Shown: positions 1 through 45,636 of the stretch, piece after piece
Layout: every line of letters starts with the position of its first letter
Position numbering within the stretch: the stretch's first letter is position 1
NCBI GenBank assembly: GCA_003584005.1
Contig: QXHL01000023.1
Coordinates: 1-45,636 of the forward strand
Direction of reading: 5' to 3'
From: Alicyclobacillaceae bacterium I2511
Lineage (GTDB): Bacteria > Bacillota > Bacilli > Alicyclobacillales > Alicyclobacillaceae
Length of the DNA stretch: 45,636 nt
Position numbers and translations under genes: made by a program
The notes under the pieces: generated by a model
Database searches by the model: none
Told to the model about the DNA's origin: nothing
The model's input: only the letters and a program-made list of their open reading frames with translations

Positions 1-495
1 CTTTAAATCCAGTCTCACCCGGATGCCTTGGCGGCGATAGGCTTTGCGTTTGAGGACAAAATCTGTTTCCAAGGAACGCAGCTGCTTGCGCGCCAAGTCT
101 GGCAACCGAATGTCGTCAAACAACAATTCCGCCAATTCCGCCAGGTCGATTTCCACCTCAATCCACAACTCCCCAGGGTCAGACCCGGCCTGCCCCCGCT
201 GCACCCCCTGTTTCGATGAATCCCGAGATTTCAGCGTATCCCCCTTGTTCACGCTACCGTCCCCAGTGGCCACCCCACGGGCATTTGGATTATCGCCATA
301 AACAAATTGGTATTCCTTAACGCCCCGCACAGGCACACTGAATTTTTTGTGAATGTCTTGTCCAATCACCGTCTCCTCGGCAATAATTTCACGCAAGTTC
401 TCGCGAATTGCTTGTTTTAACTTTTCCCTATGACGAGCCCGGTCCCCAGCGCTACGGTCACTGCGCACTCCAGGTGAATATGGAGAGAAACCCAT
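1..495 (-). CDS. yhbH: YhbH-family (DUF444) sporulation protein, C-terminus beyond window
   Basis: The reverse strand reads from an ATG at 495 to the window edge, giving the first 165 residues (starts MGFSPYSPGVRSDRSAGDR, then REKLKQAIRENLREIIAEE). A basic N-terminus followed by a charged helix and a VPVRGVKEYQF segment is typical of the YhbH/DUF444 family, whose members sit next to prkA in spore formers. A GAGGGGGGA ribosome site precedes the start by a few bases. The gene begins 13 bases after the stop of prkA, so the two are very likely co-transcribed and act in the same stress/sporulation process. The exact biochemical role of the family is not established. The remaining C-terminal part, with the expected von Willebrand-like fold, lies outside the window. 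Confidence 0.85.
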   Translation of the reverse strand, partial: MGFSPYSPGVRSDRSAGDRARHREKLKQAIRENLREIIAEETVIGQDIHKKFSVPVRGVKEYQFVYGDNPNARGVATGDGSVNKGDTLKSRDSSKQGVQRGQAGSDPGELWIEVEIDLAELAELLFDDIRLPDLARKQLRSLETDFVLKRKAYRRQGIRVRLDLK

Positions 496-508
496 GGAGA
501 ATCCCCCC

Positions 509-2440
509 TCAATCTCGCCAGGCGTGGATGCTGGCATAGGTCAATACCTGCTCTGCACTCTTCTCGTTATACCCCATCTCCAACATCTGGCGAATCATGT
601 CGTGGTACTTATTCTGTTGCTCCGCATCCCGTGACCGAGCCTGCGTAACAATGCGAGCCAAGTCTTTCACCGTACCCATCAGTTTGCCCTCGATGGCATC
701 TTTGAGTGGCTCATACGATCCGTATGACAACCCCTCACCTCGGCGCATTGCACTCATCAAGTAGACCATCACGTCCTGGCGAAACCCAGAGGCCGCAGTG
801 CCAAAAATACCAATCTGTTCTTCGATGGACTTGAGAAAGTCCAAGTCGGGTTCCATTTCCTCCCCTGTCACTGCGTCCTTGACCTTGGCCCGATTGCAAA
901 ACGCTTCACAGTGGTCCAAGTAATTCTGAAACAGGGTTTCCGCCTGGTCGTGGTACGCATAAACAAAGGCCCTGGTAATCTCGGTTTCCAAAAGTTTTAG
1001 ATACTGTTTGTGAATGCTATCGTTGAGGAAACCCAAGTAGCGCTCTTTGAGCTCATCGGCAAGATCGGACCTTTGCACCGATTTTGTCAATTCCTCTCGC
1101 ACCGTAATGGGGGTCACCATATTGTCGGGACTGTTGGCCAAGGCCCGGTCAATAGCCTTTTGCACAAACCGAGTAGAAATCCCACTCATGCCCTCATGTT
1201 TCGCATCCTGTCGTAGCTCCCTTATCTCAAAGCGTTTTGTTTTTCCCGGTTCAAACACCGATTCCCCGTTGTAAATTTTCATTTTTGTCACCGGGTCACA
1301 CTTTGCGGTAGCCTCAAGACGGGACAGCACTGCAAACATGGCCGCTACTTCCAGGGTGTGTGGTGCCACGTGAACATTAAAGGCAGAATTTTTCAACATT
1401 TTCTCATAAATTTTTACTTCTTCACTCAACCGCAGGTTATACGGTACCTTTACCACCACCATTCTATCTAATATAGCCTCATTGGTGGGGTCACTCTTAA
1501 ACTTGCGCCACTCGGACTCATTGGAGTGTGCGAGAATCACGGTGTCCACATACACCATCCCGTGCCGCCCCGGAGCTGGAATGACCTTTTCTTGGGTGGC
1601 CGTAATGGCGGTGTGAAGAAACTCTATTTCATTTTTGAACCACTCAATCATCTCGCTAATGCCGCGATTTCCGCGGTTGAAGGCGCCTGTCAACGACAAA
1701 ACCCGCGGGTCATCCTCAGAGTATTTATCCAACTTAGAAATATCCTCTGACCCAATCAACAGCGCCGTGTCTTGGTTGTTTGCATCCACGGGGGGTACTT
1801 TGGCAATCCCCACCCGGCGTATCTTGCTGTATTGCAGGGTTGTCACAGGCATCCGCTCCCACTCCCCAGAAAACTCGTTCTCCAGTCGGAAGCGGCAGAC
1901 CGGGCACAAGTCCCCCTCAATGTGGACGTCCAGGACTTGTGAAAATTGTGTGCGCAAGTGGGCGGGAATCAGATGTAACGGTTCCTCCTGCATGGGGCAT
2001 CCCAAAATGCTATAAAAGGGACCACTTTGCTCCAACAGAGACTCCAGCTTTTCCGCCAATGTCGATTTGCCGGACCCCACCGGTCCCAGAAAAAACAATA
2101 CCTGCCGCGACTCCTCTGCCCGTTGTGCCGCACCATGCAAGTAATCCATCAGCTGATTGATGGGTTCCTCCATGCCAAAAAACTCATCGGCAAAGGCGTT
2201 ATAACGGAACAGTGGAGAGTCTTTAAACAGCCGTTGCACCAACGGATTTGCAACATCTGTCAGTGGTACACGGCCGTGCGCCATCACCGCGCCATACAGC
2301 CTGCGGTGGGCAAGTTGCGGAATCTCAGGGTGCTCCCGCACCAATTCCAGGTACTGAATCAGTGTCCCCTGCCAATTCCTCGTTTCATGCCCTATTCGGT
2401 CTGCCTCAATGAGCGCCTTCAAATCAATTTTGTCCATCAT
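509..2440 (-). CDS. prkA: PrkA-family serine protein kinase / AAA+ protein
   Basis: This 643-residue protein has the normal PrkA length. An AAA+ P-loop (FFLGPVGSGKSTLAEKLE, about residues 115-132) lies in the N-terminal half, followed by the family's LGCPMQEEPLHLIPAHLR segment and a Cys-x2-Cys (CPVCRFRLE). The C-terminal half holds the PrkA kinase-like domain. In Bacillus, PrkA influences sporulation through sigma-K dependent transcription, and some later work assigns it a Lon-like protease role, so 'kinase' is a family label. The gene heads the prkA-yhbH pair. The start at 2440 (ATG, residues MMDKIDLK) agrees with family N-termini. I see no lesion. Confidence 0.95.
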   Translation of the reverse strand: MMDKIDLKALIEADRIGHETRNWQGTLIQYLELVREHPEIPQLAHRRLYGAVMAHGRVPLTDVANPLVQRLFKDSPLFRYNAFADEFFGMEEPINQLMDYLHGAAQRAEESRQVLFFLGPVGSGKSTLAEKLESLLEQSGPFYSILGCPMQEEPLHLIPAHLRTQFSQVLDVHIEGDLCPVCRFRLENEFSGEWERMPVTTLQYSKIRRVGIAKVPPVDANNQDTALLIGSEDISKLDKYSEDDPRVLSLTGAFNRGNRGISEMIEWFKNEIEFLHTAITATQEKVIPAPGRHGMVYVDTVILAHSNESEWRKFKSDPTNEAILDRMVVVKVPYNLRLSEEVKIYEKMLKNSAFNVHVAPHTLEVAAMFAVLSRLEATAKCDPVTKMKIYNGESVFEPGKTKRFEIRELRQDAKHEGMSGISTRFVQKAIDRALANSPDNMVTPITVREELTKSVQRSDLADELKERYLGFLNDSIHKQYLKLLETEITRAFVYAYHDQAETLFQNYLDHCEAFCNRAKVKDAVTGEEMEPDLDFLKSIEEQIGIFGTAASGFRQDVMVYLMSAMRRGEGLSYGSYEPLKDAIEGKLMGTVKDLARIVTQARSRDAEQQNKYHDMIRQMLEMGYNEKSAEQVLTYASIHAWRD

Positions 2441-2747
2441 GGTTGATGCACCACCTTGTTTGGTTTCCGAGCGCGACGTCCCTCGGTCGTGATGGGGGGC
2501 CGGCTGGGCAACGGCGCCACGGCAGTCGGACTGTCCTAAGTCAGTCCTTAACTCTATTTTACGTAAACTTTGAGATTTGTGAAGATCAAATACCGAATTT
2601 TCACATTTATGAGGCTAATTTTCTCATTAAAAACTGTGCGGGGTCAAACGGAGACGGTAGGCACTTTCTAAAAGCTCCAATGCCTACCGTAATTGGAGAT
2701 TTCCATAAAACCATGCCACTCCCTATCCACTTAGAAGCAGCAGCTCG

Positions 2748-2810
2748 TCACTGTTCTAGTGCAGTTTATCACTGACCTAGTGCAGCTTATCACTGACCTA
2801 GTGCTGAAAC
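2748..2810. repeat. Three tandem 21-bp units with an inner palindrome
   Basis: Units at 2748-2768, 2769-2789 and 2790-2810 follow the pattern TCACTGaCCTAGTGCAGcTTA. Each contains the inverted repeat CACT...AGTG. The third unit runs into the 3' end of the DUF6125-like gene. They lie between that gene and prkA, both on the minus strand. They could be protein-binding sites or small hairpins; no function can be assigned from sequence. The rest of 2441-2747 shows no gene; the stretch around 2555-2640 is AT-rich and probably carries the prkA promoter, but no confident -35/-10 pair was found. Confidence 0.6.
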
Positions 2811-3410
2811 GGGATTTTCGTCTTTGCTGGTGTCTTGCGCCTCAGGCAAGGTGAACTCCCAGGCACAGTAATAGTCCCTTTGCAAATCATCAGGCGGGCA
2901 GGCGATGACACGAGTGCGAATCTGTGGATTAATGGCTGCGGCAAACCCTGTGTACTCTACAATTCCTACTTCTTTGCAGGGAAAGTCGGGCAGTCCCTTG
3001 CGTCGACGAGCCTCTTGTACACGGCAACGCGTCATTCGGAACACCATCTTTCCATCTTCCACGCGCTCACTTTCCTGTGTATTGACACGCGCGTAAAGGC
3101 GGAAGGCCAACGCCCTTTGTAACAAATCCAGTCCACCGCCTGGCTTTTCTCCTAAAAAATTCAAAATCCGTTGGGCTTCATTACGCGTAAAATCAGCCCA
3201 CGCCTCCCCATCCAATTCAATCGCCGCAGACATTCCATAATGTTTTTCCACTGCCTGGAACCAAAGTCCATCATGTGCCAGCCACCGTTTGGCAAGGTCA
3301 TCAATAAAAAGCAATAATTCCTCCCGACTCAAATCCTCCGGGGACATGGGTTGGTTCTGCGGTTCGTTCTGCGGTTCGTTCTGCGGTTCGTTCTGCGGTT
3401 CGTTCGCCAT
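2790..3410 (-). CDS. DUF6125-like protein with N-terminal EPQN repeats
   Basis: From ATG 3410 the protein is 206 residues. An AAAGGAG ribosome site sits about 10 bases upstream, so the longer open frame (to 3542) is not used. It opens with four EPQN tetrapeptides encoded by a 12-bp tandem repeat (about 3359-3406), a low-complexity, slippage-prone tail. The body (LSREELLLFIDDLAKRWLAHDG, then a C-rich RCRVQEARRRKGLPDFPCKE) resembles proteins annotated DUF6125, which are uncharacterised. The two Cys residues and the nearby basic cluster suggest a metal- or ligand-binding helical protein, but this is only a guess. It lies upstream of prkA on the same strand, separated by the 21-bp repeats. Confidence 0.75.
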   Translation of the reverse strand: MANEPQNEPQNEPQNEPQNQPMSPEDLSREELLLFIDDLAKRWLAHDGLWFQAVEKHYGMSAAIELDGEAWADFTRNEAQRILNFLGEKPGGGLDLLQRALAFRLYARVNTQESERVEDGKMVFRMTRCRVQEARRRKGLPDFPCKEVGIVEYTGFAAAINPQIRTRVIACPPDDLQRDYYCAWEFTLPEAQDTSKDENPVSALGQ

Positions 3411-3470
3411 CACCCAATTCGCTCCTTTGCGTAGAAAACTATTTTCAGTGTACCGCATCCAAACAAGAAA

Positions 3471-3700
3471 TGAGAGGGGGACCGATTTTGATGGTTCTAG
3501 AATTAATAAGCGTCCCCCAGTCGCTAAATCATCAAATAACAAGGGTTGAAAGACAAATAAGGGTGTGAAAGTCGTCTATTGCACGTTTTCCCACCGTGTT
3601 TGCACCGCTTTTGCTGAAATAAGGGCCTGGCGGACGCCTATTTATGCGAAAAACGGCTTGAAAAGGCCAATAAGCGTCCTGTGGTCTCTTATTTGAGACT
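3471..3700 (+). repeat. Dispersed hairpin-rich repeat, copy A (inverted relative to 10391-10627)
   Basis: This ~230-bp non-coding stretch matches the reverse complement of 10391-10627 along its whole length, at roughly 80% identity by eye. Shared blocks include GTCGCTAAATCATCAAATAAC and AATAAGGGTGTGAAAGTCG. It is built from spaced AATAAG.../...CTTATT or CTATT arms that fold into short hairpins, for example AATAAGCGTCC against GGTCTCTTATT near 3669-3694. Reading frames through it show no protein signature. It behaves like a REP/MITE-type intergenic element. Confidence 0.8.
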
Positions 3701-3858
3701 GTCGCTTCAGTCACCAAGAGAATCCTTGCTGGGGTGGATGATTTGCAGAAGAAACCCCAATATGGAATGTTAACCTCCTACGAAACCTAGTGTATCGACA
3801 GTTTCAAAATAGTGTTTAAACTTGCAGGTCGAACGTCCGTCAATGGGCAATCAAGGAA

Positions 3859-4005
3859 CAAAGGAACAATTGAAACTGTTAGGATAAAGTTTTGGGACAA
3901 GTCGTATTGTGAATAGGAGTAAATTCCCACAAACTAGGATTCAGAGATGTTCCCATGGCTGGGCAAGCTACGATGATAAAAGCTCACACACGTTCACTAC
4001 CCAGA
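3859..4005 (+). pseudogene. Relic of an Rpn-type nuclease gene (5' end and leader only)
   Basis: The stretch aligns with 35094-35240, the leader and first codons of the intact Rpn-like gene. Shared blocks include TTGAAACTGTTAGG / TTGAAGCTGTTAGG and GAGATGTTCCCATGGCTGG / GAGGTGTTCCCATGGCTGG. The relic starts at ATG 3954 and reads MAGQATMIKAHTRSLPR before a stop; the intact gene reads MAGQDTLMKVLTRSL. Everything downstream has been lost and the convergent BtuF-like gene begins straight after. It shows that this gene family was once present at least twice, including the leader. Confidence 0.75.
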
Positions 4006-4011
4006 TAGGTG

Positions 4012-4758
4012 TTACACTGCTGCTAAGGTTGCGACCACTTGTCCAAGGTATGGGACCGCCCACTCCATGCGTGAACCATACCAGGAAATCTCACCGTCGA
4101 CAAGCACGACGCGGGAATCCGGCAACTCCGCCTGCAGTGTCGCCTGGTGACGCTGGCCAAAAGGAAACGGTTCTGAAGACAGAAATACAACTTCAGGCCG
4201 CAGTCGCTGCAACTCAGCAAGTGAAATCTCAGGGTAACGCTCTGTGGCCCCAGCAAAAACGTTGGTAAAGCCAAAGCGCATCAGCAAATCATCCAAATAG
4301 GTGTTCGCACCAACGGCCATAAATGGTTTCTGCCAGATAAGATAGGCCATGCTGCGTGCTATTGCTGACGAAACGCTGCGAAATTTTGCTTCCGCAGCGT
4401 CTGCTAACGCGGCTGCCTGTTCGGTTCGCCCAGTCAAATCACCGAGATTGCGAATTAGCTTCAGAGCACTTGCAACAGACGTCACATTGGCCACATATAC
4501 TGGATAATTGCGTTCTAGCGCCGCAACCATTTCGCGCGTGTTTTCTTCTTTCTCCGCAATCAACAAATCTGGGGACAGCCTGGCCACCCGCTCGAAGTCC
4601 ACCTGCTTGGTGCCACCGATATTTTGCGCCGCCTTCACGTCTGGCTGCGGGTGGATGCAAAACCGTGTTCTGCCCACCACCTGGCCTGAGAGTCCCAAAC
4701 TATAGAGTGTCTCTGTGATGGAAGGGCAAAGTGAAATGATTCGCTGCGGCGGCCACAT
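4012..4758 (-). CDS. BtuF-like helical-backbone metal/cobalamin-binding protein
   Basis: From ATG 4758 (GGAG about 5 bases upstream) the product is 248 residues, starting MWPPQRIISLCPSITETLY. The RIISLCPSITE opening, the VVGRTRFCIHP segment and the GGTKQVDFERVARLSPDLL motif belong to the type-III periplasmic-binding (BtuF/TroA-like) fold. No signal peptide or lipobox is seen, as in the stand-alone cytoplasmic members common in many bacteria. An open frame runs upstream to 4947, but that extension translates a decayed MITE (4859-4888) and lacks a ribosome site. It follows the M20 amidohydrolase on the same strand with a ~180-base gap. The ligand is unknown; cobalamin, siderophore or another chelate is possible. 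Confidence 0.8.
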   Translation of the reverse strand: MWPPQRIISLCPSITETLYSLGLSGQVVGRTRFCIHPQPDVKAAQNIGGTKQVDFERVARLSPDLLIAEKEENTREMVAALERNYPVYVANVTSVASALKLIRNLGDLTGRTEQAAALADAAEAKFRSVSSAIARSMAYLIWQKPFMAVGANTYLDDLLMRFGFTNVFAGATERYPEISLAELQRLRPEVVFLSSEPFPFGQRHQATLQAELPDSRVVLVDGEISWYGSRMEWAVPYLGQVVATLAAV

Positions 4759-4858
4759 TATCTCCAAAGACCTATCCACATCATCTGTAAACTTGCGCCA
4801 CAAGTAATTTGCCCCCTTCACAAGAACCGAAGTAAAATTTCTCCTTAAGGCAACTTCA

Positions 4859-4888
4859 AGAGGTTGTCCGGCCCCCTTTCCAGACACG
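4859..4888. repeat. Decayed MITE: two abutted terminal repeats
   Basis: GAGGTTGTCCGG is followed directly by CCCCTTTCCAGACACGCA. These are the two ends of the 154-bp element at 13573-13726 with the whole centre missing. Flanks CTTCAA and CTTTGA could be a diverged 6-bp target duplication. The site lies between the M20 gene and the BtuF-like gene and adds a spurious in-frame extension to the latter. Confidence 0.65.
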
Positions 4889-4939
4889 CACTTTGAGGCA
4901 ACTTTTGCAGCCTCTGATTTGCCCCGTTGAAACACATCC

Positions 4940-6082
4940 TCACACACTGACCAACCGTTGGCCTGCCTTCATTGCGGCATCGGCGAGCACAACCATCCCA
5001 TCTAACAGTGCCTCTTTGGCAAAGGTCATGTAGGGATGGTGCAGTCCGGGCGAAAGGTCACAACCAAGCCCGAGCATGGTAGCCTGCAACTGTGGACGTA
5101 GAGCCGTATAAAAGTGAAAATCCTCCGCACCTGGTGTAACGACATCCGCAGCCAGCACACCTTCTCCCAGACAATCTGTAATCGCTTGCGCCAAAATTCC
5201 GCGCGCCTCAAGTCCAACTTTCGCCGCCATGCTACGAGCCCCCCACTGGAGGTTGACATCCGCACCATACATAGTGCAGACCGCGCGAATCCGCGCTGCT
5301 GTCTGTTCCACCAAGGCGTCCATGGTTTCATTCGTCTGGGCTCGTAAGTCAAAAGAAAATTCCGCTTTGCCTGGGATAATGTTTGTGTTTTGCCCCCCAG
5401 CTGCAATTTGCGTCATTTTTACGGTGTATGGCACCATAGGATTCAGGTGTATGGCGGTGACGGCCTGCAGAGCGGCGAAAGCCACCTCAATCCCATTAAT
5501 CCCAAGCTGGGGCCGTGCTCCGTGTGAATCGACGCCCATGAGGCTGCCCCGAAGCGGGGCAGCGGCCCCATTGTAAATGGCCGCAGACATCTGCCCTTTG
5601 CGCAGCTCTTGGATGGGGCGTAGGTGTAGCCCAAATAAATAGGATACATCGTTCATGGCCCCTTGTTGGACCATGAAAGTGGCGCCCTCTCCCACCTCTT
5701 CAGCAGGTTGAAAGAGCACCCGGTACCGCACCCCAGGGGAAGGGAACGCTTGCTTTAACAAGTAGACCGCACCCAGCACGGCGGTCATGTGACCATCATG
5801 GCCACAAGAATGGTTGCCCTGCCAGACCCCATGTACCTCTTGCCACAAGGCGTCCATGTCAGAGCGCAGGGCCACAACCGGGCCAGTTTTCGGACCCCAT
5901 TCAGCCACAAGTCCCGGCTTTTCGGCAAAGGTCCGCACCCGTAATCCGAGATCCTGCAGTTTTTGGGCTAGAAAGCGTGTGGTCTCGTGTTCTTTCCAGC
6001 TTGTTTCAGGGTGCTGATGCAAATACTCCCACACCCCCAGAAGCTCCTCTTTTTGCGTCTCCAACTGTCGCATCCATTCCAC
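4940..6082 (-). CDS. M20-family amidohydrolase, probable N-succinyl-L-amino acid hydrolase
   Basis: The 380-residue protein carries the M20D amidohydrolase signature. HQHPETSWKEHET is near the N-terminus, the metal site SCGHDGHMTAVLGA is about residues 90-105, QPAEEVGEGA holds the catalytic acid pair, and HHPYMTF is the C-terminal ligand. The start is GTG 6082, with GGGGGA a few bases upstream. It lies just downstream of the racemase gene (31-base gap). In Geobacillus-type operons a hydrolase of this family removes succinate from N-succinyl-L-amino acids after racemisation; that is the most likely job here, by context. It could instead cleave another N-acyl amino acid or a peptide. No lesion is visible. 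Confidence 0.88.
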   Translation of the reverse strand: MEWMRQLETQKEELLGVWEYLHQHPETSWKEHETTRFLAQKLQDLGLRVRTFAEKPGLVAEWGPKTGPVVALRSDMDALWQEVHGVWQGNHSCGHDGHMTAVLGAVYLLKQAFPSPGVRYRVLFQPAEEVGEGATFMVQQGAMNDVSYLFGLHLRPIQELRKGQMSAAIYNGAAAPLRGSLMGVDSHGARPQLGINGIEVAFAALQAVTAIHLNPMVPYTVKMTQIAAGGQNTNIIPGKAEFSFDLRAQTNETMDALVEQTAARIRAVCTMYGADVNLQWGARSMAAKVGLEARGILAQAITDCLGEGVLAADVVTPGAEDFHFYTALRPQLQATMLGLGCDLSPGLHHPYMTFAKEALLDGMVVLADAAMKAGQRLVSV

Positions 6083-6112
6083 GCGCCATCCCCCTAGCTG
6101 CAGTCACTTCGT

Positions 6113-7234
6113 TTACTTATTTACAGTCTCTGCATCCACTTGCCATTTTTCAACTCTCTCCATTCGTAAGCGAGAAGCCACACCCAAAACATCCTCAACC
6201 GGTAAAAAACCCGGCCGCGAAAAGACCACTTCAGGCTCAATCAAGTCCTGTTCAAAATATCGTGCACTGGGTGCCGTGTCTCCAGGCAACGTAAACCCAG
6301 GCAAGGTTGTCAAAGCGACATTGTGCAAGCGTCCAATTCCGGTTTCAAGCATGCCACCACACCACAGCGGAATGCCGGCGTCTTGACAGACCCCATGAAT
6401 GCGAAGAGCCTCGGCAAATCCTCCAATTCTCCCCACCTTCACATTGATGATGCGACAGGCCCCAAGCTCAATCGCCTTTCTTGCATCTTCCGCACTGTGG
6501 ATGCTCTCGTCCAAACAAATCGGGGTTTGCAGTTCCTTTTGAAGCCGGGCGTGATCTACAAGGTCATCGTTCGCCAGGGGCTGTTCCATCATCATCAAGC
6601 CAAACCCATCAAACTCCCGCAAATGAGACAAGTCTTTTAAACGATACGCACTGTTAGCATCTACCATTAAAGGGATATCCCCAAACTCCCGGCGCAAGGC
6701 AGCAAGCGGTTCCAAATCGTATCCCGGTTTCACCTTCACCTTAATCCGTTGAAATCCCTGTTGCAGGTACCCATTTACTTTTTTAACCAAAGCATCCGTA
6801 GTGGGCTGTATCCCGACACTGATGCCGACAGCAATCTCGGTCTTCTCACCACCAATCAATTGATGCAAGGGGATTTGCGTTTCATTTGCATAAGCGTCCC
6901 ATAAAGCCATTTCCACAGCAGCCTTGGCCATACGGTTGCCCTTAAAACTGTGCAATTTGTCCCCAACAGTAAGTAACTCCGCAGGTGTATGAAATTCTGT
7001 GTCCAGCACCTTTGGTGCGAAAAAATCACGAATCATGTGCCACGCGGTGCCATTTGTCTCTTCACTGTACAGGGGTTCAGAACTGGTCACACATTCACTA
7101 AAGCCAACGGCTCCAGCCTCTGTCTGCACTTCCACTAAAATGACATCTTTTTCAGATTCTACGCCAAACGAGGTCCTAAACGGTTCCTTCATTGGCAAAT
7201 GAAGCCGTCTGAGCTGAATGGATTTGATTTTCAT
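6113..7234 (-). CDS. N-succinylamino acid racemase / o-succinylbenzoate synthase (MenC-type enolase superfamily)
   Basis: The product is 373 residues from ATG 7234; a longer open frame begins at 7273 but lacks support. All enolase-superfamily features are present: the capping domain MKIKSIQLRRLHLPMKEPF, acid/base KVKVKPG, metal ligands in VDANSAY, MMEQPL and CLDESI, the second base lysine in NVKVGRIGG, and WCGGMLETGIGR. In this MenC subgroup many enzymes racemise N-succinylamino acids and some also make o-succinylbenzoate for menaquinone. There is no men gene nearby. Its ATG overlaps the TGA of the upstream GNAT gene (ATGA), so translation is coupled, and an M20 hydrolase follows. This strongly favours the D-to-L amino acid role. 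Confidence 0.9.
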   Translation of the reverse strand: MKIKSIQLRRLHLPMKEPFRTSFGVESEKDVILVEVQTEAGAVGFSECVTSSEPLYSEETNGTAWHMIRDFFAPKVLDTEFHTPAELLTVGDKLHSFKGNRMAKAAVEMALWDAYANETQIPLHQLIGGEKTEIAVGISVGIQPTTDALVKKVNGYLQQGFQRIKVKVKPGYDLEPLAALRREFGDIPLMVDANSAYRLKDLSHLREFDGFGLMMMEQPLANDDLVDHARLQKELQTPICLDESIHSAEDARKAIELGACRIINVKVGRIGGFAEALRIHGVCQDAGIPLWCGGMLETGIGRLHNVALTTLPGFTLPGDTAPSARYFEQDLIEPEVVFSRPGFLPVEDVLGVASRLRMERVEKWQVDAETVNK

Positions 7235-8061
7235 GGAGTTCGCCTTCCCCTTGTCCAGATGTACTCGCCACACTTTTCTTTCACCACAAATTTCGTCGGT
7301 AAAAAACCTTTTTCAACCAGTTTTACTGCACCCCTTCGAAACGCCAAACGCCATGCCACGGCCATGTCCCTGGAGGAACGGATGAGGGTTTCAAAATGAA
7401 GCGGGATTTCGGTGGCGACAGTCGCCCCCATCCCATTCTCTTCGGCAAAGCTGGGGCTACCGTCTTGTCCCACGGTTAGCCACACCGATGGGGATGAGGT
7501 GTCCGAATTTGAGTTCTGAGGTTGATCCAAAGGATGGACATTCCAAGTAGCAATAAATCGATCCGTTTCCATCCCCTGGTTCACTGCATCGCTCCTATCG
7601 GACCCGTAGGCGTTCACCTTGTACTCCGAAATGTGGGCACCCAATTTGTGCAAATTAAAGAAGGCGTTCCGCGACACAAGCGGATCGAACGTCCAGGCAA
7701 TTTTTTGATAGCCGAGTTTTGCAGCTTGTTTTTGTTGCGCGCGCTTCAGTTGTGTGCCCACGCCTTGGTGCAAGTATCCCGGAAGCACTGCTGTTTCATG
7801 TGACCACAAAACCCATTTACCCTGGTATAGCGCTGGAAAGCTGAACAAAAAACCAATAGATTCTCCATCGGCCACAGCAAGCAACAAAACACCGCCATAC
7901 TTCGCATGTACGCCCATTTGCGCAATAGAACACGCCGCAGGCTCGCCCCAAACCCGCGTCGAGAGATTTCTGCATTCGGCAGCGTCTTCCATTGTTTCCA
8001 CTAATTTAATGTGTATCGGCAACCCTGCAATCTCCTTTCCCCAGACATCAGACACCCCCAT
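7231..8061 (-). CDS. GNAT acyltransferase, probable amino-acid N-succinyltransferase
   Basis: The GNAT core is clear: LHQGVGTQLKRAQQ is the acyl-CoA pyrophosphate loop, and AWTFDPLVSRNAFFNLHKLGAHISEYKVNAYG matches the long-GNAT subgroup found next to N-succinylamino acid racemases. Those partners transfer succinyl from succinyl-CoA to D-amino acids. The ATG at 8061 gives 276 residues. An alternative TTG at 8022 has a much better ribosome site (GGAAAGGAG, 9 bases upstream) and would start at LPIHIKLVETMED; I consider it at least as likely. The gene overlaps the racemase start by four bases. The last ~100 residues form a second domain not recognised individually. Confidence 0.85.
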   Translation of the reverse strand: MGVSDVWGKEIAGLPIHIKLVETMEDAAECRNLSTRVWGEPAACSIAQMGVHAKYGGVLLLAVADGESIGFLFSFPALYQGKWVLWSHETAVLPGYLHQGVGTQLKRAQQKQAAKLGYQKIAWTFDPLVSRNAFFNLHKLGAHISEYKVNAYGSDRSDAVNQGMETDRFIATWNVHPLDQPQNSNSDTSSPSVWLTVGQDGSPSFAEENGMGATVATEIPLHFETLIRSSRDMAVAWRLAFRRGAVKLVEKGFLPTKFVVKEKCGEYIWTRGRRTP

Positions 8062-8109
8062 CAATATAGCAAACTTTCCTGTAATTTAACTCAAATCGCA
8101 CAGAACTGT

Positions 8110-9351
8110 TTACTCAAAAACCTCTGCGCCCACAGACTGCTCCCGCAATGCCACCACCACAACCACCAACCCAGCAGTGAACAGGACCGCAGCCACCGAA
8201 AACTGTGCCAGCAACCCAAAATGGGATAGGCCTGACGAAAGCACCGGACCTACGATGCCTCCCAGGTAAAGTGGGAGGTAGACAAGGTTAAGCGCGGTCG
8301 TTCGGTGTGTCTCCGGGACGCGGGTAGAGAGCAGCGAAAACACCATTGCGCCGCCAATGCCAGTGGCCGCACTATAGCCTGCCAATGCGAGCCCAAACGG
8401 AACGAGTGCATGGGTCCAGCCCATCCAAACCACAAATACGGCGCACATCGCGAAAGCAACCGCCAAGACCCGGCGAAAACCAATCGCGTCCCCGAATCGC
8501 CCCGCGACAATGGTGATGAGTGCCCCCGTTAACGCGGCAATTCCCATCAATACCCCAATCACCAAGGTGGCCTGTTTCGGAAACGGATTAAACTGCAAAA
8601 TCGCCACCGGCACATACGGGTTGACCATTTGCCGTGCGAGCATCAACAACGTAAACACCCCAAACAGGACCCAGGTAATCCGTAACCGAAACGTTGTGCG
8701 CACCGATTTCCACGCCGCCACCCAGGCCGAGTCCTGCGGACCCTTTGGGGGTGCAATGGGGCTCATTTCGCGGTATAGGAACACAAGCATGAGCCCACTC
8801 AGGAGGGATAAGACGCCATCCGATAGGTACAATGCGTGCAGATTAAAACGAGTGTGTGAGACCAGCAACCCTCCATAAAGGGGACCAAGGGCCATGCCCA
8901 CTGGCGACGACACGCTGAACAGGGAAACCGCAAAGCCGATGCGATGGATAGGTGCAAGCCTTCGAATGGCCGCCAACATGACGCCCGTGTTCCCCAATTG
9001 AAAGCCAATTAAAGACATCGCAAAGAGCACACCTGGCAAAGCGTGACTCAGACCAAGTATGCTTAGAACAATCGCTTCCACAAACGCGCTGCGGACAATC
9101 ACCGCCTTCCCACTGTAACGATTGGCCCAAATTCCCCATAAGGGGACCAAAGGCAGACCAAAGACGAAGACGGTAGCGTTCAGAATCCCCACCCACAGTT
9201 TTGCGTGGATGGTATGAAGTTCGGTCAGATACAGGGGTAAAAATGAAAACACGTGGCTCATCACCAGGGATTCGACCATGGAAGTGAGAAAAAATAAAGT
9301 GAGGACGGCTCGCCATCCCGAAACGGAATGGACTTCAACCTGCTGATTCAC
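8110..9351 (-). CDS. MFS transporter, 12-helix exporter type
   Basis: The 413-residue membrane protein has about twelve hydrophobic segments and an MFS loop motif between helices 2 and 3 (GIWANRYSGKAVIVRS) with a related loop GRFGDAIGFRRVLA in the second half. The overall layout resembles multidrug/metabolite exporters of the DHA1 type. A GTG start at 9351 follows GGGAGG. It lies 49 bases upstream of the GNAT gene on the same strand, so it may export or import an amino-acid derivative handled by that operon. Substrate cannot be read from sequence. Confidence 0.85.
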   Translation of the reverse strand: MNQQVEVHSVSGWRAVLTLFFLTSMVESLVMSHVFSFLPLYLTELHTIHAKLWVGILNATVFVFGLPLVPLWGIWANRYSGKAVIVRSAFVEAIVLSILGLSHALPGVLFAMSLIGFQLGNTGVMLAAIRRLAPIHRIGFAVSLFSVSSPVGMALGPLYGGLLVSHTRFNLHALYLSDGVLSLLSGLMLVFLYREMSPIAPPKGPQDSAWVAAWKSVRTTFRLRITWVLFGVFTLLMLARQMVNPYVPVAILQFNPFPKQATLVIGVLMGIAALTGALITIVAGRFGDAIGFRRVLAVAFAMCAVFVVWMGWTHALVPFGLALAGYSAATGIGGAMVFSLLSTRVPETHRTTALNLVYLPLYLGGIVGPVLSSGLSHFGLLAQFSVAAVLFTAGLVVVVVALREQSVGAEVFE

Positions 9352-9601
9352 AAAAGTCCCTCCCGCTGTTCTTAGATGTCATAGGTGTCGGAAAGCCTGG
9401 GGAAATGAGGAATAGGCGCCCGTTCACAGCGGCGATATAATACCACGGTTACACATACGTGTCCACCACTTTGATGGGTTAAAATAAGAAGACCCCTGGG
9501 TTGGAATCTGATAGTGACGGTGTTGAAGTCCAGGGGCGACTGATTCAGCAGAAAAGCAGCCCGAATCATTGACAGCGCCGTAGAGGAAGGTCGTTGTAGA
9601 A

Positions 9602-10201
9602 ATGATTGATGCCAAAATCAACACCCTATGCTGGACTTTATTTGGCGTCGTTTGGATATTGGGGATGATTTACAACGCAATCCGAGGCCCAAAAGTGGCC
9701 CAAACGCGATCGCAAATAGGGTTCCTCTGGCCCGCCGGAGCGATTGTCGTCGCATGGGTAAGTTTCCGACAACCTGCAGAGCAGCTCTTCTGGCAGCTTC
9801 CGCTGTCCTTTCCATGGGCGGAATTCATCCGCACCCTGGGCATTGTCTGCTTACTGGTGTGCACAGGTTTTACCCTATGGTCCCGCTTTGTGTTAGGAAA
9901 AATGTGGTCTTCTGCGGTCACCTTAAAAGAAGGCCACCAACTGCACACCGCAGGCCCCTACTCTGTCACCCGTCATCCTATTTATACAGGCATCTTGGGC
10001 ATGGCCCTGGGGTCCTGGATGAGCGGAGAACCATGGGCGGGGATGATGTGGCTCATCATGATTGTGATATTCACTCTGAAAATGCGATCAGAGGAAAAGC
10101 TGATGATCGAAACGTTTGGTGATGCGTATCGCGCCTACCAGCGCCGAGTTCCCCAGTTCATCCCAGGAATGAACGTGTTTCACCACGAAAAGGATGGATG
10201 A
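9602..10201 (+). CDS. ICMT/PEMT-family membrane methyltransferase
   Basis: The 199-residue protein has four to five membrane segments and the conserved isoprenylcysteine carboxyl methyltransferase-type C-terminus: GPYSVTRHPIYTGILG (SAM-binding RHP), then EEKLMIETFGDAYRAYQRRVP. Bacterial members methylate small lipophilic substrates or remain uncharacterised. The ATG at 9602 has a weak GGAAGG. It is divergent from the MFS gene; the 250-base gap between them holds CCCCTGG...CCAGGGG arms near 9492-9536 but no clear promoter. It is the last gene before inverted repeat copy B. Confidence 0.85.
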   Translation: MIDAKINTLCWTLFGVVWILGMIYNAIRGPKVAQTRSQIGFLWPAGAIVVAWVSFRQPAEQLFWQLPLSFPWAEFIRTLGIVCLLVCTGFTLWSRFVLGKMWSSAVTLKEGHQLHTAGPYSVTRHPIYTGILGMALGSWMSGEPWAGMMWLIMIVIFTLKMRSEEKLMIETFGDAYRAYQRRVPQFIPGMNVFHHEKDG

Positions 10202-10310
10202 TTTCTACCGCCAAGATGACCTCCAGGATAGAATGAAGGTGTGCCAGAGATACATCGTTCAAAATATTGAAGGGGATCTGTTCCAATCTTGAACGCACAG
10301 GGGAAGAGAG

Positions 10311-10340
10311 TGCAGAAGGATGCAGTGCAGAAGGATGCAG
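10311..10340 (+). repeat. Two tandem 15-bp units
   Basis: TGCAGAAGGATGCAG occurs twice head to tail in the non-coding gap after the ICMT-family gene. No function is apparent. Confidence 0.5.
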
Positions 10341-10390
10341 GGAATAGTCACTTTAATTGTATCCATTCGGTTCTTTCGACTCGCTTTCAA

Positions 10391-10627
10391 GTCCCATAAG
10401 ACCTAAATAAGAGTCCGCAGGACGCTTATGGGACTTTTTAAGTCATCTTTCGCGTAAATAGAGGTCCACCAAGCCCTTATTTCAGTAAATTCGGTGCAAC
10501 CACGGTAGGAAAAAGTGCAATAGGCGACTTTCACACCCTTATTTTCGTTTCATCCCTCGTTATTTGATGATTTAGCGACTAGGGGACGCTTAATTCCAGA
10601 ACCGTAAAAATCGGTCCCCTCTCCCTA
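10391..10627 (-). repeat. Dispersed hairpin-rich repeat, copy B (inverted relative to 3471-3700)
   Basis: The reverse complement matches copy A over its whole length. Its best hairpin here is AAGAGTCC / GGACGCTT around 10407-10428 (three-base loop), equivalent to the AATAAG...CTTATT hairpin in copy A. With 10202-10390 it fills the gene gap after the ICMT-family gene; no other gene is seen there. Confidence 0.8.
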
Positions 10628-10635
10628 AGGAGGGC

Positions 10636-10872
10636 CTCCTCAATCTTTTGGGCTGGTGGGGTTGGAACGACAGCAACGCAATTGGCAAAAATTCTGGGAG
10701 CAAGCTGTGTAATCGGGACGGTGGGCAGTGAATCTAAGGTTCAAACTGCTTTGGAAATGGGATGCAACCAGGTAATTTCCCGCGATGGCGCATATTTTTC
10801 GACCAAAGTAAATGAAATTACGAGCGGTCGAGGCGTTGATGTCATAGTGGTGAAATTGGACACTTCCGGATT
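10636..10872 (+). pseudogene. Fragment of a zinc-type alcohol dehydrogenase / quinone oxidoreductase
   Basis: One frame reads WAGGVGTTATQLAKILGAS then GTVGSESKVQTALEMGC and VNEITSGRGVDVI. This is the NAD(P)-binding Rossmann segment of medium-chain quinone oxidoreductases. The N-terminal catalytic domain and the C-terminus are missing, there is no start codon, and the fragment begins right at the edge of repeat copy B. It is a relic. Confidence 0.75.
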
Positions 10873-10884
10873 CATGTTTAAATT

Positions 10885-11554
10885 TCATGGCTCACGGGGA
10901 TACCTAAACTCGCCCATCAGTTCCTCAAATATTCGACGCGTCGTAGGACTGATTGCAACTCCCAATTCCTGTTTCATCACGCGCTGACAGGTGTGATAGG
11001 TTTGCATCACCATGGCCCGGTGGTACATGCCCGCATAAGCCCGCATCTGCCAAATGTACCCGTCTTCCCATGTAGGCTCCGCCCGCAAAGCCCGTTCAGT
11101 GGCCCCCAACGCTTCCCCATAATCCCCCTGCTCACAGGCAATGGCCGCAAATTCCACGGCAGCCTGGACAAACAACAATCGCAAGCGTTCCTGTTCTCCC
11201 ATACACCAAGGCTCATAACGCACCTCTGGGAGATAGTCTCCTTGGTACAGAGACAGGGCAAATTCAAGCTGAGAACGCCGTTGCTCCCTGTCCACGCTGG
11301 CATTGGCCTCACGCAGGACCTGTAGAAATACGTCTCTATCCACCCACAGCATTGGGTGACGGAATTCGACTCTGTTTCAAATAGCTCACCACAGCCGTGG
11401 TTTTCCCATAACCAGCACCCGCTTTAATTAAGGTAACATTGAAATCAGATATTTGAGATAATATCGTCTGTATGCGTGGTCGCGGTAAATGGGTGCTACG
11501 CAATCTGGGAAGTGCACCGTAAAAGTTTTTCCCCCTCCCGTGCTCTGCCTCCAT
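10885..11554 (-). pseudogene. MalT/AfsR-like ATPase-BTAD regulator with its middle deleted
   Basis: The gene starts with a strong GGGGGAGG site and ATG 11554 (MEAEHGRGKN), runs through LPRPRIQTILSQ and a Walker A (KAGAGYGKTTAVV), then loses frame near 11345. The second frame (10885-11350) encodes a bacterial transcriptional activator domain: VDREQRRSQLEFALSLYQGDYLPE and a C-terminal MKQELGVAISPTTRRIFEEL. Intact relatives are around 1,000 residues with an ATPase, TPR region and BTAD, so several hundred residues between the P-loop and BTAD are gone. It lies downstream of the alpha/beta hydrolase and may once have controlled it. Confidence 0.75.
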
Positions 11555-11691
11555 TCTTATCCTCCCCCTTGAAGTGACCATCCACCCTGCAGTTGGAGTA
11601 GACACTCCCGCCATACTCTTGACAAACCCTCGGTATGCCGTTATTAACCAAAAACATCCCATGAAGAAATGGACTCAAAATACAGGTGAAC

Positions 11692-12894
11692 TTAAAATTT
11701 TGAATACAGTTGCATCCCTGTAAATTCTTCAATGCGGGTGTACTTTCCTGCACGCGGTGGCAATATCCCTTCCTCCACCCAAGCTTCCAAATGATGTAAC
11801 GCTGCTTCAAAAAAGGGTTGAACAGGTTGTTGTCCTTGACGCTTTCCACGCAACATGGCATCCACGTGATTACCGGCTTCAATTTCGTATAGACGATGCC
11901 AAGCCGCCCGGCCTTGAAACGCCACCAATTCGGCATACGCCTGCGCGTGATTTTGAAAAGGAATAAGACAATCCCAATTTCCCGCTACGGACAGCAGGGG
12001 TTTGCCGATACACCCTGTATTAGCAATTTTATCTATTTCAGTGGCTATTTCTTGCCTCCGCTCTGCCCAAGGGTATTTGCCAATGAAGGATGGATCTCGG
12101 AGCCAATCGTTGGACCACTGCACCGCAAACGGTTGCCACTGGCGATCCAGGTTACGCCCGTACAACCACAAGGACACCACCCAGTAAACCATAAAATAGT
12201 CGTTCCAAAAGGGTTCCGATACCGCTGCTAATCCTGTAGACAACAGACGTTCATGCGCTTGTCTGCGTTCTGTAAGGGTGTAATCCCCACGCCAATTGAG
12301 GAAAACCGGATAATCCATCACCCATTCGGGGAGAGTGGTCAGCAGATGGCGACGGGTTGGATGCCAGAATACCCCTTCCCACTCCACGCCCCCGTCAAAC
12401 AACTGCGGATACTCTTCCAGCATGCGACGAGTCACATATCCTCCATTGCTCAATCCCGCGATGTAGGTATAACGAGACTTCTCCCCGTAAACTTCCGTTA
12501 CCAACTCGCGTGCCTGCTCTGTGAGTGCTTTATATACAGGCAGCCACTCCGCCATGGATCGATTAGGATCCCGTAAAACCAAGCTCGGCGTTGCCTTGTC
12601 ACATGTGGCGAAGGCGTAGCCATCCTGGAGAGCGATGTCTCCCAGAACCCCATCCAAGGACCTTTCTCCCCGCACTGCGGGGGTGCCTCCAATCAACAAC
12701 CTGCCATTCCAGAGATCCGGACGGGGCAGTTGCACTCGGCTCTTGGCCCCTTGCATGCGTCCCTGCCACAACCATCCCGGAATCCTCCGTTCCACCTTAG
12801 GCCAACGATAAACCAGTGCATCCGCATCCGGATCCACCCCCATCCCGCGGCTCGTCAGGTCTGCGACTTCTTGAAGCGTGGCAGATTTCTCCAC
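11692..12894 (-). CDS. Alpha/beta hydrolase, esterase of the tannase-like group
   Basis: From GTG 12894 (AGAGGGGGAG upstream) the protein is 400 residues. The nucleophile elbow is GLSNGGY (Ser about 149), the acid is probably the Asp in GNWDCLIPF and the His lies in EAGNHVDAM, so the triad is complete. The open frame extends upstream to 13023, but that part is livH/M sequence in another frame. No signal peptide is present. The closest look-alikes are tannase/feruloyl-esterase-type hydrolases, but the substrate is unknown. It sits at the 3' end of the ruined liv-type operon, overlapping the livH::livM remnant by 40 bases, and appears to be that operon's only intact member. Confidence 0.75.
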   Translation of the reverse strand: MEKSATLQEVADLTSRGMGVDPDADALVYRWPKVERRIPGWLWQGRMQGAKSRVQLPRPDLWNGRLLIGGTPAVRGERSLDGVLGDIALQDGYAFATCDKATPSLVLRDPNRSMAEWLPVYKALTEQARELVTEVYGEKSRYTYIAGLSNGGYVTRRMLEEYPQLFDGGVEWEGVFWHPTRRHLLTTLPEWVMDYPVFLNWRGDYTLTERRQAHERLLSTGLAAVSEPFWNDYFMVYWVVSLWLYGRNLDRQWQPFAVQWSNDWLRDPSFIGKYPWAERRQEIATEIDKIANTGCIGKPLLSVAGNWDCLIPFQNHAQAYAELVAFQGRAAWHRLYEIEAGNHVDAMLRGKRQGQQPVQPFFEAALHHLEAWVEEGILPPRAGKYTRIEEFTGMQLYSKF

Positions 12895-13406
12895 GACACG
12901 ACTCCCCCTCTCGCCACCACACTGCCCAGAATGCCTTGTGGCAGAAAACGTACAATCAAAATGTACAGAATCCCCAAGGTGAACACCTGGTATTCCACCA
13001 ATACGAAGTGACCCAGTAACCAAGAATTTGCCAGTATACTCGGAGTGGTGGCCCCCACTGGATCGCGCCCAAAAGGAATTTTCAGTAATTCCGTCAATAC
13101 CAATAAAACACCCATGGTTAATAACAACTGGCGTGTGGGGTCTTGGTAAACCTTGGCCATCAACCCTCGCTCAGTCAAAAAACCTAGTACCACCCCTACC
13201 ATGACTCCTCCGAGGATGGCCAAGGGAAAATTGTGCAATACACTGTACAAAAACACGCCTGCGTAGGCCCCCCACAAGTAAAAAGCTCCATGGGCGAAGT
13301 TGATAACCCGCAACAAACCAAAAATCAGCGTCAGGCCTGCGGACATTAAAAAGTACAGGGCCCCGTTGGACAAACCGTTAAAAATCAACGTGACAACCAC
13401 ACTCAT
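12855..13406 (-). pseudogene. livH::livM fusion remnant (branched-chain amino-acid-type permease)
   Basis: The first ~130 residues are a LivH permease N-terminus (VVTLIFNGLSNGALYFLMSA, LRVINFAHGAFYLWGAY). The last ~35 residues (TLGILYILIVRFLPQGILG) look like the C-terminus of LivM, the second permease. The reading frame continues across the junction, so about half of livH and most of livM are missing. Intact LivH is about 290 residues; this product has 183. The ATG at 13406 overlaps the livF stop (ATGA). A working transporter cannot be made from it. Confidence 0.75.
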
Positions 13407-14305
13407 GGGGTGTTCATCTCCTCACTGAGGATGCGGATGCCCAGATATCGCTGCTGCAAGTCGGATGTGGCTAACAACTCCCGCATGGGACCCGCTGCCA
13501 CCGTTTTCCCGTCATCCATCAGCACATACTGCTGACCCACCCGACTGGCCAAGTAAAAATTTTGTTCTACTAGAGGTTGTCCGGAAAGGGGTCAGAACTC
13601 CCCGGCGCATTGCTGCGTCGTCGCCCCAAATGCTCCCTCACGTACCAGAAACGTACGCTTGGTGCGCATTTGGGGCTGGCCTCCTGGCACTGCTTGGGTC
13701 TGACCAGACCCCTTTCCGGACACGCACTACTAATAAAATTGTGGTAGTGCCTTGCAGTGCCAATAACACTTCTCCCAAACGATCTACAAACAAAGGTGAT
13801 AGCCCTTTGCTTGGCTCGTCAATCAGCATCACTGCGGGACTTCCCACAAGGACACAGGCAATCGCCAGCATCTGCCGTTGACCGCCACTCAAAATTCCTG
13901 CGGGTTTTTCCCAGTGTTCTCTCAAGTCTGGAAAGTGCTCTTGCACCTGTGTCAGCGCCTGATTGCCAGAGTGCCGATGTCGCCTCCCAGGTAGCGAGAG
14001 TGACAGACTTTCTGCCACACTCAGATTGGCAAAAATGTTGGCGTCCTCTGGCACATACCCCACACCCTGACGGGCAATCCGCCATGTGGGTACCCCCCCT
14101 GAAGCGATTCACCCCGCAACCGCACCTGTCCTGACCGCGGTGGCAGGTAGCCCATCAACGTGCACAGCGTGGTGGTCTTCCCTGCGCCGTTTCGTCCCAA
14201 CAGCACCGTAATTTGATGTTCAGGCACTGTGAAAGACACCCCCGTGAGAATGTGAAACTGACCCATGTCTGTAGCTAGAGAGTCCACTTCAAGCAAGTTT
14301 TCCAT
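13403..14305 (-). pseudogene. livF ATPase gene with a G-tract frameshift and a MITE insertion
   Basis: The N-terminal frame (ATG 14305, GGGAGGG upstream) encodes [10 protein letters not shown] and Walker [14 protein letters not shown]. At a run of seven G (about 14092-14099) the frame shifts, and the protein continues in another frame with [17 protein letters not shown], the ABC signature LSGGQRQML and Walker B VMLIDEPSKGL. The 154-bp MITE then interrupts ILLV/EQNFYLASRVG; joining the flanks restores TTILLVEQNFYLA. The C-terminus ends at 13403. It is the second ATPase of a LIV-type importer. Excluding the MITE and one frameshift, the gene would be full length. Confidence 0.85.
13573..13726. 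mobile_element. 154-bp fold-back MITE with 6-bp target duplication
   Basis: The ends are GAGGTTGTCCGGAAAGGGGTC and the inverse of TGCGTGTCCGGAAAGGGGTC, both flanked by CTACTA (13567-13572 and 13727-13732). Inner arms GCCCCAAATGC and GCATTTGGGGC make a further inverted repeat, with ACGTAC pairs near the centre. No transposase is encoded. The ends resemble those of the IS1182-like element at 25069-25903 (GCGTGTCCGAAAAG), so that family may mobilise it. A collapsed copy lies at 4859-4888 and a single end-like sequence at about 16164-16180. Confidence 0.85.
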
Positions 14306-15179
14306 GGTACCCTCCCAAGTAGGCCTTTTCTACTGCGGGATTGGCCATCACTTCGTCTGGAGACCCCACGGCCAGTTGTCGCCCTTGGTGTAGCACCATG
14401 ACCCGATGCGACATTTTCAATACAACCTCCAGTTTGTGCTCCACCAAAATCATTCCGTACTGACCGCTGTTTTTTAACTGGGTCACCAGATCTAAAACCT
14501 CCGTGGCCTCCCCCAGACTCATTCCGGACAGGGCCTGAGAAAGGGTGTTGCCATTCGAATTTCCATTCGTTTTGTTCAGACCATCGACAATTGCAATCGC
14601 TGCCGCCATGGCTTCCATGAAAGAGTTGGGCGAGACTTTAAAAATATACTTGTTGTAATACTCCCCCGTGATGGAGTCCGCCACTGCAGGACCCACCACG
14701 TACACCGTCTGATACCGCTTCGCTAAAGGTTCAATGGCAATGGCGCTGGCACTGTTCACCCCACCCGCCAAGATGTTGATGTGGTCATTTTGAAAGAGGG
14801 TTTTCGCCGCCGTCACGGCTCGATTGGGATCGGTTCCGTCGTCCTTCCAAATCACTTGTATTTTGTGCCCATCCACTGCATCTGTGCCCTGAGTGGCATA
14901 CTGCAAGCCAATTTCAAAACCTCTTTGCCACTCTTTCCCGTATTCTGCCAGAGCTCCACTCAAGGAAGTGACAACCCCCACTGTGATGGGTGATCCCGTT
15001 CCGCTACCCGAAGCACTGCCGTTGGCCCCCATATTGCTGGGCGATCCGTTGCCAGATGTGCCCCCGGTAGCTTGGCTTCCACATCCCGCCAGCGCCGTTA
15101 GGGCCGCCATGCGCCACATATTCTTTGTACTCCGACTGTTTTTTCCCATTTTTTTAGTCCTCATCTTTCCCTGATTCAC
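14289..15179 (-). pseudogene. livK::livG in-frame fusion (binding protein joined to ATPase C-terminus)
   Basis: GTG 15179 with AAGGAG upstream starts a lipoprotein (LTALAGC lipobox, about residue 33) followed by a Gly/Ser linker and a type-1 periplasmic-binding domain (PITVGVVTSLSGALAEYGKE, VIWKDDGTDPNRAV). After about residue 213 it changes without a stop into the C-terminus of a LivG ATPase: [54 protein letters not shown]. The rest of livK and the first two-thirds of livG, with its Walker A, are absent. An exported lipoprotein with an ATPase tail cannot work as either parent. It overlaps the livF start by 17 bases. Confidence 0.8.
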
Positions 15180-15358
15180 TTTTTCTCCTTCTTAGACAAT
15201 CCCCTTTTATAAACGGATTCCTGTGCAATCAGACTGTATCATCGCGGAGTTGCACCTGCTTCACCTTCAAGCCAGGAGCGATTTCCTGTAACTCACCTGC
15301 AACTGGTGGATGGTACAGTGTTGGCGATATAAATCTTTCAGTGGTGGAGGGAATCGTT

Positions 15359-16148
15359 ATGCCGAGTGTCAATCAGCGTATGGTATCAACCCGCCGACTC
15401 CAATTTGCAACATTGGAGGCAAGTGATCCAGATAAACCGGTCGTCATTCTCCTGCACGGAAACGTGTCCTCGAGCGTATTTTGGCGGGACACGGGATTCG
15501 GTTGGAACGCCATGTTGGGCAGATTTTGCAGGGTCAGGCGGTGGCACCGTGAATCCAACCTTTGTAGAACGGATTCAGCAGGGCGATAGTGGTTCTGAAG
15601 ACGCCAACAGCCCGCGTAACGTAATGAATCAATTCTACTTTCGACCTCCGTTTCGTGTCGTGAAGGAGGAGGAAGACGCATTTGTAGAATCGATGCTGAC
15701 AACGAGGATTGGAGAAGGGTTTTATCCCGGCGGATTCGTTCCCAGTAAAAACTGGCCAGGTACCGCGCCGGGTGAAGATGGAATTGCAAATGCAATGTCT
15801 CCGAAGTACGTGAACCTTGCAGGGATTGCAGAGGTCCACAAGCCCTTTCCGATACTCTGGGTTCGAGGAAATGAGGACCAAATCGTATCGGATCTCTCAA
15901 TGTTCGATTTAGGGACACTCGGAAAATTCGGGCTTGTACCAGGATGGCCTGGGAATGATGTATTTCCGCCGCAACCCATGGTGACCCAAACACGTAAGGT
16001 TTTGGAGAAGTATCGTACTAACGGCGGATGGTTTGAGGAGTTGGTGGTCAAAGATGCTGGACATTCGCCCCATATTGAACGACCTGACGTTGTGTGGCCC
16101 GCAATGCGCGACTTTCTATGCAACCAGGTAGGACGTGAATTCGTGTAA
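15359..16148 (+). pseudogene. Alpha/beta hydrolase with internal deletion and frameshift
   Basis: GGAGGG and ATG 15359 start a normal alpha/beta-hydrolase N-terminus ending in the oxyanion strand VVILLHGNVSSSVFW. After about 15490 the frame changes and the C-terminal half continues as GGGTVNPTFVERIQQGD, PFPILWVRGNEDQIVSD (acid residue) and VVKDAGHSPHIERPD (catalytic His). The nucleophile elbow segment between the two parts is gone. It is on the opposite strand from the liv remnants, divergent from livK::livG. Confidence 0.8.
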
Positions 16149-16271
16149 CACAAACATTTATAGAAGTTGTCCGGAAAAGTAAGATTTCACTTCTATCATT
16201 ATTTGTTCTATCTGCAAACAAATACCCTTCTCAGTAACGGACTTAGGTGCTTCTTTGACTTCTACGGGAAT

Positions 16272-16426
16272 CCAGGCAGTAGCGGTTTGACCCCTCGTAT
16301 GAAAAATTTTTTAAAATGTGAGAACAGTGTACCCAGTTTTGATGCACCGGGCAATTTCTATTCCGCCCATTACGATGTCTGCGGGAAACATCTGATCTTG
16401 TGTAAGACCAATGTTCTCAAGGGACA
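16272..16426 (+). repeat. 155-bp direct repeat, copy 1 (with 28404-28558)
   Basis: 155 bases match 28404-28558 with six mismatches by eye (about 96%). It covers the last ~38 codons of dsrE and 39 bases beyond its stop. Copy 2 is a stray duplicate. Confidence 0.9.
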
Positions 16427-16658
16427 TCTGACAGACTTTGATGTTCACTCCGGCATTTCTCATTTTGTCTAACATTTCACCGAACTGTGCAGAATTACGC
16501 TGATTTGAGCGCAAGACTTCTACTCCCGGACCCAGTGCGAGAAATTCCATATCCATTTCTTGTTGAGCCATTGACAGTGTCAGTTGCAGTACAGCCATGG
16601 TGCGGACAAATATTTCCTTGCCAGTCGTCAGGGTAATTAACACGGATTTTTCAGCCAT
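16311..16658 (-). CDS. DsrE-family sulfur-transfer-like protein
   Basis: The 115-residue protein reads MAEKSVLITLTTGKEIFV..., then FLALGPGVEVLRSN and GVNIKVCQMSLENIGL, the DsrE/DsrF fold with the conserved Cys after the fourth strand. Family members carry sulfur on this Cys or act in small-molecule thiol chemistry; some are only structural homologues. No sulfur genes lie nearby. The upstream region contains a direct repeat TATTTCAACAGA (16721-16744). Its 3' end has been copied to 28.4 kb. Confidence 0.8.
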   Translation of the reverse strand: MAEKSVLITLTTGKEIFVRTMAVLQLTLSMAQQEMDMEFLALGPGVEVLRSNQRNSAQFGEMLDKMRNAGVNIKVCQMSLENIGLTQDQMFPADIVMGGIEIARCIKTGYTVLTF

Positions 16659-16751
16659 GATGGTTTTCCTCCATAAAAAAGAGTCTCTGTGGTTTGTTTA
16701 AAGATTAACCTCAATCGTTTGGTATTTCAACAGATGATATTTCAACAGACA

Positions 16752-17400
16752 AATTTTGCTTGACTTATACAAAGCGGTAACCACTGAGACCGGTGTCGAA
16801 CAAATACAATCCGCACTGGAATCCCAGGGCTCAACTGGGTATCTATATGACGCAGAGTCTCTTTACTCGCACCGAGAGCGGGTGTGGCCGCAAAGTACAG
16901 TTCTTGGAGTGACAGCCGACGGTCGTTCAGCAGATACCGTTTGTTGTCCGCCTTGACCATGCCGATGACATCCAAGCCTCTGTTAATCACCGACTGAATC
17001 AGCGGAGCATATGTAAACCAGCTGTCCATCAAAACGTAGGAGGCTTGGATCCCCGCGGCCAAGGCCCGATTAAGCATCGACGGGATGACCTCTGTCGCAG
17101 GAAGGAGGGCTTCCATTCGGCGTTTGTCCCCACTCGTACGCTTGTCAATCGTTTCGTTGATGTCCTGGATCCGCGACTTAACCGAACTGAGCAGAGCAAA
17201 GTCAACCGGAAGAAACGTATGTCCATCGGACCATCCCAGCGTCAACATTGCGTTTGGGCGAAGCCCTTCATGCCTGTCCGTCGCCTTCCGACCTGTTCCC
17301 GGACCCCGTCCAGACCGCTGCAGACCTGCGAACGCGAATTTGGAACTAGTTTCGCATTCGCAGCCGCGTAGGCTTGGCCCCCAACAAGTGGGCCGCGTAA
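16752..17400 (-). pseudogene. IS4-family transposase, internal fragment
   Basis: The central catalytic part of an IS4-type DDE transposase is readable: NAMLTLGWSDGHTFLPVDFA, IDKRTSGDKRRMEALLPA, YVLMDSWFTYAPLIQSV (second catalytic Asp) and GLDVIGMVKADNKRYLL. The N-terminal domain and the final catalytic Glu region are missing, and no terminal repeats are seen. It abuts the 3' end of the kynureninase gene without damaging it. Confidence 0.8.
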
Positions 17401-17402
17401 AC

Positions 17403-18683
17403 TTACGCGATAATGTCGCGGTGCTGCGAATATTGGGAATATTCACGTTGATCCATAATATGCCACAAATGGTCCGCAGCATCCCAAATGTCCGTGTATG
17501 TGGTATAGAGCGGAACAGGAGCTAGACGGATCACCTCCGGCGGCCGATAATCGGGGATCACATGACGAGCTTTGAGAGCCTTACAGATGCGGACGGCTTC
17601 AGGATGGACCAGTGCTATGTGCCCCCCACGCCGGGTATCATCTTTAGGTGTCACGACTCGCATGTCAAAATCCTTGAGCCGAATCTCCGCCAAGTCCATG
17701 AAATAACGGGTTAATTGCAAGGATTTTGCCCGTATGGCCTCCACCGTAGTTTCTGCAAACATTTCCAGCGACCCAATCAACGGAGCTAGACTTAGTAGGT
17801 GGGGCGTTCCAATTTGGAATGCGCCGGCATCAGGTGCGGGCACCAAGTGATGCGCCATATCAAATTGAACCGTCTTCTCCGAACTGAACCAGCCAGCTAG
17901 GCCGGGGCGTTGACCTAAGTGATGCCCGGCAACATATATGGCCCCCACACTGCCGGGACCCCCGTTCAAATATTTGTAGGTGCACCAAAAGGCAAAATCA
18001 ACGCCCCAGGCGGTGAGATGATGCGGAATGACCCCTGCGGAATGCGCGAGGTCAAAGCCAATGAGAATATGGCGTTCGTGGGCGGCGGCGGTCAGCTTAG
18101 CGATGTCGAGTAATTGTCCACTGACGAAGAGTACCGACGGTAAAATGACGAGAGCTACCTCCGGCGTCATAGCGGCGATGATGTCATCCTCGTTGAGGGT
18201 AAATCCGTCGGGGCTGGTCACTTGCACTAAGGCGTCATCGGGTGAGAAGCCATGAAGCCGTAAATGACTGGAAATTGCATAGATGTCCGATGGAAAGGCC
18301 AGAGAATCGGCGAGAATTTTCCTGCGCGGCCCTTGGGGATGATAAAAGGTGGCCAGTAACTGGTGTAAATTGACCGTCGTAGATCCTGTGACAATGACTT
18401 CGTGGGCTTGGGCGCCAACCAGCGGAGCCATCATGTGGCCTAGCCGTTCAGAGAGCTCGAACCAAGGGTGAGAACCTTCAGACCAACCGTCAATACCATA
18501 ATCGCGCCAACTGTTGAGTACGGATTCTAAAGATGCTTCAGCACGGCGCGACAACAGGCCTAATGAGTTGCCATCGAGATAGAGACGGTGTGCGGCCAGT
18601 GAGAACTCTTCGCGGAATTGAGTGAGCGGAGCCTGGCGGTCTAGTGCTTCAGCAAATTCCCGGGATGCTTGAAAAGCAGACAT
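17403..18683 (-). CDS. kynU: Kynureninase
   Basis: This 426-residue PLP enzyme cleaves L-kynurenine to anthranilate and alanine (3-hydroxykynurenine to 3-hydroxyanthranilate). Family signatures are RLYLDGNSLGLL near the N-terminus, GSTTVNLHQLL (phosphate contact), FDLAHSAGVIPHHL, the Schiff-base lysine in FWCTYKYLNGGPGS and RPGLAGWFSS. Length is normal; the last ~15 residues may be an extension created near the IS4 fragment. No kynA/kynB is in the window, so it stands alone. A 194-base gap (18684-18877) follows without a recognisable gene. Confidence 0.93.
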   Translation of the reverse strand: MSAFQASREFAEALDRQAPLTQFREEFSLAAHRLYLDGNSLGLLSRRAEASLESVLNSWRDYGIDGWSEGSHPWFELSERLGHMMAPLVGAQAHEVIVTGSTTVNLHQLLATFYHPQGPRRKILADSLAFPSDIYAISSHLRLHGFSPDDALVQVTSPDGFTLNEDDIIAAMTPEVALVILPSVLFVSGQLLDIAKLTAAAHERHILIGFDLAHSAGVIPHHLTAWGVDFAFWCTYKYLNGGPGSVGAIYVAGHHLGQRPGLAGWFSSEKTVQFDMAHHLVPAPDAGAFQIGTPHLLSLAPLIGSLEMFAETTVEAIRAKSLQLTRYFMDLAEIRLKDFDMRVVTPKDDTRRGGHIALVHPEAVRICKALKARHVIPDYRPPEVIRLAPVPLYTTYTDIWDAADHLWHIMDQREYSQYSQHRDIIA

Positions 18684-18877
18684 GATATCACCTCATCAAG
18701 AGTCCTATCGCTGTGCCGATTGTATTTCTAATACGTACATCAACAAAACTTCATGTGTCAAGCGTCTAACTAGACGTTTCTTGGTATTCCAGCCTTGTTG
18801 CCAGGCATGTTTTTCGAAGCATGAACTAACTGCTGATACCTTTCCCCCAAGAGAATGGTAGCACGCCGAATGAGCAC

Positions 18878-19642
18878 CTACGGTAGTTTAATACTTTCTG
18901 CATAAGTCTTTGTGGATTGTGAAGGAATAACTGCAAATTCCATTGGCCATAAAGGTTGTGTATACTTTATTCCTTTAGATGTATATGCCAGCGCTGGTAT
19001 GAGATAAATCTGGTTTGAACGGTCTCTAAATGCGATATTTCCGTGTATATCCACACCATTGCCTTTCTGTGTGATGTTCTGTACTTTGACTTGAAGGATA
19101 TTCGGAGTCACATTCGTTAGTAAAGAGAAAGTTTTCATGTCCACAGGCTGTTTAGCCGTTAATTGAATTGAAAATGGATAATTGGATGGCATCTCTATGA
19201 GTGTTTCCCCGAGAGATTGCCTAGAGATCTTTAAAGGATAATCTTTTACAGGCTGAATGACATCTATATGCCATTTTCCAAGTGATAAGTACACTTTCTT
19301 ATTAGAAGAAGACAGTGTTACTGAAAAAGGATTCAGATTCACATACCCAATGTTATTTAGCGACCATGTAACGTCCATTGTCCACCAAGGATCAGATTTA
19401 CCCCCATTAAATGAAAAGCTATTTATTATTGCAGGAGCGTCTGATTTTAACATATACGAGAAATTTGTGACTGATCCTGTAATAGCAAAAGATGAATTAA
19501 TCGTTTGATTTTTAGACACATAGCCATATCCGTCCCAATGGTTATAGAATTGAGTCCCACCAACGCTATGTGGCTTAGCTCCACACCCGACTAAAGCTAA
19601 GGCTATCATAACAACAGCCGATTGAAATAAATATTTTTTCAT
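18878..19642 (-). CDS. Secreted lipoprotein, unknown function
   Basis: From ATG 19642 (MKKYLFQSAVVMIALALVGC) the protein has a lipoprotein signal peptide with lipobox ALVGC, then a mainly beta, Asn/Ser-rich mature domain of about 230 residues. A GTG 15 bases upstream is possible but lies too close to the AGAGGAG site. Base composition is more AT-rich than the operons left of it, as in the next two genes. I do not recognise the family. Confidence 0.7.
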   Translation of the reverse strand: MKKYLFQSAVVMIALALVGCGAKPHSVGGTQFYNHWDGYGYVSKNQTINSSFAITGSVTNFSYMLKSDAPAIINSFSFNGGKSDPWWTMDVTWSLNNIGYVNLNPFSVTLSSSNKKVYLSLGKWHIDVIQPVKDYPLKISRQSLGETLIEMPSNYPFSIQLTAKQPVDMKTFSLLTNVTPNILQVKVQNITQKGNGVDIHGNIAFRDRSNQIYLIPALAYTSKGIKYTQPLWPMEFAVIPSQSTKTYAESIKLP

Positions 19643-19677
19643 TTTATCACTCGGCACTCCTCTTATGTGTTATAGCC

Positions 19678-20039
19678 TTAATAGTTAAATCCAATCCATT
19701 CATTTGCTGTACAAAATGCATAGCTTCCATCCGGTTGCCAACTTCCTCCGATTACGGGCTTTTCATACTGCTCTTCAGTAACATTTTTAGAGGAATACGT
19801 GTTTCTCCAGTCAATCTCACCTGATTGTCCTGGCAGCAAGGTCATCGAAAATTGCGCAGTGCTGCTCAAAGAATATGTTACACTAAAGCCCACCGATGAT
19901 GATAAAGTCCCATCAGATACATTGTTTGTTCCAGTCACAGTGTTAGCATAACCAATATTCTGACTGAAACTTAACTGGCTATTTGCGTCACCATTATTTG
20001 TACCACTTGTACCGAAGTTCCAAAATAATTTTCGAGACT
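19678..20039 (-). pseudogene. C-terminal fragment of a secreted-type protein
   Basis: The frame opens right after a stop at about 20040 (RKLFWNFGTSGTNNGDANSQ) and has no good start at its head. A GTG at 19938 would give 86 residues. The sequence is Ser/Thr/Asn-rich with alternating beta residues (VGFSVTYSLSSTAQFSMTLL) and ends KPVIGGSWQPDGSYAFC..., resembling the C-terminal part of an extracellular protein. It lies 36 bases upstream of the lipoprotein gene. The 5' end appears lost. Confidence 0.5.
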
Positions 20040-20441
20040 AAAAGGCGGCATTTTAGACAATCCCATTTTGAGCAAGGTGACAAAGTTTCAAAAAAACGGG
20101 ATTATGACTTATTCGAATTCTTAACGTACGATTTTTCCCGTTTCGTGACGTGACCCGCATTGCTACACATACCCTTCTATCTTCTAAAGACCAACCGACT
20201 CTACACTCCGGAGGGGATCCGACAGCACGCATAGCAGAATTACGATTGACAGCAGGTAAATCAATTTATATATTTACAGGAAAAATATGAAATTAGGGTC
20301 TTGACATTGTACCGCTGCTCTCAAAGTAAATGATGTTTGTGCTAACGACTCATTGGACTGACGTCACCCAAAATTCACAGCAATCAACAGATTTGTTATG
20401 AAAATGCAGCCGTTGTTTAAGAATTGAACGAAAATTGTCTT
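20040..20441. other. Gene-poor AT-rich stretch
   Basis: No credible coding sequence was found here. A GTCTTGACATTG box occurs at about 20299, but I could not pair it with a convincing -10 and gene. The stretch joins two decayed loci. Confidence 0.4.
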
Positions 20442-20549
20442 CTAATGTTCAAGTAATGACTGATACATGCTTGTTAAATCGTTCAATTTTATCTGGTCTT
20501 TAATTTTTGTAATTTCGTCTTTTTCTAGAAACAAGACTTGAACCGTCAT
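20442..20549 (-). CDS. Small 35-residue ORF with a good ribosome site
   Basis: AAGGAG lies 5 bases before ATG 20549. The product starts MTVQVLFLEKDEITKIKDQ and ends QSLLEH; it is a charged amphipathic helix type with no signal peptide. It could be a genuine small protein or the first part of a truncated gene. There is no recognised homology. Confidence 0.4.
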   Translation of the reverse strand: MTVQVLFLEKDEITKIKDQIKLNDLTSMYQSLLEH

Positions 20550-20660
20550 AATAACTCCTTCTTTCTACTCGATATTTCCACCCGGCCGGAGTGGTGAAGG
20601 GCTTGTCCTGCCCCTCTACTTCTATAAAAGACATCGACCCTCGATTTTGATTACACAGTT

Positions 20661-21062
20661 TTAAACTTTTTTTGTGATGACCTTACGAATCAAAATTTCA
20701 CACACCTCCTGGATGGCTTCGGGCTGCATTCGCCCAGACGACCGTGTGGCTCTTTGGATCTCCGGCATGAATCCTTGGCAAAGGGATTTTATCGACAGCC
20801 AATTCTCTCGACGGACTTGTAGAAGGGGTCCCGCCAACAAAACGCGTCTCAACCACGTCAGAAAAAGAAAATAATGGCGATGCGTCTGGGGTTTTAATGC
20901 TCTGGGGTCTAAGATATTCGCAAGGGAAGAGAAACTTCCGTAAATTTCTGGAATCGAAACCCGCCGAGCATCCTTCAAGCGCACACTATCTCAAAAAAAT
21001 CGTCGATATGCGGTATCGGCACGTTCCTTTAACCGAATAAAGGTATTTCTACCGGGGTAAAT
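20661..21062 (-). pseudogene. Unrecognised broken gene
   Basis: One minus-strand frame reads RNTFIRLKERADTAYRRFF, a stop at a run of seven T, then RLKDARRVSIPEIYGSFSSL and, after a Trp/Leu-rich stretch, MQPEAIQEVCEILIRKV. The continuity across the stop suggests a former gene with a slippage-type lesion. I do not recognise the family. It overlaps one arm of the 22-bp inverted repeat at 20826-20847. Confidence 0.4.
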
Positions 21063-21084
21063 CCGCGTTTTGTTGGCGGGACCC
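20826..21084. repeat. 22-bp perfect inverted repeat
   Basis: GGGGTCCCGCCAACAAAAC(GCG) at 20826-20847 is repeated exactly in inverse orientation at 21063-21084. The second arm falls where the nucleosidase pseudogene loses homology. This may mark a rearrangement or the ends of a lost insertion. Confidence 0.75.
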
Positions 21085-21453
21085 CATATAGACTGATGAC
21101 CTTCCATCGTATAGATTCCATGGGTCTCTTCCACTTCCAGGTGGTTGAACATCATGTTGAAGGGTCCGTTCAGGAATAACTAGCGATAGACCCGTTAGTT
21201 CACTTCCCAATCCACCGCATATTCCTGTCATGTATAACTCAGAAGAAGAAAATCCACATATAAGCGTCTGAGTGCAACTTGCAGAGTATACCTTGCCGAT
21301 ACCGCAGGCAACGTATACCAGTTCCATTTCTCGGTCTATATGGATGTTAAACAGCCAAGCACCGATTCTATGCTGCTCAGTTGGCGGGAAACGTCTCTCA
21401 ATCTCAGCTAGCGCAGGCTACCACGTCGCTACAACACCGATGCGCTTTTTCAT
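21063..21453 (-). pseudogene. MTA/SAH-nucleosidase-like gene, truncated, with an internal stop
   Basis: AAAGG and ATG 21453 start MKKRIGVVATW, followed by TAG, then PALAEIERRFPP, ELVYVACGIGKVYSASCTQTL (the nucleosidase GIGK motif) and YMTGICGGLGSELTGLSLVIPE (the TGxAGG-type ribose-binding strand). This is the N-terminal half of the phosphorylase/nucleosidase superfamily. The catalytic C-terminus is lost at the 22-bp inverted repeat, so the gene is dead. Confidence 0.7.
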
Positions 21454-21621
21454 TGATATTAGCCTTTCAGAAATCTTTCTTTCCATAATTTGCTACATTT
21501 ATCTCCCCAAAAGTCCCATCATGCAGCAACCCGCAGTCCCCCGTCACCATTCTTCTACATATCACCAATACCGTCGAGGAGTTTCGTTGCGGATTTCTCC
21601 AACGCCTTTTTTCAGTTGATG

Positions 21622-22464
21622 TCATCGTGGCAACTTCCAATACGGTAAGAGTCCCATAATCTCACTCTTTGCGGTATCGATGTTCCCATTGAAAATGACA
21701 TCAAGTACATAAGCATATTGGCTACCGTAGAAGATGACGTAGTATTCATTTGTTACTGCGTTCGATTGTGCCGCGGCAGGTTGCGTTCTTTGAAAATAAA
21801 TAAGCATCGCAGAACCAAGAGCCGTAAATACCCTTTGGTGGCTGATAATGGTCGCATGATTTCCAACGATCCCGAAGTATCCATTTAAACCCGAGTTTGC
21901 TGGTGGCAGGCTAGTTACAAGAAGACTTAACGTTAGGTTCTTCCAATGCACGACAGAACTCGGTGGGTCTGGTTTAACAATTTGCCCATCAGGCAATGTC
22001 AACATTGTGATGAATAACGGATTTGTTTGACTGTTATTCTCTGTCGGCATTCCCGTTGCCAACCCAGTTACCGTTAACTGATTATTATTGTCTGTATACA
22101 TAATATATTGATAATTCACTCCCTGGTTATAAGCGGATGCTCGATTCGTCTGATGTTGTATATCCAATTTGACAGTCCACTGTTCTTTGCCAAAGTTCAT
22201 TCCTTCGTCAGTGACATTTAAAATCGTGATTTTTTCAAAAACATTAGGATCGGACACTCGTTCCAAATAAGCTTGAACAGCTTGAGCTACTTTCAAGTTC
22301 TCTGAGGCGGAGGAGATTGACACAGGAACAGGTGCATTTGCCAAAGTTACGATGGACGTATTGTCATTTTGTATTGAATTCGTTTTGGGACTAGAACCTG
22401 TTGAGCACCCAGTCAGCGCAAATATCACAAGAGCGATAAATCCTATCGTTTTTTTCACACGCAC
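21622..22464 (-). CDS. Secreted lipoprotein, unknown function
   Basis: This 280-residue protein has a clear lipoprotein signal (MRVKKTIGFIALVIFALTGC). The mature part is Asn/Thr-rich with a likely alpha/beta fold (EQWTVKLDIQHQTN, NYQYIMYTDNNNQLTVTG) of about 260 residues. The length and style suggest a cell-surface accessory or conjugation-type lipoprotein, but no family is recognised. It is downstream of the anti-sigma-like gene (about 250 bases) on the same strand. Confidence 0.75.
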   Translation of the reverse strand: MRVKKTIGFIALVIFALTGCSTGSSPKTNSIQNDNTSIVTLANAPVPVSISSASENLKVAQAVQAYLERVSDPNVFEKITILNVTDEGMNFGKEQWTVKLDIQHQTNRASAYNQGVNYQYIMYTDNNNQLTVTGLATGMPTENNSQTNPLFITMLTLPDGQIVKPDPPSSVVHWKNLTLSLLVTSLPPANSGLNGYFGIVGNHATIISHQRVFTALGSAMLIYFQRTQPAAAQSNAVTNEYYVIFYGSQYAYVLDVIFNGNIDTAKSEIMGLLPYWKLPR

Positions 22465-22712
22465 ACCCCTTCAATTCTTGAGCAGAAACTGATGCCGTCT
22501 AACTATCTATTCATTCAATTGGGAAGTTCCGCAATGTACAGATCTAATTCAAAAATCAAAATGGTCCTCTCCCCGAAAGGAGTCAAACCTCAAATAATAT
22601 GCCCGTAAGTTTAATAAAGTACCTAACCATAGTCGGAATAGACAATGGATATGCTCCTACTTAAGGTGACAACTCATTTAATGGTGATCTTGACTGAGAA
22701 GACTCCTTTACT

Positions 22713-24059
22713 CTATTTAGGCAACGCTACCCAATGGAGTATGTTCCCTTGAGCCCAGTAGAGTTCAGTAGACGTGACCATGGCAGAACTGGCGTCCAAA
22801 TTGTAATGTGTCTTTGCCTGCAAATCCACCAGTTGCCCAGATGTCTGCTGACTATAATCCCATCCCGCTAGGTATCGCCCTCCCACGCCAGAGAACCATC
22901 CCGACGCATTGGAGATTTGTTTAATTTTGGAATTCCCTGGCGTCCATGCGTACGTATCACTGTCCCCGTCGAAGACGACCTGATTGGCGCTAACGCCTGT
23001 AAGGTTTAAGACTCCCTTAGGCAGGTGATACATTTTCCCCACCTGCTTTCCTTGCTGATTCAACTGTACAACAACATCAGTATCGTAATTCCCACCTGTT
23101 AGTTCTGCGACGGCACCTTGATCTGTCAGTTCGAAACCCAACAATTGCAAATTCCCGTCAGTTGGAGGAGTGTAGAAGGTACTCCATTTTTTCGTGACGA
23201 TATTGTAACTTTGAATACTCGTAAGTCCTTGCATGTACAAGGTGTTGCCGCGGAGAAACAGCGTCGTCCCCAATCCTTTTCTTAGGAACTGCTGTTCGTC
23301 CTTCAACGATACTACGTACCAAGACTTACCCGTGGCCCTATCTAAAATTCCTACGTTCTGCATGTTGGCGTTAGGTACAAAATCTGTCCAGGCGATCCAC
23401 TGAGGCGATAAAACTGCTGCGGTCACTACTCCGAAGCTGGGTCCATCGCTGAGTTTGGCAATGGTTTGAACCTTATTGGATGTTAGTGATACAAAGTAAA
23501 GGGTCGATATATAGCCTGGTGCGGTCACATACCCATCTCCATGAACATTCACCGCTACCAAACTTCCGTCTCCGTCAACGCTGGCTAACACCGAAGCACC
23601 TGTACCGGACGACCCAGGAAACGGATGCGAATGAATCGTCGCCCCCTGAAGGAAATTGGACAGGGGCCCCGCATTTGCAGTCATACCGGAATCATCCACG
23701 CGAAGGGTCGGATACTTCGGTTGGGTTTCTACCGGTATGGTTGGTACCGATGGGCTAAGGGTACTGTTCGATGTCGTAGTGTTAGAGATAGCCATGGTTT
23801 TCTGCGGACTGTGAAGCCTAGGGCTACTCCAGTACCCAACTCCAGCGACAATGGCGGTAAAAGGGATAACCACGGCTGCCGCCATCGGTAGCCTACGAAG
23901 AAGCTGCAAAGGGGTAGAGCTGGAAGGCTCAGAGGCCTCTTTCGCCATTTCCATTCCCAATTGATCTCGAATTTGCTGTTTTACAGATGGATCCAGTGAC
24001 GTTTTCTTGGAGAGGTTCTTAAGCCGGGATCTCACGGACTTATATGCCATAGTTTTCAC
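22713..24059 (-). CDS. Membrane-anchored anti-sigma-like protein with extracellular beta-propeller-like domain
   Basis: GTG 24059 with GAGGGG upstream starts a 448-residue protein. A basic cytoplasmic N-terminus (KSVRSRLKNLSKKTSLDPSV) of ~55 residues is followed by one membrane segment (AAAVVIPFTAIVAGVGY) and a large outside domain with repeated four-strand blocks typical of beta-propellers. It overlaps the end of an ECF sigma gene, the usual place for its anti-sigma factor or membrane sensor. No zinc motif (HxxxCxxC) is seen, so the assignment rests on context and topology. Confidence 0.7.
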   Translation of the reverse strand: MKTMAYKSVRSRLKNLSKKTSLDPSVKQQIRDQLGMEMAKEASEPSSSTPLQLLRRLPMAAAVVIPFTAIVAGVGYWSSPRLHSPQKTMAISNTTTSNSTLSPSVPTIPVETQPKYPTLRVDDSGMTANAGPLSNFLQGATIHSHPFPGSSGTGASVLASVDGDGSLVAVNVHGDGYVTAPGYISTLYFVSLTSNKVQTIAKLSDGPSFGVVTAAVLSPQWIAWTDFVPNANMQNVGILDRATGKSWYVVSLKDEQQFLRKGLGTTLFLRGNTLYMQGLTSIQSYNIVTKKWSTFYTPPTDGNLQLLGFELTDQGAVAELTGGNYDTDVVVQLNQQGKQVGKMYHLPKGVLNLTGVSANQVVFDGDSDTYAWTPGNSKIKQISNASGWFSGVGGRYLAGWDYSQQTSGQLVDLQAKTHYNLDASSAMVTSTELYWAQGNILHWVALPK

Positions 24060-24591
24060 CTGTTTTCCCCTCGGCAGTGAACTCAGAGAACTTGTCCTGA
24101 GACTGTTTGCGCAGTGTTTGCACGGCTCGATGAAGGGGTGGTACGTACCTTGACCGAACTCCAGCCAAGGACCGTAGCAATCTCTGCAATGGTCATGTCG
24201 TGCATGTAGCGCAGGACAATCACTTGCTTGTAGGGCAATTAAAGTCCCCCAAGCAACTCTTCCATTTCTATGTCAGGATGATATATTCTCGTCGGTCGTT
24301 GGTCTGGGCCTCTAACAGAGCCTTGCGCAGCAAACGTCTCTCTCGCTGCTGCTCACGCAGTCTGTCATAGAGGTGATTGCGGGCGATGGACAAGAGCCAG
24401 GTCTTCGCATCTGCTCGCCCCTGGAATGTATCCCAGGATCGAAAGGCCTTCATGAAGATTTTCTGAACAGCATCCTCTGCCTCTGTGGGGTTTTGCAAGA
24501 CAAAGGAAGAGAACTTATATCCTACATTTGTGTATGAGTCAAGCAACTTCTTCGTTGCCTCTGCTGCGTCCAGGTTTACCATTTTTTTCAT
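24040..24591 (-). pseudogene. ECF RNA polymerase sigma factor, broken
   Basis: Region 2 is intact (NPTEAEDAVQKIFMKAFRSW, AKTWLLSIARNHLYDRLRE). The frame then changes near 24270, an in-frame TAA follows GGL, and region 4 continues LPYKQVIVLRYMHDMTIAEIATVLGWS. A further shift is needed to read PLHRAVQTLRKQ. Three lesions within 200 bases make this a true pseudogene unless the sequence is poor here. Its start overlaps nothing upstream; the anti-sigma-like gene overlaps its end. Confidence 0.8.
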
Positions 24592-25068
24592 CTTTCAGGT
24601 GACACATTAGACGATTGGAAATTACATTTTGTTACACTCCAGCAATTCCTATCAAAAGTTTAAATGCCTTGCGACTCTTTTTCATCCTCTTAACCCCTTC
24701 GTTACGACTCACGATGAAAACTGTGTGACGAATCCAAAATCGTAAATAAACTCCGTCAACCTTGCTGAGACGGCTGATGCCTTAATGCTCAGTCTCCGTT
24801 TCATCTTCTATTTCCGTTCGTACCCCCCATGTGTTCCCAATCCCGATTTCAATGGATTTATTCATCAGCCACGTCAAGAAGTAAGTCCCATACCTCTTAC
24901 TGCATATTCCGCCCCGTTAGGTCAAGAACAAGCACGAAAAACAACAGTATAAACATGCTATATCAGTATATATCAGAGAGCGACGATGGCTTATTTCCAA
25001 TCTAACCGCACCATGGAAATCCGTCAATGTATGAACCTCATTCCACCATAAACTCCGGATACCCTTTT
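24592..25068. other. 477-base gap without a gene
   Basis: No coding sequence is supported here. An AT-rich block with TATATCAGTATATATCAG is at about 24958-24976. It should contain the former sigma-gene promoter, but no clear ECF-type -35 (GGAAC/TGTAAC) plus -10 pair is certain. Confidence 0.4.
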
Positions 25069-25903
25069 AGAGCGTGTCCGAAAAGCCCTCGATTTTGACT
25101 AAATAACAAAACGCACCGATCCGCAAAACTGGTAAAATTGAAGGTGACTAAACCGTCCAATTTACCAATTCCGGAGGTGCGTTTTCATGGGTTTGCAGTC
25201 GGAACTGCTTCCATACGCTGATTATAACACACTTGGCTTTGACCCTGAACGGATCGATTACATAGGTCACGTTGATGACTCGTTTATCGACGAACTCATT
25301 GGCCCTCTGTATAGCACAAACGGTCGCAGACCCGCTCTGCCTCATACCTACTTCCGTATGCACTCTCTGTACTTCACCAGACCAAAAATCACGTCGTTCC
25401 GCCAATGATGCAAACAATTGCGGGATGCCAAGAACCATGCATGGCGGCGCAATTTCATTGATGTACATAACCCCGCCTTGGTGCCGTCCCACCAGAGTTT
25501 GAGCGACTTTCGTAGGAAGGTCGGGCCAGTGCTATTTGAGAACATCCGTGACGAGTTCATCCGTCAGTCTGTTCAAATCGAGGGGCTCATTCAGGACACC
25601 TTGGCTGCCATCGATTCACGCCCTATCTACGCTAACGTCAACGGATATAAGAAGAAGTGATGCAGTTGCGAGGACAAGTCCGACTTGATATCGCTGCATA
25701 GACGAGCCACATCTGCTTTTGCAAATTAAGCTGCAGTCACTGACAAGGGGGTCATGTGCCCATTTTCGAGGGTGTGCTAGCGATACCGCCTCTTCCAGAT
25801 CGAATCGCTCAATTTCCAAGTAATTAAATTCCATATACGGAAACGGAGGCCCCGACATTTGGGCGGGTTCACTCCTGTATCTGATGCTTTTCGGACACGC
25901 TCT
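25069..25903 (+). mobile_element. IS1182-like element, internally deleted
   Basis: Inverted ends AGAGCGTGTCCGAAAAGC (25069-25086) and its complement (about 25886-25903) enclose 835 bp. The 5' leader and ribosome site CCGGAGGTG precede the transposase start at 25187. Full elements are around twice this length, so the centre and 3' part of the transposase are lost. No clear target duplication is seen; both flanks are AT-rich. Confidence 0.8.
25187..25660 (+). pseudogene. IS1182-family transposase remnant
   Basis: It reads MGLQSELLPYADYNTLGFDP, then TYFRMHSLYFTRPKITSFRQ, an in-frame stop, CKQLRDAKNHAWRRNFIDV, QSLSDFRRKVGPVLFENIR and LIQDTLAAIDSRPIYANVNG before a second stop. This is the N-terminal third of an IS1182 transposase. 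The DDE catalytic region is missing. Confidence 0.85.
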
Positions 25904-26453
25904 TAAAGGACAACTTGTGACATTTCGTCCAATTGACGTTGAACGAGATGCTCCAGAATGGATTGAGGCGATGCAAGAGCCTGAAATGCATTTGTGGACA
26001 GGTAACAACATCCCGATTGATGTAGATGAAGTTAGGGATGTTGTTTTAGCAACCTATGCCATTCATCCTGAGATTTTTGCTTGGTGTATCAGGGAGTCCA
26101 AAACAGATAAAATGGTCGGGATATACTGGATTGGTGTCCCATTTATATCGGACGAACACCGCTTAGTCCCATTTGACGCACAACGCATGGCAAAACCTTA
26201 TTGGAGAAAAGGATATACAAGAGAAGCGAGGTCACTCGTTTACGATTACGCATTTACAGACCTCGGCGTAGAAGAGATACGAGCGTCAGCATGAGAACGA
26301 AACACAAACTCCTATTTATCCATGGAGAGTGCAGGATTTGAACTTGTTCGTTTGTATCCACGTTGCAATCCCAAGTACGATTCAGAACTGATGGAAGTAG
26401 AATATGTGTTACGCCGTGAAAAGTGGCAGCAGTCAAGCGGCAACCCGTCCTGA
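25884..26453 (+). pseudogene. GNAT acetyltransferase with one TGA codon and an IS-derived start
   Basis: The frame runs 190 codons: LKGQLVTFRPIDVERDAPEW, FAWCIRESKTDKMVGIYWIG, YWRKGYTREARSLVYDYAF (acyl-CoA loop), EEIRASA, then TGA (26292-26294), ERNTNSYLSMESAGFELVR and EVEYVLRREKW. Relatives of this RimJ-like type usually have a hydrophobic residue at the stop, and TGG is one base away. The upstream IS end lies at codon ~1, and the only upstream ATG (25884) belongs to the IS terminal repeat, so the native start is also lost. Confidence 0.8.
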
Positions 26454-26769
26454 ATAAGCGGAGGGCATTATCTTCAGGAAGCAAGCGGGAGTACCGTGAT
26501 GATTGCATAAAAACGCGGTGGTGTTATGCTGTCGCTGTGGGACTCTTGAGGCAGTTATTCTCATCAAGGTGGTGGTGTTCCAATGTAAATCGAGTGGATC
26601 AACGAGCAGTATACGGAGAGCAATCGAATTTTTGAAGCGAAATGGGAAGCGGAAGAATGTGTGGATTCTTTGTACCCTGATTTTGGAGGCTGCCTTAGAA
26701 CGAACGCGAAATATACGACAAGCATTTTGTAACCGAAACGTTCATCTTTGTGAATCCTCAGAACATCGC
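26454..26769. other. 316-base gap with a short uncertain frame
   Basis: One forward frame reads IEWINEQYTESNRIFEAKWE and ends near 26730, but it lacks a start (ATG followed directly by TAA). It may be a gene relic; no family is recognised. Confidence 0.35.
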
Positions 26770-26796
26770 TTGACATATGATATGTACACATATAAT
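26770..26796 (+). promoter_or_regulatory. Sigma-A promoter before the SRPBCC gene
   Basis: TTGACA (26770-26775) is followed 15-17 bases later by TATAAT/TAATAT (26791-26798). The surrounding ATATGTACACATATAATATAC is nearly palindromic, a plausible binding site for the MarR-type protein encoded downstream. Confidence 0.75.
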
Positions 26797-26828
26797 ATAC
26801 ATACATATTATACAAGGGGTGATCGGGT

Positions 26829-27269
26829 TTGTGTACATTTGAGCACAGCATAACTACGCAAGCAAAGGTGGAGACGATTTGGGAGCTATACAGCGATATC
26901 ACGTCCTGGACAGTGTGGGATGAGGGCATTGAGCATGCATCGTTGGAGGGACCTTTCGTCACAGGAACCTATGGATTGCTGCAACCGCGCGGGCAGGATA
27001 AACTCTCCTTCAGGCTTACAGAGGTCGAACCCCGGCATGGATTCTCGGACGTTACAGACATCCCTGCTATGGGGATGCAGATTCGATTTTCACATCGTTT
27101 GAAGAATGCCCAAGATGGAACGAGCATTACGCACGCAGTGTCCATCATCGGTCCCAATGCGGAACGTTTCGGGCAAGAGTTTATTGCTGAATTATCACAA
27201 GGCATTCCACAAACAATGGAGCGGCTTGCGGCATTGGCAGTTGAAAGGGAAAGAGAACATGAAAGTTGA
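26829..27269 (+). CDS. SRPBCC-family (polyketide cyclase/dehydrase-like) protein
   Basis: This 146-residue START-like fold protein begins CTFEHSITTQAKVETIWEL, followed by SDITSWTVWDEGIEHASLEG (the typical W...WD...E strand) and a long C-terminal helix FIAELSQGIPQTMERLAAL. The start is TTG 26829, with AAGGGGTG about 9 bases upstream. Such proteins bind hydrophobic ligands or act as stress proteins. It is the first gene of a transcript that also reads a small ORF and a MarR regulator. Confidence 0.85.
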   Translation: MCTFEHSITTQAKVETIWELYSDITSWTVWDEGIEHASLEGPFVTGTYGLLQPRGQDKLSFRLTEVEPRHGFSDVTDIPAMGMQIRFSHRLKNAQDGTSITHAVSIIGPNAERFGQEFIAELSQGIPQTMERLAALAVEREREHES

Positions 27270-27306
27270 GTGGACAGGTGGTTGATGATGACACACTTAT
27301 GAATAC

Positions 27307-27525
27307 ATGATGTCGGAGTCATTCGCACCATTTCGTCGAAACATTCGCTATATTCCCTGTAGGAAAGCGGCCATCACCGAGCTTCTGGAAAATCTCAACC
27401 TCACTCGTGGGAAGCGAAATTGGGGCTACCCTTTTCGACTCGGACACTTCGAGATTGGGAAGGATGACTTTCTTACAATAGCGCGAGTCATGGTGGAGGA
27501 TTATGATGAGTTCATATTTCAATGA
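27307..27525 (+). CDS. Small ORF between the SRPBCC and MarR genes
   Basis: This 72-residue frame starts MMSESFAPFRRNIRYIPCRK and contains LTRGKRNWGYPFRLGHFEIG. It overlaps the marR start by 23 bases. No good ribosome site precedes it and no family is recognised. The frame could be a remnant of a longer gene. Confidence 0.35.
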   Translation: MMSESFAPFRRNIRYIPCRKAAITELLENLNLTRGKRNWGYPFRLGHFEIGKDDFLTIARVMVEDYDEFIFQ

Positions 27526-27952
27526 TGCAAACGACAGTCCAGGGTTTTTACTATGGCAGGTAACCACAATATGGCAAAAAAGAATTCGTGAAGCGCTCGA
27601 ACCGTTTGATCTGACACACCCTCAATTTGTCCTGTTGTATTCCTGTTATTGGCTACATCAAGAAGCGAAGCGGGATGACGTGACACAAGTTCAACTGGCG
27701 CAGCACACGAAGGTGGATGTGAACGTTACCTCCCAGGTTCTGAGAGCGTTGCAGAAGCGCGGCCTCATTAATCGTAGACCGCACCCAACTGACACACGGG
27801 CAAACCTTATCACAGTCACCCGAGAAGGGATTCTTTTAGCAATGCGTGCTGATAGCGCTGTAGAAGAAGCGGATCGTACATTTTTTTCCGTGTTGGATAA
27901 TGCAGACAGACATGAAATGGTACGGTTCATGTTGGAATTACTAAGTCATTGA
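27503..27952 (+). CDS. MarR-family transcriptional regulator
   Basis: The 149-residue protein has a dimer helix (FLLWQVTTIWQKRIREALEP), a winged HTH (VQLAQHTKVDVNVTSQVLRALQKRGLI) and the wing RRPHPTDTRANLITVTREG, all canonical for MarR. GGTGGAGG precedes ATG 27503. It probably represses its own operon through the AT-rich palindromic promoter at 26770; the inducer is unknown. Confidence 0.9.
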   Translation: MMSSYFNDANDSPGFLLWQVTTIWQKRIREALEPFDLTHPQFVLLYSCYWLHQEAKRDDVTQVQLAQHTKVDVNVTSQVLRALQKRGLINRRPHPTDTRANLITVTREGILLAMRADSAVEEADRTFFSVLDNADRHEMVRFMLELLSH

Positions 27953-28403
27953 AGCCTCGCCATAGAGGCCGAGATTCGGTGGCCGAAGTGTGTGGTAGCT
28001 TAGGCATAGGTCCATCACGGAGTCTACTTAAACATAAGGGCGCTAATGTGCAATAAGAAAGCCATATGTAGACTGCATGAATATCCACAACATGGATGGT
28101 ACGTTGGTTCACAAGTAGTTGGTTCAATCGCTGTTGTGCGATTCCGGATATCGTACAAAAAAGGGGGAGCATTCCTCAACAAGTCGGCCGTCAATGTCCA
28201 GTGCTTCCCCCCAAATGCCCTGAACGGACAATTCACGTCGTCATTGGCACTTATGTTAACAAAAACGACTGAAAATGGACATTTTATCTCGTCAGTCTGG
28301 CAAGTCAAAATGGAGCAATCACTTGACTCGGACATCGCATTCGTCAGAATCCGGACATCAGACACTGCCAACCTTCTGACAAAATATCGTGGTAGTAACA
28401 ACA
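27953..28403. other. 451-base stretch without a supported gene
   Basis: Only weak frames exist. The segment 28195-28320 has repeated GGACA-AATT/GGACATTTT-like motifs and looks like the end region of a lost insertion sequence, but the family cannot be named. Confidence 0.35.
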
Positions 28404-28558
28404 CCAGGCAGTAGCTGTTTGACCAGTCGTATGAAAGATTTTTTAAAATGTGAGAACAGTGTAACCAGTTTTGATGCACCGGGCAATTTCTATTCCGCCC
28501 ATCACGATGTCTGCGGGAAACATCTGATCTTGTGTAAGACCAATGTTCTCAAGGGACA
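28404..28558 (+). repeat. 155-bp direct repeat, copy 2
   Basis: About 96% identical to 16272-16426. Outside these borders the two loci share nothing, so the unit was copied precisely. Confidence 0.9.
28443..28558 (-). pseudogene. 3' fragment of dsrE
   Basis: This encodes the last ~38 residues of the DsrE protein (SLENIGLTQDQMFPADIV to TVLTF) including its stop, but no start or N-terminal half. It lies in the duplicated 155-bp block. Confidence 0.85.
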
Positions 28559-28836
28559 GTGGCGGTGACGAGAACCTTTGTGACTCTACCCGTGGGTGAA
28601 CAGCGAACGGCCGCTTTGATTACGATTCTCACTGTAGGTCTTTTGTTCGTGCCCCTTCCTGGTGGGGTGGCTACATTTTTCCCTCACAGCAGAATGATGC
28701 TGGTCCTCAACCTGCAAGACTAGTGCCAGCGGAAAATGTAATTTTATCTTTCTAACTCGGCAGTGTTTTTTTGTTTTCGAAAAAAGATTCATTCTGCAAA
28801 ACGCTCAAGTAATTCCGCTTCCTATGATTAGTATAT

Positions 28837-30219
28837 TTACTGCGAAATAGTCTCCACGACTTTGCCGCGTGTTTCCGGTCCAAGCATACTCACTAAAATC
28901 AAAGCGGCAATAAAGCAGGCTGCTCCTAAGGTGAAGACACTGCTTTCCACCACTTTCATCCCATGCAACATAAATCCCACGATAATGGGTCCCGCGATGG
29001 CGCCGACGCGGCCAAATAATGCCGCCAGCCCTGTTCCCGTCGACCTTGCGCGTGTCGGGTAAAGTTCCGGAGTATAAGCATACAATGTGCTCCACATTCC
29101 ACCAAAGAAAAATTGCATCGCAAATCCTTCAACAAATAAGAATCCAGGCACTGGATGGCCATAAAGAAACGTCATGATTGCTCCGCCCAACAAAAACAAA
29201 GCTAATGACCATTTTCGCCCGATTTTTTCAATAAAATATCCTGCACTTAAAAATCCAGGGATGCCACCGATAAATAACAACGTGACAAAACCAATTGATG
29301 AGACAACACTATAGCCCTGAGCATGGAGCAAGGTCGTTAACCACGAACTCAATCCAAAAAAACCAAGGAGTGCAAAGAACCATAATCCCGCTAACATCAC
29401 TGTACGCTTGAGGTAAATGCCCTGCCATAATGTTTTGAAGGGATGTCCCGACACATGTTCTGTGACGGAAATTATTGCATTCGGAGTCGGCAGCGAACGC
29501 CCATAACTTTTTTCTGTATTACGTTCTATCCCGTTCAAGACATTATCGGCTTGGCTGATTTTACCCTGTTCGGCCAGCCACCGTGGAGACTCCGGTAAGG
29601 ATCTGCGCACCCAGAACACTAAGGCAGCCAGCAGTCCAACACACAGAAAGATGACACGCCATCCATTGTGAGGGAACATAGGGACCAAGAACCATGATAT
29701 CAGCCCCGCCAATACCGTGGCAGTGAGCCCAAATCCTTCAAACCACGCGATATATTGACCACGCTTGCGGGAAGGCGCGAGTTCAGAAATCATGGCTTGC
29801 GCAATTGGAGCTTCTCCCCCCACTCCCAACCCAATGATAAAGCGAAATATCATTAAAGATGATAAACTCCAGGATGCCGCAGCTAACAAACTGCCTACTC
29901 CCCAGATCACCATGGTCCACTGAAATAGGACTTTTCGCCCCCAGCGGTCAGCAGCCCATCCCGAAAGAAAACTCCCAAGCCCTTGACCGACAAACGTCAT
30001 GGATGCTAAGAATCCAATTTGAATGGCAGTCAGATGCAAGTAGAGACTGATGGGAACAATGAGAAACGTCAATAGAGCAAAGTTGACCTGATCAGCTAAC
30101 CAAGCCGTTGCTATAATTGAGAACAATTTGTTTTGATAGCTTGTAATGGGCAACCTCTCTAATCGATTTACGATATTTGCTTCAATTTCTAATTGTAAAT
30201 TATCCACAGCGGTTAGCAC
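28837..30219 (-). CDS. MFS transporter, sugar/acid symporter type
   Basis: The 460-residue, 12-helix protein has MFS signatures GWAADRWGRKVLFQW (loop 2-3), PESPRWLAEQGKI (loop 6-7) and PELYPTRARSTGTGLA, which place it with metabolite:H+ symporters. The GTG at 30219 nearly abuts AAAGGGA; a second GTG at 30207 is better spaced and may be the true start. It lies at the end of the acid-sugar operon but is separated from the preceding MFS gene by a 280-base gap with a strong palindrome, so it may have its own control. Confidence 0.9.
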   Translation of the reverse strand: MLTAVDNLQLEIEANIVNRLERLPITSYQNKLFSIIATAWLADQVNFALLTFLIVPISLYLHLTAIQIGFLASMTFVGQGLGSFLSGWAADRWGRKVLFQWTMVIWGVGSLLAAASWSLSSLMIFRFIIGLGVGGEAPIAQAMISELAPSRKRGQYIAWFEGFGLTATVLAGLISWFLVPMFPHNGWRVIFLCVGLLAALVFWVRRSLPESPRWLAEQGKISQADNVLNGIERNTEKSYGRSLPTPNAIISVTEHVSGHPFKTLWQGIYLKRTVMLAGLWFFALLGFFGLSSWLTTLLHAQGYSVVSSIGFVTLLFIGGIPGFLSAGYFIEKIGRKWSLALFLLGGAIMTFLYGHPVPGFLFVEGFAMQFFFGGMWSTLYAYTPELYPTRARSTGTGLAALFGRVGAIAGPIIVGFMLHGMKVVESSVFTLGAACFIAALILVSMLGPETRGKVVETISQ

Positions 30220-30386
30220 TCCCTTTCTGTTAAGTTCCCTTATTTTCTTTTATTTTAGTATCATCAGTACAATAGAGTCGATTTTGAAAACTATACTGTT
30301 TGATAACTCAAGGAAAAAGAAGCAAACCTATCCAGGAGTTATGATGTCACGAATTCAAGTGATTCTTAAAAAAGCTCAAAATTGGC

Positions 30387-30416
30387 ATCTAGGTATTACC
30401 TATAATACCTAGATGT
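30387..30416. terminator. Perfect 12-bp stem palindrome between the two MFS genes
   Basis: CATCTAGGTATT and AATACCTAGATG flank a 6-base loop. It lies 84 bases beyond the stop of one MFS gene and 168 before the next start. A run of T is present on the plus side only after a few bases, so it could be a terminator or an operator. Confidence 0.55.
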
Positions 30417-30499
30417 TACTGTTTTTGGGATTACCGTCAGACCATAGATGTTACAGACAAGGCAATGAATTGATTGCTAATTTTTCTTAATTGCAAGAA

Positions 30500-31882
30500 T
30501 TATATCTGTTCACTTTCAATATCTATTTTAGTCGGGTCCCATTTGATGAACAGTGTGACTAAAAGCCCAGTTAAGGGTGCAACGCCTATAAGTAGGAGCG
30601 TGTGTTGTAGTCCCAAAGCCGCGAGCATTAACGGGAAAAAGTAGAAGCCAAAAATACTACCCACACGAATAATTCCTTGAGCGTAGCCGGAGCCCACGCC
30701 ACGAATGCTTGTGGGATAGGACATAGCGCCCATTGTCATGCCGGTGGCTCCGGGTCCAAACGAGTGAGAAGTGATAAACAGGGCAATCAAAGCCGCTGCA
30801 ATGAGAATGGGTAGACTCTTGTCAAATAGCCCAATGGTAATCAATGAAATCAAGACTCCCACATACCCAACAATGGCCAAACGCCTTATTCCTAATTTTG
30901 AGGTGTTGTATACATTTAAGGAGCTTCCTAATACCCCGAACAAGTTGAATACAGCAGAACCAAGGATGGCGAAGACAAATTTTTTCCCGAAAATCAGCAG
31001 ACTAATTGTAGGCAGATAGAACGCGACCGTATAATATTCCATGGCTTGTGTGAGCCCAATGGCTGTAACCAGTGTCGTTCTTGTACGATAATGGCGATTA
31101 AACAATTGAGCGTATTCTTTCCATGAGGACAAAGGAGCAGTGGTAACGGTCTGGTTGGAGGAATTCTCTTCTAAAACCGCATGGATTCCGTAGGTTCCCT
31201 GTAGAATCTTTACTGCCCCAGGCAAGTCGCCGTGACTCGCTGCCCACAGGGGACTTTCATCCATATACATGTACCGCAAAATCAACACAATAATGGCAGG
31301 AACAGCGCCAATTCCGACAGCCCATCGCCAAAGGTTTGGGCCTACTCCAAGATAATATATGGGAATGATGATGAGAAACCCAAAGGATGCTGCAATATAC
31401 CACATCATCTGCCATGAATTCACAGACCGACCTTTTCGTTTGATGCCTGTGTATTCTGCAATAAAGCTGAGCGCCGCAGGAAAATCCAAGCCTACACCCA
31501 CACCCATCAAAAAACGAAATGTAATGAGCCAAAGTAAATTGGGTGAAAATGCGGCAGCAATCGCTGAGACGACAAAGAAAACCAAATCGAGCATGAACAT
31601 TTTTAAGCGTCCGACTTTATCTACATAGTACCCGCCCACGAGTGCCCCCACGAGTGCGCCCACCGCCATGATTGCGGTCAGACTTCCTAATTGAAACGCG
31701 GATAAATGAAACTGACCCTTCAACTGGACGGCGCCAATTCCTAAACTCGTAAAATCGTAGGCATCAATAAATGTCCCACCTAAAGCAATTAAAACAATCA
31801 TCCAGCTTTTACGACTGATGAGTGAACCGGAATTCACGAGATTGAAGATATCTTGTTTTGTTTTTATTATTATCGCTTCCAT
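30500..31882 (-). CDS. MFS transporter, sugar/acid symporter type
   Basis: The 460-residue membrane protein contains GGYYVDKVGRLKMFML (MFS loop 2-3), FIAEYTGIKRKGRSVN, DESPLWAASHG and SYPTSIRGVGSGYAQGI. The N-terminus (KTKQDIFNLVNSGSLISRKS) is cytosolic. Despite equal length to the other MFS protein the two differ clearly. It follows the DUF1537 kinase by about 124 bases on the same strand, so it is the likely importer of that kinase's acid-sugar substrate. Confidence 0.9.
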   Translation of the reverse strand: MEAIIIKTKQDIFNLVNSGSLISRKSWMIVLIALGGTFIDAYDFTSLGIGAVQLKGQFHLSAFQLGSLTAIMAVGALVGALVGGYYVDKVGRLKMFMLDLVFFVVSAIAAAFSPNLLWLITFRFLMGVGVGLDFPAALSFIAEYTGIKRKGRSVNSWQMMWYIAASFGFLIIIPIYYLGVGPNLWRWAVGIGAVPAIIVLILRYMYMDESPLWAASHGDLPGAVKILQGTYGIHAVLEENSSNQTVTTAPLSSWKEYAQLFNRHYRTRTTLVTAIGLTQAMEYYTVAFYLPTISLLIFGKKFVFAILGSAVFNLFGVLGSSLNVYNTSKLGIRRLAIVGYVGVLISLITIGLFDKSLPILIAAALIALFITSHSFGPGATGMTMGAMSYPTSIRGVGSGYAQGIIRVGSIFGFYFFPLMLAALGLQHTLLLIGVAPLTGLLVTLFIKWDPTKIDIESEQI

Positions 31883-32006
31883 ATTTATCCCCTATCCCCC
31901 ATAAGGTTTTATATAAAATTAGCGGTGATATAAATTTTCCTATTTTTTTTAATTACCTTAGTGTTCTAATAAATTTACTGTGGCGATGCCCCGTGGGAAT
32001 GGCTAG

Positions 32007-33341
32007 TTATTTGCATTCAATAATCTTGGCACTGCGTCCAGTCATCCATTCGACTATATCCACCAAAGTATTAGCGGTTCCTAAAGCCCCTGCTTTCGAT
32101 ACGAAAATTATTTCACCATCGTTGAGTTCCAAACGACTCCATGGAATTCCAGACATCACTTCTCCTTCCGACCAAATGGCTGTGGCGTTGAGGGTCTGAC
32201 ATACTGCCAAAGCGGTATCTCCTCCAGTTGCAACAAGACCTATCTGACCATGGGAATGCTGTTTCAACCACTGCTGCAATTTCATAACAGCCAAAGAAGA
32301 CAAAGTGGATTCTAAATTTTTTGATTTTGACAAGGATACCCGTTCAGAGGCCAATCCAATGAGCAGAATGTCTTCCTCGGCAGAAAGAATATTTTTGCTG
32401 GCTTGGAGCAACTCGTCTGTTCTCTGAGAAGTCTCTGTAAGTCGAGTCGAAGATAATGTGATGGCATGAATTCCCACCTGCTGTTTCAAACAATTGAACT
32501 GTTGATGCGCCATTGTGTGTGCACTGCCTACCGTCACCATCACTTTTTCACAAATCGGGTGCCTCTCTGTCCACGGTTGTGTTGCAGGAGTTTCTGTTAG
32601 CATGGAGCCCCCCGAAAAACCCACATTCCACAAGGTGGATAATGCATAGGCCAGTCCACCAGACCCACAGGGAAGCACTTCCTCGCGATCCCCAATGGCA
32701 CGTGCAATTTTGAGCAAATCTTCATTTGTCTCCGCATCAGCGATGAAAATTCTCGGTTCCACTTGGCTAGTTTGAATTTGTTGCAGTATGGCGGTTTCAC
32801 CGGCACGGATTGTGGCAAGAGGAATCTGGTGAATTGGGAATGGGAAACCTTTTGTCACGGAATCCGCAATAACAGCAGAAGTGATAGGGTGAATTGGATC
32901 TGAATAAAAAACTGTTTCATTCACGGGGATGCCGTGAATGAGTAATCTTCCATCGACAACCGTTCGTTCTGTGGAAGGAAAAGCGGGCGCCAACAGCGCT
33001 GTTCGTTTCCCCAGAGCGGTTAAAATAGCCAAGATTTCTGCACCCATGTTGCCACGCAAAGTGGCGTCCACTTTTTTGTAAACGTGCACCCCCTGGTGCA
33101 GAATAGGTTTGAGCAATGACGTGGATTTCAGCACCTTTTGATAAGCCTGTTCTGAATCAAGTGCGCGCGATTCGGAATCATAAGCCTGTACGACTTGGCT
33201 GTCCAAAGTTAAATTCCACGGCATAGTTTCGCTAAATCCTACCCGCACCTTGCGGACGCTGGTACGAAATTGAATTGCAGTATCTGCTGCACCAGTCAAG
33301 TCATCGGCAATCACAAAAATGCGGAGTTGTGTGTTGTTCAT
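32007..33341 (-). CDS. DUF1537 four-carbon acid sugar kinase-like protein
   Basis: The 444-residue protein has the N-terminal motif VIADDLTGAADTAIQF, the central KKVDATLRGNMGAE, SGGLAYALS, and the C-terminal nucleotide site VATGGDTALAVCQ and FVSKAGALGTANTLV. The family (OtnK, DtnK and relatives) phosphorylates four-carbon sugar acids such as erythronate or threonate, feeding a dehydrogenase and an aldolase. Those partners are absent here and would have to lie elsewhere. The ATG overlaps the regulator's stop (ATGA). Exact substrate cannot be read. Confidence 0.9.
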   Translation of the reverse strand: MNNTQLRIFVIADDLTGAADTAIQFRTSVRKVRVGFSETMPWNLTLDSQVVQAYDSESRALDSEQAYQKVLKSTSLLKPILHQGVHVYKKVDATLRGNMGAEILAILTALGKRTALLAPAFPSTERTVVDGRLLIHGIPVNETVFYSDPIHPITSAVIADSVTKGFPFPIHQIPLATIRAGETAILQQIQTSQVEPRIFIADAETNEDLLKIARAIGDREEVLPCGSGGLAYALSTLWNVGFSGGSMLTETPATQPWTERHPICEKVMVTVGSAHTMAHQQFNCLKQQVGIHAITLSSTRLTETSQRTDELLQASKNILSAEEDILLIGLASERVSLSKSKNLESTLSSLAVMKLQQWLKQHSHGQIGLVATGGDTALAVCQTLNATAIWSEGEVMSGIPWSRLELNDGEIIFVSKAGALGTANTLVDIVEWMTGRSAKIIECK

Positions 33342-34122
33342 TCAACACCACTCCTATCTGAGCTTACCGCGTTGACCTCAACAAATTGGACCCCTGTCTC
33401 TTGCAGTGATTCAATAAAGGGTTCTGGCACGTAATCGGTGATAATCAAGTCGACTTGGGATAAAGGTGCGTAGGCGGGTAAATCTGCATCGCAAAATTTA
33501 CTGTGATCCACAAGTAAAATCGACATATCCGCTTTTTCCAAGATGACTTGTTTCACGTTACAGGTTGTTTGGTGCACATTAAAAAGTCCTTTTTGTACAT
33601 CGACGCGAGCCGATGAAAAAAAATACTTGGTCGCTTTTCTATTTCTAAAGTACGATTCCGTTTCTTCTCCAAATACTGCAGCTAAATTGGGAACATAAAG
33701 CCCTGGAGCCAGATGAACGCTCAATTGTCGTTTGGCCGCTGGTTGCAAAATAGCTAAAGAATTGGTATAAACCAATGTCTCTTCTGGCAAATAGGAAACT
33801 AAATAAGCCACAGTGGAACCGGAGTCTAAAATTACAACATCAGAAGGTGTCACCCATTGCACAGCGAATTGAGCCATATTGCGTTTTACATCCTCATACT
33901 GGCGTGACCTTAGTTCAAAGTCTGGTCCAAACTCAAAATCAATGCCCATGCGGAGGTTGCGACCTGCCACATTGGATTGGTAACTCAACTTTTCTACCGC
34001 TTCTTGAACACGCTTTGCTATTTCCAGACGCACGGTGGTAACACCATTTAAAACACGTGACACCGTGGCTGGGGACGTTCCCGCTTCCTTTGCAACCTCC
34101 TTAATTGTTGCCGTATGCTCAC
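33338..34122 (-). CDS. Chimeric regulator: LacI-type HTH joined to DeoR-type sensor; start unresolved
   Basis: The N-terminus is a LacI helix-turn-helix (TIKEVAKEAGTSPATVSRVL, then NG and the hinge helix VEKLSYQSNVAGRNLRMG). The rest (about residues 58-255) is a DeoR C-terminal sensor: VILDSGSTVAYLVSYLPE, TNSLAIL, FFSSARVDVQKGLFN and ILLVDHSKF. LacI proteins normally carry a periplasmic-binding-like sensor, so this pairing is unusual. No ATG/GTG/TTG lies in frame before the HTH: GTG 34122 with AAGGTGG upstream reads VSIR and then is one base out of frame with ATIKEV. Either one G is missing, or a rare start (ATT 34105) is used. DeoR sensors bind phosphorylated sugars, fitting the downstream kinase. 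Confidence 0.8.
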
Positions 34123-34153
34123 CACCTTATAAAAAGTAAAAGAGTTGTAGTTC

Positions 34154-34182
34154 GTGAAATCGATTTCTGAAATCGAATTCAC
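34154..34182. promoter_or_regulatory. Palindromic operator of the acid-sugar operon
   Basis: The arms GTGAAATCGATTTC and GAAATCGAATTCAC are near-perfect inverted repeats around one base, and the left arm contains the 12-base palindrome GAAATCGATTTC. It lies 12-40 bases downstream of the -10 box, where a repressor would block transcription. The LacI-type HTH encoded next is the likely binder. Confidence 0.75.
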
Positions 34183-34193
34183 TTGCTTGATTT

Positions 34194-34222
34194 ATTATTG
34201 ACAAAACTCTGCTATTTGTCAA
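34194..34222 (-). promoter_or_regulatory. Sigma-A promoter of the acid-sugar operon
   Basis: On the minus strand TTGACA (34222-34217), a 17-base spacer and AATAAT (34199-34194) form a good sigma-A promoter pointing at the regulator gene. Confidence 0.8.
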
Positions 34223-34299
34223 GCCCTCGCAATCACTCAGCTAAAATCTTACCGAGAGGGTATGGGCTCATTCACATAGAAACCTTACCAAAGGGATCG

Positions 34300-34600
34300 T
34301 TGTGCGGATGTCCACGCAGAGTTGGCAAGAGTATCTAAGTGTGATGTGCATTCGTTACCTTAAAGCCGATGGACAGCTCGAATAGTAGCGGATTCTAGAT
34401 GAGTTGGAGCAAATGTGGGGATATTCCCGCAAGTACGCGATTGTCGCGATGAAACCGAAAATAAAGCACGGAGGTCCCCAAAGAGACGCGTGCGTCCTCT
34501 CAAATATGCGGAGGTGATACGGGTCATCCAAATCGCGTGGGAGGCGCTCGACTATTCTTGTACAGAACGCCTGCACCCTGTCCTAAGCAGAGTTGAATGA
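34300..34600 (+). pseudogene. Transposase/integrase N-terminal fragment
   Basis: The stretch reads MSTQSWQEYLSVMCIRYLKA, a stop, then LDELEQMWGYSRKYAIVAM and PLKYAEVIRVIQIAWEALDY with ERLHPVL. This is the N-terminal helix-turn-helix part of integrase-core transposases, with stops and a frame change between blocks. The catalytic core is absent. Confidence 0.6.
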
Positions 34601-34619
34601 TTCGCCGCTACCTATCTGG

Positions 34620-34903
34620 AATAGTCAGCACTTGGAACTAATTCAGCGCCTTCTAACCAACACTTGTGAACTGTGTGAGTCTCATGACAACCTCAAGGTG
34701 CACCACATTTGACACTTGCAAGACCTTAGCCGCAACGGAAAAAAGAAGCAACCTGAATGGGTTAAGAGCATGGCAGCATGGAGATGAAAAACACTTATCG
34801 TCTGCCGCAAATCTCATGAAAACATTCACGCTGGACGCCAATAACCTAGATCTGGATTAAGACACCGGAGAGCCGGGTGCAGTGAAAGCTGCAAGCCCGG
34901 TTC
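34620..34903 (+). mobile_element. Group II intron 3' remnant: maturase HNH end and domain V
   Basis: A frame with stops reads LIQRLLTNTCELCESHDNL, KVHHI and EWVKSMAAW...KTLIVCRKSHENIHAGR, the C-terminal HNH endonuclease of a group II intron reverse transcriptase. It is followed at 34870-34903 by a 34-nt domain V: GAGCCGGG at the start, CCCGGTTC at the end, and a GAAA tetraloop. The 5' intron and reverse transcriptase core are missing. No intron splicing is possible. Confidence 0.8.
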
Positions 34904-35186
34904 GGAGGGAGACCGACAGAAAGTGGATAGCGGGTGGGTCGAGCGACTACTGAACACATGCGCCCTGGCTAAACCATTAAATTCCGTCGCAACGACCTAA
35001 ATGGAGACTCGTCCCATACCGCTTTCGTATCTTGGGACGTATGTTTACGATTATCCGCCAGATGCCGCAGAGGCAAAGTGGTTCGGAGTAGAGGACAGGG
35101 GCCAGTTGAAGCTGTTAGGTTAAAAAAGACAAAGTGTCTTGTGAAGACGGGTCTCTCTCCCTATACTAGGGATTAGAGGTGTTCCC

Positions 35187-36005
35187 ATGGCTGGACAAGA
35201 TACGTTGATGAAAGTTCTTACCCGTTCATTATCTGGTGGGGCTTTGGATGCTTTAGGAGTATTTGATGTCGAGCTGACGGAACCCATGCCGACCGAGTTG
35301 CCTGCAAACACCCTGCGCATGGATAAAGCGTGGCGGATGCAAGACGGGCGCGTGTTTCACCTAGAGTTTCAAAGCACACGAGAACCAACGCTGCACCGCT
35401 TCCTAGAATATGATGCCCGTTTAGCCCGCCAACACTTCACGCAGATTCGGACGGTGGTCTTATATCACGCGAAGGTCAACGAGGCTCCCAGCGAGTTGAA
35501 TATTGGCACCGCAATGTATCACGTGGAAAATGTGTATTTATCCCGAATGGATGGGGATCGCGCGTTAGATGAAGTCGAGAAACACTTGGAAACGGGGCGA
35601 TGGGTACCGCAGGATCGACTCCGATTGGCTTTGGCGCTGAATATGAGTTTACAAGAGATGTCCGTGGCATTTGAAAAAGTGCTTAAACTGGTATCAGAAG
35701 TCGCCGATGAGACGGAAAGAGACCTGGTTGTGAGTGCGATTGCGGCCCTTGGGGACCACTCGCTCAATGACCAGCAACGGACACGATTGCGAAAGGAGTT
35801 GCGAAAAATGTCCAAGATTGCAGAGGAATTATACCAGGAAGGCCGTCAGGAAGGTTGGCAAGAAGGCCGTCAGGAAGGAGAACACAGCCGGGCCGTGACC
35901 ACAGCTAGGAATTTGTTGCACATGGGAATGACCGCAGACCAAGTCGCAAAAGCGACAGACTTGCCGCTGGAGGAAGTCCAGAAACTCAAAGAGGAATTGC
36001 ATTAA
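35187..36005 (+). CDS. Rpn-type recombination-promoting nuclease / PDDEXK-family protein
   Basis: The 272-residue protein starts MAGQDTLMKVLTRSLSGG. The PDDEXK-type core is about residues 15-90 (DVELTEPMP, then WRMQDGRVFHLEFQSTRE with the E-x-Q motif and YDARLARQHF). The C-terminus has the repeated QEGRQEGWQEGRQEG tract and a DQVAKATDLPLEEVQKLKEE helix-turn-helix typical of Rpn/transposase-like nucleases. Such proteins cut DNA and stimulate RecA-independent recombination. A conserved ~90-base leader precedes it, shared with the relic at 3859. The Gly-Arg-Gln-Glu repeats are slippage-prone. Confidence 0.8.
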   Translation: MAGQDTLMKVLTRSLSGGALDALGVFDVELTEPMPTELPANTLRMDKAWRMQDGRVFHLEFQSTREPTLHRFLEYDARLARQHFTQIRTVVLYHAKVNEAPSELNIGTAMYHVENVYLSRMDGDRALDEVEKHLETGRWVPQDRLRLALALNMSLQEMSVAFEKVLKLVSEVADETERDLVVSAIAALGDHSLNDQQRTRLRKELRKMSKIAEELYQEGRQEGWQEGRQEGEHSRAVTTARNLLHMGMTADQVAKATDLPLEEVQKLKEELH

Positions 36006-36022
36006 CCATTGCAACAAGACAG

Positions 36023-36052
36023 AGCCAGGTCGTCACAGACTTGGCTTTTTTT
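36023..36052 (+). terminator. Rho-independent terminator after the Rpn-type gene
   Basis: AGCCAGGTC pairs with GACTTGGCT around a six-base loop, then a run of seven T. It lies 18 bases after the stop codon. Confidence 0.85.
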
Positions 36053-36216
36053 GATCTACACGCGGTACAGCCTTGCTCGAATCTTCTCTTTGTACATCGT
36101 TTGCAAAGCGAGTGATTCCGATAAGGGCCCCAGGTCTCTACGTATAAAAACAGGGAAGACTCAAGCGCTGAGCGTGGGGGTGGCCGTCAGGCCATGTCCG
36201 TTCCGACCAACCTTTA

Positions 36217-36561
36217 TTAAGCTTGAATGGTGACGCGTGTCCCGACGGGTACCTGATTTGCCAGCCACAAGACATCTCGGTTGAACATGCGGATACAGCC
36301 TTTAGACACGCGTTTGCCAATCGACGAGGGGCGGTTGGTGCCATGAATCCCATAGTGCGGCCTGGACAATCCCAGCCAATAGGCACCAAAGGGTCCGCCG
36401 GGATGAGGGACCTTGTTGACAATACTGTATTCACCTTCTGGGGTACGAGTCAATGCCTTGCCGATGCCGACCGGAAAGGTGCTGATTACACGGTCCCCTT
36501 TCAATAAATGTAATTGGCGATTCGTCAGGTTGACGACGATTCTATAGGCTTCTTCAGGCAT
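36217..36561 (-). CDS. L,D-transpeptidase (YkuD domain)
   Basis: From ATG 36561 (AAGGAGG about 8 bases upstream) the protein is 114 residues and almost entirely a YkuD domain: RIVVNLTNRQLHLL, VSKGCIRMFN with the catalytic Cys, and HGTNRPSSIG with the conserved His. The enzyme makes 3-3 peptidoglycan cross-links or anchors proteins, often in spore cortex or stressed cell walls. There is no signal peptide or LysM domain, so it may be exported by another route or act at spore formation. Confidence 0.88.
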   Translation of the reverse strand: MPEEAYRIVVNLTNRQLHLLKGDRVISTFPVGIGKALTRTPEGEYSIVNKVPHPGGPFGAYWLGLSRPHYGIHGTNRPSSIGKRVSKGCIRMFNRDVLWLANQVPVGTRVTIQA

Positions 36562-36799
36562 GGGGATGGCCTCCTTGAGTGGTTGTAGCACCCAGACAGC
36601 GTCAGGTGGGCTGTCACGGGTTCGGTGGAGTCAGGATGGGAGATGGAGGATTGGATAACGAAGGGAGAAGCGGGATCGCCCCACTGATGCCTCTGCAAGA
36701 GTATATGCATCCGTGGGATGGGGGGATTTACAAACTTCGAACTGAATGGGGTCGTGCTGTCTGTTCAAACCGTCAGGCCGTCAGCCCATCTCCGTTCTC

Positions 36800-37372
36800 T
36801 CAGACCCATCTTCGCTCCCTCGCTATGCGAATGGCTTCTGTCCGGCTTTGAACGCTAAATTTTCCATACAAGCTAGACAACTGGTTTTTCACCGTCCCCA
36901 CAGATAAGTGGAGTTTTTCTGCGATGTCGGCGTTGCTGTTTCCAGCAGATAATAAATGTAATAACACCCCTTCCCTGCGGGTTAAGGTTTCTACAAAACC
37001 ATCTTGTGTATGAATGGCGTGTTGTAATCCGGAGTGGGTGGACCTAAACTGCACTTCTGGAGCATAGCGACGCCAATTAGGGTCCCATTGACTTGGATTC
37101 CAAGTGCCCGCGTGCATTTGCCGAATGGCTGTGCCAGCAATTGTGGCGGCACCTCCTTGAGAAAACAGGCGGACGCGCCTGCCGCAAGAATCTACATCAG
37201 GCATTCGCAAGTTCACCAGCAGCACATCCACGGCGTCTTGTTTGGCCAGTCGCACCGTCTCACCGCCGTCAGCGGCGGTCCAGGAAACATGGAAGTCCGG
37301 CTCTAGGTTCAGTACCACTGCGAGACTTTCGCGAACAAGCGTTTGGTCTTCACCAATGCCGATTCGAATCAC
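36800..37372 (-). CDS. NarL/LuxR-type response regulator with degenerate receiver
   Basis: GTG 37372 with GGAGG upstream gives 190 residues. The receiver begins IRIGIGEDQTLVRES, but the usual phospho-Asp position is Asn (VDVLLVNLRMP, about residue 54), and the second half of the domain is short and without the conserved Lys. The C-terminal LuxR HTH is intact: LTRREGVLLHLLSAGNSNAD, EKLHLSVGTVKNQLSSLYGK. Such proteins may act without phosphorylation. The gene follows a broken histidine kinase gene by about 87 bases. Confidence 0.8.
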   Translation of the reverse strand: MIRIGIGEDQTLVRESLAVVLNLEPDFHVSWTAADGGETVRLAKQDAVDVLLVNLRMPDVDSCGRRVRLFSQGGAATIAGTAIRQMHAGTWNPSQWDPNWRRYAPEVQFRSTHSGLQHAIHTQDGFVETLTRREGVLLHLLSAGNSNADIAEKLHLSVGTVKNQLSSLYGKFSVQSRTEAIRIARERRWV

Positions 37373-37459
37373 AAATTTTCACCTCCAGTCCATCTCTCGA
37401 TTCTGTATGACAAGTTTTATTCACCAGCGGGGTGCGCTTTAACAAAGCAATTTTCTCGC

Positions 37460-38354
37460 TCAGGGAGTGAGGGGAACTGTCAGACAAAGTGTTCCTCCCA
37501 GGGATTCCACGCGCTTTTGTAATTCCACCATGCCCATGCCAGAGCTGCTCATGTCCAGCTTCTCCGCAGCACCTTTTATGGTTGGGACCACGCCTTTTTC
37601 ACATCTGAGAGCAAGACCAGTTACCGAAAGAAGGACCTCGCTGGTAGACGTTTGCAACTGCACTGCGATGTGTTTTGCAAAGGTGTGTTCCAGGATGTTG
37701 GTGCTGGCTTCAATCAAGGCCCTACCCAGGACCTCTCCGACGTTGACGCCTTCTAAGAAGCGGTGCCAATCCGGTGGCTGAAGATTCACATCAAGCCCCA
37801 CACCGCATCGTGCACACAATCGGCGGACAGAGGCCAAGCCGTAATCCAACCAATCTTGATGAGTTCATCGATCCGTATATCCTCGCTGCACCACTTCCCG
37901 CATTTCCTCCAATCCCGTGATGGCTGCTTCGCGGGCTCTGTGCATAAATTCTCTCCGCAAGGGTTTGTGGGTGGCGTCTGCTGCATCTAACGCGCGAATA
38001 ACAGCAGTCCAGTGTTGGCCCATCATATCGTGAAGTCGGCTGGCCCATATTCATGCGCTCCTCAACTCGCGCGTGTTCTTCTCGTTCATAAGCGGACACT
38101 AGGGTTTCCCTCTGTGCAAAGAAGGATGAGAAGTGTTCGTCAGTATGGGGGGTGGGTGATGTGGAGGTGTGGAGCAAGATTTGGGGCTGGCGTATGAGTT
38201 GGCATAGAAATTCGCACACGAGCGGGGAATCTGTGTCGGCCACACAGTGGTATCCGGCGCGTATTCCCTTGGCTCCCGCCTTTCGGGGATCGCCCACAGC
38301 TTTTGCACGAGCCAGGAAGGTTTGCGGCGGTCTTGGCGAAACGAGTATAGCCAT
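37460..38354 (-). pseudogene. NarX/ComP-type histidine kinase, frameshifted and stopped
   Basis: Frame 1 starts MAILVSPRPPQTFLARAK and reaches ETLVSAYEREEHARVEERMN. A frameshift is needed to read IWASRLHDMMGQHWTAVIRA, the phospho-accepting His of the HisKA_3 type. A TGA after QRGYTDR is followed in frame by the ATPase part (LDYGLASVRRLCARCG, LIEASTNILEH N-box, SSSGMGMVELQKR). With the frameshift and one stop no kinase is made, unless the sequence is wrong here. Confidence 0.75.
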
Positions 38355-38514
38355 CTCACGGCTGTGCGGCGGGTTTGTTCACGTGAAGACCAATACACTT
38401 GACGGAGAACAACGGGATTGGCAGGTAAGGGCATCCGCTAGAGAGGTTAATCCACAGAGCGCCTTGATTGAGATAAAATAAGCCTAGAGCATGAACAATC
38501 TGGAGGGAGTTTTG

Positions 38515-38901
38515 ATGGCACAGATGCGACAGGCTCATTCCTTTTACGGTCTCGATCACGTTCAGTTGGCGGCGCCTCGGGGATGTGAGCCGCAGGCCCG
38601 GCAGTTTTTTGGCGACATTCTAGGCATGGAGGAAATTGCCAAGCCGGAGGATTTACGCACACGGGGCGGGGTATGGTTTCGCTGTGGATTGCAGCAAATC
38701 CATATTGGAGTGGAGGAAAATTTTTCATCAGCCAAGAAAGCCCATCCAGCGATTCATGTCAAGAGGTTGTCAGTGCTGAAAGAGAGTCTTGCAGAACATC
38801 AAATTCCCGTTCAAGATGATGAACTTCTTCCTGGAGCGGACCGCTTTTATGTGGCTGATCCATTTGGCAACCGCTTGGAGTTTCTTGAGTGGCGGCTGTG
38901 A
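38515..38901 (+). CDS. VOC-superfamily (glyoxalase-like) protein
   Basis: From ATG 38515 (GGAGGG upstream) this 128-residue single VOC domain reads GLDHVQLAAPRG (first metal His), ARQFFGDILGMEE, GVWFRCGLQQIHIGV and ADPFGNRLEFLEW (terminal metal Glu). Substrate cannot be told; members include glyoxalases, dioxygenases and fosfomycin-resistance enzymes. It is the last gene before the CRISPR leader. Confidence 0.88.
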   Translation: MAQMRQAHSFYGLDHVQLAAPRGCEPQARQFFGDILGMEEIAKPEDLRTRGGVWFRCGLQQIHIGVEENFSSAKKAHPAIHVKRLSVLKESLAEHQIPVQDDELLPGADRFYVADPFGNRLEFLEWRL

Positions 38902-39144
38902 CGGAGTCCACAAATGTTAGATTTGATGATTTGGCTATGCTCTTAGGCTGGTAAGGCATTGTGACGAGCGCGGACCTATAGTGATAACGTTTTTCCCGGG
39001 GGGTTCGCGCAAGCGAATTTTTCCTGGTATGATAGGAGTTGTTGCACAATGCTGGGGATGAACAAGTCTGTAAACGGACGATTTTTGGGAGGTTCGCGAA
39101 AAAACGTCGAAATTCCGTGCCATGTCTGGCCTGAGAGCAGAAGA
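38902..39144 (+). promoter_or_regulatory. Probable CRISPR leader
   Basis: This 243-base AT-rich non-coding stretch lies left of the first repeat. The array's degenerate repeats are at the far end, which fixes the leader on this side. It includes GGTTCGCG repeated near 39001 and 39092. No certain promoter was identified. Confidence 0.6.
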
Positions 39145-41094
39145 GTTACTCCGCGGTCTGACACCGCGGCCCCGTTGAAGAGCGTTGGCGTTATCCGCTC
39201 GCGAAGTAAAACGGAGAGTTACTCCGCGGTCTGACACCGCGGCCCCGTTGAAGATCGCAGTCCCTTGCACAAAGGCTACAACGGTACCCACGTTACTCCG
39301 CGGTCTGACACCGCGGCCCCGTTGAAGAATTATACGCCCCTCGTACAGTGGCACGATACCATGCGTTACTCCGCGGTCTGACACCGCGGCCCCGTTGAAG
39401 AAGGATGGGCGGCAATGCCTTGTTAAATCCCGCGAGGGGTTACTCCGCGGTCTGACACCGCGGCCCCGTTGAAGAGTCCGTATAGTAGGTTCTAGTGGAG
39501 TTCCGCACAGAAGGTTACTCCGCGGTCTGACACCGCGGCCCCGTTGAAGAGACATGAAATACGACCTAGTTTATGTAGACGAAGCTCGTTACTCCGCGGT
39601 CTGACACCGCGGCCCCGTTGAAGACTTCAATCACCGCGACCGTATGTGTGATGGAGTTCTCAGGTTACTCCGCGGTCTGACACCGCGGCCCCGTTGAAGA
39701 TTTGTTGGGCCGTAAATCTGTTCACGCCCCTCATGACGTTACTCCGCGGTCTGACACCGCGGCCCCGTTGAAGAGTCCGCTACCCGAAGACGAAGACGAA
39801 GCTAACGAAAGTTACTCCGCGGTCTGACACCGCGGCCCCGTTGAAGAGTAAGAATTTTAGAGCGGCGCGCGGCAGTGTCGGATTATGGTTACTCCGCGGT
39901 CTGACACCGCGGCCCCGTTGAAGACCAACGGAACAAGGCCATTTGCGTCATACGGCTCGAATGTTACTCCGCGGTCTGACACCGCGGCCCCGTTGAAGAA
40001 TCCTACTCATCTCCTTTTGTAGTCTTTATCATGCACGTTACTCCGCGGTCTGACACCGCGGCCCCGTTGAAGAAATAGAGGATGGGGAATGCTGGATTCA
40101 TGAGGGCGTTACTCCGCGGTCTGACACCGCGGCCCCGTTGAAGCAATATCGGGATGACGGATGTGGCGCAAAGCTTTATGTTACTCCGCGGTCTGACACC
40201 GCGGCCCCGTTGAAGCTGCCCAAATGTATAATCCCCAGTGGGGGATAGTTTCCGGTTACTCCGCGGTCTGACACCGCGGCCCCGTTGAAGCGTTATTTTG
40301 GAATCCGCAAATAGAAATTCAATTTTTGTTACTCCGCGGTCTGACACCGCGGCCCCGTTGAAGCCTGAAGTTCGGTTTAAGAACGGCTCTCGCATTCATG
40401 TTACTCCGCGGTCTGACACCGCGGCCCCGTTGAAGCCAACTGTGGTAATCGAATTTTCGACAGCACAGGCAGTTACTCCGCGGTCTGACACCGCGGCCCC
40501 GTTGAAGCAGGGCGTGTTGAATGCCTATGCAGGCGCGCAAAAGGTGTTACTCCGCGGTCTGACACCGCGGCCCCGTTGAAGCTGGCTATTACTATTCTGT
40601 GGCACAACTTGCAGATGCCGTTACTCCGCGGTCTGACACCGCGGCCCCGTTGAAGCGCCCACAGGCAGACTCATTTCGTAATCCGTTAGCCGTTACTCCG
40701 CGGTCTGACACCGCGGCCCCGTTGAAGCGCCCCATAGGTATAGGGAGTCACGCAAGACGTGGAGTTACTCCGCGGTCTGACACCGCGGCCCCGTTGAAGC
40801 TCACCCATCCGATGGGAGCAGCCTATTTCCATGGAGTTACTCCGCGGTCTGACACCGCGGCCCCGTTGAAGCAATGTGACGGCAGCTTGAAAATCATTCC
40901 AAGAACTATGTTACTCCGCGATCTGACACCGCGGCCCCGTTGAAGTCGCTTGGGAGCGTGATTGTGAGAAAGTCTTGGTTGTTGTTACTCCGCGGTCTGA
41001 CACCGCGGCCCCGTTGAAGTGATATCCGAACAGCTGCAAAGACGGGGAATCCGAACAAGTTACTCCGCGGTCTGACACCGCGGCCCCGATGAAG
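39145..41094 (+). CRISPR. CRISPR array, 27 repeats and 26 spacers, no cas genes in window
   Basis: The 36-base repeat starts GTTACTCCGCGGTCTGAC and ends CACCGCGGCCCCGTTGAAG; CCGCGGT and ACCGCGG form a 7-bp stem with loop CTGAC. Spacers are 35-41 bases counted this way. Repeats 1-24 and 26 are identical; repeat 25 (40910) has one change (G to A) and repeat 27 (41059) one (T to A near the 3' end), so the right end is the old end and transcription is left to right. The next base after each repeat is A in repeats 1-13, C in 14-24, T in 25-26 and C in 27, so the repeat is really 37 bases. The 3' tail TTGAAGC resembles class 1 handles, but type cannot be assigned without cas genes. Confidence 0.97.
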
Positions 41095-41265
41095 CGCGTG
41101 CTGCAGTGTTAGAGCAACTGCGCCGATTATGGCGCGTCCGGAGCCATTGGACAGCTTTGGCTCCATCTTTTCAAAGTATTCCGTCCACTTTGCGCCATGA
41201 GCCGGGTGGTTTGACGGCACTGACCAGGGTGAATGGCGCGTTGATATGTCCACAGGATGGTGCAT

Positions 41266-41472
41266 ATGGAGGTTCAGTATCGTGTGATCCGGGGACACAA
41301 TCGGAGCTATGATGAAGCGCTGCGATTTCGCGCTGGGGAGCAAGTAAAGGTGGGTCAACGGGACGCTCACTGGCCGTCGTGGCTCTGGTGCACTGTCGCC
41401 TCGGGCGCTGGGGCATGGGTCCCGGAGCAACTTCTTACCTTTGTAGATAAGATGAGTAAGGTGGTCGAGTAG
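41266..41472 (+). pseudogene. SH3-like domain protein cut by a group II intron remnant
   Basis: From ATG 41266 (AGGA upstream) it reads MEVQYRVIRGHNRSYDEALR, FRAGEQVKVGQRD and WPSWLWCTVASGAGAWVPEQ, a variant SH3 fold. It then ends in KMSKVVE at a stop created by the intron's 3' end (minus strand). Related proteins continue with a second SH3 repeat, so the C-terminal half is lost. Confidence 0.65.
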
Positions 41473-42009
41473 AAGCGCATCTTGCGACGCGCCCCCCTCA
41501 CAGAACCGTGCTTGCGCTATTTACGCACACGGCTCCTCATAAAATCATTCGTGGAAATATGTCGGCGTCATCCGAAAGTTCATGATGTTCACATGTATTT
41601 TCGGCGCAGGCAACGGAAATTTAGCAAGAAACATAGTGTATTTCGATGCGTCAAAGCTTTTCCGTTGACTCCTGCGGTTCAACCACTTGAACAGGGTCCA
41701 TCTCACATGGTAGAAAAATTCATAAAGCCTCGGTCCGTTGTCTGTGATGCCGTAATATTGGTAATACCCCTGCAGTTTTCGGGTCAATTCGTGCATTAGT
41801 TCTGCCACGGGACGGGAGCGATTCTTGCGAATCCACATCTTCATCCTTTGTAGGCTTGCCTGAAATTTCTTCCGGCTTGTTCTCCTCTTTACACGAAATT
41901 TTCCCTGATAACTCTGTCCACAGTAATGAGTTATACCGAGAAAGTCGAATGTCGCTGGCTTGGATGACGCGTCACAATGTTGCTTGGCAAAGCGTCCGAA
42001 CTCCATGAT
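41473..42009 (-). mobile_element. Group II intron 3' part, interrupted by the IS21 element
   Basis: The maturase C-terminus (41545-42006, see next entry) is followed by domain V at 41503-41535, reading GAGCCGTG at one end and CACGGTTC at the other. The intron 3' boundary lies in the SH3-like gene at about 41475-41495. The 5' half is absent on the right side of the IS21 element. Confidence 0.8.
41545..42006 (-). pseudogene. Group II intron reverse transcriptase/maturase, C-terminal part
   Basis: The frame reads MEFGRFAKQHCDASSKPATF then DFLGITHYCGQSYQGKFRVK, RRTSRKKFQASLQRMK, LTRKLQGYYQYYGITDNG and VRWTLFKWLNRRSQRKS, the thumb and maturase domain of bacterial group II intron proteins. The catalytic reverse transcriptase core upstream is removed by the IS21 element. 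Confidence 0.88.
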
Positions 42010-42154
42010 TGCATATTACGACGAAAGTTGCCACCAAATCCGAAGCAAAGTTGCCACTACATTTGAGTTAAATCCGGCTCCGATTCCGGTTCAAAGTTGC
42101 CACTTCTTTTTCCCTCTTATGAACTCACCAGAGTGTGTAGGGCGAACTGGAAAT

Positions 42155-42919
42155 TTACTCGGGCTCTACGTTGGATTTTTCCGGGGAAAGTCCCTGGATT
42201 TTTCGCATCGATTCTCCCGTTAACTTGATTTTATACGCGTTGTGGACCAGCCTGTCCAGTATGGCCTCTGCGAGGGTGGGATCGGCCATCACCTGGTGCC
42301 AGCCATCGATGGGGAATTGACTGGCAACTACAGTGGAATGTAGCGCGTTGCGGTCATCGATCACCTCCATCAAGTCATGACATTCTAGAGGCGTGAGCGG
42401 CAGTTGCCCAAAGTCATCCAGAATGAGTACTTCCACTTTGGCGAGTTTCGCTAGGAGTTTTGTGTAGGTCCCATCCCCCTTGGCCATGGAGAGTTCACTG
42501 AGCAGCCGGGTGGTGCGAGCGTACATTGCACTGTGCCCCAAGCGACAGGCGAGATTCCCTAGGGCACAAGTGAGGTAGGTCTTTCCCACTCCGGTGGGGC
42601 CGGTGATGAGAATGTGGTGGTGTGCCGTCATCCACTGACCGGTGACAAAGGAACGCAAGAGAGATTTGTCTAAACCTCGTGGATGGGAGTAATCCACCTC
42701 CTCCCAACAGGCCTGGGGGATTTTCAGATGAGCTGCCTTGAGCAGCCGGGTGAGGCGATGATTCTCCCGACTGCTCCATTCAGCGTCGACCAAGAGGGCA
42801 AGGCGTTCTTCAAAGGACAAACTGGCTGAATCCGGTTGTTCCTGTTGCGTGAGGAGAGCCTGGACCATGCCATGAAGGCGCATTTGTTGCAGGTGTTCCA
42901 GGGTTTGTTCTGTCCACAT
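42155..42919 (-). CDS. istB: IS21 helper ATPase IstB
   Basis: From ATG 42919 (GAGAGGAG upstream) the protein is 254 residues: Walker A ILITGPTGVGKTYLTCALG, Walker B VEVLILDDFGQLPL and the sensor VVASQFPIDGWHQVM. It is an AAA+ DnaC-like ATPase that activates the IstA transposase. The longer open frame to 43156 lacks a ribosome site. Confidence 0.95.
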   Translation of the reverse strand: MWTEQTLEHLQQMRLHGMVQALLTQQEQPDSASLSFEERLALLVDAEWSSRENHRLTRLLKAAHLKIPQACWEEVDYSHPRGLDKSLLRSFVTGQWMTAHHHILITGPTGVGKTYLTCALGNLACRLGHSAMYARTTRLLSELSMAKGDGTYTKLLAKLAKVEVLILDDFGQLPLTPLECHDLMEVIDDRNALHSTVVASQFPIDGWHQVMADPTLAEAILDRLVHNAYKIKLTGESMRKIQGLSPEKSNVEPE

Positions 42920-43026
42920 CTGTGAAAGCTCCTCTCGTCTAGCGCTTTGAGTGAGAATCCGTAGGACCTCGGGAGCCCCTGAACTTTCACCTCGGCCCCC
43001 AGAAGGTCTTTTGCGTGTGAGGACGG

Positions 43027-43422
43027 TTACTCTTTCCCGGAGGTGTGGTTGTCTTGAGCTTGCCAATAGGCCCGTGCCCGCCAACTGGCCAGCACATCCG
43101 CAGCTTGGCACAACACATCGGCTTCCCGTGCAAAGGGCGTTTTGAGCTTCGCCCACGCTCGCAAAGCATATTCAACCTCCGAAAACCCCCACTCCTGTAC
43201 AGAAACTGGTGGACTGCCTGGAGGACCTTTCGTCATTGCGCGGGCTATGGCAGGCCAGTCCACAGAAATGTGTGGAAAACGTTCTTTCACCTGGTCTTGC
43301 AACCCAGGTGGAATGCGAAACCCGGTTCCTAGGGGGGCCAAGACGATTTGTCGACTCCGTCCCTGCTCGTATAGAGTGGCTACCAGCTGAGCACTATTTT
43401 TACGCCAACGGACAAAGGCCAT
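43027..43422 (-). CDS. Accessory ORF inside the IS21 element
   Basis: This 131-residue protein starts MAFVRWRKNSAQLVATLYEQ and contains GLQDQVKERFPHISVDWPAI and EVEYALRAWAKLKTPFAREA. It lies between istA and istB on the same strand. Similar small ORFs occur in some IS21-like elements, but their role is unknown; it may be a regulator or passenger. The 304 bases between it and istA hold a frame of 75 codons (43463-43690) that I do not trust. Confidence 0.65.
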   Translation of the reverse strand: MAFVRWRKNSAQLVATLYEQGRSRQIVLAPLGTGFRIPPGLQDQVKERFPHISVDWPAIARAMTKGPPGSPPVSVQEWGFSEVEYALRAWAKLKTPFAREADVLCQAADVLASWRARAYWQAQDNHTSGKE

Positions 43423-43726
43423 CAGAAAACTCCCTTTCAGATCGGCGGGGTGCCATCAGATGTCATGACCAGCCCCCTGCATGGATGTTTCTACCGGACC
43501 CTTTCACCCGGTTGGGGTGAGAACCCGCAAATCGGAGCGTCTCCAGTATCGGCGGGGCTCGAATGGACAACTGCCACGGAGAGTCCACTGAATGCGCCGT
43601 TTCTTTCACGTCGTCACAGACCTTGAGGGGTGTTTCCGTGTTCATAGCGTTCATACGTACCTTCCCCTTGCGAACATGCGTAGAATTCATAGGTCCAAAG
43701 AGAGCTTTTTCGCGGATAAATCTGCA

Positions 43727-45253
43727 TCAGTCTGCGAAGTAGGACGGACCCCGTAAGTTCCCGTGATGAATCAGAGGAACGTCTTTCACAGGTGGATCCT
43801 GGGCCACTTGATCCAGGCCCTTTTCTAAAATGGATTTCATGCTCCGCCAACTGAGAATTCGAAACGCGAGGGCCCTTTTTGCGGCAGCTTCCATGCGCTC
43901 GACAGGATACATATCCGCTAGCCGAAGCATCCCCCGGCACGTGCGGTAGGCTTGTTCTTTGTACGGACGAGATTCGAGCACGGCCTGAAGGAGAGCCCGG
44001 GTATAGGGCCCCACGAGTTGGGCGTCGGCTAAAAACTTCTCTGAGGACCACCCCCGCACGACCTTGTGCTGGGGTGCAAGGTGTTCCACAAGCGTGCTGT
44101 AATGGCCACGTCCAGAGACGCGAAGATGGCTGGCCACCCGTTCATTCTTGAAGAATATCTCCACAAGGTGGTCGGTCAGACGCACGTCGACCTTTCGATG
44201 AGCCAGTTGATAAGCAACGCTATAAAAATTAGACTGAACCTGGATGTGGTAATCTGAGGCGACCTTCGCCTTGGACCACTCTGCATAAGCAAAGGATTGT
44301 GCGGGTAAGGGGCGCAGTGCGGGCTTGTCCACCTCAAGGAATAGGCTCCACCGCGTCCCCTCCATTTTTTGAAAGGGTTTGTGATTCAAGTCCGCAATCA
44401 ATTCCCGCAGCACCTTATTGAGTTCTGAAAGGCTGAAGAAGGAACGATTGCGAATTCTCGCCAGTACCTGAGTCTCCACAAATTGGACACCCTTTTCTGC
44501 AGCTGGCTTGTCTTTTGGATGACGGGGACGGGCGGGCAATACGGCCACATGGTAGTATTCTGCCATTTGCTCAAAACCAAGAAACAACTCGGCTTCATAG
44601 CGGGATGGGGTCTTGACGGCCGATCTGAGGTTGTCTGGTACCAAGGCCTCGGGGACTCCCCCTATGAATTCTAAGGTATGACAGACCGCTGCGATGAAAA
44701 AACGAGCTTGTTGAGACGGACAGGCTTCAATATATACGTAGTTGCTCGCTCCGAGGACAGCGACAAAAATTTGAGCCTCCAAGTCTCCTTCCGAGCTCGG
44801 TCGAGTCACCTTCACGGTCGGCCCAGCAAAATCCAAAAAAACCTTTTCGCCCGCCTTGTGAGACTGATGCATGGACACGTCCAGAGACTTTTTCCAGTCT
44901 CGAACCAAGTGACAAAACTGCGAGTAACCGTAGCAAGGTTCACTCCCGTGAGCGGCCACGTACTCCTCCCACAAAAGGGCCAAGGTCACTCCTTTCCTGC
45001 GAAGCTCCTTTTGAATTCGAATCATGTCGAGGGGAGCCCTGAGTTCTTGCGAGGGTGTAGTGGGTGGATACAGGAGTTGTTCCAATGTGGCATCCTCCAA
45101 GTCACTGGGCAAGGGCCAAGAGAGCCCCGACGCCTGAAACCGATACAACAGTTCATCCACCGCAGTGTGGGAGATTGAGAGTGTTCTCCCCACTTGACGC
45201 GAACTCAGTCCGTTCTCATAACGTAGATAGAGCACTTCACGAATCTTGCGCAT
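43727..45253 (-). CDS. istA: IS21 transposase IstA
   Basis: From ATG 45253 (GGAGG upstream) the protein is 508 residues. An N-terminal HTH (KIREVLYLRYENGLSSRQVG, RTLSISHTAV) is followed by the DDE core: VFLDFAGPTVKV, ALVPDNLRSAVKTPSRYEAE and RHPKDKPAAEKGVQFVE with the last Glu. It catalyses cut and joining together with IstB. The reading frame is intact. Confidence 0.95.
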   Translation of the reverse strand: MRKIREVLYLRYENGLSSRQVGRTLSISHTAVDELLYRFQASGLSWPLPSDLEDATLEQLLYPPTTPSQELRAPLDMIRIQKELRRKGVTLALLWEEYVAAHGSEPCYGYSQFCHLVRDWKKSLDVSMHQSHKAGEKVFLDFAGPTVKVTRPSSEGDLEAQIFVAVLGASNYVYIEACPSQQARFFIAAVCHTLEFIGGVPEALVPDNLRSAVKTPSRYEAELFLGFEQMAEYYHVAVLPARPRHPKDKPAAEKGVQFVETQVLARIRNRSFFSLSELNKVLRELIADLNHKPFQKMEGTRWSLFLEVDKPALRPLPAQSFAYAEWSKAKVASDYHIQVQSNFYSVAYQLAHRKVDVRLTDHLVEIFFKNERVASHLRVSGRGHYSTLVEHLAPQHKVVRGWSSEKFLADAQLVGPYTRALLQAVLESRPYKEQAYRTCRGMLRLADMYPVERMEAAAKRALAFRILSWRSMKSILEKGLDQVAQDPPVKDVPLIHHGNLRGPSYFAD

Positions 45254-45521
45254 GGGTAACCTCCGATTCGCCAAAAACAGCACGCCTCCCTGGGGCATTC
45301 ATGACCCCAAAGGATAATGTAGAAGATGGCGGGAATGTACTCCAGTCCCCATACACACTTTTCCAGTTATGGAGTTTCGGAAGGTCCATTAAGAGGGGAT
45401 TAAGCGTGGCAACGTTGGCCAGAATGGAGAGCCACTTTGCGTTAGAATGACTGGCAACTTTGCTTCGGATTGGGTGGCAACTTTGAATCGGTACGGGTGG
45501 CAACTTTCAGGCTCTCCCGCA

Positions 45522-45636
45522 AATTAGTTGATGATAAACCCCTCACTACAAAATAAAACCATTAAATGGGTCAAATACTCTTTTACATAATCTTATAATA
45601 TCCTTTAATTATAATAATTTACTTATTGTTTTAATT
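45522..45636. other. AT-rich end of window
   Basis: Very AT-rich non-coding sequence right of the IS21 element. It does not continue the group II intron, so the left and right flanks of the IS are not the two halves of one target. Confidence 0.6.

What the first reader, a model, noticed from the sequence alone, without database searches (positions are those of the whole stretch)
39145..41094. CRISPR repeat 3' base switches in blocks: a growth record of the array
Counting the base after each 36-nt repeat gives A for repeats 1-13, C for 14-24, then T, T and C. A random spacer start would not produce 13 A followed by 11 C. The repeat is therefore 37 nt and its last base changed in the leader-proximal repeat, after which every new repeat inherited it. 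This dates spacers 1-13 as newer than 14-24 and 25-26, and confirms left-to-right polarity together with the two diverged repeats at the right end.
Basis: partly seen in the sequence, partly recalled or inferred. Interest (0 to 1): 0.75.

Follow-up and report, generated by a model that had tools for sequence, protein, structure and literature searches.

The report
CRISPR repeat's last base, inherited blockwise
The last letter of this bacterium's CRISPR repeat is copied from repeat to repeat and occasionally switches, so it records the order in which the array grew, and the switching looks like small slips of the enzyme that adds new entries.

Summary
In 35 related arrays (616 repeats) neighbouring repeats agree at base 37 in 529 of 546 junctions, at base 38 in 132, as chance predicts. 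So the repeat is 37 nt and base 37 is inherited. It is not drawn from the target: one genome with one detected Cas1 has three arrays whose newest base is A, G and C; one spacer follows A in one array and G in another; an exact target of a G-type spacer has C there. The leader is on the left, so A is youngest. Block inheritance of repeat variants is in print (PMC2886076, passage). What stands out is the rate: 15 block switches at base 37 against 27 at the other 36 positions together (12 against 17 on a strict count), with too few private changes for clock-like mutation. I infer that Cas1-Cas2 sometimes duplicates 36 instead of 37 nt, capturing a base of the new spacer. No informative founder-spacer target was found to prove this.

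The parts
38995..39144 (+). leader on the left of the array; holds GGTTCGCG at 39091-39098, 46 nt before the first repeat
   Evidence: Of 32 family arrays with more than 100 nt upstream held, 31 have GGTTCGCG or AGTTCGCG 46 or 47 nt before the first repeat; L194 has not
39145..41095 (+). CRISPR array, 27 repeats of 37 nt (36 fixed + 1 variable) and 26 spacers; no cas match among ten proteins scanned between 28.8 and 45.3 kb (the rest of the window was not scanned)
39145..40107 (+). repeats 1-13 with base 37 = A (youngest block) and their spacers
40108..40909 (+). repeats 14-24 with base 37 = C and their spacers
40910..41058 (+). repeats 25-26 with base 37 = T (oldest spacers); repeat 25 has a private G>A at position 12
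41059..41095 (+). terminal repeat (position 31 T>A), base 37 = C, no spacer after it
39401..39438 (+). base 37 = A plus spacer 4; the same spacer stands after base 37 = G in a second array of this genome (L029, 15.1-16.8 kb)
   Evidence: 35 nt identical from base 38 on; the far ends differ by 2 nt
40073..40107 (+). base 37 = A plus spacer 13, founder of the A block: the place of the C-to-A switch
   Evidence: position in the series; no target found in 41 family genomes or by one exact viral scan
40509..40619 (+). spacers 19 and 20 (C block) with the repeat between them; their targets lie on one contig of the sister genome (G001:C22), preceded by TTC (2 mismatches) and TGT (1 mismatch)

Best explanation
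This is a CRISPR array whose repeat family is found beside type I-G (Csx17/Csb1/Csb2) genes. The repeat unit is 37 nt. SHOWN: the 37th base is copied from the neighbouring repeat into each new repeat, so it stays constant in blocks and switches in a heritable way; it is not re-drawn from the target at each acquisition; the leader is on the left, so A is younger than C, which is younger than T. INFERRED: the switches arise at integration. Cas1-Cas2 finds the spacer-side cut by a distance ruler. Usually it cuts after base 37, copying whatever base is there. In roughly 3% of acquisitions it cuts after base 36, so the first base of the incoming prespacer (or a PAM base left on it) becomes the new 37th base and is copied from then on. 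Positions 1-36 are held fixed by their role in the hairpin, handle and ruler; base 37 tolerates any letter.
For: Inheritance: neighbour agreement is 529/546 at base 37 but 132/546 at base 38 (25.2% expected) and 141/546 at base -1, in 35 arrays without their terminal repeats. One Cas1 was found in the genome, whose three arrays have newest base 37 = A, G and C. The same spacer follows A and G. L099 spacer 2 (base 37 = G) matches its own genome exactly in five places, each with C at -1 (in L147 the place overlaps the 5S rRNA gene). L190 spacer 16 (base 37 = C) has a 1-mismatch target with T at -1. Origin at integration: 15 block switches and 1 private change at base 37, against 27 and 16 summed over the other 36 positions. 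If changes came at a steady clock rate, only 6.5% should be block switches; 15 or more of 16 has P = 2e-17. Counting single-repeat runs at the ends of arrays as private, it is 12 and 4 against 17 and 26, P = 8e-12. Rate: 15 in 546 junctions, 2.7% (95% interval 1.5-4.5%). Precedent, passages seen: for a type I-G Cas4/1 in vitro, 60-70% of spacer-side integrations were at the correct site against 80-90% leader-side, and PAM 'slipping' was suggested (preprint PMC10274657). [quoted passage not shown]
Against: No informative target was found for a spacer that founds a block. The one founder with targets (L093 spacer 28, 4 or more mismatches) has C both at base 37 and at target -1, which says little because the motif before targets often ends in C. 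Blocks also occur at other positions (14, 4, 1, 16 and others), so integration-linked change is not unique to base 37; the other positions too show more block switches than a clock gives, 27 of 43. The clock calculation assumes steady growth without spacer loss or repeat homogenisation. Two of three G-type spacers with targets have G at target -1 (L195 #20, L193 #8); chance would give two or more of three about one time in six (my arithmetic), but it leaves room for some influence of the target. No excess at base 38 that would show 38-nt slips.
Confidence: 0.62

Rival explanations
1. Plain point mutation at base 37 of the leader-proximal repeat, then copied by ordinary repeat duplication; base 37 switches often only because nothing constrains it.
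For: Explains blocks with no new mechanism; block switches also occur at position 14 and others; the copying principle is in print (PMC2886076, passage).
Against: Steady mutation should leave about 14 private changes in internal repeats for every block switch; base 37 has 15 block switches and 1 private change, or 12 and 4 on the strict count. Of seven block switches away from C, five go to G, two to A and none to T (my count from the runs), although C-to-T transitions are usually the commonest mutation (general knowledge).
Confidence: 0.25
2. Base 37 is a PAM base taken from the target at each acquisition, as reported for type I-E.
For: The commonest base 37 (C) equals the last base of the TTC before three exact targets (L196 #30 and #23, L029 #8). 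PMC8482600 suggests a PAM-derived C for some I-C repeats (passages). Of 16 spacers with targets at 4 or fewer mismatches, 10 agree at -1 (hand count).
Against: Three arrays under one detected Cas1 hold A, G and C in long blocks; the same spacer follows A and G. The other 6 of 16 disagree: L099 #2 (0 mismatches, G against C), window #20 (1, C against T), L190 #16 (1, C against T), L189 #20 (2, C against G), L029 #3 (4, C against T), L094 #13 (4, C against G). Eight of the 10 agreements are C with C, expected from the TTC alone.
Confidence: 0.04
3. Recombination or gene conversion between arrays moved repeats with other last bases into this one.
For: Some arrays (L189, L200) show alternating variants at other positions, as rearrangement would give.
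Against: In this genome all 27 copies of the window repeat (up to 3 mismatches) are in this one array, and the two C199 arrays differ from it inside the repeat, so no donor with this repeat and another last base was found; positions 1-36 are unchanged across the C-to-A border. The genome is incomplete, and the sister genome does have C- and G-type copies.
Confidence: 0.05

Closest known systems
Stretches of repeat variants in E. coli/Salmonella arrays (PMC2886076; passages seen)
   Same: Variants come in stretches because the new repeat copies its neighbour
   Different: There it is a remark about repeat variants in general; here one boundary base switches far more often than any other position and its rate is measured
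PAM-derived last repeat base of type I-E (PMC3338789; abstract and passages seen)
   Different: In I-E it is re-drawn from each target and resets at the next event; here it persists in blocks and can disagree with the target
Type I-G/I-U CRISPR-Cas (PMC9638904, PMC10274657; passages seen)
   Same: Csx17, Csb1 and Csb2 beside arrays of this repeat family in a relative, Csb2 in this genome, Cas4 and Cas1; TTC before three exact targets, within the published TTN
   Different: Cas1 matches the I-C model and is separate from Cas4; type III-A csm genes lie between two arrays in this genome; the repeat is 37 nt, not 36
Spacer-side ruler of type II-A Cas1-Cas2 (PMC6895254; passages seen)
   Same: A distance-based second cut; off-by-one shifts exchange a base between repeat and spacer
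   Different: Shown there with engineered repeats; here inferred from natural arrays

Membership tests
CRISPR array with leader-end growth | regular repeats with unique spacers of similar size | tested here: met
   27 repeats, spacers 34-40 nt after base 37
CRISPR array with leader-end growth | conserved leader at one end and degenerate repeat at the other | tested here: met
   GGTTCGCG 46 nt before repeat 1; it or AGTTCGCG stands at 46-47 nt in 31 of 32 family arrays with upstream sequence, window included; terminal repeat with T>A right
Type I-G CRISPR-Cas | Csx17, Csb1, Csb2 effector genes with this repeat family | tested here: inconclusive
   All three beside two arrays of a family relative (L096) and Csb2 in this genome on contig C199; Csx17 and Csb1 were not sought in this genome; no cas match in the ten window proteins scanned
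Type I-G CRISPR-Cas | TTN PAM | tested here: met
   TTN before 8 of 16 spacer targets with 4 or fewer mismatches (1 in 16 expected by chance): TTC 4, TTG 3, TTT 1; exceptions CAC twice, TCC twice, TGT, TAT, TAC, TCG. Of four exact targets three have TTC, one CAC
PAM-derived last repeat base (type I-E manner) | last repeat base equals target -1 base at each acquisition | tested here: not met
   Same spacer after A and G; 6 of 16 spacers disagree with target -1, among them an exact one
Block-inherited repeat variant | runs of one variant in spacer order | tested here: met
   4 runs in 27; 0 of 200,000 shuffles as few
Integrase spacer-side slip | switched base matches the target of the founding spacer | tested here: inconclusive
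   Founder L093 #28 has targets but is uninformative; none found for window #13, L193 #11, L191 #9, L096 #5
Integrase spacer-side slip | 36-nt and 37-nt duplications seen in new acquisitions | not testable with these tools
   needs an acquisition experiment

The most novel reading that the evidence does not exclude
The last repeat base is a natural one-letter log of off-by-one slips by the Cas1-Cas2 (Cas4) integrase: about 3% of acquisitions duplicate 36 instead of 37 nt, capture a base of the incoming DNA, and later copies carry it. Type I-E (re-drawn every time) and strictly fixed repeats would then be the two ends of one scale, and integrase fidelity could be read from genomes alone.
Probability: 0.5. 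Interest if true: 0.6.

Novelty: new variant of a known kind. Interest (0 to 1): 0.45.

Why it matters
It gives a marker that orders spacers within an array without comparing strains, and it bears on a suggestion in print that the C ending some I-C repeats comes from the PAM (PMC8482600, passages seen): in these arrays, served by a Cas1 of the I-C model, the last base is inherited instead. If the slip model holds, the fidelity of the spacer-side cut can be counted in wild genomes. It also warns that array callers may set this repeat at 36 or 37 nt depending on the array.

Tried and rejected
Leader base -1 as the source of base 37: equal in 9 of 16 arrays (permutation p 0.031), but 14 of 31 with more arrays (p 0.059); dropped. 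Spacer length differs between the A and C blocks of the window (p 0.049) but not between C and other bases in the family (p 0.32); dropped. Slips to 38 nt: agreement at base 38 is 132/546 (24.2%) against 25.2% expected; no sign. Controls: an array of another repeat beside the best I-C-model Cas1 hit (L085, 56 repeats) and one more of another repeat (L086, 25 repeats) have a constant last base, so the switching is not general. Targets: 'phages' searched with the window array, both L029 arrays and the large L096 array gave one weak match (86% over 36 nt, E 0.5); 'plasmids' with the window array gave none. Searches used a pattern with wrong spacing; their near-empty results mean nothing; with the corrected pattern (checked) replaced 52, and the class-wide question of 49 was not asked again. 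Whole-genome target searches covered 132 spacers (26, 42, 28 and 36) over 41 family genomes; the others of the 581 were compared only with fetched loci. Dropped from the target count: one match that is the spacer's own array behind a degenerate repeat (L087 #11) and matches with 5 or more mismatches (among them window #25, #14 and #3). Dropped from all junction counts: the last repeat of each array. Paper searches; no listing showed a report of a hypervariable inherited last repeat base, but most subscription journals are not held.

Full report
OBSERVATION. The array at 39145-41094 has 27 copies of a 36-nt repeat with two substitutions in 972 sites. The next base reads A x13, C x11, T, T, C. 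The series has 4 runs; 0 of 200,000 shuffles had 4 or fewer.

SETTING. The window array is the only place in this genome with this repeat, allowing 3 mismatches; ten proteins scanned between 28.8 and 45.3 kb have no cas match, and an IS21-type pair of genes lies to the right. On contig C199 the same genome has cas4, cas1 (I-C model, over its cut-off), cas2, csm1-csm5 of type III-A with a weak csm6 match, and Csb2 of type I-G, with two more arrays of a related repeat. One Cas1 was found in the genome; it is 98% complete in 232 contigs, so a second could be missed. A same-genus genome (G001; its contig C362 has the length and repeat places of DAHWFY010000096.1, a Bacillota MAG) has the same repeat.

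THE FAMILY. I fetched stretches round Cas1 hits and round other repeat copies in relatives and read 35 arrays with 616 repeats; more arrays exist, since one search lists only the first places. Without terminal repeats, neighbouring repeats agree at base 37 in 529 of 546 junctions, at base 38 in 132, at base 39 in 137, at base -1 in 141 and at base -2 in 147. So the repeat ends at base 37. Nine of 35 arrays show at least one change outside the terminal repeat: the window, L029 (G9 A3 G9 C1), L087, L092, L093, L096 (G5 C80), L191, L193 and L195; in L092 and L093 it rests on one repeat. C is by far the commonest base: 495 of 581.

NOT FROM THE TARGET. (a) Three arrays under one detected Cas1 have newest base A, G and C. 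(b) Window spacer 4 (after A) and spacer 8 of the L029 G-type array share 35 nt starting exactly at base 38. (c) L099 spacer 2 (after G) matches its own genome exactly in five places, all with C at -1; in L147 the place overlaps the 5S rRNA gene. Across 16 spacers with targets at 4 or fewer mismatches, 10 agree with base 37 at -1 and 6 do not; at 2 or fewer mismatches it is 6 and 4 (hand count). Eight of the ten agreements are C with C, which a motif ending in C gives anyway; the other two are G with G. Exact targets of three C-type spacers are preceded by TTC (L196 #23 and #30, L029 #8). So the usual base 37 looks like the last PAM base, yet it is not re-drawn.

POLARITY. The leader lies on the left: GGTTCGCG (AGTTCGCG in L086) stands 46 or 47 nt before the first repeat in the window and in 30 more of the 32 arrays with more than 100 nt upstream; L194 lacks it. 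The repeat at the right end is degenerate. Hence A is the youngest block. The blocks alone would not say which end is young.

WHY IT SWITCHES. After setting apart private single changes, base 37 has 15 block switches and 1 private change; the other 36 positions together have 27 and 16, with at most 5 block switches at one position. If single-repeat runs at array ends are also counted as private, the figures are 12 and 4 against 17 and 26. If changes fell at random in time, internal repeats would collect most of them: with these array sizes only 6.5% would be block switches; P = 2e-17 for base 37, or 8e-12 on the strict count. The other positions also show an excess, 27 of 43. This assumes steady growth and no homogenisation. 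So changes go with the act of duplication, most of all at the border base. An off-by-one spacer-side cut gives this: if 36 nt are duplicated, the new repeat's next base is the new spacer's own, and later 37-nt duplications copy it. The visible rate is 15 in 546 junctions, 2.7% (1.5-4.5%). In vitro work on a type I-G Cas4/1 reports 60-70% correct spacer-side against 80-90% leader-side integration and possible PAM slipping (preprint PMC10274657, passages). In type II-A a ruler sets the second cut and altered repeats exchange an end base (PMC6895254, passages). The direct test, targets of founder spacers, could not be completed.

AGAINST. Changes at other positions also come in blocks. Two of three G-type spacers with targets have G at -1; for L193 spacer 8 the TTC stands one base further out, so base 37 could belong to that spacer. 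Arrays of two other repeats (L085, L086) have a constant last base, so the behaviour is tied to this repeat family or its adaptation genes; 26 of the 35 arrays of the family show no change either.

KNOWN WORK. Copying of neighbouring repeat variants: PMC2886076 (passages). PAM-derived last base in I-E: PMC3338789 (abstract and passages). A suggestion of the same for I-C, and I-G PAMs TTN, TTC and others: PMC8482600 (passages). Type I-G 8-nt handle and TTN PAM: PMC9638904 (passages). S. agalactiae internal repeats are 98.5% of one type: PMC4466440 (passages). No listing in the searches named showed a hypervariable inherited last base; they do not cover most subscription journals.

VERDICT. Real, correctly read, and a clear example of a known principle, with one unexpected feature: the border base switches far more often than the rest of the repeat, in a way that points to the integrase.

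Noticed in passing
L099 (G009:C138:11706-11889) and L144-L148: A spacer that matches its own genome exactly in five places; in L147 the match overlaps the end of the 5S rRNA gene: self-targeting, with CAC instead of TTN before it.
   Followed up: partly
G004:C15 (L230-L232), IMGVR_UViG_2731957596_000001: A 47,254-base contig of the same length as a viral contig record, matched by spacers of several arrays of relatives, with TTC before the two exact matches.
   Followed up: partly
G001:C22 (L113, L114): 31.5-kb contig of the sister genome holding targets of window spacers 19 and 20; perhaps a phage or prophage, genes not annotated.
   Followed up: no
L029:7413-16988: Type III-A csm genes lie between two arrays of the I-G repeat family, whose first repeat and leader share a 98% identical 214-nt stretch; one adaptation set may serve both effectors.
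   Followed up: no
G001:C362:8016-8051 (L092, L030): A lone repeat copy with three extra bases before its last AAG stands about 2.2 kb from the three-repeat array; genes between not annotated.
   Followed up: no
L200, position 14; L189, positions 1, 4 and 19: Repeat variants alternate instead of forming simple blocks, as if units had been rearranged.
   Followed up: no
window 42155-45298: IstB-like and Mu-transposase-like genes, as in an IS21-type element, shortly after the array.
   Followed up: no
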